Part shown: piece by piece, positions 1 through 64,000 of the stretch
Layout: each line of letters opens with the position of its first letter
Numbering within the stretch: the stretch's first letter is position 1
DNA from: Gallionella sp.
GTDB taxonomy: Bacteria > Pseudomonadota > Gammaproteobacteria > Burkholderiales > Gallionellaceae
Reading direction: 5' to 3'
DNA length: 64,000 nt
Assembly (NCBI GenBank): GCA_024641025.1
Contig: JAHEDW010000002.1
Coordinates: 1-64,000, forward strand
Position numbers and translations under genes: made by a program
Notes under the pieces: generated by a model
Told to the model about the DNA's origin: nothing
The model's database searches: none
Seen by the model: the letters and a program-made list of their open reading frames with translations, nothing else

Positions 1-267
1 CTTCAACGTCGGGCGCACGCCGAAGGCATGGGAGTGCTGCAGGGGGTTTCCAGCTTGGGTGTGCGCCCGACGTTGAAGCGGGATGCCAAACCTGTTCTGG
101 AAGTTCACTTGTTCGAATTTTCTCAACAGATATACAACAAGCATATACGCGTGGAATTTTTACATAAGCTGCGCGACGAAGAAAAATATCCTGATGTGGA
201 AACACTTACACGTCACATCGCTATTGATGTTGAAAACGCAAAAAAATGGTTTGAACAACATGACTGA
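1..267 (+). CDS. ribF: Riboflavin kinase/FMN adenylyltransferase, C-terminal end (partial)
   Basis: This is the end of the bifunctional enzyme that phosphorylates riboflavin to FMN and adenylates FMN to FAD in the cytoplasm. Only the last 88 residues lie in the window. They contain the riboflavin-kinase signature [11 protein letters not shown], followed by a beta strand of the type LEVHLFEF and the closing helix, as in the C-terminal flavokinase domain. The 5' part, including the adenylyltransferase domain, is upstream of the window. The stop codon overlaps the ileS start by 8 bases, so the two are co-translated, which is the usual arrangement in proteobacteria. The first 18 bases are an exact inverted copy of bases 61-78, so the sequence before about base 28 may be an assembly artefact. 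Confidence 0.85.
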
Positions 268-3127
268 TTACAAGAGTACCTTAAATCTACCAGATACCCT
301 TTTCCCGATGCGTGGAGATCTTGCTCGCCGTGAGCCACAGATGGTGGCGCGCTGGCAGGCACAGAAACGCTATGAACAGATCCGCTTGGCCAAACAGGGG
401 AAGCCGAAGTTCATTTTGCACGATGGCCCACCTTATGCAAACGGGGACATCCATATCGGGCATGCAGTAAACAAGATACTCAAGGACATCATCATCAAGA
501 GCAAAACGCTGGCTGGTTTCGACGCACCCTACGTACCTGGTTGGGATTGCCACGGCTTGCCGATTGAGTTGCAGGTCGAGAAGAAACACGGAAAGTCTAT
601 CCCACCTGCGCAATTCCGCGAACTATGCCGTGCATATGCAAAGGAACAGATCGAAAGGCAAAAAAAGGATTTTATTCGCCTCGGTGTGCTGGGTAATTGG
701 GATCATCCCTATCTGACGATGGATTTCAAGACCGAGGCCGATATCATGCGCGCCCTTGGCGGTATCTATCAACACGGTTATCTGTATCAGGGTTACAAGC
801 CGGTTAACTGGTGTCTGGATTGCCAGTCGGCCCTCGCCGAAGCAGAAGTCGAATACGAGGACAAGGTTTCTACCGCAATTGACGTTGCCTTCGAAGTCAA
901 GGACAACCATGCATTGGGGAAGGCTTTTGGCGTGTCGCTGCCGGCTGATGCCAGTGTGCATGCAGTAATCTGGACCACTACGCCGTGGACCTTGCCGGCG
1001 AATCAGGCAGTATGCGTGCACCCTGATCTTGAATATGACTTGATCAAGACTCCGAAGGGTTATTTGATTCTTGCCTATGATCTTGTGGTGACATGTCTTG
1101 CCCGTTATCAGTTGTCAGGCAGCAATGACCGAGGTGACGGAATTGCCGCTTCGTGTAAAGGTTCGGCACTGGAAGGTTTGCTGCTGCAACACCCGTTCAA
1201 TGACCGTGGCGTACAGATAATCTGTGGTGACCATGTTACGCTTGAAGCGGGTACCGGCTTGGTGCATACAGCGCCTGCACATGGTCTGGATGATTATTTT
1301 GTCGGGCTGAAATACAACCTGCCGACTGACAATCCGGTCGGCGCAGATGGCAAGTTTGCTGCGACTGTGCCACTGGTCGCCGGTTTGTTCGTTTGGAAAG
1401 CAAACGATGTGGTGATAGCCGCCCTGCAAACCCGAGGGCAGTTGCTGCACCTTGAAAAGGTGAAGCATAGCTATCCGCATTGCTGGCGCCACAAGTCTCC
1501 GATCATATTTCGTTCAACCCCCCAGTGGTTCATCGGTATGGATAATGTTGGCACTTCCGAAAAACGGGATATCGAGCAATTGATCCGTGAAAAGCGCGCA
1601 CACGCTGCGAAGCCTGAAATGCCGGAAGCCGGCACCCTGCGTGATATGGCTAACAAGGCGGTCGAGCAAACCAGATTCTTCCCGTCTTGGGGACGGGCTC
1701 GTCTCGAAGCAATGATAAAAAATCGTCCCGACTGGTGCGTGTCCCGTCAGAGAAACTGGGGAGTACCGATGCCGCTGTTCGTTCACCGGGAAACTGGCCA
1801 ACTACATCCGCGTACCACAGAACTGCTGGAGCAGGTAGCTTTGCTGGTTGAACGTGATGGTATCGAAGCGTGGTTCAGCCTGAACTCAGTGGACTTGCTG
1901 GGTGCTGAGGCAAGGAATTACAAGAAACTTAGCGATACCCTTGATGTGTGGTTCGACTCTGGAGCCACGCATGCGTCCGTATTACAGCGCCGGGAGGAGT
2001 TGCGTTCCCCAGCTGACTTGTATCTGGAAGGCTCCGACCAGCATCGTGGCTGGTTCCAGTCCTCGCTGCTTACCGGTTGTGCAATCAATGGCCGTGCACC
2101 ATACAATGCTTTGCTGACACATGGCTTTGTGGTTGATGGCAGTGGATACAAGATGTCCAAATCCAAAGGTAACGTGATTGCGCCGCAGAAGATCTTCGAC
2201 ACGCTGGGTGCAGATATTCTTCGCCTATGGACCGCGTCGACCGATTACTCCGGTGAGCTGACCATATCGGATGAAATCCTAAAGCGCGTCGTAGAAAGCT
2301 ACCGGCGTATCCGCAATACCTTACGCTTCCTTCTGGCCAATATCGCCGATTTTGATGTTCAGTACCACGCTTTGCCTGTCGCTGAATGGCTGGAGATCGA
2401 TCGTTATGTACTTACGAGGCTGCACAAGTTGCAGCTCGAGATGAAAAACCATTACTCGGATTATGAGTTTCACCTGGTGGTGCAGAAATTGCAGAATTTT
2501 TGTTCCGAAGACCTGGGTGGCTTCTATCTGGATATCTTGAAGGATCGTTTGTATACCGCTGGAGCCGATTCAGTGGCACGCCGTTCCGCTCAGAATGCGC
2601 TGTTTCATATTGCACACAGCCTGATACGCCTGATGGCCCCAATCTTGAGTTTCACTGCTGAAGAAGCATGGGAAGTATTGAATGGCCATGATGACCAAAG
2701 CGTTTTCATGGGCGAATGGTATAGCTTGCCTGATCCTGAACTCGATGAAAGTTCGATAGACGCATGGCTGAAGATAACTGCTTGGCGGGCGAAGGTTAAC
2801 AAGCAATTGGAAGAGGCGCGCAGCGCCGGTTTGATCGGCTCTGCACTTGCTGCAGAGGTGGATGTCAATGTTGCGGGTTCAGATTACGACGTGCTCGCTC
2901 GGCTCGGTGATGATTTGCGACTGGTTTTGATCACTTCACGTGCATCAGTTCATCGGGTTGCGACTGAAGCTGAGCAGCATATCGATGTCTCTGCAAGCCT
3001 CCATGACAAGTGTGAACGCTGCTGGCATTATCGAGACGATGTAGGTGCCGATATCCTGCATCCCACTTTGTGCGGCCGCTGTGTGAGTAATTTATATGGC
3101 AATGGGGAGGCACGGCGATATGCTTAG
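260..3127 (+). CDS. ileS: Isoleucyl-tRNA synthetase
   Basis: Charges tRNA-Ile with isoleucine in the cytoplasm and edits mischarged valine. The 955 residues are close to the 938 of E. coli IleS. The class I signatures are present: a HIGH-type motif in [13 protein letters not shown] near residue 65 and KMSKSKGN near residue 630. The C-terminal zinc ribbon is intact, with cysteine pairs in CERCWHY and LCGRC. The CP1 editing domain lies between them, with [11 protein letters not shown]. The start is the ATG at 260, because the family N-terminus [19 protein letters not shown] begins just after it; a longer reading frame extends upstream but only overlaps ribF. The gene overlaps ribF by 8 bases and lspA by 8 bases, so it is part of a tightly packed operon. 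Confidence 0.97.
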
Positions 3128-3596
3128 CCGCTGGCTGGGCTTAAGTGCATTGGTGATTGTCCTCGATCAGTTGAGCAAGGCATGGATCATCAGTCATTTC
3201 GGTTATGGAGAGACACTGGTTGTCATTGGCGTATTCAATCTGGTACTGGTGCATAATACTGGTGCCGCATTCAGTTTTCTGAGCGATGCCGGCGGAATGC
3301 AGCGTTGGTTGTTCAGCATAATCGCAATAGTCGCTTCTGCCTGGATAGTCTGGTTGTTGCGAAGGCATGCAATGCAAACGCTTTTCGCGTTGGCATTGAG
3401 CATGATTCTTGGCGGCGCCCTGGGAAACCTAATTGATCGTATATCCTATGGTTATGTGGTCGACTTCTTGCAGTTTCACTGGGATGATCATTACTTTCCT
3501 GCTTTCAACATTGCCGATTCCGCCATTACCTGCGGGGCTTTTATTTTAATATTTGACAGTTTACGGGGAAAACGACATGGAACTTCTGCTGGCTAA
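3120..3596 (+). CDS. lspA: Lipoprotein signal peptidase (signal peptidase II)
   Basis: Inner-membrane aspartyl protease that removes the signal peptide of prolipoproteins after lipid attachment. The 158-residue protein has four predicted membrane helices. The conserved boxes are visible: VLDQLSKAW near residue 15, [11 protein letters not shown] near 50, the GNLIDRI box near 110, and FNIADSAI near 135. The two catalytic aspartates are expected in the last two boxes. The start at 3120 is preceded by GGGAGG and fits the family length; an upstream in-frame ATG would add eight residues. It overlaps ileS by 8 bases and ispH by 20 bases. Likely substrates in this window include the three lipoproteins encoded at about 22, 23 and 62 kb. 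Confidence 0.95.
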
Positions 3597-4515
3597 CCCA
3601 CGCGGATTTTGTGCCGGAGTCGATCGCGCCATCGAGATCGTGGAGCGCGCACTTGAACTGCATGGCGCACCGATTTATGTGCGTCACGAAGTGGTACATA
3701 ATAAATTTGTCGTTGACGGCCTGCGCAACAAAGGTGCAATCTTCATTGAAGATCTGGCTGATGTACCGAGCGGGAGTATCCTGATCTTTAGTGCACATGG
3801 TGTATCTCAGGCGGTGCGCCAGGAGGCTGAGGCTCGCGGCTTGATAGTGTTCGATGCAACTTGCCCGCTGGTGACCAAGGTACATATCGAAGTATCGCGG
3901 ATGCGCGAGCAAGGAAAAGAAATCGTCATGATCGGCCATGCGGGTCATCCGGAAGTCGAAGGGACCATGGGCCAGAGCAGCGGAGGAATGCATCTGGTTG
4001 AAACACCTGAAGATGTTGGACTTCTTCGGGTAAGCGACGAGCAAAATCTGGCTTACGTGACGCAGACAACGCTTTCTGTTGATGATGCCAGTATGATAAT
4101 CGCCGCCCTTAAGACACGTTTTCCTTTCATTACCGGTCCGAAGAAAGACGATATCTGTTATGCGACGCAAAACCGTCAGGATGCGGTGAAACTGTTGGTC
4201 AAGCAGTGCGATGTTGTAATCGTGGTGGGTTCTCTGAACAGTTCGAATTCAAACCGTTTGCGCGAAGTCGCAGCGAATGTCGGCGTGCCCGCGTATCTGG
4301 TTAATGATGCCGAGGAATTACGGCCGGAATGGTTCTCTGGCAAGGGCAAAGTCGGCATCACTGCAGGAGCTTCCGCGCCCGAAGTTCTGGTACGTGGTGT
4401 TATTGCCCGACTAGAGCAGATGGGAGGGGGAAAAGTTGTCGAGTTGCAAGGCATAGTTGAGAATGTTGTATTTCCCTTGCCCAAGTCGCTGGCGCCGATC
4501 ATGGAAAAGCGCTGA
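3577..4515 (+). CDS. ispH: 4-hydroxy-3-methylbut-2-enyl diphosphate reductase
   Basis: Last step of the MEP (non-mevalonate) isoprenoid pathway: it reduces HMBPP to a mixture of isopentenyl and dimethylallyl diphosphate using a 4Fe-4S cluster in the cytoplasm. The 312-residue protein carries the three cluster cysteines in NPRGFCAGV (Cys12), [10 protein letters not shown] and [10 protein letters not shown]. It also has the histidine motifs [11 protein letters not shown] and FSAHGVS and the substrate-binding SSNSNRL. The start at 3577 is chosen because [14 protein letters not shown] is the canonical N-terminus and it follows the purine-rich ACGGGGAA. The gene overlaps the end of lspA by 20 bases in another frame, a common ileS-lspA-ispH arrangement. 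Confidence 0.97.
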
Positions 4516-4541
4516 ATCATTTACGGACGATTTGCTGATAC

Positions 4542-5621
4542 GTGAAAGCCGATTTCCTCATCATAGGTGGCGGCGTGATCGGCCTGACCTGTGCTCAATC
4601 CCTTCTGCTATCAGGTTATCGCGTTACATTGATTGAACGCCATGCTGTCGGACAAGAAGCATCTTGGGCAGGTGGCGGAATCCTCTCGCCTTTGTGTCCA
4701 TGGGATTATCCGGACCCGGTCACCCGGTTGGCGCTTCGAAGCATGGGTATGTTCAGTGACGCAGCAGCCAGGCTGCAAGCAGCAACAGGGATTGACCCAG
4801 AATATCAGCGCTGTGGTATGTTGCTTGTGCCTCCCTTTCAGCAAGAGCTTGCAGAACAATGGTGTGCGAAACATCGATTTGGTTTGCGTCTAGAGGCGCT
4901 TGCGGATCACTTACCTCATCAGAAGGGCCGACAATACAGTGACAAAGGTTTGCTGTTGCCTGAAATAGCGCAAATCCGAAACCCGCGCTTGTTAAAAGCC
5001 TTGAATGAACATGTGCGCATGCTGGGTGGTGTGATACTGGAACATCATGAGGCGCAAAAGTTCGAACTGGAAGGAGACCGTATTACCGGCTTGCAAAGCA
5101 CGCAGGGAAGGTTGGGTGCTGATGCGTATATCGTGACGGCGGGAGCATGGAGCAAGGTTTTGCTCGGTGAGCATGCACTTGGCATGGACATCCGTCCAAT
5201 AAGAGGCCAAATACTCTTGTTCAAATTCGACAAACCGCCGTTCCAGAAAATCCTCCTAAAAGAGAATCTGTATCTCATTCCTCGCCGTGATGGCCATGTT
5301 CTGGTTGGCAGCACCCTTGAAGATGTTGGTTTTGACAAGTCTGTTACTGTCGAGGCGCGTGATAACTTGTTACTGCGGGTACGGGAAATTTTTCCGGATT
5401 GGAATGGAATAGTCCCTGTAAAACATTGGGCCGGATTTCGTCCAGGTTCGCCAGACAACATCCCGGTAATTGGGCAACACCCAAGCCTGAACAACCTCTA
5501 TGTCAACAGCGGACATTTCCGTTACGGCGTAACCATGTCTTTTGCTAGCGCGGAATTGTTGACCAATGAGATTGCAGGCAAGCCACAGTCCTTGCCAATT
5601 GATGAGTACCGATGGACCTAG
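4542..5621 (+). CDS. thiO: Glycine oxidase ThiO-type FAD-dependent amine oxidoreductase
   Basis: Probable FAD enzyme of the DAO family that oxidises glycine to iminoglycine for the thiazole part of thiamine. The N-terminus has the dinucleotide-binding fold FLIIGGGVIGLTCAQ, followed by an ERH motif and EASWAGGGILSPL, typical of ThiO. Near the C-terminus, HWAGFRPGSPDNIPVIG and the glycine-rich NSGHFRYGVT complete the FAD site. At 359 residues it matches the family. The start is a GTG at 4542, 26 bases after ispH, with only a weak ribosome-binding site. No other thiamine gene is in the window, so the exact substrate is inferred from sequence similarity; another small D- or glycine-type amino acid remains possible. 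Confidence 0.82.
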   Translation: MKADFLIIGGGVIGLTCAQSLLLSGYRVTLIERHAVGQEASWAGGGILSPLCPWDYPDPVTRLALRSMGMFSDAAARLQAATGIDPEYQRCGMLLVPPFQQELAEQWCAKHRFGLRLEALADHLPHQKGRQYSDKGLLLPEIAQIRNPRLLKALNEHVRMLGGVILEHHEAQKFELEGDRITGLQSTQGRLGADAYIVTAGAWSKVLLGEHALGMDIRPIRGQILLFKFDKPPFQKILLKENLYLIPRRDGHVLVGSTLEDVGFDKSVTVEARDNLLLRVREIFPDWNGIVPVKHWAGFRPGSPDNIPVIGQHPSLNNLYVNSGHFRYGVTMSFASAELLTNEIAGKPQSLPIDEYRWT

Positions 5622-5773
5622 CGTTTGAAAATATCGGCGAAAGTAGAACTGATATGAGCTTGGTCAAAGCAGTTTGCAGAAAAGCATGCCAAATTAGATT
5701 TCAAAGTGCTTTCGCTTCGTCGCTACGCAGTTAATAGTTCATTGAAGGTTAAAATGCACGATATCCTGTAGCG

Positions 5774-6184
5774 TCAAGTCCTTGCCTTCGGGGTGGACGC
5801 CATGTGTTCAGCGATCGCGGCTGTTATTATGGAGTTCAGAGCCTTGAATTTCATGGTATTTTCCCCGAGAGACTTCTTGCCTTTTTCAAACAAGGAAGCT
5901 TTCTGTGAAATACTTTCCTGTGCCTTCTCCGTCTGATTATCTGGCAATGAGACACGGTACAAGTCCTCGACATACCGGTACATCGCGTCAGTAGCCTTCC
6001 ATAGACCGTCCTCATCTGAGAGTTCTAGCAACCCAGATTTGGTAAAGTCACGAAATATTTGTGCAACAGAATCAATATCCTGCCCTATCCAAGGAGCAGG
6101 TTCTGAACTTTGAGGGTTTGTAAAGTACAAGGCGAATTTAATATGTAATGGTTTTCTGATTAGAAACTGCTCTTTACTTGTCAT
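5774..6184 (-). CDS. Hypothetical protein, no recognised family
   Basis: A 136-residue reading frame that I do not recognise. The product is hydrophilic with no signal peptide or membrane helix. The N-terminal third contains a run of aromatic residues and a possible small helical domain, and the C-terminal third is lysine- and alanine-rich. An ATG at 6184 follows a G-rich stretch (TTGGGGGCC) that could act as a weak ribosome-binding site. The gene stands alone between thiO and tRNA-Thr in a region noticeably richer in A and T than its surroundings, which would fit acquired DNA. A 14-base palindrome lies 43 bases upstream. Whether it is translated cannot be judged from sequence alone. Confidence 0.5.
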   Translation of the reverse strand: MTSKEQFLIRKPLHIKFALYFTNPQSSEPAPWIGQDIDSVAQIFRDFTKSGLLELSDEDGLWKATDAMYRYVEDLYRVSLPDNQTEKAQESISQKASLFEKGKKSLGENTMKFKALNSIITAAIAEHMASTPKART

Positions 6185-6226
6185 GTGGCCCCCAATTAAG
6201 TTTCTTTGATAAAACTACCAGTACCA

Positions 6227-6240
6227 AGCTGTTAACAGCT
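6227..6240. promoter_or_regulatory. Perfect 14-base palindrome, possible operator
   Basis: AGCTGTTAACAGCT is an exact palindrome lying 43 bases upstream of the start of the orphan gene at 5774-6184. Its size and place would suit a dimeric repressor, but no regulator gene is adjacent and no second copy was noticed. Confidence 0.25.
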
Positions 6241-6465
6241 GCAATGCTTTATGCTTTCTTGTAATTCATTTAAGCACTGAAATGTTGCAGAATTATTACC
6301 ATGCTAAGATAGTGGTTAAGTTCAAAAGTTCCTTGATTGAAACATTCAGGTGAAGATTCAAATTCTATGCGCTAAAAGGGGTGCTGGTTGAAACTTGAAG
6401 AACTAGATACGTATTAATCCCGGAAACGGACTGAAAATCATACCAATATTCACAGCCATCTCTGC

Positions 6466-6493
6466 TTGACAATCGGCTTTTGGAATATATATG
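6466..6493 (+). promoter_or_regulatory. Sigma-70-like promoter candidate
   Basis: A consensus minus-35 hexamer TTGACA is followed after 16 bases by TATATG, which shares four of six bases with the minus-10 consensus. It points towards tRNA-Thr, which begins 90 bases further on, and could provide a second transcription start for it. Confidence 0.35.
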
Positions 6494-6564
6494 AAGCCCG
6501 TTCAATATTGATTAACGATCATTGCTGGCAGGAATACCACTGGCACTAATCACTGCGTGTCCTC

Positions 6565-6570
6565 TATAAT
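6565..6570 (+). promoter_or_regulatory. Minus-10 box of the tRNA-Thr promoter
   Basis: A perfect TATAAT ends 13 bases before the first base of tRNA-Thr, the right distance for a short-leader tRNA transcript. No good minus-35 hexamer sits 17 bases upstream. Confidence 0.5.
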
Positions 6571-6583
6571 CAATAGCTTCAGC

Positions 6584-6659
6584 GCTGGAGTAGCTCAGTT
6601 GGTAGAGCAACGCACTCGTAACGCGTAGGTCGGAGGTTCGATTCCTCTCTCCAGCACCA
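6584..6659 (+). tRNA. tRNA-Thr (anticodon CGT)
   Basis: The 76-base sequence folds as a cloverleaf. The acceptor stem is GCTGGAG with CTCCAGC, the D arm holds AGTTGGTAGA, the anticodon loop is CTCGTAA with anticodon CGT reading ACG codons, and the T arm holds GGTTCGATT. The 3' CCA is encoded. The anticodon stem closes with one A-C mismatch next to the loop. It is a single-copy locus with no integrase or att-like repeat nearby. Confidence 0.95.
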
Positions 6660-6857
6660 CTCAATTTTTTGACCTGCAAGAATATAATTACGCTGGTGAT
6701 TGTCTGAAACCGTACATGAAGCCAAAAAATGGTTGCGACATCTGCATGAGATCACTTCATTATTTAGAAATCCAACCTGATGCCGAGCGTATTTTCGTTC
6801 AAATTGGTCTTATGGCTAGTTAGTATTTCAACCCATGCAACATGGTAGGGAGACAGC

Positions 6858-8036
6858 ATGTCTGTAGTACAGCACGGTAAGCCAAAGAAATTTATGCGCT
6901 ACTTTATGTGGCTGGCTGGTCTAGCATTATTGGTACTTTCAGTCTGGTACTTTATGCGTCCTGACCCACTAGTGGTTCAACTATACAGTGTCGAGCGCGG
7001 ACTGGTAGAGGCTACAGTGAGTAATACCCGTGCAGGAACAGTCAAGGCATGCCGGCGGGCTAAGTTGGCGGCTGCTGTAGGTGGGCAGATTGAACACCTG
7101 CTGGTGAAAAAGGGCCAGCGGGTCAAGCATGGCCAAGTGTTGCTGGAATTGTGGAACGACGACCTTCGCGCACAGGAACGTCTTGCGCAAGAACAGCTTG
7201 GCACTGCGCAGACACTGGCTAAGCAGGCTTGTTTGCAGGCTGACCTGGCTGAAAATGAAGCCGAGCGTGCACGCAAGTTGAGGGAAAGCGGATTCATCTC
7301 ATCCGAAGGTTTGGAGCAGAAAATTTCGGCTTCCAAGGTGAGCCGTGCTGGATGTGATGCTGCACTGAGTCAAATTGAACAAAGTAGGTCGCGTATCGCA
7401 GTTGCCCGTGCAAGCCTGGAGCGTATGGTGCTGCGTGCGCCTTTCGGCGGCATTGTGGCTGACATCAGCGGCGAATTGGGTGAGTACGCAACACCTTCAC
7501 CCCCCGGGATTCCTACTTTGCCCGCGATAGACTTGATTGATGATAGTTGCATGTTCGTCAGTGCACCCATTGACGAAGTGGATGCAGCGAATATTAGGGT
7601 GGGGCAAGTGGGTCGTATTACACTGGATGCCATAAAGGGAAAATCATTTAACGGAAAGGTCAAGCGGATCTCACCATATGTGCTGGAGCTTGAGAAACAG
7701 GCGCGTACAGTTGAAGTTGAAGTGGAGTTTGTCGGGCCACCAAACGATGAGATTCTATTGGTCGGTTACAGTGCGGATGTCGAGATCGTGCATGAATCGC
7801 GAGCGAACGTGCTGCGTATCCCGACCCAAACCTTGCTGGAAGGCAATCGTGTGCTTCTTTTTCAAGACAATGGATTACTCGAAGAGCGCACGGTGACGAC
7901 AGGGTTGGCCAACTGGGAGCAAACCGAGGTGACTTCGGGCCTGAAGGAAGGTGACCGCATCGTGCTTTCTCTTGACCGGGAAGGAGTTAAGGCCGGTGTG
8001 CACGTGCAACCGGAAGTCAATAATAGCGGCAAATGA
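6858..8036 (+). CDS. Periplasmic membrane-fusion protein of an ABC exporter (HlyD/MacA family)
   Basis: Adaptor subunit linking an inner-membrane ABC transporter to an outer-membrane channel. The 392 residues begin with a positively charged N-terminus and one membrane anchor at about residues 13-30. A lipoyl-like half domain follows (AAVGGQIEHLLVKKGQRVKHGQVL), then a long coiled-coil hairpin rich in Ala, Glu and Arg at about 100-185, then the second lipoyl half (LRAPFGGIVADI) and beta-barrel domains. It is the first gene of a four-gene run with the ATPase and two permeases, so a MacA-like role is clear. The cargo is unknown. No TolC-type gene is in the window, so the outer-membrane channel is presumably encoded elsewhere. 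Confidence 0.88.
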   Translation: MSVVQHGKPKKFMRYFMWLAGLALLVLSVWYFMRPDPLVVQLYSVERGLVEATVSNTRAGTVKACRRAKLAAAVGGQIEHLLVKKGQRVKHGQVLLELWNDDLRAQERLAQEQLGTAQTLAKQACLQADLAENEAERARKLRESGFISSEGLEQKISASKVSRAGCDAALSQIEQSRSRIAVARASLERMVLRAPFGGIVADISGELGEYATPSPPGIPTLPAIDLIDDSCMFVSAPIDEVDAANIRVGQVGRITLDAIKGKSFNGKVKRISPYVLELEKQARTVEVEVEFVGPPNDEILLVGYSADVEIVHESRANVLRIPTQTLLEGNRVLLFQDNGLLEERTVTTGLANWEQTEVTSGLKEGDRIVLSLDREGVKAGVHVQPEVNNSGK

Positions 8037-8049
8037 AAAATTTCCTACC

Positions 8050-8736
8050 ATGATCGAATTGGCCAAGGTCAGTCGTATCTTTGATGTCGGCGATCAGCAG
8101 GTTGCTGCGCTACGTGACATAGACTTGAGCATTGCCAAAGGCGATTATGTCTCCATCATGGGACCTTCCGGCTCAGGCAAGTCCACACTCTTAAACATGA
8201 TTGGCCTATTGGATCGACCGAGTTCAGGTACCTATCTTTTAGGGGGGGGCAACGTCACCGATCTGAATGACCAGCAACAAGCAAAGGTGCGAAGTGAAAT
8301 GATTGGCTTCGTGTTCCAGGCCTTCCATCTGGTTCCGCGTCTGACTGCATCAATGAATATCGAGTTGCCGCTGATTTTGGCCGGTATCGCGGTAGAGGAA
8401 CGCAAGTCGCGTGTTGAGGAATTGCTGAAGAATTATGGTCTAAGTGATCGTGCCGATCACAGGCCCGACCAACTATCTGGCGGACAACGTCAGCGTGTTG
8501 CGATCGCACGTGCTACCTGCATGCATCCCGCAGTTTTGCTTGCGGACGAGCCGACCGGAAATCTAGATCAGGCTACTGGCAAGGAAGTGATGAATCTGCT
8601 CGAGGAATTGGTCGCTCAACAAGTTGCGTTGATTGTGGTTACCCATGACCCTGCCATCGGTGGGCGCGCCCATCGGCAGTTGCATATGGTGGATGGCCAG
8701 ATCATCAGCGAGTCCGCCAAGGGAGTAGCTGCATGA
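8050..8736 (+). CDS. ABC transporter ATP-binding protein (MacB/LolD type)
   Basis: ATPase that drives the export system of this operon. In 228 residues it shows Walker A GPSGSGKST, the Q-loop in FVFQAFHL, the ABC signature LSGGQRQR, Walker B VLLADEPTGNLD and the switch histidine in VVTHD. These are typical of the MacB/LolD/FtsE subfamily that works by mechanotransmission rather than by moving substrate through the membrane. The ATG at 8050 is chosen because the canonical N-terminus IELAKVSRIF begins there; longer frames reach back into the fusion-protein gene. It ends 4 bases inside the next gene, an ATGA junction that indicates translational coupling. Confidence 0.92.
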   Translation: MIELAKVSRIFDVGDQQVAALRDIDLSIAKGDYVSIMGPSGSGKSTLLNMIGLLDRPSSGTYLLGGGNVTDLNDQQQAKVRSEMIGFVFQAFHLVPRLTASMNIELPLILAGIAVEERKSRVEELLKNYGLSDRADHRPDQLSGGQRQRVAIARATCMHPAVLLADEPTGNLDQATGKEVMNLLEELVAQQVALIVVTHDPAIGGRAHRQLHMVDGQIISESAKGVAA

Positions 8737-9941
8737 GACTGATTGATGTAGCTCAATTCGCATCTGGCAGCTTGCGCGGCAGTCCGGCACGCACGCTATT
8801 GATGATGCTGGCCATGTCCATTGGCGTTGCCGCAGTAGTGGTGCTCACTGCGCTTGGAGATGGGGCAAGGCTTTATGTCATTAACCAGTTCGCTTCGCTT
8901 GGGACAAACTTGGTGATCGTTCTTCCTGGACGAACAGAAACTGCTGGTATCGGTCCAGGTATGTTGCTCGGGCAGATACCTCGAGAGATCACGCTAGATG
9001 ATGCTCAAACTATCCTGCGAAGCCGCGCAGTAAAACGTATCGCGCCCCTGACCGTGGGTTCGGCCACGATTTCGAAAGATGCACTGAACCGTGAAGTGGT
9101 GGTCCTTGGTTCAACTTCGGATTTGCTGGAAGTACGGCATATGAGCATTGGCATCGGAAAATTCCTTCCTGCTGGAGATATCTACGAAAGTACATCGGTG
9201 TGTGTGCTTGGAAACCAGATCGCGAGAGAGTTGTTTGGTAACGAACGGGCGGTGGGGCAATGGGTACGCCTTGGCGACCGGCGATTCAGGGTGATAGGTG
9301 TGCTTGAGGGGCAAGGTGAATCTATGGGGATGAGGACTGACGAACTGGTGATCGTGCCGGTAGCATCTGCGCATCAATTGTTCAACACCTCCGGCCTGTT
9401 TCGCATCTTGGTCGAGGCAAAAAATCGAGATTCCATAGAACAGGCCAGGCATGATGCAGAGCAATTCATGTTCCAGCGACATGGCGGGGAGAAGGATGTC
9501 ACAGTGATTACGCAGGATGCTGTACTTGCAACGTTCGACCGAATTCTCACCGCACTGACCATGGCAGTGGGGGGTATTGCCGCTATCAGTCTCGCTGTAG
9601 CAGGCGTGCTGATTATGAATGTGATGCTGATTGCTGTGGCACAGAGAGTCAAGGAGATTGGCCTTCTCAAGGCGCTGGGTGCGCCGGGCGTACAGATACG
9701 CAACCTATTCTTCGCTGAGGCAGCTTTGCTCTCAGGCATAGGTAGCTTGGCTGGCTTGCTACTGGGCTATACGGGAAGTACCATCATCGGACAGATCTAT
9801 CCGACTCTGCCGGTCAGTCCGCCGTGGTGGGCAGTGATTGCGGCCTGTGCCACTGCTTTGGGAACTGGCATCCTGTTCAGTGTGTGGCCTGCACGTCGCG
9901 CGGCTCGTCTTGATCCTGTAGCGGCATTGGCGGGGAGATAA
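8733..9941 (+). CDS. ABC exporter permease (MacB/FtsX family), first copy
   Basis: Membrane subunit with the MacB topology: one N-terminal membrane helix near residues 20-45, a large periplasmic core domain up to about residue 265, and three C-terminal helices forming the FtsX domain with the motif KEIGLLKALGA. Its 402 residues match stand-alone permeases that pair with a separate ATPase. It overlaps the ATPase gene by 4 bases. A related but clearly different permease follows, so the transporter is probably a heterodimer of the two. The C-terminal WPARRAARLDPVAAL is a usual ending for this family. Confidence 0.9.
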   Translation: MRLIDVAQFASGSLRGSPARTLLMMLAMSIGVAAVVVLTALGDGARLYVINQFASLGTNLVIVLPGRTETAGIGPGMLLGQIPREITLDDAQTILRSRAVKRIAPLTVGSATISKDALNREVVVLGSTSDLLEVRHMSIGIGKFLPAGDIYESTSVCVLGNQIARELFGNERAVGQWVRLGDRRFRVIGVLEGQGESMGMRTDELVIVPVASAHQLFNTSGLFRILVEAKNRDSIEQARHDAEQFMFQRHGGEKDVTVITQDAVLATFDRILTALTMAVGGIAAISLAVAGVLIMNVMLIAVAQRVKEIGLLKALGAPGVQIRNLFFAEAALLSGIGSLAGLLLGYTGSTIIGQIYPTLPVSPPWWAVIAACATALGTGILFSVWPARRAARLDPVAALAGR

Positions 9942-9952
9942 CAGGAGTGTTG

Positions 9953-11146
9953 TTGCCTGATCTTATCAAGCTGACGACTTCCAGCTTCCTGTCTTATCGC
10001 ATGCGCAGTTTCCTTACTGCGTTAGGCATCGCAATCGGTATCATGGCTGTGATCCTGCTTACTTCAATTGGCGAAGGTTTGCGCCAGTTTGTTCTAGCCG
10101 AATTTTCAGAATTTGGCACGAACATAATTACCATCCAGCCAGGAAAAACTCAGACGCAGGGGAGCAATATCGGAATATTAGGTTCGGTCAGACCCCTGAC
10201 GCTGGACGATGCAGATGTGCTGCGCCACCTACCCTATGTTGAAAATGTCAATCCCGGCCTGATGGGCAATGCTGATATTCGTGCCAACGGCAAGACTAGA
10301 CGATCCACTGTGTTTGGTGAAGGACACGCATTTTCCGAAGCGTTTACTATGAAGGTGCAGAGCGGCAGTTTCTGGCCGGATGAAGACAATGAGCAGGCAC
10401 GTGCGCTTGTCGTGCTAGGCGCAAAAGTACAACAGGAACTCTTTTCCGGGCAGAATCCGCTTGGCAGCTATCTGCGCATCGGGGGGCAACGTTATCGTGT
10501 GATCGGCGTGATGGAGCCGAAGGGACAAATACTTGGAATGGATATGGACGATGCTGTGTTCATTCCTGCAGCACGTGCGATGGAACTCTTCAACCGCCCA
10601 GGATTGATGGAGATCAATGTCAGCTATCGTGCGAGTGCTGATGAGAAAGTGGTCATACGAATGATCACTGATCGACTCAAGGAAAAGCATGGGAGTGAGG
10701 ATTTCACCATTATTTCTCAAGAACAAGCCCTCGAAGTATTGAGCTCCGTGCTTGATGTCATTACTTTCGCTGTTGGGGCTCTGGGTGGTATCTCGCTGCT
10801 GGTCGGTGCTGTGGGTATCCTGACCATCATGACCATGGCAGTAACTGAGCGTACGTCAGAGATCGGTTTGCTGCGTGCGCTTGGGGCGCAACAGCGCCAG
10901 ATTCTGACTTTGTTCCTTGGTGAAGCGATGCTGCTGTCTTCTTTGGGTGGATTTGCTGGATTGGCAATGGGGGTGGGTATAGCACAGGTCCTTCATTTGT
11001 TTGCGCCATCACTCCCGGTGCATACCCCTTGGTTGTTTGCTTTGCTTGCTGAGTTGAGCGCGATCAGCATTGGACTAGTTGCAGGGGTTACACCAGCGAT
11101 GCGTGCAGCACGCCTTGACCCCGTTGAGGCTTTGCATGCTGAATAA
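9953..11146 (+). CDS. ABC exporter permease (MacB/FtsX family), second copy
   Basis: Second permease of the operon, about 397 residues, with the same plan as its neighbour: an N-terminal helix near residues 15-40, a periplasmic core domain, and an FtsX domain with TSEIGLLRALGAQ and the ending RAARLDPVEAL. The start is uncertain. AGGAG at 9943-9947 serves well for a TTG at 9953, while the in-frame GTG at 9947 lies inside that ribosome-binding site. The two permeases are similar in motif but diverged, consistent with an old duplication giving a heterodimeric exporter. The 3' end overlaps the start of earP by 11 bases in another frame. Confidence 0.88.
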   Translation: MPDLIKLTTSSFLSYRMRSFLTALGIAIGIMAVILLTSIGEGLRQFVLAEFSEFGTNIITIQPGKTQTQGSNIGILGSVRPLTLDDADVLRHLPYVENVNPGLMGNADIRANGKTRRSTVFGEGHAFSEAFTMKVQSGSFWPDEDNEQARALVVLGAKVQQELFSGQNPLGSYLRIGGQRYRVIGVMEPKGQILGMDMDDAVFIPAARAMELFNRPGLMEINVSYRASADEKVVIRMITDRLKEKHGSEDFTIISQEQALEVLSSVLDVITFAVGALGGISLLVGAVGILTIMTMAVTERTSEIGLLRALGAQQRQILTLFLGEAMLLSSLGGFAGLAMGVGIAQVLHLFAPSLPVHTPWLFALLAELSAISIGLVAGVTPAMRAARLDPVEALHAE

Positions 11147-12431
11147 ATCATGCGATATCTTCTGCAATGTCATCGATAACTTTGGTGATATTGGCGTGTG
11201 CTGGCGACTTGCGCGGCAATTGATGATGGAGCATGGTCTAGACGTAAGACTTTGGGTGGATGACCTTTCCAGTTTTGCAAAGCTGTGTCATGAAGCAGAT
11301 AGTTCAGCAACGATACAAAAGTGTCAGGGTGTGATGGTTTACCTATGGAGTGAGCCGTTTCCTGACGTACTCCCTGCCGATGTGGTGATTGAAGCGTTTT
11401 CGTGCAAATTGCCGCATACCTATGTAACTGCGATGGCAAGAATCGCTGAGCAAATCGACCTGAATGAGAAGATTGAGGCGAGTCGAAAGGAACTAGGCGT
11501 AACGGGTAATGTGAATCGGTACAATGAAGGAGAAGTGATTACAGGAAGCAATGTAGCTCCACCGTTGATCGGTCGAAAGCCTGCGTGGATCAACCTTGAA
11601 TATCTAAGCGCAGAAAATTGGGTCGAAAGTCACCATAAACTGCCATCCCCACACCCTTTCTTGCCATTGACGAAGTATTTCTTTTTTCCGGGATTTTCCA
11701 GCAAGACAGGTGGCTTGTTGCTTGAGCGGGATTTGTTGACACGCCGTGATGCTTTTCAGCGAGATACCGAGCAGAAACGGGCGTTCTGGCAGTCTATTAA
11801 CATGGAAGTTCCAAAATCAGAGAAATTGAAAATCTCTCTATTTGCCTATGAGAATGCAGCACTAGGAGGATTGTTCGACGTTTGGCAATCCGGTGAACAG
11901 TCGATACTTTGCTTGGTGCCGGAAGGACGTATCCTGAAGGAGGTCGGCCAATATTTTGGGGATGATTCGCCAATCGTTGGAAGCGCTTATTCTTGTGGAA
12001 GCCTCGATGTGCGCGTTTTGCCTTTTATTGAGCAGGATCGTTACGATGAACTTCTGTGGGCTTGCGATGTCAATTTCGTCCGTGGCGAGGATTCCTTTGT
12101 TCGAGCGCAGTGGGCAGGAAAACCATTTATCTGGCAGATTTATCCGCAGCACGATGAAGTGCACTTGAAAAAGTTAGATGCTTTCCTCACCTTATATGGC
12201 AAGCAGCTCGGCGAATTCGGAAGTCAGGCAGTCAACAGTTTGTTTAACGCATGGAGCATTGAGAAAGGGGCAGGGCTTGCGTGGCCTGCATTTATATCAG
12301 CGCGTGGTGAGATTGAGCGCCACACGCGACAATGGGCAAGGCATTTGGCCGAAAACAACTTGGCGTTGAATCTGCTGGATTTTTCGCGGGAAATCGGTAG
12401 AATGCGCGCCTTCAAAATTGAAGGGCAGTAA
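11136..12431 (+). CDS. earP: Protein-arginine rhamnosyltransferase for elongation factor P
   Basis: Transfers rhamnose from dTDP-rhamnose to a single arginine of EF-P, which activates the factor for translation through polyproline stretches. The 431 residues show the family N-terminus [23 protein letters not shown]. The two aspartates at positions 14 and 18 correspond to those needed in Pseudomonas EarP. Further on are [18 protein letters not shown] and, in the nucleotide-sugar pocket, [25 protein letters not shown]. The ATG at 11136 matches the family start; it lies inside the end of the preceding permease gene. efp follows after 2 bases, so modifying enzyme and target are co-expressed. Confidence 0.95.
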
Positions 12432-12433
12432 TC

Positions 12434-12988
12434 ATGAAAACAGCACAAGAACTTCGCGCGGGTAACGTCATCATGGTCGGCAACGATCCGATGGTCATAC
12501 TAAAAGCGGAATATAGCCGATCAGGCCGTAACGGTTCGGTGGTCAAGATGAAGATGAAAAATTTGCTTACCGAGTCGGCAAAGGAAAATGTATATAGCGC
12601 GGATGATAAATTCGACCAGATCATACTAGACCGCAAGGAATGCACCTATTCATACTTCGCGGATCCGATGTACGTGTTCATGGATGGCGATTACAACCAA
12701 TACGAGATCGAATCCGAAAGCATGGGCGATTCAATCAACTACATCGAGGATGGCATGCCTTGCGAAGTTGTTTTCTACAACGAGAAAGCGATCTCTGTGG
12801 AGTTGCCAAACACTATCGTTCGTGAAGTTGTATATACCGAGCCTGCCGTTCGTGGAGATACTTCTGGCAAAGTGATGAAGCCAGCCAAGATTAATACCGG
12901 CTTTGAGTTGCCAGTCGCAGCATTCATCGAGATTGGCGACAAGATAGAAATCGATACACGCACAAATGAATTCAAGAAGCGTGCTTAA
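12434..12988 (+). CDS. efp: Translation elongation factor P (arginine type)
   Basis: Binds the ribosome between the P and E sites and relieves stalling at consecutive prolines. The 184 residues cover the KOW-like domain I and two OB domains. The modified loop reads SRSGRNGS with arginine at position 32 instead of the lysine of E. coli, exactly the residue glycosylated by EarP. This agrees with the adjacent earP gene and with the absence here of epmA or epmB. The gene is 2 bases downstream of earP and is followed by a strong terminator, so it ends the operon that begins with the ABC exporter or with earP. Confidence 0.98.
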
Positions 12989-13010
12989 TGCTTTAACAGT
13001 TATCTAACAT

Positions 13011-13040
13011 AAGGCCAACCGAAAGGTTGGCCTTTTTGTT
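13011..13040 (+). terminator. Rho-independent terminator after efp
   Basis: A perfect 10-base stem AAGGCCAACC with GGTTGGCCTT around a GAAA tetraloop is followed by a T-rich run, 23 bases after the efp stop codon. Confidence 0.92.
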
Positions 13041-13105
13041 TCTGAGTCGTGAACGACAATTTACTATATTGAAGCAGAAGGCCAAGTTTATACTGTTAAG
13101 CAAAC

Positions 13106-13136
13106 ACTCGACCGCGAGTTGCCGATTCGGTGAATC
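13106..13136 (+). promoter_or_regulatory. Two adjacent small hairpins before the CDF exporter gene
   Basis: ACTCG-ACCG-CGAGT at 13106-13119 and GATTC-GGT-GAATC at 13124-13136 are two exact inverted repeats side by side, 28 bases before the start codon of the metal exporter. A TATACT at 13089-13094 could be the minus-10 box, which would place both hairpins in the leader RNA or at an operator just downstream of the start site. Confidence 0.3.
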
Positions 13137-13163
13137 TGGAACAGATATTTCAAGGATTTCTTG

Positions 13164-14135
13164 ATGACTAAAATAATTACCGCTGAGAACCTGATCCATA
13201 CCCATCGATTCGACGATGGGAACCCGCTTGCCGAGAAGAATACACTAAGGGTTGCTACACTTACTGCGCTGATGATGGTGATTGAGATCGCCGGTGGTTG
13301 GTATTACAACTCCATGGCTTTGCTGGCTGATGGTTGGCACATGAGTTCACACACATTTGCGATGGGGTTGTCCGTTCTTGCCTATGTAAGTGCCAGGAAA
13401 TACGCGCATGACCCCCGATTCTCTTTTGGAACATGGAAGATAGAAGTTCTCGGTGGTTATACCAGCGCGGTTTTTCTGGTAATGGTGGCCGGGTTGATGG
13501 TCTATCAGTCAATTGAAAGATTGATTTCCCCAAGCGTCATCCAATATGACCATGCTATCGTAATAGCGATCGTCGGACTGCTGGTCAATCTTGTTTCAGC
13601 CTGGCTCCTGAAGGACGGTCATCATCACGATCATGGACATCACCATGGCCATGATCATCATCACGGTCATCACGACCTAAACCTGCGTTCTGCCTACTTG
13701 CACGTGCTAGCAGATGCAGCTACATCGGTACTGGCCATTTTTGCCTTATTCGGCGGAAAATTGTGGGGGGCGGTTTGGCTGGATCCGGTAATGGGCCTGA
13801 TAGGTGCGACGCTTGTCTCAGTGTGGGCGTATGGTTTGTTGCGTGATACCAGTCGCGTTCTGTTGGATGCGGAGATGAATGCTCCCGTAGTGGCCGAGAT
13901 ACGTGAAGTGATTGCAGAATCGCCGGTCAAGGCGCAGATCTGTGATCTACATGTTTGGCGAGTTGGCAAGGGCAAATATGCCTGTATTCTAAGCCTTGCG
14001 ACGGTCGACGATGTTACGCCGGAATATTACAGGGATCAGCTAAGTATTCATGAAGAACTGGTACATATCTCTGTAGAGATAAATCGGGTAGATGAACTCA
14101 GGGGAGTAACTAGAACAGCATCGAATTACGCATAA
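13164..14135 (+). CDS. dmeF: Cation diffusion facilitator metal exporter (DmeF-like)
   Basis: Inner-membrane antiporter that removes divalent metal ions from the cytoplasm, in DmeF-type members mainly cobalt and nickel. The 323 residues have six membrane helices and a C-terminal cytoplasmic domain. The start of the transport domain reads NSMALLADGWHMSSHTFAMG, with the helix II site formed by His and Asp residues; helix V carries the paired site LHVLADAATS. Between helices IV and V is a long histidine-rich loop with about a dozen histidines in 20 residues, usual for DmeF and Zn/Ni carriers. ATG 13164 is preferred to the TTG at 13161 because AAGGA ends 7 bases before it. The exact metal is an inference. 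Confidence 0.85.
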   Translation: MTKIITAENLIHTHRFDDGNPLAEKNTLRVATLTALMMVIEIAGGWYYNSMALLADGWHMSSHTFAMGLSVLAYVSARKYAHDPRFSFGTWKIEVLGGYTSAVFLVMVAGLMVYQSIERLISPSVIQYDHAIVIAIVGLLVNLVSAWLLKDGHHHDHGHHHGHDHHHGHHDLNLRSAYLHVLADAATSVLAIFALFGGKLWGAVWLDPVMGLIGATLVSVWAYGLLRDTSRVLLDAEMNAPVVAEIREVIAESPVKAQICDLHVWRVGKGKYACILSLATVDDVTPEYYRDQLSIHEELVHISVEINRVDELRGVTRTASNYA

Positions 14136-14163
14136 CGTCAACAATCTTCGTTGATTCGTTTAG

Positions 14164-15096
14164 TTACGCCTTTTTTTGTGCAAGCAACCTTTCTGATTTT
14201 TCCACGATACCACCCCGCTTTAGCATTGCTAGATGCTTTTCCTCACTCTGCTTCGTGATTTGGGTCAAGTAGGTGATGTTCTTATCGATCGAATCAAGGT
14301 AGAAATTTTTTTCTATTCCATAGACAGCCTTGAAGTGGAATGCTAGTCGTTTATTGATTCCACCAAGATCGTTTTCTAGCTTCATGCGAATTCTGTCGTA
14401 AAAGGCTTGAGTTCTTGCCAGCATGTCGTGGATGCTTTCATAGTTTCCGAAGTTCGCTTCCTCGAATTCCAGATACAGGAACAGCAGTTTTTCAAGGTAG
14501 GTGCGATCAGCCATCTGACCGGTCAGGTCCGCGCTGCTGACGATTTGGCCAAGCAGATGGGTACGCTCATCGGGAAAATCGATTTCAGGCACACTTTCCG
14601 CCGGGTCAGTGCAGCGGATAATGAAATTCAGTGAGTCTGCCAGAATAGTTGGAAAACCATGCTCGGTTATATAGCGTTTTGTGAATTTAATGCCACGACC
14701 GACGTGTGACAAAGTGTATTGCGCGCCAGTTCCCGTCTCCCAACCGATGCGCTGGGCATAACCGATATCGTGCAACAATGCGCCCATCATGATTATGGTC
14801 AATTCCAAGTCGGTTAACCGGGTGCCGGAAATATGCACCCCATGCATCAATCTCACAGCACACAGGAATACGTCCAAGGTGTGGTGCAGATCGTGGTAGA
14901 GGGTCCTGATCTGGCAATAGCCAGGGAACTCGCCGCGGAACAGTCGCACGACATCATCAAATGTGGTTTGCGCTATGGTGGAATCATAATCAGGGCTTAT
15001 GAGCTTGATTATATTGCTTGCCTTTAGCCATACCTGATCAGGGTCGCTGTTAGTGAATAGACTGTTGATGTCGGAATGTGAGGGGGCTTTCTTCAT
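14164..15096 (-). CDS. HD-domain phosphohydrolase, function unknown
   Basis: A 310-residue soluble protein with a metal-dependent HD phosphohydrolase core. The visible ligands are the histidines in YHDLHHTLDVF near residue 70, the HD pair in GALLHDIGYAQ near 110, and a further histidine in YTLSHVGRG. The pattern is nearer to the cyclic-nucleotide phosphodiesterase type of HD domain than to HD-GYP, since no GYP motif is present. The C-terminal 100 residues are helical and charged. It converges on the CDF exporter gene. The natural substrate cannot be told from sequence; a nucleotide or cyclic nucleotide is likely. Confidence 0.7.
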   Translation of the reverse strand: MKKAPSHSDINSLFTNSDPDQVWLKASNIIKLISPDYDSTIAQTTFDDVVRLFRGEFPGYCQIRTLYHDLHHTLDVFLCAVRLMHGVHISGTRLTDLELTIIMMGALLHDIGYAQRIGWETGTGAQYTLSHVGRGIKFTKRYITEHGFPTILADSLNFIIRCTDPAESVPEIDFPDERTHLLGQIVSSADLTGQMADRTYLEKLLFLYLEFEEANFGNYESIHDMLARTQAFYDRIRMKLENDLGGINKRLAFHFKAVYGIEKNFYLDSIDKNITYLTQITKQSEEKHLAMLKRGGIVEKSERLLAQKKA

Positions 15097-15176
15097 TGCC
15101 GACTGAATGCTCTAATTTAATTCAGTTGCAGAAACAGCTTTTTGCCGAATCTTTTCTGTCGGCCAGAAATACAACT

Positions 15177-15200
15177 TAACGCCACCTTGCGGTGGCGCTA
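15177..15200 (-). terminator. Stable hairpin downstream of the small membrane-protein gene
   Basis: On the minus strand GCGCCACC pairs with GGTGGCGT around a GCAA tetraloop, and flanking TTA and TAA extend the stem. It lies about 25 bases after the stop codon of the 60-residue gene. There is no U-run, so termination is doubtful; it may only protect the RNA end. Confidence 0.35.
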
Positions 15201-15224
15201 AATAATGTATGCATTGCTGAATTG

Positions 15225-15407
15225 TCACTTCTGCTCGGAGGAGGGTAAAGTGGAATCCATGATGTCGCCGGCTGCCCATCCGACAATGAATACGCCTATT
15301 AGTACACACATCATGCCGACAGCCATGTTAAATACCAGTCCACCCAATAGCCAAAGTATCGCTGCCGCGACACAAGCCAGTACGAGTCTTAGAGATTTGT
15401 AATCCAT
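15225..15407 (-). CDS. Small hydrophobic membrane protein
   Basis: A 60-residue protein with two predicted membrane helices, at about residues 6-24 and 27-45, separated by a very short turn, and a hydrophilic acidic tail. The ATG at 15407 is preceded by AAAGG at a proper distance. The composition (many Ala, Val, Leu and Gly in two clean blocks) argues for a real membrane protein rather than a chance frame. I do not recognise a family. It lies alone between the HD-domain gene and the kelch gene on the same strand. Confidence 0.55.
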   Translation of the reverse strand: MDYKSLRLVLACVAAAILWLLGGLVFNMAVGMMCVLIGVFIVGWAAGDIMDSTLPSSEQK

Positions 15408-15603
15408 CCTGTTCGCCTTTCAAATAATCATTGATCTACCCCGGATTGTTGCCGGTACTGGGCAAATAATACCGCAATGTTCCGAGAAAGTGTTCATCAG
15501 GCAACAAAATGGAGCTAAGTGGCTGTGCTTATTATATGTTCTGGCTTGCTGTTGCATGAAAGCATGTACCCTAGAACCGGATTGATTTTGATTCCGGTTA
15601 CCC

Positions 15604-17484
15604 TTAACTGTATAGCTCGGCACTGGCGAGTGAGACATTTTCAGCATCCCTTCCTCCGGTTACCAGTACGCTACCATCTAGTAACAAATTAGCTGTGTGA
15701 TAGTCTCGTGCTGTATCAAGACTGTCTGTCATGCTCCATTGTCCGGTAGCAGGGTCATACAACTCGGCACTGGCGAGACTTTCATTTGCAGTGTCCTTGC
15801 CACCCATAACCAGTACTTTGCCGCTAGGCAGCAGGCTGGCAGCATGGCCATACCGTGCCGTGATAAGACTGCCTGTCTCACGCCAGCGGGAAGTTGGATC
15901 GTACAACTCGACGCTGTCAAGACAGGCACTCGCTGTATTTCTTCCGCCAGCAACTAGCATTTTTCCGCCGGGCAACTGCGTCGCTGTATATCGGTATCGT
16001 GCTACGTTGATATAGGCCGCTGCCCGCCAGGAATTTGTCGCAGGTTCGAATTGCTCGGCGTTATCTAAAGAACCCCTCACATTCCTTCCTCCCATCACAA
16101 TCACTGTGCCATCGTTCATCAGCATGGAGCCATGGCGGTAGCGTGCGGTGGAGAGTTTCACATAGGTGCGCCAAGTTCCAGTTGCAGGGTCAAACAATTC
16201 GGTGCTGGACAAGGCGTCCTTCGCATTTCTCCCCCCAGTTACAAGCACCTTGCCATCGGGCATCAAGATGGCGGAGTGATAACCGCGGGCAATTGAGAGA
16301 CTCCCCGTCTGGCTCCATGAACCTGTCGTCGGGTCGTATAGCTCGGCACTTCCAAGAACACCGATTTCATCATTCCATCCGCCTGCCACCAGCACCCTGC
16401 CATCTTGCAGCAGGGTGGCGGTGTGGTAGCCGCGCGCCGTCATGAGGCTGCCCGATGGACGCCAACCCGTAGCGGTCGGGTTATAAAACTCGGTATTGGC
16501 AAGACTGATATTCGTTACGTCCTTTCCGCCTGCCAACATTACACGGCCGTCTGGCAACAAGCTGTCAGAGTGGCCATATCGCGCAGTAACGAGACCGGGA
16601 GTCGAGCTCCATTTTCCGGTCACGGGATCATATCTTTCGGTACTTGCAAGACTGATATTCCCACTATCTCTGCCCCCCGCTACTAGCACATTGCCGCTTG
16701 GTAACAAAGTGGCGGTGTGGCCGTAACGTGCCTTGGACAGGCTGGTTGTCTCGCACCAGTTCTCTGTGGATGGGTCATATATTTCAGCGCTGTCGATCGC
16801 ACCGGAAATACTGATTCCACCAGCAACCAGTACGTTTCCATTTGGAAGCAGTGTGGAAGTATGACGATAACGTGCAACGATGAGATTTGCCGTGATGCTC
16901 CATGTGCCGGTGGCAGGATCGTACAGCTCGGCACTGTTTATACCGCCGACCGCATCCCTTCCGCCGATAACCAGCACCTTGCCATCCGTGAGCAAGACGG
17001 CAGTGTGGTAGCCACGCGCCGTGGTAAGGCTCCCCGTGACGCTCCAGGTGTCCGATACAGGATCGAACACCTCAGCACTGGCAAGGCTGCTGAATCCCGC
17101 CCCGATTCCACCCACCACAAGTACCTTGCCGTCTGCCAGCAAGGTTGCAGTATGGTAGCCTCTTGGCGTGGAGAGAAAGGCAGTCTCAGTCCAAGACACT
17201 GCAGTTGGATCGAAAATTTCAGCGCCTTGTAGTACGCCTCCCGTACTCCATCCTCCCGTAACAAGAACTTTCCCATCTGGCAGCAAGGAGGCGGTGTGAT
17301 AGTAGCGCGCAGTTGAGAGGTTTGCCGTTTCGCTCCAACGCTCGGTAACCGGGTCGAAAAGTTCTGCGCTGGAGAGGGTTCCCTCCTTACCCCATCCCCC
17401 TGCTGCCAGTATCAGGCCACTGGGCAACATAGTGACGGTATGGGACTCTCGTGCCGAGGTAAGGTCGGTTTGGAGCAATTTCAT
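15604..17484 (-). CDS. Kelch-repeat protein with 13 tandem repeats
   Basis: The 626 residues consist almost entirely of 13 kelch repeats of about 48 residues. Each has the pattern ARxxHTxxLLPDGKVLVxGG, a variable loop, SAELYDPxTxxW and a threonine/serine-rich turn. Such repeats fold as beta-propeller blades, so 13 would make two propellers of six or seven blades. The last unit stops at AELYS and may be completed by the N-terminal segment. There is no signal peptide or membrane segment, so as annotated it is cytoplasmic, whereas many bacterial kelch proteins are exported. The start overlaps the stop of a small upstream frame in an ATGA junction. A ligand or binding partner cannot be inferred. 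Confidence 0.88.
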   Translation of the reverse strand: MKLLQTDLTSARESHTVTMLPSGLILAAGGWGKEGTLSSAELFDPVTERWSETANLSTARYYHTASLLPDGKVLVTGGWSTGGVLQGAEIFDPTAVSWTETAFLSTPRGYHTATLLADGKVLVVGGIGAGFSSLASAEVFDPVSDTWSVTGSLTTARGYHTAVLLTDGKVLVIGGRDAVGGINSAELYDPATGTWSITANLIVARYRHTSTLLPNGNVLVAGGISISGAIDSAEIYDPSTENWCETTSLSKARYGHTATLLPSGNVLVAGGRDSGNISLASTERYDPVTGKWSSTPGLVTARYGHSDSLLPDGRVMLAGGKDVTNISLANTEFYNPTATGWRPSGSLMTARGYHTATLLQDGRVLVAGGWNDEIGVLGSAELYDPTTGSWSQTGSLSIARGYHSAILMPDGKVLVTGGRNAKDALSSTELFDPATGTWRTYVKLSTARYRHGSMLMNDGTVIVMGGRNVRGSLDNAEQFEPATNSWRAAAYINVARYRYTATQLPGGKMLVAGGRNTASACLDSVELYDPTSRWRETGSLITARYGHAASLLPSGKVLVMGGKDTANESLASAELYDPATGQWSMTDSLDTARDYHTANLLLDGSVLVTGGRDAENVSLASAELYS

Positions 17485-17693
17485 TTTTCAACATCCAGCA
17501 TAAGAGCATTAATGAAGTAGGCGTTAACAGTTTCAATCATTGAAGCTGTTGTCCGAAGTTGTATTTCTTTCGCATAGCAAGTTAGATCATTGTTACCCGA
17601 ATGTTTCCAAATAAGCGAAATATTTTGAGTCACTTCGGCTTGGCATCTCACGAAATATTGTTGGAATCTCAAGGGCCAATTTATTTCATCCAA
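17481..17693 (-). CDS. Small reading frame coupled to the kelch gene (doubtful)
   Basis: A 70-residue frame whose TGA stop overlaps the ATG of the kelch gene as ATGA, the classic sign of translational coupling. Against it, the start would be TTG at 17693 with no visible ribosome-binding site, and the product is unlike any family I know and has no membrane segment. It may be a real short leader gene, or a remnant of a longer N-terminal part of the kelch protein separated by a frameshift. Confidence 0.3.
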   Translation of the reverse strand: MDEINWPLRFQQYFVRCQAEVTQNISLIWKHSGNNDLTCYAKEIQLRTTASMIETVNAYFINALMLDVEK

Positions 17694-17750
17694 GTGTCTA
17701 GGTCAAATAATTAAGGGCTTTTATCGATAGCTTGTTGAAGGTCAGACAGC

Positions 17751-18407
17751 CTAGCACAGTGTCAGCATGAAGATACTTTCCTGCAAACTGCTCAAACCAC
17801 GCTCCTGGAAGCGTGGATTGTTGGCCAGCACATCCAGTTTTGTCAGTAAACGAACCTCCGCATGCTCGCTGTAAAGCGAGGAGACTTCATCAGTAGTAAC
17901 CGAGAATGGTGGGCCCTGCATCTGCGTCTGCGGATATTCAACTGTGACCAGTAGGATCTTCGTTGCCGGAGGAAGTAAGCCAACGAGATGGCGGGCATAG
18001 CGCTCTCGCATTTCGGGTGGTAGTGCTATAAGCGATGCACGATCATACACAGCTCTAATGGATTTCAGATCTTCCTTGCTCATATCAAAGAAATCGCCGC
18101 ACATTATGCAAATGCCATCCGATTCATATCGTGCGAACATCTGATTGCTGGTGTACTGTGGTTCAAAGCCGTTTTCCTTGAAGAACGCCTGGATCGCAAT
18201 GTCGCTCAGTTCCACGCCAAATATGGTATGCCCTTGTTTGCGAAGCCAAATCATATCGAGGCTTTTTCCGCAAAGCGGCACAAATACCGTATCGTCACGA
18301 GCGATGTTCAGTTTTTGCCAGTATTGGATCAAATACGGATTGACTTCATTTTGGTGAAAACCGATTTCTCCGCGGATCCAGCGCTCCATCCAAAAATCTT
18401 TTTTCAT
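17751..18407 (-). CDS. tpm: Thiopurine S-methyltransferase
   Basis: SAM-dependent methyltransferase of the TPMT family. Bacterial members methylate thiopurines and also selenium and tellurium oxyanions, giving volatile products. The 218-residue length is exactly that of bacterial Tpm. The N-terminus WMERWIRGEIGFHQNEVNPYL is characteristic, followed by the SAM-binding motif VFVPLCGKSLDMIWL, then GVELSDIAIQAFF and the ICGDFF-like strand CIMCGDFFDM. VYDRASLIALPPEMRERYA is another family block. The gene is a single transcription unit, divergent from the GGDEF-EAL gene across a 370-base gap. A metalloid-resistance role is inferred from the family. Confidence 0.92.
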   Translation of the reverse strand: MKKDFWMERWIRGEIGFHQNEVNPYLIQYWQKLNIARDDTVFVPLCGKSLDMIWLRKQGHTIFGVELSDIAIQAFFKENGFEPQYTSNQMFARYESDGICIMCGDFFDMSKEDLKSIRAVYDRASLIALPPEMRERYARHLVGLLPPATKILLVTVEYPQTQMQGPPFSVTTDEVSSLYSEHAEVRLLTKLDVLANNPRFQERGLSSLQESIFMLTLC

Positions 18408-18794
18408 CTTTTGTGTCCCGGTACTAACTCACTTGAGTAATTCTACATCCAATGAACTTTGCGAGATGACTTCGTGTGAACATGCGTCTGTGAACGCGTG
18501 AATAAGGGTGATACGCAGTTGGGATGGTTCGGATTGTACCTGAGACAGATGTCAGGCTGAATCGAAGCAATCTCATATTATATCTACGTTCTACATTCAT
18601 GGTGATACCACACGACAGACAATGTGTAGTTGCACATCTCTCTTGGATAAGCATAATGCCAAAAATCTATAACCAAGATATACCAACATAATGTTTAACG
18701 ATCACCAATTATTTGCAATTGGCTTACTCAAATTTAAAGTTGTACATGTATGGGATAACTGCATTAATTCTGAAGTGCGGTGATTGTGTTTGTT
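18408..18794. other. Divergent intergenic region, tpm to GGDEF-EAL gene
   Basis: Nearly 390 bases between two divergent genes. It must contain both promoters, but no convincing pair of minus-35 and minus-10 boxes was found. The part nearest the GGDEF-EAL gene is AT-rich. No RNA gene or repeat was recognised. Confidence 0.5.
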
Positions 18795-21700
18795 ATGGAG
18801 AGTAATTTGGATGTCACTCTGGAGAGCAGCAAGGGAAAATTGAGCGGGAAAGAGTTGCTGCGTCGATTGCGCTGGCTCATTTTCCATGCTTGGAACATCC
18901 CGCCGGTGTTTGGTCTCGGCTTTATCTTGCTGATCGGCGTGCTGAAACTCCCAGAGCTGATTGGGATTCTCACAACACCACTTGAGCCTGCATACATTAT
19001 CGGTTGGCTCGCCTTCGCAGTTTGGTTCCTGCCACGACAGATGCAGTCGCTGGCAGATTGGCTAGACGGCAAACCGGGATGCAGTGCAGAGGATGCCCAA
19101 AAGGCAGTGCGCCGCTTTCCGATCGTTTTCTGGTCTACGTTCCTGATCTATCTGGCGGTGGCACCAGCTTCGGTTATCGTAGCTGCCGAGATTTATACAG
19201 GTTTTGTGTCAACTCCTTACGATTGGTTTCGCATCGAACTCGTCGCACTCATTGTCTCAATAATTGTTGGTCTACCGATCTTTTTCCTGATTTTCGATCT
19301 TTTCGGTCAAGCTCTTGGCAGCATGAAGCTTTCGCGGCCTATCGTGACCATCCGTACAAAGGTATTTCTGATAGGAGCTTTGGTGCCGCTGCTAATTGAC
19401 ACTATGCTCGTTCAGTACTATTGGACAAGAACCGGTTACTTCACGTTTGAAACTTTTGAAGTCTGGCTGCTTCTTGAGTTGCTTGCAATTGGCGGCAGCA
19501 TGATATTCGCCCACAGTTTCGGTCAGTCGCTCAGTCCATTGCAGGAATTGATCGGTGAGGATCACCCATTGCCTGAAGCGAGAATCGCATCATTGCAGGC
19601 GCGCTCTACGGATGAGATCGGCGTACTTACAGCTGACTATCGGGCCTTGTTGGAAAAACAGTGGCTTCAAGGAGAGATACTTGACCTCAATAATCGGTTG
19701 TTGCGAAGTACTGGCGGCGAAGCAGGGACTGCAGCAGTATTGCATCAGGTGGTGGAACTGTGCCAACAAGCAGTTAATGCCTCTCAGTCCTTCGTGCTTG
19801 TATTCGATCAGGTAGCTAACGAGTTGGTTGGTGTGATCCAGACCGGATCAGAGTATCTCCCGGGGGGGCACTATCGCCTGCATCTTGACGAGGTTTCCCT
19901 TGCTGTATGGGCCTTCAACCATCGAAAAACTGTCGCAGTTGCCAATTGTCGGGAGGATATGCGAGTAAGCCCGCGTATGAGCAAACATTTCAACGTGTAC
20001 TCTGCAATCGCTGCGCCGCTCCAGCTTGATGAGAAGGTGATCGGCGTACTGATGGCAGTAACTCACGAAGGACCCCGTACTTATACTGCGCGAGATATTT
20101 CACTTTTCGAGGGGCTTGCACGTGAGGCAGCATATGCACTGAATTCACAGCAACTGCGAGAAGAGCGTGCACGTGCAGAGGCAGATCGGCTCGAACAACA
20201 GGAGCAATATGGACTTCTACTTAACTCGACCGCTGAGGGAATATATGGCGTAGACACTGATGGCATTTGTACCTTTGTGAATTCGGCTTGTCTGCGAATG
20301 TTAGGTTACAAGCACCCAGAAGACTTGATCGGCAAAGAGGTCCATATGCTGATACACCATACCTATCAAGACGGAAGGCCATATCCTGTCGAGGAGTGCA
20401 AGGTTCGCTCGTCAACACTCGGTGGCAGATCTGCCCATGCAGATAATGAGATCCATTGGCGTGCTGATGGAAGCAGCTTTCCGGTAGAGTACTGGTCGCA
20501 TCCCATCTATCGGAAGGATCGGCTTACTGGGGCGGTGGTGACCTTCATAGATATCACTGAGCGCAAGAGAGTTTCTGCCGAGATTAATCGGCTAGCTTTT
20601 CATGATCCACTCACGCATCTTCCAAATCGGCGGTTGCTCATTGATCGACTCGAACAGGCGCTGGCTTCGAGTGCGCGAAGTGGAAAAGCAGGCGCACTTT
20701 TGTTCATTGACTTGGACAATTTCAAGAACCTCAATGACACTCTTGGCCATGACATCGGTGATTTACTATTAAAACAGGTCGCACAAAGACTGGTGTTATG
20801 CGTTCGAGAAGGAGATACCGTTGCCCGGTTGGGTGGAGATGAATTTGTGATATTGCTGGAAGAGTTGAATAAAGACACCCTTGAGGCGGCAGCCCAAACA
20901 GAACATGTCGTTGAAAAAATCATAGAGATGCTCAGCAAACCATATCAGTTAGCATCCTATGTGTATCAGTGCACTACCAGTATCGGAGCCACTCTTTACA
21001 GTGACAAACATCAAACGACTGATGAATTGATGAAGCAGGCAGATATTGCAATGTACCAAGCCAAAAATGCGGGAAGAAACAATTTGCGATTCTTCGATCC
21101 CAAGATGCAAGAGGCAATCAACGAACGAGTTGCACTGGAAGGTGAATTACTTAATGCCATTGAGCGACTTCAGTTCCAGTTGTATTACCAGGTTCAGGTA
21201 GACAGTTCGCGCCGTCCGATAGGTGTGGAGGCTTTGATGCGATGGGTTCACCCTGAGCGCGGATTGGTATCTCCGGCTCAATTCATTCAACTAGCCGAAG
21301 AAACTGGCCTGATAATTCCCATGGGAAAATGGGTTATTAATGCTGCCTGCGCCCAGCTTAGGACCTGGCAGCAGGATGCGCTTACTTGTGACATGACAAT
21401 TTCGGTGAATGTCAGTGCCAAACAATTTCGGCAGTCTGATTTTGTTGCTCAAGTCCATGATGCGGTGCTTCAGCATGCTATCAATCCGACACTGCTCAAG
21501 CTTGAGCTGACTGAAAGTGTATTGCTGGAAAGCATCGATGAGACCATTGCCACGATGAACGATCTGAATGATATCGGAGTCAAGTTCTCACTTGACGATT
21601 TCGGTACAGGCTATTCTTCCTTGCAATACCTTAAAATGCTTCCGATCGATCAACTTAAGATTGATCAGTCGTTTGTACGCGATATTTCGGTAGGCAAGCG

Positions 21701-21890
21701 CGACAGGTCTATCGTGCGCACCATTATTGCAATGGCGCAAAGCCTGAATTTGGATGTGATTGCCGAGGGGGTAGAGACTGAAGAGCAGTTGCAACTCCTG
21801 CAGATAAACGGTTGCGCACACTTCCAGGGATATTTATTCAGTAGGCCGGTTCCGATTGCCGAGCTAAACGTGTTCCTAAAGCATGGTTGA
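18795..21890 (+). CDS. Membrane GGDEF-EAL protein with GAF and PAS domains
   Basis: Large cyclic-di-GMP enzyme of 1031 residues. Order of domains: about six N-terminal membrane helices (to about residue 240), a HAMP-like linker, a GAF domain (about 300-455), a PAS domain with its PAC tail (about 470-595), then GGDEF and EAL. The cyclase site RLGGDEFVILLEE is intact and is preceded by an ordinary N-terminal box FIDLDNFKNLND. The phosphodiesterase site has EALMRW, the NVSAKQF asparagine, ELTESVLLE, DDFGTGYSSL, KIDQSFV and AEGVET, so both activities are possible. No clear ribosome-binding site exists; ATG 18795 is chosen, with GTG 18780 as an alternative adding five residues. The signal it senses is unknown. 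Confidence 0.92.
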   Translation: MESNLDVTLESSKGKLSGKELLRRLRWLIFHAWNIPPVFGLGFILLIGVLKLPELIGILTTPLEPAYIIGWLAFAVWFLPRQMQSLADWLDGKPGCSAEDAQKAVRRFPIVFWSTFLIYLAVAPASVIVAAEIYTGFVSTPYDWFRIELVALIVSIIVGLPIFFLIFDLFGQALGSMKLSRPIVTIRTKVFLIGALVPLLIDTMLVQYYWTRTGYFTFETFEVWLLLELLAIGGSMIFAHSFGQSLSPLQELIGEDHPLPEARIASLQARSTDEIGVLTADYRALLEKQWLQGEILDLNNRLLRSTGGEAGTAAVLHQVVELCQQAVNASQSFVLVFDQVANELVGVIQTGSEYLPGGHYRLHLDEVSLAVWAFNHRKTVAVANCREDMRVSPRMSKHFNVYSAIAAPLQLDEKVIGVLMAVTHEGPRTYTARDISLFEGLAREAAYALNSQQLREERARAEADRLEQQEQYGLLLNSTAEGIYGVDTDGICTFVNSACLRMLGYKHPEDLIGKEVHMLIHHTYQDGRPYPVEECKVRSSTLGGRSAHADNEIHWRADGSSFPVEYWSHPIYRKDRLTGAVVTFIDITERKRVSAEINRLAFHDPLTHLPNRRLLIDRLEQALASSARSGKAGALLFIDLDNFKNLNDTLGHDIGDLLLKQVAQRLVLCVREGDTVARLGGDEFVILLEELNKDTLEAAAQTEHVVEKIIEMLSKPYQLASYVYQCTTSIGATLYSDKHQTTDELMKQADIAMYQAKNAGRNNLRFFDPKMQEAINERVALEGELLNAIERLQFQLYYQVQVDSSRRPIGVEALMRWVHPERGLVSPAQFIQLAEETGLIIPMGKWVINAACAQLRTWQQDALTCDMTISVNVSAKQFRQSDFVAQVHDAVLQHAINPTLLKLELTESVLLESIDETIATMNDLNDIGVKFSLDDFGTGYSSLQYLKMLPIDQLKIDQSFVRDISVGKRDRSIVRTIIAMAQSLNLDVIAEGVETEEQLQLLQINGCAHFQGYLFSRPVPIAELNVFLKHG

Positions 21891-21967
21891 TCGGTGCTGA
21901 AATTTTGAAAAAACAATCTTCAGTTCACTTCTGAATGAGGAAAGTTTGGTTCGGTATCACGGACCAT

Positions 21968-22951
21968 CTATTTCTCATTTACAAAGGATTGGAAGTCTCT
22001 ATAAATCGTTATCTTCTTTGACAAGCAGGCGATTTTTGACTTTTTCATTTTAGATTTTAAAGTTTCTGCTGATTCGGTTTCCAAATCAAGTTTTTCGATG
22101 ATGATGTCTGATCCGAATGCCTTGCAGGTAACTGACAGACGAATTTCAGCATTATCGCCTTTAGTCGGGATTTTAATGGCACTTATGCCGATACCGCCTA
22201 CTTCAGCAGGTTCATATGTCTCAATGATTGAGTCAGTGGCAACCTTGATTTTTTCTGTTGCTTCCGACTCGATATAGGTTCGGGCAAGGGAAAATAACCT
22301 GTCGCATTCTGCTTTGTTTGTGCAGTTGACTGTGGCTTCAAGTTCAGCATCTTTCTGCTGTTTGATTAATTCTTCCGTCCTGTTTTGTTGAATTAACCCC
22401 AGAATCAGTTCTTGTCGCTCTTCCAATACTTTCGCATCTTCTCCTCGAACCAACCTTATATTGCGGATGCCCGCTTTGTCAGAGTATCGTGACTTACCAT
22501 CCGAGAAGCTCACATCTTGTGCTTTAGATGAATTTGTTTCATCAGACGATGAAGACCAGTAGGTCGATGGTGTTGTGTTCGGGAAGATCATTATATTTAT
22601 GGCAGGTGTCTCACACCTTGTTTCAACAATGCTATTGAGCTCGTCGGCACTCGGCAATCGCCAGTTGTCCCCATTGTGATCGAATTTTTTCATGGCATCA
22701 TCCCAAGAAAAACCAATTGCATCTCCCGCGCAATGCCCATGAGAATAGCTTTGGCCCTCGGAGCATAGCTTCCAAATCAGCTTTGTATCCTTGTCAAAGG
22801 CGACTCCATAAGCCCGATTGATCTCGAAACGACTTATAGGTGTGGACTCAGGTGAATTCGGATCGCATTTGTAAGCTGGCCTCGAAGCACAGCCGAATAG
22901 AAAGACGCAAACAGGAATAATTGAGATGATTGATACGATGTTTTTGCTCAC
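21968..22951 (-). CDS. Lipoprotein with a DUF1566 domain
   Basis: A 327-residue predicted lipoprotein. The GTG at 22951 follows GAGGA at five bases and opens a signal peptide ending in the lipobox LFGC; an ATG 45 bases upstream would add a sequence that spoils the signal. After the lipidation site comes a DUF1566 domain at about residues 35-175, with TKLIWKLCSEG, WRLPSADELNSIV and YWSSSSDE, as in the Fib_succ_major/C-type-lectin-like group. A charged coiled-coil segment follows, then a C-terminal domain of beta character. The protein should sit on the inner or outer membrane facing the periplasm. Its function is unknown. Confidence 0.72.
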   Translation of the reverse strand: MSKNIVSIISIIPVCVFLFGCASRPAYKCDPNSPESTPISRFEINRAYGVAFDKDTKLIWKLCSEGQSYSHGHCAGDAIGFSWDDAMKKFDHNGDNWRLPSADELNSIVETRCETPAINIMIFPNTTPSTYWSSSSDETNSSKAQDVSFSDGKSRYSDKAGIRNIRLVRGEDAKVLEERQELILGLIQQNRTEELIKQQKDAELEATVNCTNKAECDRLFSLARTYIESEATEKIKVATDSIIETYEPAEVGGIGISAIKIPTKGDNAEIRLSVTCKAFGSDIIIEKLDLETESAETLKSKMKKSKIACLSKKITIYRDFQSFVNEK

Positions 22952-23123
22952 TTTTTCCTCGCACTGGTAACTTGGGATCACATGGTTGAAAAGCATAATA
23001 ACGAATTCTTAAGTGAAGATTAAGAAATGTTGATGGAAGGTGTAGCAGCTATACTATTTGCGTAATTATTCAGGTAAACCTGTGCGAATTCAAAACGTTT
23101 GGGTCAAATGGGCTAGAAGTGAA

Positions 23124-23639
23124 TTACTTTGCATGCGAACAAACACAATCTCCATCCGGCCCGCAAAGCCCTAGTTGATAGTCGGTCAGGGTCATGGTTG
23201 AGCGCACTGTTTCCTTGGTACCATCAAACAGGACCTCGAAGCGGGCCGCCACATTCCATTCGTCGCAGTAGCGCCATTCCCATGCCAGTTCATCACGTCT
23301 CTTGAAGTAGGCGGTTCCGGAAGGATCAGATGGGCCTAGGATACGCAGCACTTCGCTCTTGGTCATCCCAGGCTTTATGCGGGCAAATGTTTTCATATGC
23401 ATGATATTTTCAATCTTCTCAAACCTGCCATCCGGACTGATATCCACCATGAAGGTGTGAATGCCACGCGGGTAGGCGAGTTGCCGGGAGCCATCCGGTT
23501 CATGCCATTGCATTGCCGGATCGCCCATGATGCGCAGTACGTCCTCAACACGGGATTCTTTGGGTTTAAGTCCTCTACCGTCATATGCTGCACAGGCGAA
23601 CAGAAGGAGTACAGTTAGCATGGCCGTTAGATATTTCAT
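23124..23639 (-). CDS. Outer-membrane lipoprotein of the SmpA/OmlA (BamE-like) type
   Basis: A 171-residue protein with a signal peptide MKYLTAMLTVLLLFAC ending in a lipobox cysteine. The ATG at 23639 follows GGAAGG. The mature part has two short repeats of the BamE fold: VEDVLRIMGDPAMQW near residue 30 and IKPGMTKSEVLRILGPSDP near 90. Each is followed by beta strands including ELAWEWRYCDEWN. This duplicated BamE/SmpA-like arrangement occurs in small lipoproteins of betaproteobacteria whose role is unproven. True BamE is shorter and single-domain, so this is probably a paralogue and not the Bam complex subunit itself. Monocistronic. Confidence 0.72.
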   Translation of the reverse strand: MKYLTAMLTVLLLFACAAYDGRGLKPKESRVEDVLRIMGDPAMQWHEPDGSRQLAYPRGIHTFMVDISPDGRFEKIENIMHMKTFARIKPGMTKSEVLRILGPSDPSGTAYFKRRDELAWEWRYCDEWNVAARFEVLFDGTKETVRSTMTLTDYQLGLCGPDGDCVCSHAK

Positions 23640-24043
23640 CGAGCCTTCCCGTAGTCGATTTGGCAGCATAGTTTTAGAAGATACCTTTGATACAACAGGT
23701 AGGTGTTAATCCCGTACACAAGGATATGCCCTTCTTAGTAATGCAAAGCCGTTGAGTCAGTGTTTGTCTCTTAACATTTTGATTAATTATTGGGAAATTA
23801 TCATTGATGGCAATTCTTTCGGCCTCGTCAAGTTGATGTGCAGATAGGCGATTAGCACCAAAGTGCAAACATTTTGCCAGGCGAGCCTAGTGAACATTCT
23901 GCTTGGGCATCCTAGGAGTGTCGGTTGGAGATGTCAATACGTTGAATGCAAAGGAAAGGGTTGATAAGGTATTGGGAAAGAATATTCAGTTTTTTCGCGT
24001 CTTGCCGACAGGATTCAGATTCGATGCACAAGCAAACAAAAGC
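23640..24043. other. Intergenic region before tmRNA
   Basis: About 400 bases with no convincing gene. A 14-base stretch at 23706-23719 repeats a piece of the tmRNA gene exactly, with two further short matches in the same order; see findings. No integrase or transposase fragment was recognised. Confidence 0.45.
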
Positions 24044-24086
24044 CAACAGACAAAACGACACCGCGAGGGTGTCGTTTTGTCTGTTG
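24044..24086 (-). terminator. Terminator of tmRNA
   Basis: An unusually long perfect inverted repeat: 19 bases starting CAACAGACAAAAC at 24044-24062 pair with 24068-24086 across a 5-base loop. It begins at the CCA end of tmRNA and is followed on the minus strand by a short T-rich run. Confidence 0.8.
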
Positions 24087-24453
24087 GTGGAGACGGCGGG
24101 AATTGAACCCGCGTCCGCAAGCCCTCTACAGGCAGTTCTACATACTTAGCCAGGCTGTTTAATTTAATCCCGTACACGCCAACCGGCGGGCTTGCAAAGG
24201 ACGAGTCACCTTGATTTTAGCTTCGAGCAAAGTGACCCTGCTCGACACGATTCTGTGTAATTTACCTCACTCATCTCAGCCTTGCGGCTTTGAGCCACTC
24301 CACAGACAGCATGGTGTGAGGTTTAGCTGACTAAGCAGCTAAAGCGTAGTTTTCGTCGTTTGCGACTAGTTTTTTCCAGCTGATTTACGAGGTTGCGGGT
24401 CCTCGGTATGCCCTACACTGCTTTGTAACCCACGTCGAAGCCAAGTCGTCCCC
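24085..24453 (-). ncRNA. ssrA: Transfer-messenger RNA (one-piece)
   Basis: Rescues stalled ribosomes and tags the incomplete protein for degradation. The 369-base gene has tRNA-like ends: 5' GGGGACG pairs with 3' CGTCTCC followed by ACCA, and the T arm contains GGTTCAATTCC. The tag frame at 24331-24363 begins with the resume codon GCA and encodes ANDENYALAA followed by TAG, the usual proteobacterial tag ending in LAA. The anticodon-like upper stem and pseudoknot segments lie between. It is encoded opposite to gyrA and downstream of gph on the same strand. Confidence 0.96.
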
Positions 24454-24541
24454 GGTTCGAAATGCTGTAATAATCTGCTTATTTGCTCGTGACAAATTAT
24501 ATAAAGAATTACCTGTTGCGAGCGAGGCAGATTGTAGCAGA

Positions 24542-25198
24542 TCAGAGTGTGAGATAGGCGATTAGTTCCGTGGGTCTGTCCACGCTGCCCTGAGCATTCC
24601 AGTTCTTGATGGACGCATCGCTGCTGACATAGCCGTAGCTGGCGATGATGCCTGTCATTCCGGCAGCGTTGGCTGCCAGCATATCGCGCAGGTCGTCGCC
24701 GAGATATAGGCACTGTGCAGGGGTGACGCCAATGATCTGGCAAGCTTTGAGCATCGGTTCCGGATGTGGCTTCGCGTGAGCACAGGTGTCGCCACTGATA
24801 AGGCAGGCAGCCCGGTCTGCATATCCCAATGATTTCATCAGCGGTACAGTGTAGCGGTGTGGTTTGTTCGTGACGATACCCCAGCGAATATCTCGGCGTT
24901 CCAGTTCGCCAATTAGTTGCGCCATGTCACTGAACAAACGTGTATGCACACAGATGTTGCGCTCGTAATGGTCGAGGAAGATGTTGCGTAGCGTGTCGTA
25001 GTCTGGGTGCCCGGGTTCGATGCCAAATCCGACCTCAAGCAAACCACGGGATCCATGCGAGGCCTGCGGGCGCAGCACTTCTAGTGGCAAGGGTGGAAGG
25101 TTTCGCGAGGCACGAGCATGGTTCAACGAGGCAGCGAGGTCGGGTGCGGTGTCGGCAAAGGTGCCGTCGAGATCGAACAGGGCTGCCTTGATCACCAT
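24542..25198 (-). CDS. gph: Phosphoglycolate phosphatase
   Basis: HAD-superfamily phosphatase that hydrolyses 2-phosphoglycolate formed by oxygenation or DNA repair. The 218 residues show motif I FDLDGTFADTAPDLAASLN with both nucleophile aspartates, motif II in WGIVTNKP, the lysine in CAHAKPHPEPML and motif IV LYLGDDLRDMLAA. The partner gene ubiG ends at its start codon with a TAATG overlap, a pairing found in many proteobacteria. Because the Gph family includes similar pyrophosphatases, the substrate is inferred, but the ubiG-gph context supports it. Confidence 0.92.
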   Translation of the reverse strand: MVIKAALFDLDGTFADTAPDLAASLNHARASRNLPPLPLEVLRPQASHGSRGLLEVGFGIEPGHPDYDTLRNIFLDHYERNICVHTRLFSDMAQLIGELERRDIRWGIVTNKPHRYTVPLMKSLGYADRAACLISGDTCAHAKPHPEPMLKACQIIGVTPAQCLYLGDDLRDMLAANAAGMTGIIASYGYVSSDASIKNWNAQGSVDRPTELIAYLTL

Positions 25199-25893
25199 TA
25201 GTCCTTGCGGCAGGCAATCATGTAGTTGACGTCAGTGTTGCTGCCCAATGAGTAAGTCTGGGTGAGTGGGTTGTAACTCATGCCTATGATGTTGTCGAGG
25301 CTCAACCCTGTTTGTCGGCAGGATTGAGCAAGTTCGGATGGCTTGATGAATTTGGCATAGTCATGCGTACCCCGTGGCAACAACTTTAGTATGTATTCCG
25401 CGCCGATTACGGCGAACAAGTACGACTTCGGATTACGGTTCAGCGTCGAAAAGAATACCCATCCGCCTGGCTTGACCAGTTTCGCGCAGGCTCCGATCAC
25501 GCTACTTGGATCGGGCACATGTTCGAGCATTTCCATACAAGTGACCACATCGTAGTGACCTGGCTGCTCGATGGCGAGTTCTTCCACTGCGACCTTACGG
25601 TAATCGACCTGCTTGCCGCTTTCTAATAGATGCAGTTTTGCGACTTGTAATGACTTTTCGGCAAGGTCGATACCGGTGACATTCGCATGCAAGCCGGCCA
25701 TGCCTTCAGAAAGGATGCCCCCACCACAGCCAACATCAAGCACAGTCTTGCCGGCCAACGGGGAGTGGCGGTCGATATAGTCCAGACGAAGCGGATTGAT
25801 ATCGTGAAGAGGCTTGAACTCGCTGTTCGGGTCCCACCATTTGTGGGCCAGTAGGGAGAATTTTTCCAGTTCTAGGGGATCGGCGTTGGCCAT
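25198..25893 (-). CDS. ubiG: Ubiquinone biosynthesis O-methyltransferase
   Basis: Performs both O-methylations in ubiquinone synthesis using SAM. The 231 residues contain the family opening [20 protein letters not shown], the SAM-binding motif [16 protein letters not shown], post-[10 protein letters not shown] and motif [16 protein letters not shown], followed by [13 protein letters not shown]. It is the first gene of the ubiG-gph pair and is divergent from gyrA, with about 160 bases between the two starts. Confidence 0.96.
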
Positions 25894-26001
25894 GTGCTTG
25901 GAGATGGATTATTTGTTGGCAAGGGTCCGACTCTAACAAAACTCACTGGTTTAGCCAAATAGTCAGGCCTATCAGTGAAGTGGCTTAGGGTTGCATCGGT
26001 G

Positions 26002-26010
26002 TGCTAAAAT
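26002..26010 (+). promoter_or_regulatory. Extended minus-10 promoter element before gyrA
   Basis: TGCTAAAAT is an extended minus-10 box (TGN plus a five-of-six match to TATAAT) ending 45 bases before the gyrA ATG. The minus-35 region is weak, as is common with extended minus-10 promoters. Confidence 0.45.
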
Positions 26011-26055
26011 GCGCGCTTTGATTTAATGCACTAGCAGCTACCTATCAGGGTCATC

Positions 26056-28605
26056 ATGGAACAACAATTCGCCAAAGAAACACTCCCCGTCAGCCTAGAA
26101 GAAGAGATGCGCAAGTCCTATCTGGACTATGCGATGAGTGTGATAGTCGGGCGCGCGCTCCCGGATGTTCGCGACGGCCTTAAGCCGGTGCATAGACGCG
26201 TACTGTTTGCGATGCATGAGCTCTCAAACGACTGGAACAAGGCTTACAAGAAGTCTGCGCGTATCGTCGGAGACGTGATCGGTAAGTACCATCCTCATGG
26301 CGATACGGCAGTGTACGACACCATTGTACGTATGGCCCAGGACTTCTCTTTGCGCTACACGTTGGTGGACGGGCAGGGTAACTTCGGCTCAGTGGATGGT
26401 GATAACGCTGCTGCAATGCGTTATACCGAGATTCGCATGGCCAAAATCGCCCAAGAGTTGCTGGCAGATTTGGACAAGGAAACGGTCGACTTCGGCCCTA
26501 ACTATGATGGCTCCGAACAAGAGCCGCTGGTTTTCCCGACGCGCATACCAAACCTGCTGATCAATGGTTCGTCAGGTATCGCAGTGGGCATGGCTACAAA
26601 TATCCCGCCTCATAATCTGGGAGAGGTGGTGAGCGCTTGTCTGGCTTTACTAAAGAATCCTGATATTGATATCGAGAAACTGATCGAATACGTACCGGCT
26701 CCTGATTTTCCCACTGCCGGCTATATCTATGGGCTGGCCGGCGTCAAGGAAGGTTACCGGACCGGTCGCGGCCGTGTGGTGATGCGAGCTCGTACACACT
26801 TCGAGGATATTGGTAAAGGTGAACGCCAAGCCATCATCATCGACGAGCTGCCCTACCAGGTGAACAAGGCCAATCTCCTGATCAAGATTGGCGAGTTGGT
26901 TCGAGATAAGAAGCTGGAAGGGATTTCAGAGATTCGAGACGAATCCGACAAGTCCGGTATGCGTGCGGTGATCGAGCTTAAGCGCGGCGAGAATGCCGAT
27001 GTGATCCTGAACAAGTTGTACAAGGATACCCAACTACAGGACAGTTTCGGTATCAATATGGTCGCAATCATCGACGGCCAGCCTAGGTTGCTCAATCTAA
27101 AGGAGATGATTGATGCGTTCCTTCGGCATCGCCGCGAGGTTGTTACACGCCGCAACATTTTTGATTTGCGCAAAGCTCGTGAGCGAGGCCATATCCTGGA
27201 AGGTCTGGCGGTTGCATTGTCAAATGTAGACGAGATCATTGCTTTGATAAAGGCCTCAGCGGCACCTGCAGATGCAAAGCGTGAACTAATGGCGCGCAGT
27301 TGGCGTTCATCTCTGGTTGAGGACATGCTCAGTCGTGTCAGCGATGCATCAAGGCCTGAAGGTTTGTTGCCCGAGTTTGGCCTAGTAGGAAAAGGTAATA
27401 CTCGCGGCTACAATCTTTCTGAAGCGCAGGCTCAGGCAATCCTTGAATTACGTTTGCAGCGATTGACCGGTCTGGAGCAGGACAAAATTGTCGGTGAATA
27501 TCGCGATGTTATGGACAAGATCACGGACTTGCTCGATATCCTCGCCAAACCCGAGCGAGTGACTCAGATAATCGCCGAAGAACTTGCAGCAGTAAAGTCA
27601 CAGTTTGGAGACAAGCGCCGCAGCGAGATAATTACTAATACCCAGGAATTGAGCATGGAGGACCTCGTCGCTGCAGAAGACGTAGTGGTCACCCTGTCTC
27701 ATGGTGGTTACATGAAGGCACAGCGTCTCGACGAATACCGTGCACAGAAACGTGGCGGTCGGGGCAAGCAAGCCACCGCTACAAAGGAAGACGATTTCAT
27801 CGACAATCTTTTCATCGCAAACACACATGATTACATCCTGTGCTTCTCGAATCGAGGTAGTGTTTATTGGCTCAAGGTGTATGAGGTACCTCAAGGCAGC
27901 CGTATCTCCCGAGGGAAGCCGATCGTGAATCTGTTGCCACTGGCAGAAGGCGAGAAGATTAACGCTGTGTTGCCGGTTAGTGAGTTCGTCGAAGACAAAT
28001 ATGTGTTTTTTGCCACTGCCAATGGCACTGTCAAGAAGACTTCTTTGAACGATTTTTCACGTCCGATGAAACGAGGAATCATTGCCATCAATCTTGACGA
28101 TGATGACAGGTTGATCGGAGTTGCGCTTACAGATGGAGAGCATGATGTGATGCTGTTCTCGAATGCTGGCAAGGCTGTCCGTTTTGACGAGAACGATGTT
28201 CGTCCGACAGGTCGTGCTTCTCGCGGTGTACGTGGCATGAAACTCGGCGCGAAGCAGCAGGTAATCTCGCTGCTGGTGGCAGAAAACGAACAGCAGAGTG
28301 TCCTGACTGCTACCGAAAATGGTTATGGGAAGCGCACGCCGATCACCGAATACACCCGTCACGGACGTGGCACGCAAGGCATGATCGCGATCCAGACTTC
28401 GGCGCGAAATGGAAAGGTGGTTGCAGCGACACTGGTGAACGTTGAAGACGAAATCATGTTGATTGGAACTGGTGGTGTGCTGATCCGTACTCGTGTGAAG
28501 GAGATCCGCGAGATGGGCCGTGCTACTCAGGGTGTGACATTGATGAATGTCGAAAAGGGCGAGAAGTTGGCAGGTTTGAGCCGTATCGCCGAGCAGGAGG
28601 ATTAA
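26056..28605 (+). CDS. gyrA: DNA gyrase subunit A
   Basis: Breaks and reseals DNA in the A2B2 gyrase that introduces negative supercoils. The 849 residues show the N-terminus [28 protein letters not shown], the catalytic tyrosine in [10 protein letters not shown], and six C-terminal beta-pinwheel blades with a GyrA box of the form RGGRGKQ near residue 565. In the quinolone-determining region the motif is [10 protein letters not shown]. Threonine stands where E. coli has Ser83, a natural variant also found in Pseudomonas, and the aspartate position of Asp87 is kept. The gene starts the long plus-strand run leading into serC. Confidence 0.98.
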
Positions 28606-28708
28606 GCAGCAACTAGAATCTGATTCAGGGATGAATCCAAAGCAGGGGAATACCCAACTGATCCATCCTGTTCTTGAGACCAATTTTGAAAACCCGGAGC
28701 AATTTAGC

Positions 28709-29791
28709 ATGACGATTTACAACTTCAGCGCGGGTCCGGCAGTTCTGCCAAAACCAGTGTTACAGCAGGCGCAGTCGGAGATGATTGACTGGCATGGTAG
28801 CGGCATGTCGGTGATGGAAATGTCGCATCGTGGCAAGGAGTACATGAGCATACAGGCTCGAGCAGAGGCCGATCTGCGCGAACTGATGGGCATACCTGTC
28901 AACTACAAAGTGCTTTTCCTGCAGGGAGGCGCTAGCCAGCAGTTTTCTATGATCCCCTTGAACCTGCTGCGCGGCAAGCTCTCGGCAGATTATGTGAACA
29001 CCGGCGAATGGTCCAAGAAAGCGATCAGTGAGGCGAAGAAATTCAGTTTTGTGAATGTCGTGGCGAGCAACACTGACAGGAACTGCAGTTATGTGCCTGC
29101 ATACAATGAATGGAAACTGGACAAGGATGCGGCCTATCTCCATTACACACCGAATGAGACCATTGGTGGGGTCGAATTTAATTGGATACCTGATACCGGA
29201 AACGTTCCGCTGGTAGCAGATATGTCATCGAATATTCTTTCACGTCCAGTGGAGGTGTCAAAGTTCGGGCTGATCTACGCAGGTGCGCAGAAGAACATTG
29301 GCCCGGCTGGGTTGACCATCGTCATCGTGCGTGATGATCTGGTTGGCTATGCACCATCAGGCTTGCCGACCATGTTGGACTACAAGACCCATTCTGACAA
29401 CGAATCGATGTACAACACGCCACCGACCTATGGCATCTACATGGCCGGTCTGGTGTTCCAGTGGCTGAAGAATAATGGAGGTATCTCTGCGATGGAGCAA
29501 ACCAATATCTCCAAGTCCAAACTGTTATACGGGGCGATAGACGAAAGCAATGGTTTCTATGTGTGTCCAGTAAACAAAGCGGACCGTTCACGCATGAACG
29601 TTCCATTCACACTCGAGGATGCGAACCTGGACGGCGAATTTCTTAAACAGGCAGATGCGCGTGGCTTGCTTCAACTTAAAGGACACAGATCAGTAGGAGG
29701 GATGCGTGCTTCGATATATAACGCGATGCCATTGGCAGGGGTGCAGGCTCTGGTCGACTTCATGAATGAATTTGCAGCGAGCCATGGATAG
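28709..29791 (+). CDS. serC: Phosphoserine aminotransferase
   Basis: PLP enzyme that converts 3-phosphohydroxypyruvate and glutamate to phosphoserine; it also serves pyridoxal synthesis. The 360 residues begin [20 protein letters not shown], and the PLP lysine lies in [16 protein letters not shown] near residue 197. [16 protein letters not shown] closes the protein. The ATG at 28709 is chosen because the family start is exact and GGAG lies 10 bases upstream; a frame reaching back to 28631 is not supported. It overlaps the next gene, serA, by 8 bases, so the two consecutive serine-pathway steps are coupled. Confidence 0.97.
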
Positions 29792-30974
29792 TACATTTCA
29801 GATTTTGACACTTAACAAGATTTCCGCAATGGGGCTGAAGCGTCTGCCCGCAACCCATTATGTCGTCGGTTCCGAGATTTCTGAGCCGGATGCGATTCTT
29901 GTTCGTTCACATAATATGCATGATATGCATATACCTGCCAGCGTAAAGGCGATTGCACGGGCAGGTGCGGGTACCAATAATGTGCCAGTGAAAAAGATGA
30001 GTGAACGAGGCGTCCCTGTATTCAATGCAGCCGGGGCAAATGCCAATGCGGTGAAGGAACTGGTGCTGGCAGGCATGTTACTAGCCGCGCGTAACATCGT
30101 TCCTGCCTTGCACTTTACCTCAAGCCTGCAGGGAGACGACGCAACGCTGCATAAACTTGTAGAGGATGGCAAGAAACATTATGCGGGTATTGAATTGCGT
30201 GGCCGTACGCTTGGTGTTGTCGGTCTCGGAGCGATTGGTCGGTTGGTGGCTGATACAGCTCTAAGCTTGGGTATGCATGTGTACGGCTTTGATCCGGAGC
30301 TTACGGTGGATGCGGCATGGAGTTTGTCGTCACAGGTAAAAAAGGCACACACTGTCGAGGAATTGCTCAGGCACAGCGACTTCGTTACGCTTCATGTTCC
30401 TTTGCTGGATGCGACTCGTGGTTTGATAAATGCTCAACGTGTGCAGGCTATGAAAACCAACAGCGTATTGCTTAATTTCGCTCGCGATGAAATCGTTGAA
30501 AGTAATGCAGTGCTGGAAGGCTTGCACAGCAAGCATCTGCGTTGCTATGTGTGTGACTTTCCAGCAAAGCAATTGCAGGGGGAGCCCAAAGTTGTTGCAT
30601 TACCTCACCTCGGCGCATCTACCGAAGAAGCTGAGGAGAACTGCGCGGTAATGGTAGTGGAGCAAGTGCGCGATTATCTTGAGCATGGCAACCTGACCAA
30701 TACGGTAAATTTCCCTACCTTGGTGATGCCACGTGAATCTGAGTTCCGCGTGGCAATCGCTAACAGCAATGTTCCGAACATGTTGGGACAAATATCCACA
30801 ACGCTAGCGAAGTCCGGCATTAATATCCATAACATGATGAATAAATCCCGTGGTGAAATGGCTTATACGCTTGTGGATACAGATTCCAATTTGACTGAAG
30901 CCTTGATAGCTGAGATCGCTGCCATACCAGGTGTGCTGATGGTGCGCGATCTGCCTTTGTCGAAGTCGGCATGA
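29784..30974 (+). CDS. serA: D-3-phosphoglycerate dehydrogenase with ACT domain
   Basis: NAD-dependent first step of serine synthesis. The 396 residues contain the Rossmann motif [16 protein letters not shown] near residue 150, the catalytic arginine in [10 protein letters not shown], and the catalytic histidine in [17 protein letters not shown]-terminal ACT domain (about residues 320-395, with [20 protein letters not shown]) probably binds serine for feedback control. Unlike the long SerA of actinobacteria, there is no intervening domain. The ATG at 29784 lies within the end of serC, giving an 8-base overlap, and the neighbour supports the serine role over other 2-hydroxyacid dehydrogenases. 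Confidence 0.93.
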
Positions 30975-31024
30975 GGATGGTATAACTGAATGACGATGAG
31001 CGATACAACCCGATATTAAGTGCC

Positions 31025-32089
31025 ATGAGCGAAAAACTGAATAAGTTGCGCACACAGATAGACCATCTAGATGATGAGTTGCTGAAGCTGCTCAATCAAC
31101 GCGCCGGACTCGCGCAACAGATCGGGCATCTCAAGGATGATGGAAAGATTATGCGCCCTGAGCGCGAGGCTCAGGTCCTCATGCGTTTGCAAAAAAGTAA
31201 CGGTGGTCCTCTGAGTAACACCGCTGTTTCCCAGTTGTTCACAGAGGTAATGTCACAGTGCCGAGCGCTGGAAGCACCGTTGACTGTTTCTTATCTTGGC
31301 CCTGAAGGAACGTTTAGCGAGTTGGCGGCCCTGAAGCGTTTCGGCAATGCGGTGCATGGGTATCCCTGCGCGAGCATCGACGATGTGTTTCGTGCGGTAG
31401 AAAGTGGTGCTTCACATTACGGAATGGTCCCGGTGGAAAATTCCAGTGAGGGTGCGATAGGCCGAACCTTGGACCTGCTGCAGCAAAGCACCTTGCAGGT
31501 ATGTGGCGAGGTGCTATTGCCGATCCATCAATGCCTGATGGCAAAGAATTGCGATTTTGGAGCCATCAAGACTGTATATTCCCACCCACAATCACTGGGC
31601 CAATGTCAGGGTTGGTTGAACACCAATCTTCCTCATGCAGCGCGCATTCCTGTCGCAAGTAATGCCGAGGCTGCAAGGATGGCGTCTGAAAGCATGCATA
31701 GTGCTGCGATTGCCGGAAGCAATGCAGCGGTTCTTTTTGGGCTTGGCTTGTGTGTGGAAAACATTGAGGATGAAACCAACAATACCACGCGATTCTTGTT
31801 GCTGGGCTACCAGCATGTCGCGCCCTCTGGCAACGACAAGACTTCATTGGTCATGTCAGCCACGAATCGCCCGGGTGCCGTGCATGATCTGCTGGTTCCA
31901 CTGGCAAGACATGGAGTCAGCATGACCAGGTTAGAATCGCGGCCGGCACGTTCTGGTATGTGGGAGTATGTGTTCTACGTTGATATTGAAGGTCACCAAG
32001 AAGACGACAAGGTATCTGCGGCACTGGCGGAGCTCAAGAAGGTTGCATCTTTTGTCAAAGTGCTAGGTTCATATCCCGCTGCAATCTAG
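31025..32089 (+). CDS. pheA: Bifunctional chorismate mutase/prephenate dehydratase
   Basis: Converts chorismate to prephenate and on to phenylpyruvate for phenylalanine. The 354 residues hold an AroQ-type mutase (residues 1-85, with LRTQIDHLDDELLKLLNQRA), a dehydratase domain beginning SYLGPEGTFSELAA, and a C-terminal ACT domain. The ACT domain carries GAVHDLLVPLARHGVSMTRLESRP, whose ESRP motif binds phenylalanine for feedback inhibition. It sits between serA and hisC as in many betaproteobacteria. A gap of over 200 bases then separates it from hisC. Confidence 0.96.
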   Translation: MSEKLNKLRTQIDHLDDELLKLLNQRAGLAQQIGHLKDDGKIMRPEREAQVLMRLQKSNGGPLSNTAVSQLFTEVMSQCRALEAPLTVSYLGPEGTFSELAALKRFGNAVHGYPCASIDDVFRAVESGASHYGMVPVENSSEGAIGRTLDLLQQSTLQVCGEVLLPIHQCLMAKNCDFGAIKTVYSHPQSLGQCQGWLNTNLPHAARIPVASNAEAARMASESMHSAAIAGSNAAVLFGLGLCVENIEDETNNTTRFLLLGYQHVAPSGNDKTSLVMSATNRPGAVHDLLVPLARHGVSMTRLESRPARSGMWEYVFYVDIEGHQEDDKVSAALAELKKVASFVKVLGSYPAAI

Positions 32090-32225
32090 TCGATGATTCC
32101 TGTATGTTTAGACAGGAGTGTATGCGAATAAAGTGATCGTTCAAATCCAAGGCGCTGAAATTATTTCAGCCATGCGGCTTCGATCGAATTGTAAGCAATA
32201 TATTTTATGCAGCTCAACATTAAGC

Positions 32226-32249
32226 CGACAAACTTGTCGCCGGTTTTTT
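32226..32249 (+). terminator. Weak terminator-like hairpin between pheA and hisC
   Basis: CGACA pairs with TGTCG over a short loop, then CCGG and six T residues follow. The stem is short for an efficient terminator; it might attenuate transcription into hisC. Confidence 0.3.
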
Positions 32250-32305
32250 GCGACATTTTGGGAGGCTGTTAGTTAAATCATAATGGATGAAAGCTGGAAA
32301 ATTTA

Positions 32306-33406
32306 ATGAATTATTCTGAATTGGCTCCGGCTTATATCCGCGCCATAGCTCCCTATCAACCCGGCAAGCCTATTTCCGAATTGGAACGCGAACTGGGAAT
32401 ATCAGATATCGTGAAATTGGCTTCGAACGAGAATCCTTTGGGTGCGAGCACCCAGGCAATCACCGCCGCGCACGCCGCCCTGGAGGATATCGGTTTGTAT
32501 CCTGACGGTAACGGATTTGCATTGAAAGATGCATTGGCCAAACGATACAACGTTACGCATGAGCAGATTGTACTTGGTAATGGCTCAAACGATTTGTTAG
32601 AACTGTCGGCGCGCGCCTTTCTTTCGATTGGCGAGAAGGCGGTTTATTCCGCCCATGCTTTCGCAGTTTACGCACTGGCGACCCAAGCGGTCGGCGCAAC
32701 GGGCATCACTGTCGCAGCAAGGGAATACGGTCATGATCTCGATGCGATGCTCGGTACCGCTGTAGCACAACGGGTAAAGATGATTTTCATCGCAAATCCG
32801 AACAATCCGACGGGTACATTTTTGCCGGGTGATGCCTTGCAGCGGTTCTTGCGCGAACTGCCTGGGAATATCCTGGTGGTTCTTGATGAAGCTTATAACG
32901 AGTACCTGCCACAGAGTTGCCGATATGACAGCGTGAAATGGCTGGGGGAATTCCCGAATCTTATCATTTCGCGAACTTTTTCCAAGGCTTACGGTCTGGC
33001 TTCACTACGAGTGGGCTATGCTTTAGGCAACCCGCAAGTAATCGACATGCTTAACCGCGTTCGTCAACCGTTCAATGTCAACAGCGTGGCGCAAGCGGCG
33101 GCTGTGGCTGCGTTGCTGGATACGGAATTTGTAGAACAAACCTTTGAGCTGAATCTGCGCGGAATGAATCAGGTCTCAAGCGGACTGACTGCTCTCGGGT
33201 TGGAGTACATACCTTCATTCGGGAATTTCATCAGCTTTAAGGTGGCTAATGCAACAAGCGTCTACAGCAGCCTGCTGCAATCCGGTGTCATCGTGCGCCC
33301 TATCGCCAATTACGATATGCCTGACTGGTTGCGCGTTACCATCGGCCTGGATAATCAGAACAAAAAATTTCTGTCTGCGTTGAAGCAGACTCTTGGAGTG
33401 CAATAG
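32306..33406 (+). CDS. hisC: Histidinol-phosphate/aromatic aminotransferase
   Basis: PLP aminotransferase of class I/II, 366 residues. Visible are LASNENPLGAS near residue 40, GNGSNDLLELSARAFL, IANPNNPTGTFLP, LDEAYNEYL and the PLP lysine in SRTFSKAYGLASLRVGYALG. Sequence places it with HisC. Its location in the phenylalanine/tyrosine block and not in a his operon suggests that it also or mainly transaminates aromatic keto acids, as HisC-type enzymes next to pheA and tyrA are thought to do. It abuts the DAHP synthase gene without a gap. Confidence 0.92.
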   Translation: MNYSELAPAYIRAIAPYQPGKPISELERELGISDIVKLASNENPLGASTQAITAAHAALEDIGLYPDGNGFALKDALAKRYNVTHEQIVLGNGSNDLLELSARAFLSIGEKAVYSAHAFAVYALATQAVGATGITVAAREYGHDLDAMLGTAVAQRVKMIFIANPNNPTGTFLPGDALQRFLRELPGNILVVLDEAYNEYLPQSCRYDSVKWLGEFPNLIISRTFSKAYGLASLRVGYALGNPQVIDMLNRVRQPFNVNSVAQAAAVAALLDTEFVEQTFELNLRGMNQVSSGLTALGLEYIPSFGNFISFKVANATSVYSSLLQSGVIVRPIANYDMPDWLRVTIGLDNQNKKFLSALKQTLGVQ

Positions 33407-34423
33407 ATGATCATCGTAATGAACAAGGGTGTCACTGACGAGCAGATTGGTGCAGTGGTCAAAAGACTTGAGGCGGCCGGATTACAGGCAAATATTTCCC
33501 GTGGCATTGAGCGTACTGTGATTGGCGCCATTGGGGACGAGCGACCGCTGACCGAGGAGATGTTCACGCCTCTGCCGGGCGTAGAGTCGGCGATGCACAT
33601 CGCCAAGCAATACAAGATTGTCTCGCGCGAATCACACAAAAATAATACGGTCATTGATGTTTCGGGTATACCCCTTGGTGGAAATCAGATACAGGTAATT
33701 GCAGGTCCCTGTTCCGTAGAAACGCAGGCGCAGATGGATCTTTCAGCACAATATGTGCATGAGGCTGGTTGCCGATTGATGAGGGGTGGCGCTTTCAAGC
33801 CGCGCACTAGTCCTTATACATTCCAGGGAAAAGGCAAGGATGGTCTTTCCATGTTTCGAAATGCGGCAGGCAAATACAAATTGCCAATCGTTACTGAGTT
33901 AATGGATATCCGCATGTTGGATACCTTCATGGAATTTGATGTGGATATAATCCAGATCGGAACTCGCAACATGCAGAATTTTGACCTGCTCAAGGAAGTC
34001 GGTCGAATAAACAAGCCTGTGATTCTGAAGCGTGGCATGTCTGCGACCATTAACGAATGGCTCATGGCGGCGGAATACATTGCGGCTGGGGGTAACCATA
34101 ACATCATCTTCTGTGAACGCGGAATCCGTACATTCGAGACCTATTACCGAAACGTGCTTGATGTTACCGCGATACCGGTACTGAAAAAGGAGACACACTT
34201 GCCAGTGATCGTCGATCCATCACATGCCGGAGGAAAGGCTTGGATGGTGGCTTCATTGTCTAATGCTGCGGTTGCAGCTGGTGCAGATGGACTACTGGTC
34301 GAAATGCATCCGAATCCATGCGAAGCCTGGTGTGATGCTGATCAAGCATTGACTCCCCAGGAGCTGAAAGATCTTATGCACACATTGGGTGGTATCGCCA
34401 AAGCGGTGGGAAGAACACTTTGA
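33407..34423 (+). CDS. 3-deoxy-7-phosphoheptulonate synthase, type I-beta with ferredoxin-like domain
   Basis: First step of the shikimate pathway, joining phosphoenolpyruvate and erythrose 4-phosphate. The 338 residues have an N-terminal ferredoxin-like regulatory domain (about 1-70, with SRGIERTVIGAIGD) and a TIM barrel starting VIAGPCSVETQAQM. The barrel includes MRGGAFKPRTSPYTFQGKGKDG, IIFCERGIRTFE and IVDPSHAGGK. This is the type I-beta plan known from Thermotoga and Bacillus relatives, in which the extra domain gives feedback inhibition by tyrosine or phenylalanine, and differs from the AroF/G/H type of E. coli. It follows hisC directly and precedes tyrA, supporting a tyrosine-linked role. 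Confidence 0.95.
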   Translation: MIIVMNKGVTDEQIGAVVKRLEAAGLQANISRGIERTVIGAIGDERPLTEEMFTPLPGVESAMHIAKQYKIVSRESHKNNTVIDVSGIPLGGNQIQVIAGPCSVETQAQMDLSAQYVHEAGCRLMRGGAFKPRTSPYTFQGKGKDGLSMFRNAAGKYKLPIVTELMDIRMLDTFMEFDVDIIQIGTRNMQNFDLLKEVGRINKPVILKRGMSATINEWLMAAEYIAAGGNHNIIFCERGIRTFETYYRNVLDVTAIPVLKKETHLPVIVDPSHAGGKAWMVASLSNAAVAAGADGLLVEMHPNPCEAWCDADQALTPQELKDLMHTLGGIAKAVGRTL

Positions 34424-34463
34424 ATCCCTTTCTCAGTGATTAAGGGAAAGGGTGAGGAAAGTC

Positions 34464-35339
34464 ATGAAACAGTCAAAATTCAAGAAGATTGTAATTTTTG
34501 GTGTTGGACTTATCGGTGGGTCGTTTTCATTGGCCTTGCGAAAAGCACGTGAGGTGGATTCGGTAGTAGGCTTTGGGCGCAGTGAACAATCGTTGGCGAA
34601 TTCAATGCACCTCGGCGTTATTGATCGCATCGGTACCGATGTCGCTGCAGAGCTACACGATGCCGATCTGGTGTTGCTGGCAACTCCAGTTGGGCAGATG
34701 GCGGAACTGATGTCGCGCATTGGGCCGCACCTTGGCACGAGAACGCTGGTTACCGATTGTGGTAGCACTAAGAGTGATGTTGTGCGAGAGGCTTACGCAC
34801 AATTAGGCGATAAGGTGGCGCAATTCGTGCCTGCACATCCGATAGCGGGTGCCGAACAAAGTGGTCCATCAGCAGCCCGCGCCGACTTGTTCCAGTGGAA
34901 GAAGGTGGTGCTGACGCCGCTGCCTGAAAACAGTGCCGAGACGGTGGCGCGAGTGCGCCATGCATGGGAATTATGCGGCGCCATGGTGAGTGAGCTTACA
35001 CCATCTCAACACGATGAAATATTTGCCGCAGTAAGTCATCTTCCGCATTTGCTATCCTTTGCGCTGGTGCACGACCTTGCGCAGCGCGAACATCGCGATA
35101 TTCTGCTATCGTTTGCAGCAAGTGGATTCCGCGACTTTACGCGTATCGCGGCAAGTTCGCCTGAAATGTGGCGAGATATTTGTTTGTCCAATCGTGAAGC
35201 ATTGCATAAGGAATTACAGCTCTATATCGCCGAGCTGACCAATATGAGCTCCGCGCTTGAGTCTGGTGATGCTGCGAAACTTGAACAGACATTTCGTGCA
35301 GCACAACAGTTACGCGCCGGCTGGAAAATGCAACAATGA
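34464..35339 (+). CDS. tyrA: Prephenate dehydrogenase
   Basis: NAD(P)-dependent oxidation of prephenate to 4-hydroxyphenylpyruvate for tyrosine. The 291 residues start with the Rossmann motif KIVIFGVGLIGGSFSLALRK. They contain LVTDCGSTKSDVV and the catalytic-histidine block FVPAHPIAGAEQSGPSAA, then HDEIFAAVSHLPHLLSFAL. GAGG six bases upstream of ATG 34464 decides for this start over GTG 34452. The enzyme is monofunctional with no mutase domain. Its TGA stop overlaps the arnT ATG as ATGA, which ties tyrosine synthesis to the lipid A modification operon. Confidence 0.96.
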   Translation: MKQSKFKKIVIFGVGLIGGSFSLALRKAREVDSVVGFGRSEQSLANSMHLGVIDRIGTDVAAELHDADLVLLATPVGQMAELMSRIGPHLGTRTLVTDCGSTKSDVVREAYAQLGDKVAQFVPAHPIAGAEQSGPSAARADLFQWKKVVLTPLPENSAETVARVRHAWELCGAMVSELTPSQHDEIFAAVSHLPHLLSFALVHDLAQREHRDILLSFAASGFRDFTRIAASSPEMWRDICLSNREALHKELQLYIAELTNMSSALESGDAAKLEQTFRAAQQLRAGWKMQQ

Positions 35340-36988
35340 CAGATAAACCGGAATTTTCAAGCAAGCTGATTTGGTTGCTAATCTTTGCAGTCGCACTGAT
35401 TTGGTTTTCCAATCTTGAATACCGAACTCTGATCAAACCGGATGAAGGTCGATACGCTGAAATTCCCCGTGAAATGGTTGCAAGCGGTGATTGGACGACA
35501 CCTCGCCTAAACGATCTCAAATATTTTGAAAAGCCGCCGCTGCAATACTGGGCAACTGCAGTTGCTTATACTGTATTTGGCGAATATCAGTGGACCTCAC
35601 GTCTTTGGTCAGGATTGACCGGTTTTGCTGGAATATTTCTTGTGTGGTTTGCTGGTGCCCGGCTGTTCGGGCGTCAAGCAGGGGGATATGCAGCGCTGAT
35701 ATTGGGAAGTAGCCTGTTATATGTTCTGATAGGGCACATCAACACTCTGGATATGGGTGTGACGTTCTTTATTACTCTGAGCATAGTCAGCCTGTTGGTC
35801 GGGCAAACAAGAATTTCCAAGAGGGAGCAGCGTAACTGGATGCTGCTCGCGTGGGCGGCCATGGCGCTGGCTGTATTGAGCAAGGGATTGATGGGCATCG
35901 TTCTGCCAGGAGCAGCTCTGTTCATCTATTGTGTTGCAGAGCGTGATTTCAGCGTTTTGAAGCGTATGCACTGGTTATCAGGATTGTCAGTTTTCTTGCT
36001 TATCGCTGCGCCATGGTTCTATCTGGTAATGAAGGCTAATCCCGAATTCTTCGAAAGATTTTTTATTTACGAGCACTATACTCGTTTCACTACCAAGGAA
36101 CTTGGTCGCTATCAACCTTGGTATTACTTTATTCCGATTCTGCTGATGGGTGCTCTGCCGTGGACGTTGCTGATGTTTGATAGTCTCTCTAGGGCTTGGC
36201 GCCGTGGCAGGCAGCCTGGAAGATTGTTCAATGCCGAGCGCTTCCTTTTGATCTGGGCCATTTTCATCTACCTGTTCTTCACCGTTTCAGGTTCCAAGTT
36301 GCCATCCTACCTTTTGCCGATGTTTCCGGCTTTAGCTCTTTTGATGGGCAACCGTATCGCAGTGATGTCCGAGCGTACTCTATTCTGGCAAATAGCTCCT
36401 GTCGTACTAGTAGCAATTGTATGGTTGGTGTTGGCAGCAAATGCCGGAAAATTTGCCGATACCCCACAACAAGCTGAACTTTATCCTCGATTCGGTGCAT
36501 GGATGATGGTTGCGGGTATGGTTTTGCTGTCGGGGTTGCTGTTAGGGATGGCTATGCTGTGGCGCTCAAAAAAATGGATAGCTGTCGTAGTATTGTCATT
36601 GACTGGGCTGCTTACTGGGCAGATCGGCCTCACTGGCCACAACGAAGCGGCGCGCGACAGATCTGCCAAGCACATTGCCGAGGCGATACGAGACAAAATA
36701 AAACCTGAAGTGCCTTTTTATTCGGTGCAGACCTATGAATGGACACTGGCGTTCTATCTGCCAAGCATATTTACCCTGGTGGAATACCAGGACGAGATGA
36801 GTTTTGGTATCCAGCAGGAACCGCAGCGATGGATACCCAGTATTTCTGAATTCGCTAAAGTTTGGGAGACACAGTCTGAAGCATTCGCTATCATGCCGGC
36901 ATACACGTATCCGATACTGCAACAAAAGGGTTTGTCGATGAAAACCATTTTTGAAGATTCGCAATTTGTCGTGGTGAGCAGGCAATGA
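35336..36988 (+). CDS. arnT: 4-amino-4-deoxy-L-arabinose transferase (lipid A)
   Basis: GT83/GT39-type inner-membrane glycosyltransferase that moves 4-amino-4-deoxy-L-arabinose from undecaprenyl phosphate to lipid A on the periplasmic face, lowering affinity for cationic peptides. The 550 residues contain about twelve membrane helices. The first periplasmic loop has the signature LIKPDEGRYAEIPREMVASG, with the acidic residues thought to be catalytic, and KYFEKPPLQYW. VLSKGLMGIVLPG and GSKLPSYLLPMFPALALLMG are further family blocks. It begins inside the tyrA stop codon and heads the arn gene run, so assignment is supported by context. Confidence 0.92.
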   Translation: MTDKPEFSSKLIWLLIFAVALIWFSNLEYRTLIKPDEGRYAEIPREMVASGDWTTPRLNDLKYFEKPPLQYWATAVAYTVFGEYQWTSRLWSGLTGFAGIFLVWFAGARLFGRQAGGYAALILGSSLLYVLIGHINTLDMGVTFFITLSIVSLLVGQTRISKREQRNWMLLAWAAMALAVLSKGLMGIVLPGAALFIYCVAERDFSVLKRMHWLSGLSVFLLIAAPWFYLVMKANPEFFERFFIYEHYTRFTTKELGRYQPWYYFIPILLMGALPWTLLMFDSLSRAWRRGRQPGRLFNAERFLLIWAIFIYLFFTVSGSKLPSYLLPMFPALALLMGNRIAVMSERTLFWQIAPVVLVAIVWLVLAANAGKFADTPQQAELYPRFGAWMMVAGMVLLSGLLLGMAMLWRSKKWIAVVVLSLTGLLTGQIGLTGHNEAARDRSAKHIAEAIRDKIKPEVPFYSVQTYEWTLAFYLPSIFTLVEYQDEMSFGIQQEPQRWIPSISEFAKVWETQSEAFAIMPAYTYPILQQKGLSMKTIFEDSQFVVVSRQ

Positions 36989-37025
36989 GACCAAGTCTAT
37001 ATAACAGGTTCATTTGGGGCTTTAA

Positions 37026-37397
37026 ATGAACTTGACGAGTTTCGGGTTGATCTTCGCTGGAGTGATGCTCAATGCTGCAGCACAAATTTTGATGAAAGCA
37101 GGTACCAACGCGGTCGGTCACTTTGCATTCAGCGCTGAGAATATCCTGCCGATAGGTTGGAAGCTTGCAACCGAGTGGCACATCCTTGCAGCATTATCGT
37201 GCTATGTGCTGAGCGTTGTCATTTGGATACTTGCACTTTCACGTGTACCAGTCAGTATTGCTTTCCCAATGTTGTCCATGGCCTATGTTGTTAATGCTCT
37301 TGCAGCATGGTATTTGCTGGGCGAGTCTCTCAACCTGACCAAGGTTATTGGCATCGGTGTGATCATATTTGGTGTGATCATCATTTCTCGAGCATAA
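37026..37397 (+). CDS. SMR-family flippase subunit (ArnE/ArnF-like)
   Basis: A 123-residue protein with four membrane helices of the EamA/SMR superfamily, beginning LTSFGLIFAGVMLNAAAQILMKAG and ending with GVIIFGVIIISRA. In E. coli two such proteins, ArnE and ArnF, form the putative flippase that turns undecaprenyl-phosphate-L-Ara4N to the periplasm. Only one is present here, between arnT and arnB, so it may work as a homodimer, or the partner is elsewhere. Quaternary-amine-type multidrug SMR proteins are similar in size, but location favours the Arn role. Confidence 0.78.
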   Translation: MNLTSFGLIFAGVMLNAAAQILMKAGTNAVGHFAFSAENILPIGWKLATEWHILAALSCYVLSVVIWILALSRVPVSIAFPMLSMAYVVNALAAWYLLGESLNLTKVIGIGVIIFGVIIISRA

Positions 37398-37539
37398 AAT
37401 TACCTTTCAATATTCGGGTTTAGGGATTGCTGAATAGAATGCTTGCCACCGTCAAGAATAACCAGACGAAATGCTTGTCCATTAGCTGCGTTGCTTATTA
37501 TGCTTCATCCTGAAATTATGAAATCCTAGAGGTTTCGAC

Positions 37540-38658
37540 ATGAATGAATTCCTTCCCTTTTCCAAACCTACTATAGATGAGGTCACAATTGCCGCAGTGG
37601 CTGAAGTGCTTCGCTCCGGTTGGATTACCAGTGGCCCCAAAGTACTGGAATTCGAAAAGCAGTTATCCGCCTATTTCGGTGGCCGCCCTGTGCGCACTTT
37701 CAACTCTGGTACATGCACAATGGAGATCGCTCTTCGTATCGCAGGGATTGGTTCAGGAGATGAGGTTATCACCACGCCGATCTCTTGGGTGGCGACTGCC
37801 AACGTGATTCTCGAGGTGGGAGCGAAACCAGTTTTTGCTGATATCGATCCAGTGACTCGTAACATAGATCTTGATAAAGTCGAGGCAGCGATCACGACCA
37901 AGACACGTGCAATCATTCCGGTTTATCTGGCAGGTAATCCTGTGGACATGGACAAGTTGTATGCGATAGCCAAAAAGTACAATCTTAGGATTATCGAGGA
38001 CGCAGCTCAGGCGATTGGTTCGACCTGGAAAGGTAGAGCCATCGGTTCATTCGGTGATTTTGTTTCATTCAGCTTCCAGGCCAACAAGAACATTACTACT
38101 TCCGAAGGGGGTTGTCTGGTGTTGAACAACAACGAAGAAGTAATGCTTGCCGAAAAATACCGCTTACAAGGAGTGACAAGGAGTGGTTGGGATGGCATCG
38201 AAGTGGACGTATTGGGTGGCAAGTACAATATGACCGACATAGCAGCAGCAATCGGGCTTGGCCAGTTCAGTAAACTAAATGACATTACCATCAAGAGGCG
38301 CAAGTTGGCGCGTCATTATTTTGCAATACTGGGCAATGGCTTTGAGAAACATACTGGTGCGCAGTTGCCGGTTGAAAATTTCGAAAATTCCAATTGGCAC
38401 TTGTTTCAAGTTGTTCTCCCAGACCGCATTTCCCGTGCAGATTTCATGTCAAAGATGAAAGACAGGAAAATCGGTGTTGGTTTTCACTATGCCCCAATCC
38501 ACCTTTTCAAAATGTATAGAGCGCTCGGATTCAAGGAAGGCATGTTCCCGATTGCAGAGAGAGTGGGTAGGCAGATCGTTTCGTTGCCAATGTTCTATTC
38601 GATGAATGAAGGAGATGTGGAGCACACATGCGAGGCGATGCTTGAGGTGCTCAGATAG
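37540..38658 (+). CDS. arnB: UDP-4-amino-4-deoxy-L-arabinose aminotransferase
   Basis: PLP enzyme of the DegT/DnrJ/EryC1 family that transfers an amino group from glutamate to UDP-4-ketopentose, giving UDP-L-Ara4N. The 372 residues include LPFSKPTIDE, SGWITSGPKVLEFEKQL, TFNSGTCTMEIALR, ITTPISWVATANVI, the aspartate in IIEDAAQAIGSTW and the PLP lysine in SFQANKNITTSEGG. AGAGG lies at a good distance before the ATG. It is the second enzyme after the ArnA dehydrogenase encoded downstream, and its place within the arn run separates it from sugar aminotransferases of O-antigen synthesis. Confidence 0.92.
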   Translation: MNEFLPFSKPTIDEVTIAAVAEVLRSGWITSGPKVLEFEKQLSAYFGGRPVRTFNSGTCTMEIALRIAGIGSGDEVITTPISWVATANVILEVGAKPVFADIDPVTRNIDLDKVEAAITTKTRAIIPVYLAGNPVDMDKLYAIAKKYNLRIIEDAAQAIGSTWKGRAIGSFGDFVSFSFQANKNITTSEGGCLVLNNNEEVMLAEKYRLQGVTRSGWDGIEVDVLGGKYNMTDIAAAIGLGQFSKLNDITIKRRKLARHYFAILGNGFEKHTGAQLPVENFENSNWHLFQVVLPDRISRADFMSKMKDRKIGVGFHYAPIHLFKMYRALGFKEGMFPIAERVGRQIVSLPMFYSMNEGDVEHTCEAMLEVLR

Positions 38659-38754
38659 AACTCTGTTCTTGTCAGTTGTGCTTTCTGTCCATGCTAATCG
38701 CTTGAGTGGCCATATTTCGCTAACCTAGTTTCCTTGCTGTAAAATGCCGACCTT

Positions 38755-39744
38755 ATGAGTACACCTCAATTATCAGTAGTCATCCCAGTCTATAACGAAG
38801 AGCAGGGCTTGCAGGCTTTGTTTGACCGTTTATATCCTGCTTTGGATAAGCTAGGCATTTCATATGAGATATTGTTTGTCAATGACGGCAGTCGCGATCG
38901 TTCCGCCGCAATATTGCGCGAGCAATTCCAGAAACGGCCAGAAGTGACGCGAGTGATATTGTTTGACGGTAATTTCGGGCAGCACATGGCTATTATGGCG
39001 GCGTTCGAACATTGTCGTGGGGAGCGTATCGTCACGCTAGATGCGGACTTGCAGAATCCTCCAGAAGATACCGGTCTGTTATTGGAGAAGATGGATGAGG
39101 GCCATGATTATGTCGGCTCGATACGTCGTCAGCGTAATGACAGCGCATGGCGTCATGTTGCTTCGCGCGCAATGAACGGGTTACGTGAACGGACTACGCG
39201 AATCAAGATGACCGATCAGGGTTGCATGTTCAGGGCTTACGATCGGCGTATTGTCGATGCGATCAATAGTTGCAAAGAGGTGAGCACGTTTATCCCTGCT
39301 TTGGCTTATACATTTGCACGTAATCCCGCCGAAGTGGTGGTGGGGCATGAAGAGCGAACTGCTGGTGAATCGAAATATTCACTCTATAGCCTGATACGAC
39401 TGAATTTTGACTTGATGACCAGTTTTTCGCTGATACCGCTTCAATTGTTCTCGATGTTGGGCATTACCATTTCCTTGCTGTCTGGATTCCTTGTGGTATT
39501 GCTTGTGTTGCGCCGACTGATCGTGGGACCGGAGGCAGAAGGCCTGTTTACTTTGTTCGCCATAGCGTTCTTGTTGATCGGAATCACGCTGTTTGGAATT
39601 GGTCTTCTTGGTGAGTACATAGGTCGTGTCTACCAACAGGTGCGGCACAGGCCGCGTTATCTTGTCGAGGCGATTCTTGAACAGCAGGATTCAGGGGAGG
39701 TTTCAATGGACATGGGGAAAATTGGCCCGGCGGTTCGTAGATGA
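38755..39744 (+). CDS. arnC: Undecaprenyl-phosphate 4-deoxy-4-formamido-L-arabinose transferase
   Basis: GT2 glycosyltransferase that moves the formylated aminoarabinose from UDP to undecaprenyl phosphate at the inner membrane. The 329 residues have the opening VVIPVYNEEQGLQALFDRL, the metal-binding pair in VTLDADLQNPPED, and a QxCM acceptor motif in MTDQGCMFRAYDR. Two membrane helices lie near residues 230-255 and 265-295. No ribosome-binding site precedes the ATG and a minus-10-like TAAAAT lies just 10 bases upstream, so a near-leaderless transcript starting here is conceivable. Dolichol-phosphate mannosyltransferase-like proteins are similar; the arn context decides. Confidence 0.9.
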   Translation: MSTPQLSVVIPVYNEEQGLQALFDRLYPALDKLGISYEILFVNDGSRDRSAAILREQFQKRPEVTRVILFDGNFGQHMAIMAAFEHCRGERIVTLDADLQNPPEDTGLLLEKMDEGHDYVGSIRRQRNDSAWRHVASRAMNGLRERTTRIKMTDQGCMFRAYDRRIVDAINSCKEVSTFIPALAYTFARNPAEVVVGHEERTAGESKYSLYSLIRLNFDLMTSFSLIPLQLFSMLGITISLLSGFLVVLLVLRRLIVGPEAEGLFTLFAIAFLLIGITLFGIGLLGEYIGRVYQQVRHRPRYLVEAILEQQDSGEVSMDMGKIGPAVRR

Positions 39745-39870
39745 GTAGAACAATTGTTGTTGCTTATCATGATAGGAATTGTCCCACAGAGTTACGGCGA
39801 CGTAATCCCGGTGCAAGTGCGGCGCACTTAGCACAATGCTTAGCACAAAATATTTGGAACGTTCTCAGTT

Positions 39871-40791
39871 ATGAGTAGGGCTGTGGTATTTGCGTACCAT
39901 AACGTCGGTGTGCGATGCTTAAATGTTTTGCTTGCGCATGGTATTGATGTCGTACTATTGGTCACCCATACAAACAACCCTAATGAGAACATCTGGTTCG
40001 ATAGCGTTGCAGATCTTGCTGAATTACATGGAATCCCAGTAATCACGCCAGACAATCCCAATACTATGGAAGTGGTGGAGCAGATTCGTGCCTTGCAACC
40101 GGATTTCTTCTTTTCCTTCTATTATCGTGAGATGCTCAAGCATGAATTGTTGGGAATACCTAGTCATGGTGCTTTGAACATGCATGGGTCGTTGTTGCCG
40201 AAATATCGTGGTCGGGTGCCGGTGAATTGGGCGATAATCCATGGCGAGACTGAAACTGGCGCAACCCTTCATTACATGACCGAGAAGCCAGATAATGGAG
40301 ACATCGTTGCTCAACAGGCAGTGCCGATTTTGCCCAACGATACGGCTTTGGATGTATTCGGTAAAGTCACGGTAGCAGCTGAAATGGCGTTGAATAAGTG
40401 CCTTCCCAATCTGATTGCTGGTCGTGCCGAACCGATGAAGCAGGATTTGAGCAAGGGCGCTTACTTTGGTGGTCGCAAACCAGAAGATGGAATCATTGAC
40501 TGGTCGCAATCTGCGCTGACGATACATAATCTGGTACGCGCTGTTGCTCCTCCTTATCCGGGTGCGACAACTAAGTTGGCGAGCAGGCCTTTACGCATTC
40601 TCCAGACGCTGCTGGTAAATAATGATACCGACAACGTGCTGCCTGGATTATATGTGCGGGAAGGTAAAGCTTACGCGACCTGCGGAAAGGGCGTGTTACG
40701 AGTGGTACGATTCGAATTGGATGGCACAGAAACGAGTGCTGAGGAATTCGCCGCACGCTTCGGTACTCTCAAAATCGAATTTAATCGTTAA
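39871..40791 (+). CDS. UDP-L-Ara4N formyltransferase (separate ArnA N-domain)
   Basis: Corresponds to the N-terminal half of E. coli ArnA. It formylates UDP-4-amino-4-deoxy-L-arabinose with 10-formyltetrahydrofolate. The 306 residues hold the formyltransferase fold, with the catalytic asparagine and histidine in LNMHGSLLPKYRGRVPVNW and the aspartate in EKPDNGDIVAQQ, plus an OB-like C-terminal subdomain. In E. coli this activity is fused to the dehydrogenase; here a stop codon and 10 bases separate it from the next gene, which encodes that other half. Both parts look complete, so this is a true split and not a frameshift. Confidence 0.9.
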   Translation: MSRAVVFAYHNVGVRCLNVLLAHGIDVVLLVTHTNNPNENIWFDSVADLAELHGIPVITPDNPNTMEVVEQIRALQPDFFFSFYYREMLKHELLGIPSHGALNMHGSLLPKYRGRVPVNWAIIHGETETGATLHYMTEKPDNGDIVAQQAVPILPNDTALDVFGKVTVAAEMALNKCLPNLIAGRAEPMKQDLSKGAYFGGRKPEDGIIDWSQSALTIHNLVRAVAPPYPGATTKLASRPLRILQTLLVNNDTDNVLPGLYVREGKAYATCGKGVLRVVRFELDGTETSAEEFAARFGTLKIEFNR

Positions 40792-40801
40792 GGAAACCGC
40801 A

Positions 40802-41845
40802 ATGAAAAAAGTATTGATTCTCGGTGTGAACGGATTTATTGGTCACCACCTTTCCAACCGCATCCTCGATACCACCGATTGGGAAGTGTTCGGTATGGAC
40901 ATGAGCACAGATCGGATCAGCGATCTTATTGGGCGGGACCGCTTCCATTTTTTCGAGGGTGATATCACAATCAACAAAGAGTGGGTCGAGTACCATGTGC
41001 GCAAGTGCGACGTGATCTTGCCGTTAGTTGCTATTGCTACACCGTCTACTTATGTCAAGCAACCGCTGCGCGTATTCGAACTCGACTTTGAGGCCAATCT
41101 TCCAATCGTGCGTTCGGCGGTCAAGTACGGCAAACATCTGGTGTTTCCGTCCACTTCTGAAGTATATGGCATGTGCCACGATGATGAATTCGATCCTGAA
41201 AATTCAGAGCTTGTTTGCGGACCGATCAATAAACCACGCTGGATATATTCTTGTTCCAAGCAATTGATGGATAGAGTGATCTGGGGCTATGGGATGCAGG
41301 ATAATCTGAACTTCACACTTTTCCGTCCTTTCAACTGGATCGGTGCCGGTCTTGATTCCATCCATACACCCAAGGAGGGAAGCTCAAGAGTAGTTACGCA
41401 ATTTCTTGGACACATTGTTCGTGGCGAGAACATTAGCCTTGTTGATGGGGGGCATCAGAAGCGCGCCTTTACTTATATCGATGACGGTATCGATGCATTG
41501 GTGAAGATCATAGCGAACAAGGATGGCATTGCCTCTGGCAAGATCTATAACATTGGTAATCCGGAGAATAACTATGCCATATGCGACCTTGCCGACATGA
41601 TGTTGAAATTGGCCAAGGAATATCCTGAGTATCGCGAGTCTGCTCTGAAAGTAAAGATCGTTGAAACTACTTCGGCAGCTTATTATGGCAAGGGATATCA
41701 GGATGTGCAGAATCGCGTGCCAAAGATCACCAATACGTGTGCGGAGTTGAATTGGAAACCGTCGGTCAATATGTCTGACACGTTGCGCTACATATTTGAC
41801 GCATATCGCGGACAGGTTGCAGAAGCTCGCAGTCTGATGGACTGA
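40802..41845 (+). CDS. arnA: UDP-glucuronate oxidative decarboxylase (separate ArnA C-domain)
   Basis: Corresponds to the C-terminal half of ArnA. It oxidises UDP-glucuronic acid at C4 and decarboxylates it to the UDP-4-ketopentose used by ArnB. The 347 residues begin with the NAD motif KVLILGVNGFIGHHLSNR, and the SDR active site shows STSEVYG and the YxxxK pair in WIYSCSKQLMDRV. The arginine-containing block GGHQKRAFTYIDDGIDAL matches the decarboxylating SDR group. ATG 40802 is chosen since the Rossmann strand follows at once; a longer frame only overlaps the formyltransferase gene. arnD begins 2 bases after its stop. Confidence 0.93.
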   Translation: MKKVLILGVNGFIGHHLSNRILDTTDWEVFGMDMSTDRISDLIGRDRFHFFEGDITINKEWVEYHVRKCDVILPLVAIATPSTYVKQPLRVFELDFEANLPIVRSAVKYGKHLVFPSTSEVYGMCHDDEFDPENSELVCGPINKPRWIYSCSKQLMDRVIWGYGMQDNLNFTLFRPFNWIGAGLDSIHTPKEGSSRVVTQFLGHIVRGENISLVDGGHQKRAFTYIDDGIDALVKIIANKDGIASGKIYNIGNPENNYAICDLADMMLKLAKEYPEYRESALKVKIVETTSAAYYGKGYQDVQNRVPKITNTCAELNWKPSVNMSDTLRYIFDAYRGQVAEARSLMD

Positions 41846-41847
41846 TT

Positions 41848-42774
41848 ATGGCCAAGCAGCTCGCCCTCAAGATCGATGTTGATACTTATCGTGGTACTCG
41901 AGAAGGTGTGCCGCGTCTGGTTGAAGCACTCCAGCGCCATAATGCCCAGGCTACTTTCTTTTTCTCGCTTGGACCTGACAACACGGGGCGTGCTATCAAG
42001 CGCGTGTTTCGTCCCGGGTTTATTGGTAAGGTCTCGCGCACTTCGGTAGTTGAACATTATGGTGTAAAGACACTGTTATATGGAACGCTGTTACCAGCAC
42101 CGGACATTGGCAAGAAATGCGCTAGCGAAATGAGAATGGTACAAGTTGCCGGTTTTGAAGTCGGGATCCATTGTTATGACCATATACGCTGGCAAGATCA
42201 TGTAGCCGGAAAGGATGCTGAGTGGACGCGACACGAGTTGCAGCTCGCAGTGGATCGCTATACTGAGATATTTGGTGAGGCGCCACATTCTCATGCTGCT
42301 GCTGGGTGGCAGATGAACCGCGACGCTTTTCGGTTGATGCAGCGCTTTGGATTCGAATATAGTTCAGATACACGCGGTACACATCCTTTCATCCCAACCT
42401 GGCAGGCTGAGATTATTGCTTGCCCACAACTGCCAACGACCTTACCAACACTGGATGAACTGATGAATCGCGATGGTATAACCCAGGAAAATATCGCAGA
42501 TAACATACTGAATCTTACCGCACATCCTTCAAGCACTGGTCATGTTTTCACGCTTCATGCAGAACTGGAAGGTGGAAAATGGTTGCCGATATTCGAGCAG
42601 TTGATACAGGGCTGGCAACAGCAGGGTTACGAATTAGTTTCGATGCACCAGTATTTGCAAGGGCTAGATTTGGCATCGTTACCTCGCCAGGAGGTTGTGA
42701 TGAAGGAAGTGGAAGGGCGCGTCGGAAAACTGTCGGTTGCTGCAGGTGACTCGGAAGCAGGTTTTGCACAATAG
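41848..42774 (+). CDS. arnD: 4-deoxy-4-formamido-L-arabinose-phosphoundecaprenol deformylase
   Basis: Polysaccharide-deacetylase-fold enzyme that removes the formyl group once the sugar is on undecaprenyl phosphate, making the transfer irreversible. The 308 residues start LALKIDVDTYRGTREGVPRL, where the aspartates serve as base and metal ligand, continue with QATFFFSLGPDN, and have the metal histidines in VGIHCYDHIRWQDH. AAAGWQMNR and the histidine near VFTLHAELEG complete the site. It is the last gene of the arn run, followed by a terminator 52 bases after its stop. Confidence 0.93.
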   Translation: MAKQLALKIDVDTYRGTREGVPRLVEALQRHNAQATFFFSLGPDNTGRAIKRVFRPGFIGKVSRTSVVEHYGVKTLLYGTLLPAPDIGKKCASEMRMVQVAGFEVGIHCYDHIRWQDHVAGKDAEWTRHELQLAVDRYTEIFGEAPHSHAAAGWQMNRDAFRLMQRFGFEYSSDTRGTHPFIPTWQAEIIACPQLPTTLPTLDELMNRDGITQENIADNILNLTAHPSSTGHVFTLHAELEGGKWLPIFEQLIQGWQQQGYELVSMHQYLQGLDLASLPRQEVVMKEVEGRVGKLSVAAGDSEAGFAQ

Positions 42775-42826
42775 CGGCATGCTTGCAGAAGCCCTATTGC
42801 CAGGAAGATCTACTGAAACCCCCAGG

Positions 42827-42853
42827 CAGGGATTCTAGCTTTCCCTGATTTTT
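42827..42853 (+). terminator. Terminator after arnD
   Basis: CAGGGA pairs with TCCCTG over a 9-base loop, followed by A and five T residues, 52 bases after the arnD stop codon. A moderate rho-independent terminator that would end the arn transcript. Confidence 0.55.
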
Positions 42854-42879
42854 GAAAAATTTATTATGGTGGTGAATAT

Positions 42880-44592
42880 ATGAAGATATGGTGGGAATCG
42901 CTGGGAATTCAGCTAAAACTCCAGATCATCATCCAGTTGGTGTTAATTGCGGTTTTAATCCCATCACAGCTTTGGATCGAACACCATTTTAGGGAGGAGA
43001 TACTACTAGCAGCGGAGAGTCGAGCTCGGATTTCGGCAGACGGCTTGATCAATGGTATGAACATGCTGATGATCAATGGCATGATCAGCGACCCAGTAAA
43101 TCGTGAACTATACATCAAGAAAATGGGTGCCTCTGAGGGCGTGAAGGAAATTCGGGTCATTCGTTCCGAACAAGTACAAAAGCAGTTTGGCCCGGGGTTG
43201 CCCCAAGAGCAGTCCATGGATGAGATAGATCGGCGTGTAATCAAAAATGTCCGAGCTGAATTTCATCGGATATATGATAAGGGTGTTCCCGAGTTGCGCG
43301 CAGTCGTTCCATTCGTTGTGAGCACCGATTTCCGCGGTACCAACTGTCTTGACTGTCATGAGTCACAAGTCGGAACTGCAAATGGTGCGGCAAGCATCAC
43401 GCTTGACCTGAAGCAAGACTATGAAAACCTGACAAGAACAAGCGCGCTGCTGTGGGGTGGGCAAGCTGCCTTGCAATTGATTCTGTTTCTGCTCATTGGG
43501 AGATTTACCCATACAATAACCCGTCCACTTGAGAATCTTCAGTCCACGATGAGTGCATTGCAGAAAGAGGAGGACTTGGCTCGTTATGTAGGTACGATGC
43601 CGCCCCTGAAAATATCAGGTGGGGATGAAATCGGACAGTTGAGTGCGACGTTTAACCGCATGGTTAAAACTTTGCAGCAGCAGATGATTTCGCTGCGCAT
43701 CTCCGAAGAGATGCAGCAACGCTACCTGACTCTGGAACGTGAGGAACAGGCCCGTTTGATGGCGTTGCTCGCAGTGATGAACGTTGGCGTATTGTTCGTC
43801 AGTCGGGATAACAAGATCCTCCATGTGAATCCAACGTTTTTCACTATCTGGCAGATCCCCTCTGAGACCAAGTTGGAAGGCAGAGACGTTGATGATATCC
43901 CCGGATACCTTTCACACTTACTTTCCAATGATAAGGCTGCCGCCCAACATCTTCTGGAATTGCCTGAAACGACAGACCTGTACCTGGCGGACAAGCGAGT
44001 GGTGGTGCAGACTTGCTATGCGGTTCGCGACGTTGAGGCTCAAGTGCTTGGTCACTTGTGGCTTTACGAGGATGTCACGCACGCGCGTCGTACTCCTGAA
44101 CAGTTGTTACATTTGGCTGAGCGCGATGCACTTACCGGCCTGTGTAATCGATACCGGTTTACTAGTGAGTTGGAGCTTGCAGTGTTGGATGCAAAGCGCA
44201 ATGGTGCCAAAGTAGCACTGCTCTCATTCGGCATCGATGATCTGAGCCATATCAATGACTCTTACGGAAATGTTACTGGTGATAGGATCCTGACCCTCGT
44301 GGCTGACACAGTCGGGAAGAATGTAAGAGCCAATGAATTGTTTTGCAGGTTGCGAGGAGATGAGTTTGCGGTACTCATCAGGAATGCTTCAGAGAAAGAT
44401 ACAAAGGGGTTGGCGCAGCGCATCGCTCAAGACCTGTCACGAATTGAGTTTGAATCGGGTGGGCAGAGGTTTGCAGTTAAAACGAGCATGGGAATGGCAT
44501 TTTTCCCGGATAATGGTGAAAGTGAGAAGGAACTGATTACACATGCTGATGCCGAAATATCTTTGGCAAGACGATCCGGAAAGAGAATCTAG
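42880..44592 (+). CDS. Membrane diguanylate cyclase with periplasmic haem-c sensor motif
   Basis: A 570-residue signalling protein. A membrane helix at about residues 14-32 is followed by a periplasmic domain to about 185 that contains CLDCH at residues 156-160, the CXXCH signature for covalent haem c. A second membrane helix at about 190-208, a HAMP domain, a PAS-like domain around 295-400 and a C-terminal GGDEF domain follow. The GGDEF loop reads RLRGDEFAVLI, with arginine in place of the first glycine; such variants can still be active, so cyclase function is likely but not certain. The haem suggests sensing of redox state, oxygen or NO. It lies between arnD and ugd, though a terminator separates it from arnD. 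Confidence 0.88.
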   Translation: MKIWWESLGIQLKLQIIIQLVLIAVLIPSQLWIEHHFREEILLAAESRARISADGLINGMNMLMINGMISDPVNRELYIKKMGASEGVKEIRVIRSEQVQKQFGPGLPQEQSMDEIDRRVIKNVRAEFHRIYDKGVPELRAVVPFVVSTDFRGTNCLDCHESQVGTANGAASITLDLKQDYENLTRTSALLWGGQAALQLILFLLIGRFTHTITRPLENLQSTMSALQKEEDLARYVGTMPPLKISGGDEIGQLSATFNRMVKTLQQQMISLRISEEMQQRYLTLEREEQARLMALLAVMNVGVLFVSRDNKILHVNPTFFTIWQIPSETKLEGRDVDDIPGYLSHLLSNDKAAAQHLLELPETTDLYLADKRVVVQTCYAVRDVEAQVLGHLWLYEDVTHARRTPEQLLHLAERDALTGLCNRYRFTSELELAVLDAKRNGAKVALLSFGIDDLSHINDSYGNVTGDRILTLVADTVGKNVRANELFCRLRGDEFAVLIRNASEKDTKGLAQRIAQDLSRIEFESGGQRFAVKTSMGMAFFPDNGESEKELITHADAEISLARRSGKRI

Positions 44593-44654
44593 AAATATTT
44601 CTGCTGATGTTATGGCTTAATGGTAGGGTTGGAAGGGCGCTTAGATAGATCTCG

Positions 44655-45995
44655 CTAAGGCCCCTGTATAGCGTTTTCCCGACCGATGCCATGATACTCG
44701 ATGCCGTGAGCAGTTACGCTGGCTGGTTCGAACAGATTTCTACCATCAAATATCACTGGTTGCTTCAATCGTGATTTGATAACGCTGAAGTCTGGGCTCT
44801 TGAAAGCTTTCCATTCAGTGATGATTACAAGCGCATCGGCTTCATTCAGAGCATCTTTGGGATTTTCGGCATACCTCAGGTCATTGCGTTCACCATAGAT
44901 ATGCTGGGTCTCCTTCATCGCTACAGGGTCATAGGTTGTAATTGTTGCGCCTTTTTCCCATAACCCTTCCATCACTACTCGGCTGGTTGCTTCACGCATG
45001 TCATCGGTTCCAGGCTTGAAAGCAAGCCCCCATAGCGCGAAGTGTTTGCCTTTGAGGTTTTCTCCAAAGCGCCTTGTAATTTTCTGAAGCAGCACATTTT
45101 TCTGCGAATGGTTTACTTCTTCTACTGCCTGCAACACCTTCAAAGGGAGGCCATGCTCCTCTCCAGTGCGCTGCAGAGCACGTATATCCTTGGGAAAACA
45201 TGATCCTCCGTAACCGCAACCTGCATACAAAAAGTGGTACCCGATGCGCTGATCAGAGCCGATACCTTTTCGTACATATTCGATGTCAGCACCTACGCGT
45301 TCTGCTAGATTGGCTAGTTCGTTCATGAAAGAGATTCGTGTGGCCAGCATTGCATTGGCAGCATACTTGGTCAGTTCTGCTGATTTGATATCCATCACCA
45401 TCAACCGATCGTGATTTCGCTGGAAAGGAGCGTACATATCCTGCATAACCTTGATGGCCTGATCATCTTCAGCACCAATCACTATGCGGTCTGGGCGGTT
45501 GAAATCATCTATTGCAGCCCCTTCCTTGAGGAACTCAGGGTTGGACACCACACTGAATTTGGTATCGACCCCGCGTTTATCCAGTTCATCCTGAACTGCT
45601 TTCTTGACTTTGTCAGCGGTGCCGACGGGTACTGTGGATTTATCCACGATAACTTTGTATTCTGACATGGTGCGGCCGATAGCTCGCGCCGCTGCAATCA
45701 CATATTGCAGATCGGCCGAACCGTCTTCTCCTGAGGGCGTACCTACCGCAATCATTTGTACCTGGCCGTGTGCAGTGCTTTGCTCGACATCGGTGGTGAA
45801 ATGCAAGCGACCAGCAGCAACATTGCTCTTAATGACTTCTTCTAGGCCTGGTTCGTAGATTGGAACGCCGCCTTGCTGCAATATCTCGATCTTGCGTGGA
45901 TCAACGTCCAGGCACATCACGTCATTGCCTAGTTCAGCAAGGCATGCGCCGGAAACCAAACCTACATAGCCAGATCCGATGACTGTAATTTTCAT
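44655..45995 (-). CDS. ugd: UDP-glucose 6-dehydrogenase
   Basis: Oxidises UDP-glucose twice with NAD to UDP-glucuronic acid, the precursor for the ArnA decarboxylase encoded on the opposite strand nearby. The 446 residues begin [20 protein letters not shown], contain [14 protein letters not shown] and [14 protein letters not shown], and carry the catalytic cysteine in [16 protein letters not shown]. The C-terminal domain ends with a strand typical of the family ([12 protein letters not shown]). It is a single gene with its own promoter region; it may also supply capsule or exopolysaccharide pathways. Confidence 0.96.
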
Positions 45996-46045
45996 TTTGG
46001 AGACATCCTTGATTCAACATTAACATTATGCCGCAAACAGCTAGT

Positions 46046-46999
46046 TTAGTCAGCGATAGCTGCTCGGACTTTCTTTAAGAGATCATGTGACAGACAGTCT
46101 ATCTCGATGCTGTCATGCATTGAACGCAACCAGGTCAATTGTCTTTTGGCAAGTTGCCGTGTGGCGATAATTCCTGTCTCCAGAAGCTTTGCCGCATCAA
46201 TTTCACCTTCCAGGAACTGCCAGGACTGTCGGTAGCCGACACAGCGCATCGATGGCAAGTTGGGATGTAACGGGTAATTTTTCCTAAGATTTCTTAGCTC
46301 CTCGATTAGTCCATTTCCGAGCATGAGCTTGAATCGATTAGCAATTCGCCGATGGAGCACACTACGGTCTGAAGGAATTAGGGCAATAGGCACGATTCGA
46401 TAGGGTAACTTGCTATCGCCACCTTGCTTGAGCAATTCTGACATTGGTTGCCCGCTTAAGCGATAGATCTCCATTGCGCGCTGGATGCGTTGTGTATCAG
46501 TCGGTTTGAGTCGTGCGGCAGTATCGGCATCCACTTCGGCGAGCTTGGCGTGAAGATGTTTGATCCCGTGTTGCGCGATTTCGGCATCAAGAAAGGTACG
46601 CAATTCAGCATCAGCTTTAGGAAGCGGACTCAGGCCTTCACGCAGCGCTTTGAAGTACATCATGGTGCCGCCGACAAGCAGAGGTAATTTTCCGCGTTTG
46701 GATATATCAGCCATTAACTTCAAAGCATCGTGGCGGAAAGCTGCTGCAGAATAAGCATCGGTTGGATCGATGATGTCGATAAGATGGTGTGGTGTATGCT
46801 CGAGGGTGGCAGCATCAGGCTTTGCTGTACCGATATTCATGTTGCGGTATACCAGAGCGGAATCCACGCTGATGATTTCGATTGACAAAGTTTTGGCCAA
46901 CTCTACTGCAACATCGGTCTTGCCACTGGCAGTAGGTCCCATCAGAAAAATTGCGGTGGGAAGCGATGTCACACAAACTTTCTTACAAGATGATTGCAT
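46046..46999 (-). CDS. miaA: tRNA dimethylallyltransferase
   Basis: Adds the dimethylallyl group to A37 of tRNAs that read codons beginning with U, first step of ms2i6A synthesis. About 317 residues, with the P-loop IFLMGPTASGKTDVAVEL, then IISVDSALVYRNMNIGTAKP and the tRNA-binding region ending RQLAKRQLTWLRS. The start is not sure: ATG 46999 lacks a ribosome-binding site, and GTG codons five to ten residues further in would give the more usual short N-terminus. It is downstream of mutL on the same strand, the mutL-miaA order seen in many proteobacteria. Confidence 0.95.
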   Translation of the reverse strand: MQSSCKKVCVTSLPTAIFLMGPTASGKTDVAVELAKTLSIEIISVDSALVYRNMNIGTAKPDAATLEHTPHHLIDIIDPTDAYSAAAFRHDALKLMADISKRGKLPLLVGGTMMYFKALREGLSPLPKADAELRTFLDAEIAQHGIKHLHAKLAEVDADTAARLKPTDTQRIQRAMEIYRLSGQPMSELLKQGGDSKLPYRIVPIALIPSDRSVLHRRIANRFKLMLGNGLIEELRNLRKNYPLHPNLPSMRCVGYRQSWQFLEGEIDAAKLLETGIIATRQLAKRQLTWLRSMHDSIEIDCLSHDLLKKVRAAIAD

Positions 47000-47128
47000 G
47001 TGCAATTTTCAATTTCGTCTTTGCAAAGCCATGCAGAGATATGTGAGACCGCTATTGGCTTGTAGGGCGAATGCATGCCAATGATGTGAAAAGACTGACG
47101 AAGAATTAAGCAGTGTTGAATCATCAAG

Positions 47129-48901
47129 CTATTTCCCGCGCATGAACATGGCGTCAAGTTCACTAATTGAAATCTGGAACCATGTCGGTCGTCCGTGGTT
47201 ACATTGACCGGAGCGCTCAGTCTGTTCCATTTCTCTAAGAAGCGCATTCATTTCGTTGATGCCTAGGATACGATTGGCACGAACAGCACCGTGGCAAGCA
47301 AGAGCTGAGAGTAATTCGTTGCGTCGCTCAGTGAGAACGCGGCTTGCACCGTATTCTCGCAATTCCTCCAGTACTTCGCGCACGGCGGCTTCCGCTTCGG
47401 ATTGTTTTAGAAGTGCTGGCATGCTCCTTACTGCAAGCGTGGTTGGGGATAGCTGTGCGATTTCGAAGCCAAGTGTTTCAAGTGCATCCTGTTCGGCTTC
47501 CACAGTTGAAATGTCCAGCGTGTCAACATCGAAACATACTGGTATCAACAGGGGTTGCTTCACGATATCTTCTGAATCCAGGGAGGATTTCAACTTTTCA
47601 TAGACAATACGTTCGTGTGCGGCATGCATGTCCACCACGATAAGGCCTTGTGTATTTTGCGCCAGAATATAGATGCCTGATAGCTGAGCGAGGGCGAAAC
47701 CTAGAGGATGTTCTGAATCGGGCAAGGTAGAAAGCGAGGATTTTAAGATTGGTTCGGATGTGGGTTCGGCCCCCCCTTTGTGGGTAAGCATTTCCCACAG
47801 GCGATATGTATCATCACGCTCAACCTCACCCAATCGAATTGAATGTTGTGTGGGCAAGAGCAATGAATCTCGTTGCTCGGGCAAGTGGGTCGCATGTCCT
47901 CTCGCAGGTATAGCGAGCGCATGTTGCAGAGTATGGAATATGAATTGATGAATGCCTTGGCTTTCGCGGAAGCGCACCTCGCTTTTTGCAGGATGAACGT
48001 TTACATCAACTTGTTCCGGTGAAAGTTCCAAGAAGAGCACGAAAGCCGGATGTCGCTGATGATGCAAAATATCCTGGTAGGCTTGGCGTAACGCATGGCT
48101 GGCGACCTTGTCGCGTACAAATCGGCCATTGACGAAAAAATATTGGGCATCTCGGTTGGTACGGGAATATGCGGGAAGGGCAGCCAAACCTTGTAGTGAA
48201 AGATCTGCAGCCTTGCGCGAAACTTTTACTGCAGCATGACCGAACTCTTCTCCGAGCATTGCAGCAACTCGATTTAATTGACCTTCTTCGCCTTGCGTGA
48301 TCGCCAATTGCCAGATTGTTTGACCGTTATGCTGTAGTGAAAAAGCGACGTCAGGACGTGATAACGCAATGCGCTTGAATATTTCTTCACACCAAGCGAA
48401 CTCAGTGGCCTCAGACTTTAGGAATTTGCGTCGTGCAGGGGTGTTGAAATACAGCTCGCGGATTTCTACAGTAGTTCCTGGAGCAAGGTTGGATGGGATG
48501 GGTTCACCGAGTTGGCCATCTCCTGCCTCGATTTTCCATGCATGACTGTCCGCTTCGGTACGGCTGGTCAGGGTAACTTGAGCTACAGCAGCGATACTGG
48601 CGAGTGCTTCACCGCGAAACCCCATGCTTGAAACACGCTGCAGGTCTTGAAGAGTTGCAATCTTGCTGGTGGCGTGGCGCTTTAGTGCCAATTTCAGTTC
48701 ATCTTTGGCGATGCCCTTGCCGTTATCACGCACGCGTAACAGCTTGATCCCACCATTTTCTAGTTGCACTGATATTTCAGTCGCATCCGCATCAAGACTG
48801 TTCTCAAGCAGTTCTTTGAGTGCCGCAGCGGGTCGTTCAATGACCTCGCCGGCAGCGATTTGATTGATGAGTAAATCCGGTAGTATCTGGATGGAGGGCA
48901 T
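47129..48901 (-). CDS. mutL: DNA mismatch repair protein MutL
   Basis: GHKL ATPase that links mismatch recognition by MutS to downstream nuclease and helicase. The 590 residues contain the N-terminal ATPase motifs IAAGEVIERPAAALKELLENS, RDNGKGI, ATSKI and GFRGEALASI, then NTPARRKFLKS, and a C-terminal dimerisation domain with ACHGAVRANR and CNHGRPTW. In MutL proteins with nuclease activity the C-domain has a DQHA(X)2E(X)4E motif; here the matching place reads DMHAAHERIVYEKL, which keeps the acidic and histidine residues, so nicking activity is possible. miaA lies downstream. Confidence 0.97.
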   Translation of the reverse strand: MPSIQILPDLLINQIAAGEVIERPAAALKELLENSLDADATEISVQLENGGIKLLRVRDNGKGIAKDELKLALKRHATSKIATLQDLQRVSSMGFRGEALASIAAVAQVTLTSRTEADSHAWKIEAGDGQLGEPIPSNLAPGTTVEIRELYFNTPARRKFLKSEATEFAWCEEIFKRIALSRPDVAFSLQHNGQTIWQLAITQGEEGQLNRVAAMLGEEFGHAAVKVSRKAADLSLQGLAALPAYSRTNRDAQYFFVNGRFVRDKVASHALRQAYQDILHHQRHPAFVLFLELSPEQVDVNVHPAKSEVRFRESQGIHQFIFHTLQHALAIPARGHATHLPEQRDSLLLPTQHSIRLGEVERDDTYRLWEMLTHKGGAEPTSEPILKSSLSTLPDSEHPLGFALAQLSGIYILAQNTQGLIVVDMHAAHERIVYEKLKSSLDSEDIVKQPLLIPVCFDVDTLDISTVEAEQDALETLGFEIAQLSPTTLAVRSMPALLKQSEAEAAVREVLEELREYGASRVLTERRNELLSALACHGAVRANRILGINEMNALLREMEQTERSGQCNHGRPTWFQISISELDAMFMRGK

Positions 48902-49186
48902 GGTGAAAACAGGTTAACAGACCTTTGGCATTATAACGGACATGCCAGAGCGGCATGAATCTCAAGCAGTGAACAAAGGGTTTAAAAAGTTAAATAGCCC
49001 GGTTTTCCCTCCCTATTCCCTGCTTGAATGGATAGAGAAGCTTGATAGCTTATGCAGCGTGGCAAACCGAGGAATCTGCACTTGTGGATGCGGGCAAGTG
49101 CCAGTATCTGGATGCAGGGTAATGCGAGCCAAAATTGGTTCGAAGTCCTTTATAAAGAACGTTTTATCAATCAAGAGGATTACAAA

Positions 49187-50179
49187 ATGGGGAAACCAGG
49201 AACTTGGGGAAATAGCGAAACAGTTCAATTGGAGATTTTGCCGTTTGAGAGCAACCCGTTAGAAATTAAGTATACTCATATTTCCACACGGTTCGATCCC
49301 GAGTATGGGGTTTTATGGACTCAAATGAAACCTGAAGGAATACCTTGTTGCAGCCAAGGATTGCTGGACGACTTGGATCATCATCAGAAAATTCTTGAGA
49401 AATCAGGCGGGAAGATAAAAGTTGGGGATCAGTTACACGCCATCCACTATGCTGTCGCATCTTCCTTGACCCCTGGGGTGTTTAACCTTGGCGGCGATCT
49501 CGGATTATTTTCCGCGCTGATCAAAAGCAAGGACCGTCAGGCTTTGCTGAAGTACTCGGCAAAATGTCTTGATGTGATCTTTACGCGAACGAGTCATTAC
49601 AAATTCCCTCTGATTACCATTTCTCTTGTTCAAGGTGATGCTTTGGGAGGAGGGCTTGAAGCAGCGCTATCTAGCGATGTGATTATTGCTGAACGCAGCA
49701 CTAAAATGGGCTTCCCTGAAATGCTGTTCAACCTTATCCCTGGCCATGGAGCATTCAGTATGGCAGCAAGAAAGATCGGGGTAGCTCAAGCGGAAAGAAT
49801 GATACTTAGCGGGAAAATATACTCTGCCGAGGAACTTCATGAAATGGGGTTGGTTGATGTGATAGCTGAGGATGGTGAAGGTGTCGAAGCAGTTCGCAAT
49901 TACGTCGCAAAACAATCGCGCTGTTCTAACGGTTACATGGCGCTGCAAAAGGCGCGGCATCGATTCAACCCGGTAACCTATCAGGAGATGATGGACATAA
50001 CAAACATCTGGGTAGATGCAGCATTGCAACTGACGGACCGCGATCTTAAGGTGATGGATCGTTTCTTGCGGTCACAGCAGAAGATTTTTGGGAAATACGA
50101 AACAGTGGTCCATTCTGGTGTTGCTGTTCAAGCATTAATGGCAGCGCGAAGGAAAGTAGAGATATCTATAGTGTCATGA
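49187..50179 (+). CDS. rpfF: DSF synthase (crotonase family)
   Basis: Makes the diffusible signal factor, a cis-2-unsaturated fatty acid, from acyl-ACP by combined dehydratase and thioesterase action. The 330 residues contain the crotonase core. The two catalytic glutamates of RpfF appear at position 158 in LGGGLEAALSSDV and position 178 in MGFPEMLFNLIPGHGA. The spacing of 20 equals Glu141/Glu161 of Xanthomonas RpfF, and GHGAFSMAARKIG is diagnostic of this family. ATG 49187 is chosen because AAGAGG lies nine bases before it; upstream codons in frame are unlike the family. The gene converges on rpfC and overlaps its stop by 6 bases. No rpfB fatty-acid ligase gene is nearby. Confidence 0.92.
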   Translation: MGKPGTWGNSETVQLEILPFESNPLEIKYTHISTRFDPEYGVLWTQMKPEGIPCCSQGLLDDLDHHQKILEKSGGKIKVGDQLHAIHYAVASSLTPGVFNLGGDLGLFSALIKSKDRQALLKYSAKCLDVIFTRTSHYKFPLITISLVQGDALGGGLEAALSSDVIIAERSTKMGFPEMLFNLIPGHGAFSMAARKIGVAQAERMILSGKIYSAEELHEMGLVDVIAEDGEGVEAVRNYVAKQSRCSNGYMALQKARHRFNPVTYQEMMDITNIWVDAALQLTDRDLKVMDRFLRSQQKIFGKYETVVHSGVAVQALMAARRKVEISIVS

Positions 50180-52726
50180 TCCCACGGCTTGCCGGTGTTC
50201 ATCCAGATAGCGGATCATGGCTTGCCTTGTTCGGTGAAATCTGTCTTGAGCCTTTTTCAGTAGAATCTCTGCTGAATCCTGCAAATCGTCATTATTGTAT
50301 TGTGAGATTTCTCGACATGTTTGGAACAGCGATTCTGCACCCAGATTGCCGGAACTCCCTTTTAGTGCATGAGCCAGTTCCTTGAACTGTACAAACTCAT
50401 TTTGTTGAATCGATTTCTTCATGCCCTCAAGTAGTTGTTCACCCTCAACAAAGAAGCCATGTATCACGCTATCGAGGAAGTTGTCGCTCATTGCTCCCAA
50501 AAGCCTGAGGTGATGCAAAGTTTTTCTATTGATCAAAAGCTCGTCCGATGCAGGTAGTTCTTCAATATCCTGAGGAACGGCATCAGTTCTTTGAGTATTG
50601 GTCGCATTATTGACGGTTGAAGTCAGCAACGCTACGGTATCAAGCAGGGTGTGAGCATCTATGGGCTTGGTAAGAAACGCATCGGCACCGGCTTTCTCAC
50701 ATTCAGTTCTGGCTTCGACGGTCGCACTGGCCGTCAGGATAGCGAAAGGCATACGAGGTTCGTTCCTGTTGCTCATGCGGTAGATTTTCATCGCCTCCAA
50801 CCCCGTCATGATTGGCATGTGCATGTCCATGATTGTTAGGTCATAGCGCTTGTTTTCCAGCATGTCCAGTGCCAAATCGCCATTCTCTACCAGGTCAACA
50901 CTGTGGCCAGCATATTCGAGTATTTTCGATATAATTTTCCGGTTGGTTGCATTGTCTTCCGCCACCAAGATATTGAGCTTGTTTTTGCTATGGTTGTGCC
51001 TTTCATAATGTTCTACGAACGAAACAACTTCAGGGGAGACTGACTCAGCGGGTAAGGCGCCGTGTAGTGCGTTGAACAGCAAAGTCTTATCTATCGGTGA
51101 CTTCAATAAGCAGGAATATCCCAGTTTCAGTAGTTCTTCCTGATTGTTACCATTTGGGTCAGACGTGACCAGTATCAACGAAACATTGCTGGTGGAATAT
51201 TCTGCCCATATGTTAGCTGCAAATTCTTCTGCATCCATGCCAAGTGTTTGTGGTTTGCACAAGATAACATGGTTATGCAACCCATCTGATGCTGTCTGCC
51301 CCAGCAACTTGAAAAGTTGCGCAGGCGTTTCCGCATGTTCGAAACTTGCACCCCAACTGGAAAGATGATTTGCGACAACAGCTCGCTCACTACCATGCAT
51401 TCCTGCCCCAATAACGCGGATCTGACGCAATGTCGGCGCCTCGTCGAGAAAGCGGCTTTCTGGTTGTTTGTCAAAGGGAAGTTCAAACCAGAACAAGCTG
51501 CCTTTGTCTACTTCGCTACGCAAGCCGATCTGCCCACCCATAAACTCCACGAGTTGTTTCGAGATGGTGGTACCTAATCCTGTACCACCATGACTGCTGG
51601 ATATATTAGCGTGTGCCTGGGTGAAGCTTTCGAAAATTTCAAGCTGCGACTCTTCTGGGATTCCGATGCCAGTGTCAATCACCTCAAACCTGAGATGCGC
51701 AGATGTTTCATTTTGAGAGATCGTACTTACCCGCAATTCCACCATCCCTTCCTTGGTGAATTTAATTGCATTCCCGACCAAGTTGATGATAACTTGCCGC
51801 AAATGTTGCGCATCACCGCGAAGTAGAAAACAGGTTTCTGGGGAAGCGTGCATGTGCAGGAGCAGGCCTTTCTTCTCGGCCTGTGATGCAAACATGTCCA
51901 TGGTGTTGTTGATCAGACTGTGCAAGTCGAAATCAACGATTGTGGCTATCAACTTCCCGCTTTCGATCTTGGAGAAATCGAGGACATTTTCAACAAGTTT
52001 AAGTAATAGCCTCCCAGAGTTCCTCAAGGTTTTGACTAAATCCTTCTGTTCCGCATTAAGGGGTGTTCCCAAGATCAAGTCGCTGGCTCCAATGACGCCA
52101 TTCAGTGGCGTACGCATTTCGTGGCTCATGTTGGCCAGGAAGTGACTTTTTGCTTTACTGGCTTCTTCCGCACGGATGATTGCCTTGTTCAGTCGCCCCA
52201 ACAGGGAAAACGTAAAAAGGGGTATTGAAATCAGGGTAAGTAATAATCCGATCGCAAGCGTAATATGAGATGACCAGTAAGCATTGAAGATAATCACAGT
52301 GACAAAACCGATCACACTGAGTGCCTGTGCCCTCAGAAGTGCTTTGGAGCCATAGCGCAAACCATTACCCACGGTGACCCAGAGATAAATACCGAAGAAT
52401 ATCGAACCGACATCTCCATTCATGTACATACCGTAGGTAATTGCGCTTATGTCACCAAACAAGCTGAGAAATTGCCTTCTGGTGGAAGGATTGTCGCTGC
52501 GGAAGATGTTAACTGCCAGTAAGATCGCGCCTAAGAAGAATAGTCCGGACACCGTGAAAAGCGGCCTGATTGAAGAATCGTCTTGAGCAGTGAAGAGCTT
52601 ATAGCTTAGATAAATGAAAACCAGCAATGATATGACGATGCGTACCAGCGCCTGCTCATGCTCACTGCCATAACTTGGGAATTTTTCCCTAAGTTGCCGG
52701 AATTGTTTTTCCAGCACTTGGTTCAT
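50174..52726 (-). CDS. rpfC: DSF sensor hybrid histidine kinase
   Basis: Membrane sensor that detects DSF and phosphorylates RpfG. The 850 residues open with a hydrophilic segment containing SEHEQALVRIVIS and about five membrane helices to residue 175, with LWVTVGNGLRYGS as in Xanthomonas RpfC. The kinase has His202 in SHEMRTPLNG and ATP motifs NLVGNAIKF, DTGIGIPEES and HGGTGLGTTI. A degenerate receiver-like domain (about 434-556) comes next, then a receiver with Asp634 in TIMDMHMP and an HPt domain with His786 in ELAHALKGSSGNLG. Xanthomonas RpfC lacks the degenerate domain. ATG 52726 overlaps the rpfG stop as ATGA; an in-frame start 60 bases upstream is less likely. Confidence 0.92.
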   Translation of the reverse strand: MNQVLEKQFRQLREKFPSYGSEHEQALVRIVISLLVFIYLSYKLFTAQDDSSIRPLFTVSGLFFLGAILLAVNIFRSDNPSTRRQFLSLFGDISAITYGMYMNGDVGSIFFGIYLWVTVGNGLRYGSKALLRAQALSVIGFVTVIIFNAYWSSHITLAIGLLLTLISIPLFTFSLLGRLNKAIIRAEEASKAKSHFLANMSHEMRTPLNGVIGASDLILGTPLNAEQKDLVKTLRNSGRLLLKLVENVLDFSKIESGKLIATIVDFDLHSLINNTMDMFASQAEKKGLLLHMHASPETCFLLRGDAQHLRQVIINLVGNAIKFTKEGMVELRVSTISQNETSAHLRFEVIDTGIGIPEESQLEIFESFTQAHANISSSHGGTGLGTTISKQLVEFMGGQIGLRSEVDKGSLFWFELPFDKQPESRFLDEAPTLRQIRVIGAGMHGSERAVVANHLSSWGASFEHAETPAQLFKLLGQTASDGLHNHVILCKPQTLGMDAEEFAANIWAEYSTSNVSLILVTSDPNGNNQEELLKLGYSCLLKSPIDKTLLFNALHGALPAESVSPEVVSFVEHYERHNHSKNKLNILVAEDNATNRKIISKILEYAGHSVDLVENGDLALDMLENKRYDLTIMDMHMPIMTGLEAMKIYRMSNRNEPRMPFAILTASATVEARTECEKAGADAFLTKPIDAHTLLDTVALLTSTVNNATNTQRTDAVPQDIEELPASDELLINRKTLHHLRLLGAMSDNFLDSVIHGFFVEGEQLLEGMKKSIQQNEFVQFKELAHALKGSSGNLGAESLFQTCREISQYNNDDLQDSAEILLKKAQDRFHRTRQAMIRYLDEHRQAVGS

Positions 52727-53835
52727 ATGGAAAGCTGTTCGGGAAGGGGGGCTGCAACGTCCTGGATCTGCTGTTGGATAAGGCAAGCCTTGCCAAATTG
52801 CGCACTGAATGCATCAACGCAGTCTGGGTCAAAATGCTTGCCCTTGTTGGAGTTCAGGTATGCCAACCCTGCTTCGTTGGACCAGCTGATTTTATAAGGG
52901 CGATGAGAAGTAAGTGCATCGAAGACATCTGCCACTGCGACGATACGTGCTTCGAGTGGGATTTCATCCTTTTGAGCTCCGTATGGGTAACCGCTGCCAT
53001 CGTATCTTTCATGATGAGACAATGCGATATCAGCTCCCATGCTGAGATATTTTGACGGGCTGTTCTGGAGGATTTGGAAGCCTATTAATGGGTGTGTTTT
53101 CATGATGCGGAGTTCGTCCATGGTCAGTCTGCCAGGCTTCTGCAGTATATGATCCGGGATTCCGATCTTGCCGATATCATGCATCGGAGCAGCTACCTCA
53201 ATCAAGTCGCAACGTTCTTCTTCCAAGCCCAATCCCTCAGAAATAAGACGTGAATACTTTGCCATGCGAACAATATGGTTTCCAGTATCTTCGTCACGAT
53301 ATTCGCCAGCCTTTGCCAGTCTGAAAAGCGTTTCATGTTCGCGAGCACGTATCTGTTTGGTTGCATCCGCGATGCGTTGTTCAAGGAATTGAGAGCGATG
53401 AAGTATTATCTTCTGCTGCAGGCGCAGGTGAAGCATGTTTCGGCATCGAACCCTGCATTCATAAGGATCTATAGGCTTGGTGATGAAATCAGTTGCACCT
53501 GATTCGAGTACCTGATATTTGATGTCACGCTCTTCCAGCGATGTGACAACGACTATCGGGACACCTTCGAGAGAATACATCCTGCGCATCTGCTGAACAG
53601 CCTCGAGACCTGTCATTCCACTCATCATGTAATCGACAATGATCAGATCAGGATGATTGTCCCTGATCCACGCTAGAGCGGTTATTGGATCAGAAAATGT
53701 TTTTACAATGATGTTTTTTTGGACGCTTTGTAATACTTTTTCAAGTATTAATCGACTGGTGAATTCATCATCAACTATGACGACTAATGGGGCAGCAGAA
53801 TTTTCAAAACTGTTTTCTATCAGTTCAAACGACAT
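52723..53835 (-). CDS. rpfG: Cyclic-di-GMP phosphodiesterase response regulator (HD-GYP)
   Basis: Output protein of DSF signalling: a receiver domain (residues 15-130, phosphorylation site Asp68 in LIIVDYMMSG) joined to an HD-GYP phosphodiesterase domain that degrades cyclic-di-GMP. The HD-GYP part shows MHDIGKIGIPDHILQKPG, HPLIGFQIL, SHHERYDGSGYPYG and VAVADVFDALTSHRPYK, with all metal ligands kept. The 370 residues match Xanthomonas RpfG at 378. It is first in the rpfG-rpfC operon, opposite to the usual rpfC-then-rpfG order. HD-GYP regulators are common, but the neighbouring rpfC and rpfF make the assignment firm. Confidence 0.92.
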   Translation of the reverse strand: MSFELIENSFENSAAPLVVIVDDEFTSRLILEKVLQSVQKNIIVKTFSDPITALAWIRDNHPDLIIVDYMMSGMTGLEAVQQMRRMYSLEGVPIVVVTSLEERDIKYQVLESGATDFITKPIDPYECRVRCRNMLHLRLQQKIILHRSQFLEQRIADATKQIRAREHETLFRLAKAGEYRDEDTGNHIVRMAKYSRLISEGLGLEEERCDLIEVAAPMHDIGKIGIPDHILQKPGRLTMDELRIMKTHPLIGFQILQNSPSKYLSMGADIALSHHERYDGSGYPYGAQKDEIPLEARIVAVADVFDALTSHRPYKISWSNEAGLAYLNSNKGKHFDPDCVDAFSAQFGKACLIQQQIQDVAAPLPEQLSI

Positions 53836-53944
53836 CGCGTCCCCTTCAAGTTTTGGCGCTTTGCTTGTTCATGCAATTTCTTAGTTATATCAGGTTTCGT
53901 GTTGATTATAGCAAGCTTTTTGTCTTTTACAACCTATTTTATTT

Positions 53945-53958
53945 GCTGTCCGGACAGC
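53945..53958. promoter_or_regulatory. Perfect 14-base palindrome upstream of rpfG
   Basis: GCTGTCCGGACAGC is an exact palindrome 110 bases upstream of the rpfG start. Its length and place suit an operator for a dimeric transcription factor. The regulator is unknown. Confidence 0.3.
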
Positions 53959-54214
53959 TGGCTACATTCAGTGTTGACTTTTGCGATTGGTGGTCCGCAT
54001 ATAGGTATATTGACGTGCAGATTTTCGTGGCCGTAGTTTGAGTCGGGATGGTCGTCGATATTCACTTGGTCAAGGTCACATTGCCGATCGTAAGTGAGGA
54101 CGCGTTTCGCGAACTCCTTGATATGTCATTGGTGCATGGACTCCCGCTGATATTTTGTTGGTACGACTCACATGGCACCAGTAGTTGGGGCTTTCCTGTC
54201 GCGTGATAAGCGGT

Positions 54215-54220
54215 ATAATC
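54215..54220 (+). promoter_or_regulatory. Minus-10 box candidate for pntAB
   Basis: A perfect TATAAT lies 75 bases before the pntA ATG on the right strand. The sequence 17 bases upstream is a poor minus-35 box, so the promoter may need an activator. Confidence 0.4.
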
Positions 54221-54294
54221 AATCCTTTGATTTTTAGCGGCATTCCGTATTCAAGTAGTGGATGGTCAAATAGGTTCCAGAAGAGGAGAGATAC

Positions 54295-55878
54295 ATGCGT
54301 ATTGGCATTCCTGTCGAAACGACACAAGGTGAAAAGCGCGTTGCCACAGTGCCTGATGTCGTTGAGAAAATAATAAAGTTGGGTTTTCAGGTTTCAGTTG
54401 AGTCCGATGCGGGTAATGGGGCCAATTTCAGTGACGATACCTACCGCGCGGCCGGTGCCGACATCATCAAGGGCGTGGACAAGTTGTGGGCTGAGTCCGA
54501 CATTGTCTTCAAGGTGACCGTCCCGACGAGTGCCGAAGTTGCGCTGATGCGCGAAGGCATTACCTTGATCGGCTTTATATGGCCGGCGCAAAACCCGGAA
54601 TTGATGCAGCAACTGGCAGCGAAGAAAGCGACCGTTCTGGCCATCGACTGCTTGCCGCGAATGTTGAGTCGCGCCCAAAAAATGGATGCGTTGACCTCAC
54701 AGGCTGGTGTTGCGGGTTACCGTGCGGTGATCGAGGCCGCCAATGTTTTTGGTCGCTTCTTCAACGGACAGATCACCGCCGCAGGCAAAGTGCCTCCGGC
54801 CAAGGTATTCATCGCTGGTGCAGGTGTGGCCGGCTTGGCCGCGATCGGTGCAGCGGCCAGCCTGGGTGCCATCGTGCGTGCCAATGATACGCGCGCCGAA
54901 GTGGCCGACCAGGTCAAGTCGCTGGGGGGCGAGTTCGTGAGGGTCGATTATGAGGAAGAAGGCGGTGGCGGCGGTGGCTATGCCAAGGTGATGAGCGAGG
55001 GCTTCCAGCAGGCACAGCGCGAAATGTACGCCAGGCAGGCTAAGGAAGTGGATATCATCATCACTACAGCGCTGATCCCCGGCAAGCCTGCGCCAAGGCT
55101 CATCACCGCGGAGATGGTGCAAAGCATGAAACCGGGCAGCGTCATCGTTGATATGGCGGCAGAGCGCGGCGGCAACTGCGAACTGACTGAGCCTGGGCTA
55201 GCGGTGGAGAAGCATGGCGTGACCATCGTCGGTTACACCGATTTGAACAGTCGTCTGGCCAGGCAGTCTTCCACGCTGTATGCCACCAATCTGTTCCGCC
55301 TGACTGAAGAGTTGTGCAAGACCAAGGACGGCGTCATCAACGTCAATATGGAAGACGACGCGATTCGCGGGTTGACGGTCATCAAGGATGGAGCGATCAC
55401 CTGGCCCGCACCTCCGCCCAAACTGCCTGCGGCCGCGACCAAGCCGGCCGCGGCCAAGCCAATTACGCCTGCGCCCGCGCATGGTGAGCCGAGCGCGCCA
55501 ATGTCTGGCACCAAGCTGGCAGTCTTTTTCGGAATCGGTGCAGCGCTGTTCTGGCTGATTGGTGCGTATGCACCTGCAGCATTCCTCGGTCATTTCACCG
55601 TCTTCGTGCTTGCCTGCTTCGTCGGCTACATGGTGGTATGGAACGTCACGCCCGCTTTGCATACTCCGCTGATGAGCGTCACCAATGCGATCAGCAGCAT
55701 CATCGCCATCGGTGCGCTGGTGCAAATCGCCCCGCCACTCTCGATGCTGGGTAATATCATGGACAGGCCGGATGGCTGGATACGATGGCTCGCCATACTG
55801 GGCATTGCGCTCACTTCGATCAACATGTTCGGTGGTTTCGCCGTAACCCAGCGCATGCTGGCGATGTTCCGTAAGTAA
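54295..55878 (+). CDS. pntA: Proton-translocating NAD(P) transhydrogenase, alpha subunit
   Basis: Couples hydride transfer from NADH to NADP with proton entry, providing NADPH. The 527 residues comprise the cytoplasmic NAD-binding domain I ([23 protein letters not shown] at the start, [14 protein letters not shown] for [18 protein letters not shown]) and, after an alanine/proline-rich linker, four C-terminal membrane helices. This is the fused one-piece form of E. coli (510 residues) and not the PntAA/PntAB split of many alphaproteobacteria. A strong AGGAG precedes the ATG. A run of glycines near residue 225 is longer than usual. pntB follows after 11 bases. Confidence 0.97.
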
Positions 55879-55889
55879 GGGAAATCATT

Positions 55890-57311
55890 ATGATGTCTGC
55901 AAGCTTTTCAACTGTCTCTTATATCGGCGCAATCATCCTGTTCATCCTGAGCTTGGGTGGTCTCTCAAATCCCGAGTCTTCTCGTCGCGGTAATTTCTAC
56001 GGCATCATCGGCATGACCCTCGCGGTACTGGCAACGGTGTTCGGTCCCAGGGTTTCGACGGCTGGGCTTCCCTGGATCATGGCTGCCATGGTAGTTGGTG
56101 GCAGCATTGGCCTGATCGCCGCGCGCAAGGTCAAGATGACGCAGATGCCGGAACTGGTTGCGCTGATGCACAGTCTGGTCGGTATGGCTGCCTGTTTGGT
56201 CGGTTTCGCGAATTACATCGATCCTGTGGCCTCTGCTGGTTTGAGCAGCGCCGAGAAAACCATCCACGAAATCGAGGTTTATATCGGTATCCTGATCGGC
56301 GCGATCACATTCTCAGGCTCCGTCATCGCCTTCGGAAAATTGTCGGCCATGATAGGCGGCAAGCCCATGCTGTTGCCGGGCCGTCACTGGATGAATCTTG
56401 TAGGTCTGCTGGTCGTCATTTATTTCGGCGGAGTTTTCCTGCATGCCGAGTCGGTAAGCGCCGGCATGATGGCGTTGGCCGTGATGACGGTGATTGCACT
56501 GTTGTTCGGTATCCATATGGTAATGGCCATCGGCGGTGCGGATATGCCGGTCGTGGTGTCCATGCTCAACAGCTACTCCGGTTGGGCGGCAGCAGCTACG
56601 GGCTTCATGCTGAATAACGACTTGCTGATAGTTATCGGTGCGCTGGTGGGTTCTTCCGGTGCCATACTTTCCTATATCATGTGCCGCGCGATGAACCGCA
56701 ATTTTATTCGCGTCATTGCAGGGGGCTTCGGTACCGGAGGCGGCAAAAAGTCTTCTGCTTCCGGCGATGTTCAACCAGCCGGAGAAGTTGTGCCTATCAG
56801 TGCAGTCGAAACAGCCGAATTGCTGCGCGAAGCCAAGAACGTGGTCATCGTTCCCGGCTATGGGATGGCGGTTGCGCAAGCCCAGCACACGGTGTATGAA
56901 ATTACCCGGCACCTTCGCGAGCATGGCGTCAATGTGCGCTTCGGCATCCACCCGGTGGCAGGGCGCATGCCAGGTCACATGAACGTGCTACTTGCTGAAG
57001 CGAAAGTACCTTACGACATCGTCATGGAAATGGAGGAGATCAACGAGGACTTCCCGGATACCGACGTCACGTTGGTGATCGGTGCCAACGACATCGTGAA
57101 TCCTGCGGCGCAGGAAAATCCAGACAGCCCCATTGCCGGCATGCCGGTTTTGGAAGTATGGAAGTCCAAGACCTCGATCATGATGAAGCGCAGCATGGCG
57201 ACCGGATATGCGGGCGTGGATAATCCGCTTTTCTACAAAGAGAACAACCGAATGTTGTTCGGCGATGCCAAGAAGATGTTGGAAGAAGTGTTCGTTGCAT
57301 TGAAATCGTAA
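55890..57311 (+). CDS. pntB: Proton-translocating NAD(P) transhydrogenase, beta subunit
   Basis: Second subunit with about nine membrane helices forming the proton channel and a C-terminal NADP-binding domain III. The 473 residues include the membrane block [22 protein letters not shown], the histidine in [33 protein letters not shown], and domain III with [40 protein letters not shown] and NPAAQ. Length is close to the 462 residues of E. coli PntB. It forms an operon with pntA and ends at a strong hairpin. The GC-rich codon use of pntAB stands out from the surrounding genes. Confidence 0.97.
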
Positions 57312-57334
57312 CAGGATAGATACTGGTTGTTGAA

Positions 57335-57365
57335 CGGGAGTCATGTTCTTCCGACATGACTCCCG
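57335..57365. terminator. Hairpin terminator between pntB and the DUF4149 gene
   Basis: A perfect 12-base stem, CGGGAGTCATGT with ACATGACTCCCG, around a 7-base loop, 24 bases after the pntB stop codon. The following T-run is weak, but position between converging genes suggests it serves both. Confidence 0.6.
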
Positions 57366-57438
57366 CTCTTAGTCCAACTTTCAACTTCCACTCATGTACG
57401 CAGGAATGGACGAATGTAAGGCGAGGTGCATCGAGCCA

Positions 57439-57894
57439 TTACGACTGCCGTGTCTTTATGGCTACAAACGCCCCCAGCAAACTTTGTGTCAGGTAGATGA
57501 TGCTGGAGATGCCGTGCAGCATCTTGAAACGTTGGGCCAGTTCGCTCTGCATCACATCAAGCGGTAACGCTTGAGCCTTGAGATCTGCCATGATCGGTTG
57601 GATGCCGAATTGGATGACCAGGGTCAGCAGCAACATTAACGATATTACCCAGAAAAAGATCTGACGGAAGGCCGTTTGACCAAATTCACTGAAGCGCTGG
57701 ATCAGCAGAAACGCGCCGCACACCATGCCGATATAGGCAACCAATGTAAACATTTGTCCGGCCAACATGCCTGCTAGCTGTCTGTCCGGTTGTGCATAGA
57801 AGAGCACTGGCACTGCCAGATATCCTACTGCCCAAAGGCTGCCTACCCAGGCAGTGATCATCAGCGAAGAGAGATGTCGCAAAACAAAATTCAT
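57439..57894 (-). CDS. DUF4149 integral membrane protein
   Basis: A 151-residue inner-membrane protein with four predicted helices. The first contains SSLMITAWVGSLWAVGYLAVPVLF and the last ISSIIYLTQSLLGAFVAI, typical of the DUF4149/TMEM205-like family found in betaproteobacteria. The function is unknown. ATG 57894 gives the standard start RHLSSLMITAW; an earlier in-frame codon adds 21 residues of unlikely sequence. It is a single gene converging with pntB. Confidence 0.75.
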   Translation of the reverse strand: MNFVLRHLSSLMITAWVGSLWAVGYLAVPVLFYAQPDRQLAGMLAGQMFTLVAYIGMVCGAFLLIQRFSEFGQTAFRQIFFWVISLMLLLTLVIQFGIQPIMADLKAQALPLDVMQSELAQRFKMLHGISSIIYLTQSLLGAFVAIKTRQS

Positions 57895-58031
57895 GGTAAA
57901 CAGGGTTACACGCAATAACTTGAGGGAGAGTGCCGAAAATTTCCGGCCAGATACCATCTGGACAATATCACAACACTAGCCTAACCTGTTAGACGTTGTC
58001 ACAAATTGATTAAATTAGGAAGATGATAGCC

Positions 58032-58415
58032 ATGTATTACATTGTAGATACCGGAAAGACGTTCGAGCAGGCTGCAGTCGACCTGGAGGCGGCTGTGAAG
58101 CGCAACGAGTTCGGTGTGTTGCATATCCATGATTTGGGTAACACGTTGCGAAGCAAAGGAATGGACTTTACTGAGCAATGTAAAGTTTTCGAAGTATGCA
58201 ATCCACACCAGGCTGTGAAGGTGCTCAATAGCGATATGAGTCTGAATATGGCGTTGCCTTGCCGCATATCAGTGTACACCGAGAAGGGTAGGACCAAGAT
58301 CGGGATGATCAAACCAGTTCCGATGCTGGCAGCGTTGTCGCAAGACCAGGTGCTAGTTGGCGTTGCACAAGAGGTTGAAGCCAAGACGAAGAAGATTATT
58401 GATGAATCCAGATAG
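58032..58415 (+). CDS. DUF302-family protein
   Basis: A 127-residue cytoplasmic protein of the DUF302 family, with YYIVDTGKTFEQAAVDLEAAV at the start and the core strand-turn FEVCNPHQAVKVLN followed by LPCRISVYTEKGRTKIGMI. The family has a swapped-strand alpha-beta fold and no proven function. ATG 58032 is preferred because AGGAAG lies nine bases before it, whereas ATG 58023 follows the same motif too closely. It is not linked to any neighbour by overlap. Confidence 0.78.
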   Translation: MYYIVDTGKTFEQAAVDLEAAVKRNEFGVLHIHDLGNTLRSKGMDFTEQCKVFEVCNPHQAVKVLNSDMSLNMALPCRISVYTEKGRTKIGMIKPVPMLAALSQDQVLVGVAQEVEAKTKKIIDESR

Positions 58416-58495
58416 ATAACAATACGTGGGTAACGGAAAATTGAAAATTTCTATATTCGTTAATATGAACGCTATTCCTTGATCGGAGCCCGGTG

Positions 58496-59137
58496 ATGCA
58501 ATTTCCAGCTTGGGCTGATCAGGTAAAATATCTGATTGGAATTTTTGCCATACTTAACCCGCTCGGGGTAATTCCAATTTACCTTAGTATGATGACAGAC
58601 CGTCGTCCGGAAATGATGGACCGAACTGCGTTCAAGTCATCTGTTGCCGTGGCGGTGATATTGACCCTTGCCGTCTGGACTGGCGATAGCCTGCTTTCTT
58701 TCTTCGGTATTGGTATTCCTGCATTCCGAATTGCCGGAGGACTTCTTGTACTCCTTATCGCGATTGCTATGTTCGGAGCAAAAACAAGTCCTGCACGTCA
58801 CACCGAAGCTGAGCAGGCTGAAGGGGAAGCAAAAGATGACATCGCAGTAGTGCCTCTGGCAATCCCATTGCTTGCTGGTCCTGGTGCGATAAGTCTTGCC
58901 ATCGTCGATGCACATCAGGCAAATGGCCTACCAGACAAGATCGTGTTCAGTATCGGGATAATCGGTGTTGCTATGATCGTCTGGTTGGTGTTGCGGCTGG
59001 CAGAACCAATTGGCAAGCGCCTCGGTACAGGTGGCCTGAATATTGCGACTCGTGTCATGGGTTTGATACTTGCTTCAATGGCCGTGCAGTTCATGGCTGA
59101 TGGTATGCTTGAATTATTTCCCGGTCTGACTAATTGA
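58496..59137 (+). CDS. MarC-family integral membrane protein
   Basis: A 213-residue protein with six membrane helices of the MarC/YchE family: FAILNPLGVIPIYLSMM at the N-terminus, AGGLLVLLIAIAMFGA and VVPLAIPLLAGPGAISLAI in the middle, MGLILASMAVQFMADGM at the end. The transport role is unproven; an earlier link to multiple antibiotic resistance was not upheld for E. coli MarC. CGGAG lies seven bases before ATG 58496, which is therefore preferred over the GTG at 58493. Confidence 0.9.
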   Translation: MQFPAWADQVKYLIGIFAILNPLGVIPIYLSMMTDRRPEMMDRTAFKSSVAVAVILTLAVWTGDSLLSFFGIGIPAFRIAGGLLVLLIAIAMFGAKTSPARHTEAEQAEGEAKDDIAVVPLAIPLLAGPGAISLAIVDAHQANGLPDKIVFSIGIIGVAMIVWLVLRLAEPIGKRLGTGGLNIATRVMGLILASMAVQFMADGMLELFPGLTN

Positions 59138-59282
59138 GTGAATTTCCGGAAGACGCAGTCTTTGATCTTAAGTACTGCCTATCGGATCATGGAAACTGGC
59201 TTCCAGTCAATCTCACTGTTTCTGGGTTATGACGCCACCACATCACACATTCAAAGCAATAGTGGCCTGAAAATTTTCGAAA

Positions 59283-59783
59283 ATGCCATATCTGTTTTAT
59301 TTCAGGAAGCTGTTTTTTTTCGCCTTGATGACGATTCCCATGACATCTGTGGCTGAAACCAAGGGGTTTCTTTCATTTATTGATTCCAAGCAGATCAATG
59401 AGATTTGGATAAATCCCGGGTTTTATTCCTACCACGTCCAGAGAAGCAAGGGACTGAATGACAACAATATCGGACTGGGGGGGGAGTACCGTTATTCAAC
59501 GATAAGTTCGTTCTCGATTGGTGTATATGACAATAGTGACAGTTTGACTTCACACTATGTTGGTTGGTACTGGCAGCCCTTGGCAGTAGGCTCCGTTCGA
59601 TGTGGAGCTGTCGTAGGGGTGATCGATGGATATCATACGTGGAATGGCAACTGGTTTGTCGCAGCTATTCCCGCAGCAAGCATCGAATATAAGAATTTTG
59701 GGGTAAACCTGTTGTTGATACCAAGTTACCAAGACAAATTATATGGTTCCATAACCTTCCAATTGAAAATCAGGGTATTTTGA
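59283..59783 (+). CDS. PagP-like outer-membrane beta-barrel protein
   Basis: A 166-residue protein with a cleavable signal peptide ending near residue 24 (TSVAETKG) and an alternating aromatic strand pattern ending in phenylalanine, as in outer-membrane barrels. It resembles the lipid A palmitoyltransferase PagP: an amphipathic N-terminal helix, His51 in FYSYHVQR and the dyad region VYDNSDSLTS correspond in order to catalytic His33 and Asp76-Ser77. PLAVGSVRCGAVVGV and IPAASIEYKNFGVNLLLIP align with the later strands. Similarity is low, so the enzyme activity is an inference. The arn genes elsewhere in the window make a lipid A link attractive. Confidence 0.5.
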   Translation: MPYLFYFRKLFFFALMTIPMTSVAETKGFLSFIDSKQINEIWINPGFYSYHVQRSKGLNDNNIGLGGEYRYSTISSFSIGVYDNSDSLTSHYVGWYWQPLAVGSVRCGAVVGVIDGYHTWNGNWFVAAIPAASIEYKNFGVNLLLIPSYQDKLYGSITFQLKIRVF

Positions 59784-60074
59784 AAAAGAATTCGACTTAA
59801 ATTGATGCTAAGTTTCTTGAGGCTTACTTGAGGATGAAAGTTTCCATCAACAGGCAATGATGGATCATGTCCTGTTTGGGTCGCTAGAAGTGAGAAACTT
59901 TTAGGAATCTGTATTATCATACTGTTTTGGTTGATCTATTTGTCGGTTGCCCATATTCAGGCAGTTGTTCTGAGCTTGCCAGCGTCCGAATTCAGTTTCC
60001 CTAGGTGGAAGCCGTGCTGAATATCTGTCATGTCATCAAGTAAAATTACAATTAGATAATATTGGAGGGGAATC

Positions 60075-60803
60075 ATGTTCAAATTATTATTTGCGGTAGT
60101 CATGCTGCTGCTTTCTAATGCTGTGTTTTCAGCTGAGGGTGTCCATTGGGAATACTCTGGGGAAGCAGGGCCGGATAACTGGGCAAAGCTTAGCCCTGAG
60201 TTCGGTGCCTGTAACGGTAAAAATCAGTCCCCCATCAACCTTGCAGGTTTTATCGAGGCTGAACTTGAGCACATTACATTCAACTACAAGGCCGGAACTT
60301 CGGAAGTTCTTAACAATGGACATACAGTGCAAATCAATGCGGTTCCTGGGAGTAGTATTTCAATTGACGGGATTCAGTTCGACCTGAAACAGTTTCATTT
60401 TCACGCGCCGAGTGAGAACTTGATAAATGGAAAATCCTACCCGATGGAGGCTCACCTAGTTCACGCTGACAAAGATGGCAACCTGGCTGTTGTTGCCGTG
60501 ATGTTTTCAGAAGGAGAAAAGAACAGAGGTCTTGAAAAGGCTTGGGGACAGATGCCGGAGGCTGGGATGAAGCAGGCTTTAGCATCCAGTATTTCTCCGA
60601 CTGAGATTCTACCTCCACATCGTAATTACTACCGCTTTAATGGTTCGCTCACAACACCACCATGCTCTGAGGGCGTGCGGTGGTTGGTGATGAAGCACTC
60701 GATTACGGCATCCAAAGAACAGATTGAGAAATTTGCTCACGTGATGCATCATCCTAACAACCGTCCGGTGCAGCAAGTAAATGCACGCCCAGTATTAAAA
60801 TAG
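60075..60803 (+). CDS. cah: Periplasmic alpha-carbonic anhydrase
   Basis: Interconverts carbon dioxide and bicarbonate in the periplasm. The 242 residues begin with a signal peptide cleaved near residue 20 (NAVFSAEG), followed by WEYSGEAGPDNWAKL and NGKNQSPINL. The three zinc histidines are in QFHFHAPSEN and MEAHLVH, and the proton-shuttle region and LTTPPCSEGVRWLVM are conserved. Cysteines at about 46 and 196 should form the usual disulfide. GGAGGGG precedes the ATG. A strong terminator follows, so it is its own transcription unit. Confidence 0.95.
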   Translation: MFKLLFAVVMLLLSNAVFSAEGVHWEYSGEAGPDNWAKLSPEFGACNGKNQSPINLAGFIEAELEHITFNYKAGTSEVLNNGHTVQINAVPGSSISIDGIQFDLKQFHFHAPSENLINGKSYPMEAHLVHADKDGNLAVVAVMFSEGEKNRGLEKAWGQMPEAGMKQALASSISPTEILPPHRNYYRFNGSLTTPPCSEGVRWLVMKHSITASKEQIEKFAHVMHHPNNRPVQQVNARPVLK

Positions 60804-60827
60804 TTCGCGTCATCTTTTTGTCAACGG

Positions 60828-60857
60828 GGACCGGCTTTGATAGCCGGTCCTTTTTTT
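60828..60857 (+). terminator. Rho-independent terminator after carbonic anhydrase
   Basis: A perfect 9-base stem GGACCGGCT with AGCCGGTCC around TTGAT, followed by seven T residues, 25 bases after the stop codon. Confidence 0.93.
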
Positions 60858-60915
60858 CGGTCTTACTCCTGTTAGGTAGTTGCCGAAGGGCCAAACAATA
60901 TCTGTCTGGCGTATG

Positions 60916-61170
60916 TTAATGCAGTATCCGGTTGGAAGGATTCAGCAGTTGAGTTATATCTCCTGAAGTTTTTGCTTGGGTCCTCGGACCTTCAATTTTT
61001 ACTTGAGCCCAGTCTGCCAACTCTCCTGAACCCCAAGACAGCATGGCGGCAAGAGTGAAAACCAGCATGGTGCGAGTCATGCCCTTGGGAATATCCTGAT
61101 TATCCAGGTAGCGGTTGAGAAACCATGCCGCAACAAAAAAAACGAAGGTAGAGATTATCAGGTTCAGCAT
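60916..61170 (-). CDS. Small membrane protein, unknown
   Basis: An 84-residue protein with two likely membrane helices, at about residues 3-20 and 34-50, separated by a charged loop NRYLDNQDIPKGMTRT, and a hydrophilic tail. No family is recognised and the ribosome-binding site is weak. It follows the propeller lipoprotein gene on the same strand after about 80 bases and could be co-transcribed with it. Confidence 0.45.
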   Translation of the reverse strand: MLNLIISTFVFFVAAWFLNRYLDNQDIPKGMTRTMLVFTLAAMLSWGSGELADWAQVKIEGPRTQAKTSGDITQLLNPSNRILH

Positions 61171-61247
61171 TGTAGAAGTCCATGCGACATAAATAATCTC
61201 CTCGGGTAATTTTCAGAAAAGTTGGTAAACGTATCTTAATGTTGATA

Positions 61248-62600
61248 TCAGAATGCACTTGCAGTGGTACCCGAGTTCCCTGCGGCAACATAACCGAACC
61301 CGCTGCTGACCAAGGTGTTTAGAGTGCCTATATTGGTGCTGTTTCCGCTAGACCATGTCAGGCCGTTGACACTTGTGAAGGTATTGCCCAAGCTATCGGC
61401 CGCCACAAATTGAGCGGTTGAAACGAAGCCTAATTCAGGATCGATAAAAGAAGGGAACACGAACTGAATCTCTGAAGTGACGCCGGTCAAATTCGATGTG
61501 CCTATGGACTGCGCAGTCCAAGTTGCCCCACCATCTTTGCTGGTTACTACCGTCCCTGCATCGCCTACGGCTACAAAGATGGAGCCACTCGATGTGACTT
61601 GCCGGAGATTGATTGAGGGAATGCTTGGGGTTGGTGTCTGGACTGACCAATTTATACCATCAAAACTAGTGACTATCGTACCGTTGTCTCCAACCGCAAC
61701 ATACCGAGCACCATGATTTATCCCATGCAGATTATTGGTGGTGGCTGAAGTGGCTGTGCGGGATGTCCAACTTATCCCGTCAGTGCTAGAGAGTATTTCT
61801 CCTGAATCGCCTACAGTGAAAAAAACACCTGAAACTTGTGTTATTGCACGCAATGCTGGGTTGGCAGCATTGTATGGATTGCCGACATCCCATGTGATGC
61901 CATCTAGGCTATAGAAAGAGGCACCCCCATCGCCAACGACTACCCAACGTAATGACGGGTTGGTCAGATCGTTCTGTCTGGCAGCATTACCAGCGACCGC
62001 ATTAAGATTGTAGAGATATCCTGACAAGGATCTATTGTTCCAATTTAGACCGTTAGTCACACCATCAGTTATGTCACTGGTAAAGATTGCACCATTGGCT
62101 CCAACGGCAACAAAACTTCCAGAAGCGCTGAACGAATTATTGGAGCAAGTCGTCAGGCTCGTATATCCCAAACCATAAATGTTTTCAATCAAGGACACAG
62201 GGTTGAGTGTCCAGGTGCCGGCACTGGCATTGTAAGGTGGTATCGTCGAGGATATGGTCGGGGAACTCGATCCACCTGGCCCGCCATTGATGCGACCATT
62301 CATGGCAAAATAAAACTGTGTTCCGCTAAACAGGCCGCAGACATAGAACGGAGGTCTGACAGTGAGGTATGCATGCGCAAAGGGCAAGCCAGTCCAGTCA
62401 AAAGCAGTGAGCCTTGGATCAGTCGCTGTAAAAAGCCAGTATTCAACACCAGGGTCGGCTGTCCAAGTAATCAGAACTCTGCCGTCCCCAGCAGTAGCTG
62501 CAAGATCCGTTGGGGGTGGGGCTGAAGACCCTTTGCCTTGGCAACCGCCTAACGAGGCTGTCACCAAAACAGCGAGTAACAAGTAAAACAATTTTTTCAC
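61248..62600 (-). CDS. Beta-propeller lipoprotein
   Basis: A 450-residue predicted lipoprotein: signal peptide with lipobox LGGC at residues 17-20, then a glycine/serine/proline linker. A fibronectin-type-III-like segment follows at about 30-110 (PPTDLAATAGDGRVLITWTA). Seven repeats built on FVAVGDNGTIVTSxDGxxW come next, one blade every 40 residues or so, as in YCF48-, BNR- or sialidase-type seven-bladed propellers. The final blade closes with YVAAGNSGTTASAF. It should be anchored in the outer membrane or facing the periplasm. The role is unknown; such proteins bind polysaccharides or other proteins. Confidence 0.82.
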   Translation of the reverse strand: MKKLFYLLLAVLVTASLGGCQGKGSSAPPPTDLAATAGDGRVLITWTADPGVEYWLFTATDPRLTAFDWTGLPFAHAYLTVRPPFYVCGLFSGTQFYFAMNGRINGGPGGSSSPTISSTIPPYNASAGTWTLNPVSLIENIYGLGYTSLTTCSNNSFSASGSFVAVGANGAIFTSDITDGVTNGLNWNNRSLSGYLYNLNAVAGNAARQNDLTNPSLRWVVVGDGGASFYSLDGITWDVGNPYNAANPALRAITQVSGVFFTVGDSGEILSSTDGISWTSRTATSATTNNLHGINHGARYVAVGDNGTIVTSFDGINWSVQTPTPSIPSINLRQVTSSGSIFVAVGDAGTVVTSKDGGATWTAQSIGTSNLTGVTSEIQFVFPSFIDPELGFVSTAQFVAADSLGNTFTSVNGLTWSSGNSTNIGTLNTLVSSGFGYVAAGNSGTTASAF

Positions 62601-62879
62601 TCTAGAATTCCTTGAAGGTGGAGATACTCAGTAGCGGTGTTATTAATGCGGATACCTAGTTGCAAAACAGGTTTATACAATTATATCGCCCAATCGCAAC
62701 CTTACTTCGAAGTTAGACAGGGCCAAGAATAAGCTGTTGTTGAGCGACGGCTAAGATACATGACACAGCTGAAAATTGAAAGCGTCATTGTCGATTTCCT
62801 TGCCTTGCGAATATGGATTTGGATTAGGCACAGTGTTTAGTGTGCACTTCGTAAATATAACTCTGGGATAGCATGAGTG

Positions 62880-63530
62880 TCATGCTTTATTTGTGATGAT
62901 TACGGGTATGTCATCCGGTTGCCATGGGGGATATTTTTTCATAACCCTAACAAATCGATCAGAGTACAGCATGGAATTTAGCCAGAGTTTCAGCTTTGAA
63001 TATGGTGAGTGGTCGAACCAGTTCTTGTCCACGCCGGCGAATTGCCGAATAAATGGAAACAGGCCTGCATCTGCAATGGATAGAGTCGAACCAAGCAAGT
63101 AGGGTGTCGAACGTAACCGAATTTCGAGATTCTGCAAAATTATTTCCGCCTGAACCCGATAATAGGATTGCGTGTGCTCTGGATATCGGTCTGGGTATTT
63201 GTATCGATCCAGTTGACCTTTGAAAATGGTATCGTTCTGGGCAACAAGCTTGCTTGCAGCATCGATGCTGGAACCGTCTTGACCTAGCCATGCCTCAGGA
63301 TCATCTTGGTGCAGGGCCCATAGCATGATCTCCCAACTTTCATCGATCACATGTCCATCCGGTTGTACAAGAACAGGTACGCTCCCCTTGGAAGATAAGT
63401 TCAGCATGCTTTCTGGCTTGTTTCGCAGCTTAACCTCGCGTAATTCATAGTTTATACCGGCAGCATTGAGAGCAAGGCGTGCACGTATCGCATAAGGGCA
63501 ACGGCAAAAGGAATACAGAACGGGCAACAT
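62880..63530 (-). CDS. Glutathione S-transferase family protein
   Basis: A 216-residue cytoplasmic protein with a thioredoxin-fold N-domain and an all-helical C-domain. The N-terminus LPVLYSFCRCPYAIRARLAL contains a CPYA-type cysteine, as in omega-class GSTs and glutaredoxin-2, followed by the cis-proline block GSVPVLVQPDGHVIDESWEI, which binds glutathione. The C-domain holds an aspartate-containing capping box (GSTLSIADAGLFPFI). ATG 63530 matches the start of the fold; a longer frame adds 16 residues. The substrate cannot be predicted. Confidence 0.85.
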   Translation of the reverse strand: MLPVLYSFCRCPYAIRARLALNAAGINYELREVKLRNKPESMLNLSSKGSVPVLVQPDGHVIDESWEIMLWALHQDDPEAWLGQDGSSIDAASKLVAQNDTIFKGQLDRYKYPDRYPEHTQSYYRVQAEIILQNLEIRLRSTPYLLGSTLSIADAGLFPFIRQFAGVDKNWFDHSPYSKLKLWLNSMLYSDRFVRVMKKYPPWQPDDIPVIITNKA

Positions 63531-64000
63531 GAAGAAATTATGACATGTGGCTGCATGAAGATAGTAGAAAAAGTGCATTGGGGGATGGGTTGAGCGAATG
63601 CCACGCTGGATTGCTGTTCTGAAGAAATGTCACCAAATTAAGGGTACCTCTTCTGGACTGAATAAGGACCGATCGTGGTTCCATACAAAACTTCTTACAT
63701 AATTGCTGGCTGTTTCAGGAACATTGCAGAAATCAAAATGTAACATTTGGAGCGTATCTTACGAAGATGCTTCGAGGCCTGACAGGCCTTATGTCAGGTG
63801 CAAATTGGAATGGTTAGACAATTGCTGGTTCAGGAACACCATCTGGCTGGCCAAAAAGCTTCTGTTGTCGACTAACCGTACGCTGCATAGTGATGATGAA
63901 GGGAACCGAAAGTACAGATAACTGTCTATGTCTCGTTGATACGGCCCAATTAAAAGGGAATTTGTAGGGTTCGGCTTCTTGATTTGATTGCTTGGTGAGA
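63531..64000. other. End of window, no gene recognised
   Basis: About 470 bases. A short inverted repeat, CCTGACA with TGTCAGG at 63778-63798, lies near the middle without a T-run. A 72-codon plus-strand frame here has no ribosome-binding site or recognisable product and was not called. Confidence 0.45.

Follow-up and report, generated by a model that had tools for sequence, protein, structure and literature searches.

A probable haem-c sensor domain joined to a degenerate GGDEF domain in a Gallionella protein that is probably not a diguanylate cyclase

Introduction

What can a protein be expected to sense, and what to do with the signal, if it carries a single CXXCH motif in its periplasmic part and an imperfect GGDEF domain in its cytoplasmic part? 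This question is raised by one gene in a window of 64,000 nucleotides (the whole stretch of DNA analysed here; positions 1 to 64,000 of contig JAHEDW010000002.1, assembly GCA_024641025.1) from Gallionella sp., lying in contig C5 of a genome of 2.5 Mb in 132 contigs. A sequence-only reading had named the gene a diguanylate cyclase with a periplasmic haem-c sensor. We favour, as fairly probable, a related reading: a one-component haem-c sensor of the periplasm, responsive to redox state or nitric oxide (NO), that would drive a non-catalytic GGDEF domain.

Results

Layout of the gene

The open reading frame begins with ATG, and its features are collected in Table 1. The CLDCH motif is found where it had been placed, in a frame encoding HAMP, PAS and GGDEF; the PAS domain is weak by Pfam, as the PAS_8 score (20.9 bits) falls just under the curated cut-off of 21.8 bits. 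From the arrangement of the two membrane helices and HAMP, we infer that the loop carrying CLDCH is periplasmic. No Pfam family matched the sensor region (residues 33-186) at E values up to 0.1. A search for sigma-70-type promoters in positions 42600-44900 found none, against 2.4 expected by chance, which says little. The full-length AlphaFold model, made without an alignment, was discarded (mean pLDDT 35.8), whereas the model of the sensor domain reached a mean pLDDT of 95.5 and shows a single helix over residues 26-65.

Table 1. Features of the gene, in coordinates of the window
Feature	Residues	Position	Strand	Basis
Whole gene: haem-c sensor-HAMP-PAS-degenerate GGDEF	570 aa	42880..44592	+	ORF, Pfam
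First membrane helix	about 13-32	42916..42975	+	by inspection
Periplasmic haem-c Cache/PAS-like sensor domain	33-186	42976..43437	+	profile match to 3b47/3b42, model, Foldseek
Met64, predicted distal haem ligand, aligned with GSU0935 Met60	64	43069..43071	+	profile alignment, conservation
CLDCH, predicted haem c attachment, His160 predicted proximal ligand	156-160	43345..43359	+	motif conservation
Second membrane helix	about 190-212	43447..43515	+	by inspection
HAMP	209-267	43504..43680	+	Pfam PF00672, 1.9e-10
Cytoplasmic PAS	about 291-405	43750..44094	+	weak PAS_8; identity to PAS-GGDEF-EAL proteins
GGDEF, degenerate	414-568	44119..44583	+	Pfam PF00990, 1.8e-33
Gly451 replacing the metal-binding Asp (PleD D327)	451	44230..44232	+	alignments
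RGDEF, Arg replacing the first Gly	492-496	44353..44367	+	motif, alignments

Homology and fold of the sensor domain

An alignment profile was needed to place the sensor, because a search of the PDB with the single sequence returned nothing useful. The profile, built on 31 homologues taken from the 35 found, all of which carry CXXCH (35/35), matched 3b47 (GSU0582, E 8.7e-6) first and 3b42 (GSU0935, E 0.0026) second; both alignments span the whole domain, and the 16 weaker matches are short stretches around CXXCH in cytochromes. With the sensor model as query, Foldseek also ranked 3b42 first (8.7e-7) at an rmsd of 14.2, a large value that the helix-swapped dimer in the crystal may explain, followed by WalK and then by CitA-type domains. 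VIA-align placed WalK at the top (Z 12.4), with many Cache domains and with Tll0287 (5b82) at Z 9.1 over 122 residues; neither 3b42 nor 3b47 is among its best 50 matches. By model and Foldseek, the domain has the PAS/Cache-like fold of the Geobacter-type haem-c sensors. It shares with the Geobacter chemoreceptors GSU0582 and GSU0935 (3B47, 3B42) the match over the whole domain, the TM-sensor-TM-HAMP layout, a CXXCH near the C-terminal end and a Met at the Met60 position of the N-terminal helix; their output is MCP, whereas the output of the protein studied here is PAS-GGDEF.

The domain also resembles the sCache_heme/DUF3365/Tll0287-like family (PF11845) in its Cache fold and in the CXXCH-bearing element before the last strand, but the PF11845 profile misses the protein. 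Membership by profile was rejected, since none of the Pfam searches of the gene gave such a match, and a PF11845 search of the same genome at E values up to 10 returned seven places, the sensor gene not among them. In a profile-profile comparison (hhalign) with local PF11845 proteins, only the C-terminal half of the sensor matched (95.5%, 62 columns). Among the 31 aligned homologues, nine match PF11845 at E up to 1, and five match PF21563 weakly (best E 0.0021), the query protein not being one of them. PF21563 is the sensor model of class 40H chemoreceptors, which we take to stand for the periplasmic haem-c sensor domains of GSU0582 and GSU0935. A Cys in the N-terminal part, which is probably the axial Cys of Tll0287, occurs in 11 of the 17 local PF11845-type proteins; the query has its conserved Met instead. 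We consider it very likely that the sensor is a haem-c domain of a known type. The available portions of a 2026 preprint present DUF3365/Tll0287 as a Cache family with haem c, whose fusion partners include GGDEF/EAL modules, count GSU0582/0935 in the sCache_heme family, and report NO-sensor behaviour for one signalling-type member without the axial Cys (PMC12889525).

Conservation of the CXXCH motif and of a predicted second ligand

The motif was examined by searching 369 genomes of the class with the domain cut off before CXXCH. This motif-less query matched 68 places in 51 of the genomes, all of which were read, and 67 of them have CXXCH at the homologous place; Met64, Arg95, Pro144, both Cys, His160 and Gly169 are invariant in these 67 homologues. 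Only L194 departs from this: on our reading, its 234-aa frame leaves the sensor domain for unrelated sequence before the motif is reached. Homologues that keep the domain and lack CXXCH, which the sequence-only reading had named as the case that would refute it, were not encountered in this set. L194 itself (G064:C154:18871-19176), with its sensor cut before CXXCH, is a gene wreck or an assembly join.

In the profile alignment, counted by hand, Met64 pairs with chain residue 26 of 3b42; since chain residue 106 is Cys140 of CXXCH, residue 26 is Met60. A Met at this position is present in the query and in all 67 homologues. According to the accessible parts of PMC8396549, Met60 of GSU0935 is the distal ligand and is released on oxidation, with His144-Met60 ligation in one haem and water in the other; the haem of GSU0582 has a water ligand; the oxidised state is high spin and the reduced state low spin, and CO or NO displaces Met60 in the reduced form. 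On the alignment with Met60 and the invariance of Met64, ligation of the haem by His160 and Met64 is predicted, and we consider it likely. The genome encodes CcmE for haem c maturation. With regard to NO chemistry, it has three COX1-family matches, one of them cbb3-type (ccoN, just under cut-off, at a contig end). The haem-c assignment made from the motif is supported by the solved haem-c homologues, the fold, the motif in 67/68 matches and the presence of CcmE.

Spread of the sensor

Covalent haem c in a sensor had been thought uncommon. This is not supported for the present domain, which in full length is matched in 56 of 369 genomes of the class (E up to 1e-3) and in 50 of 76 genomes of the genus (E up to 1e-6), and families of this kind are already published. 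Of the four named relatives of the sensor, two belong to Gallionella MAGs and the other two to a Nitrosomonadales and a 'Proteobacteria bacterium' MAG. As had been suggested, the periplasmic domain was sought elsewhere, and it is found on chemoreceptors as well as on GGDEF proteins; the outputs of the fetched proteins, judged from short sequence patterns only, are of chemoreceptor, GGDEF and GGDEF-EAL types. A second copy in the same genome belongs to a 541-aa chemoreceptor with HAMP and MCPsignal domains (L121:7757-9382, contig C127). The genes adjoining this chemoreceptor look like cheV, cheY, cheZ and cheA, named from their sequences. The genome further encodes a 683-aa, more distant haem-sensor-like protein with canonical GGDEF and EAL domains (contig C98, L123:5856-7907), and therefore probably has another haem-c c-di-GMP protein. 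The matches of the 683-aa protein's sensor to the query domain (E 0.06) and to PF11845 (17.4 bits) are both weak, and this sensor may link the query-type and PF11845 subfamilies.

In the portions seen of a Gallionellaceae pangenome study (PMC10734462), monohaem MCPs are listed with counts of 54 and 43, and the count is 36 for a monohaem 'diguanylate cyclase with PAS/PAC sensor', these being probably counts of genomes; these monohaem sensory proteins (clusters 152, 40 and 400) have one CXXCH, as the query has. The haem-c reading of the sensor is not new.

Chimeric origin of the gene

The two ends of the protein have different relatives. In the sensor, its identity is 56-61% to three genus proteins of the canonical haem-GGDEF kind and 49% to the chemoreceptor of the same genome. 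The GGDEF domain is only 31-34% identical to those of the same three proteins, and their PAS domains gave no match to the query PAS. PAS and GGDEF are instead 39-48% identical to four proteins of a PAS-GGDEF-EAL family (PAS alone 39-44%). This HAMP-PAS-GGDEF-EAL family was found in 110 of 399 genomes of the order (E up to 1e-30), a count that includes shorter matches, with up to six candidates per genome scored among the matches listed. Pfam found HAMP-PAS-GGDEF-EAL in 4/4 members scanned. Of 29 members fetched, 28 have an EAL-type signature after GGDEF, the remaining frame being short; all 29 keep the metal-binding Asp, the GGDEF motif and an RxxE I-site, and none has CXXCH.

In a tree of 73 GGDEF domains, the query pairs at 100/100 with its only close orthologue found (82% identical; L005 = L065), and both group with the EAL family, again at 100/100, on a long branch of their own (1.31). 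The gene is a chimera of the sensor-TM-HAMP part of the haem-sensor family of the genus and the PAS-GGDEF part of the HAMP-PAS-GGDEF-EAL family, with EAL missing. From the identities and the tree it follows that a haem sensor acquired the PAS-GGDEF part of an EAL-bearing protein without its EAL domain; the latter family is called the donor family below.

Catalytic residues of the GGDEF domain

The sequence-only reading had noted RGDEF and left catalytic activity for testing. Besides this change of GG(D/E)EF, the domain lacks the metal-binding Asp; the title of diguanylate cyclase is probably wrong. Five PDB-sequence alignments, two of them of one enzyme, set G451 against Asp and R492 against Gly. 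The Asp corresponds to PleD D327, which coordinates metals and is reported, in the parts of PMC7288161 at hand, to be essential together with N335 and D344. The guanine-binding residues corresponding to the latter two are kept as N459 and D468, and so is the Asp-Glu-Phe of the motif. The c-di-GMP I-site RxxD is replaced by R483-A-N-E486, and RxxE is the normal state of the donor family (29/29).

The Asp is kept in 16 of 18 GGDEF domains of the genome, the exceptions being the query and L111. The latter (C2:9313-9783) is a second degenerate GGDEF of the genome, with SDEKF, Glu for the metal-binding Asp and the motif broken throughout. Among 28 GGDEF domains (from L005, L006, L008, L015 and the genus loci L065-L093), only L005/L065 and an adjacent ORF of L015 lack the Asp, and all the haem-sensor GGDEF domains of the genus that were examined keep it, the orthologue excepted. 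Both changes, Asp to Gly and Gly to Arg, recur in this orthologue, whereas Asp and Gly stand at these sites in 29/29 donor-family relatives. An assembly error was rejected as their source, because the same changes occur in another MAG. One literature search on RGDEF as a variant of the cyclase active site found nothing, and we make no wider claim from it.

Divergence and selection

The PAS domains of the query and its orthologue are 88% identical and their GGDEF domains 73%. Among 406 pairs of donor relatives, PAS identity exceeds GGDEF identity in only 10, by at most 0.032. Of 65 columns (residues 405-569) invariant in the 29 donor relatives, 23 differ in one or both orthologues, compared with 2 of 23 such columns in PAS. 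Rough estimates of omega, dS being saturated, are 0.086 for GGDEF, 0.045 for PAS and 0.038 for the sensor, as against 0.032 for arnD, 0.063 for mutL and 0.121 for miaA; pN/pS in GGDEF is about 0.22. The GGDEF domain evolves unusually fast and is under purifying selection, and it seems to have changed its constraints rather than to have become a pseudogene.

The lipid A neighbourhood

The gene had also been placed among lipid A modification genes. An Ara4N lipid A set is indeed present upstream on the same strand (ArnT together with ArnB-, ArnC-, ArnA-, the latter split, and ArnD-like genes), arnD ending 105 bases before the query start codon; downstream lies a convergent UDP-glucose dehydrogenase gene on the other strand. 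The placement is lineage-specific, seen only in two sister genomes. In a survey of arnD (30 loci of 71 matches, two of which end within 200 bases after arnD, leaving 28 readable about 1.5 kb downstream), a query-type gene follows arnD in 2 of the 28, namely in the window and at the orthologue, and in two loci (L157, L158) arnD and the dehydrogenase gene are almost adjacent. Searches of 8-13 kb around five haem-GGDEF relatives gave no matches to the arn, ugd, miaA and mutL proteins of the window. The gene has the look of an insertion within a single small lineage, and its position among these neighbours is not enough to link it to lipid A; the case for a role in lipid A modification is weakened by the 2/28 arnD loci and by the relatives without arn neighbours.

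Some further features of the region may be recorded. ArnA is split in two ORFs (formyltransferase and UDP-pentose synthase; window 39871-41845), which overlap by 170 bases as called, and the scores of ArnB, ArnC and ArnD lie below the NCBIfam equivalog cut-offs. At window 49052-50179, a crotonase-family protein has a sub-cut-off match to the DSF synthase RpfF (226 of 550 bits).

Discussion

The mechanism that we would propose starts from a haem c bound covalently to Cys156 and Cys159, its proximal ligand being His160 and its distal ligand Met64, on the pattern of GSU0935. Haem oxidation or NO binding would be expected to release Met64. As the helix bearing Met64 would continue from the first membrane helix, the change would be relayed by the membrane helices, and then by HAMP and PAS, to the GGDEF dimer. 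Redox as the signal is favoured by the Geobacter work and NO by the preprint, as far as the available text of each goes (PMC8396549; PMC12889525), and Met ligation fits both. With the metal-binding Asp and the first Gly lost, the GGDEF domain is expected not to make c-di-GMP, and we judge it probably devoid of cyclase activity. It might serve instead as a regulatory module, by binding nucleotide or by pairing with another GGDEF or EAL protein, and the gene would have arisen when a local-family haem sensor was fused with the PAS-GGDEF part of a PAS-GGDEF-EAL protein, without EAL. Like FimX and Caulobacter CC3396, the protein would use a non-catalytic GGDEF for regulation, but in these two the degenerate GGDEF lies beside an EAL domain, which the query protein lacks.

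Other readings have to be weighed against this one, two of which concern the cytoplasmic end. The domain could be an active diguanylate cyclase under a haem-c sensor, its substitutions being tolerated: it scores well in Pfam, it is under purifying selection, weak or altered activity is conceivable with N459, D468 and DEF kept, and Ser or Ala takes the place of the first Gly in otherwise canonical domains (L095 in the same genome, L074 in the genus). We regard this as unlikely, given that Gly replaces the metal-binding Asp in both orthologues and that every donor relative fetched keeps this Asp, that donor-invariant columns have changed far more often in GGDEF than in PAS, and that positions of the K442/R446 type, which contact phosphate, differ as well (R564 in both proteins, and K568 here where the orthologue has N, by hand mapping to PleD). 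Conversely, the sensor could be working above a decaying remnant without function, as the missing EAL, the two lost catalytic residues and the position of GGDEF as the least conserved domain between the orthologues might suggest. Yet the frame is kept open in two genomes with proteins 82% identical, and the pN/pS and omega of GGDEF are low, the latter being similar to those of mutL and miaA, so that we give this remnant as little credence as an active cyclase.

At the periplasmic end, a single CXXCH is by itself no proof of haem, and the motif might bind a metal or form a disulphide. Against this stand the homology to two domains crystallised with haem c, the conservation of Met64 together with CXXCH and the presence of CcmE, which make a haem-free motif very improbable. 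The preferred reading therefore remains that of a haem-c sensor above a non-catalytic GGDEF domain.

Going further, we can only suggest tentatively, and as one joint proposal, that haem-c sensors with His/Met ligation are an input module widespread in proteobacteria and mostly unrecognised by Pfam, and that the pseudo-cyclase GGDEF acts as a protein-contact or nucleotide-binding switch, which would inform other c-di-GMP enzymes, or the neighbouring Ara4N genes, of the redox state of the periplasm. A common and poorly catalogued sensor subfamily is now placed beside two solved haem-c sensors, with an invariant Met predicted as its second ligand. This matters for the choice between two views of the haem-Cache domains linked to signalling: NO sensors whose coordination is open, of which the available text of PMC12889525 gives one example, or redox sensors with a Met that can be released. 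Annotation of the gene as a cyclase should be avoided, and the combination of a haem-c input with a pseudo-GGDEF offers a natural test of the non-catalytic roles of GGDEF domains.
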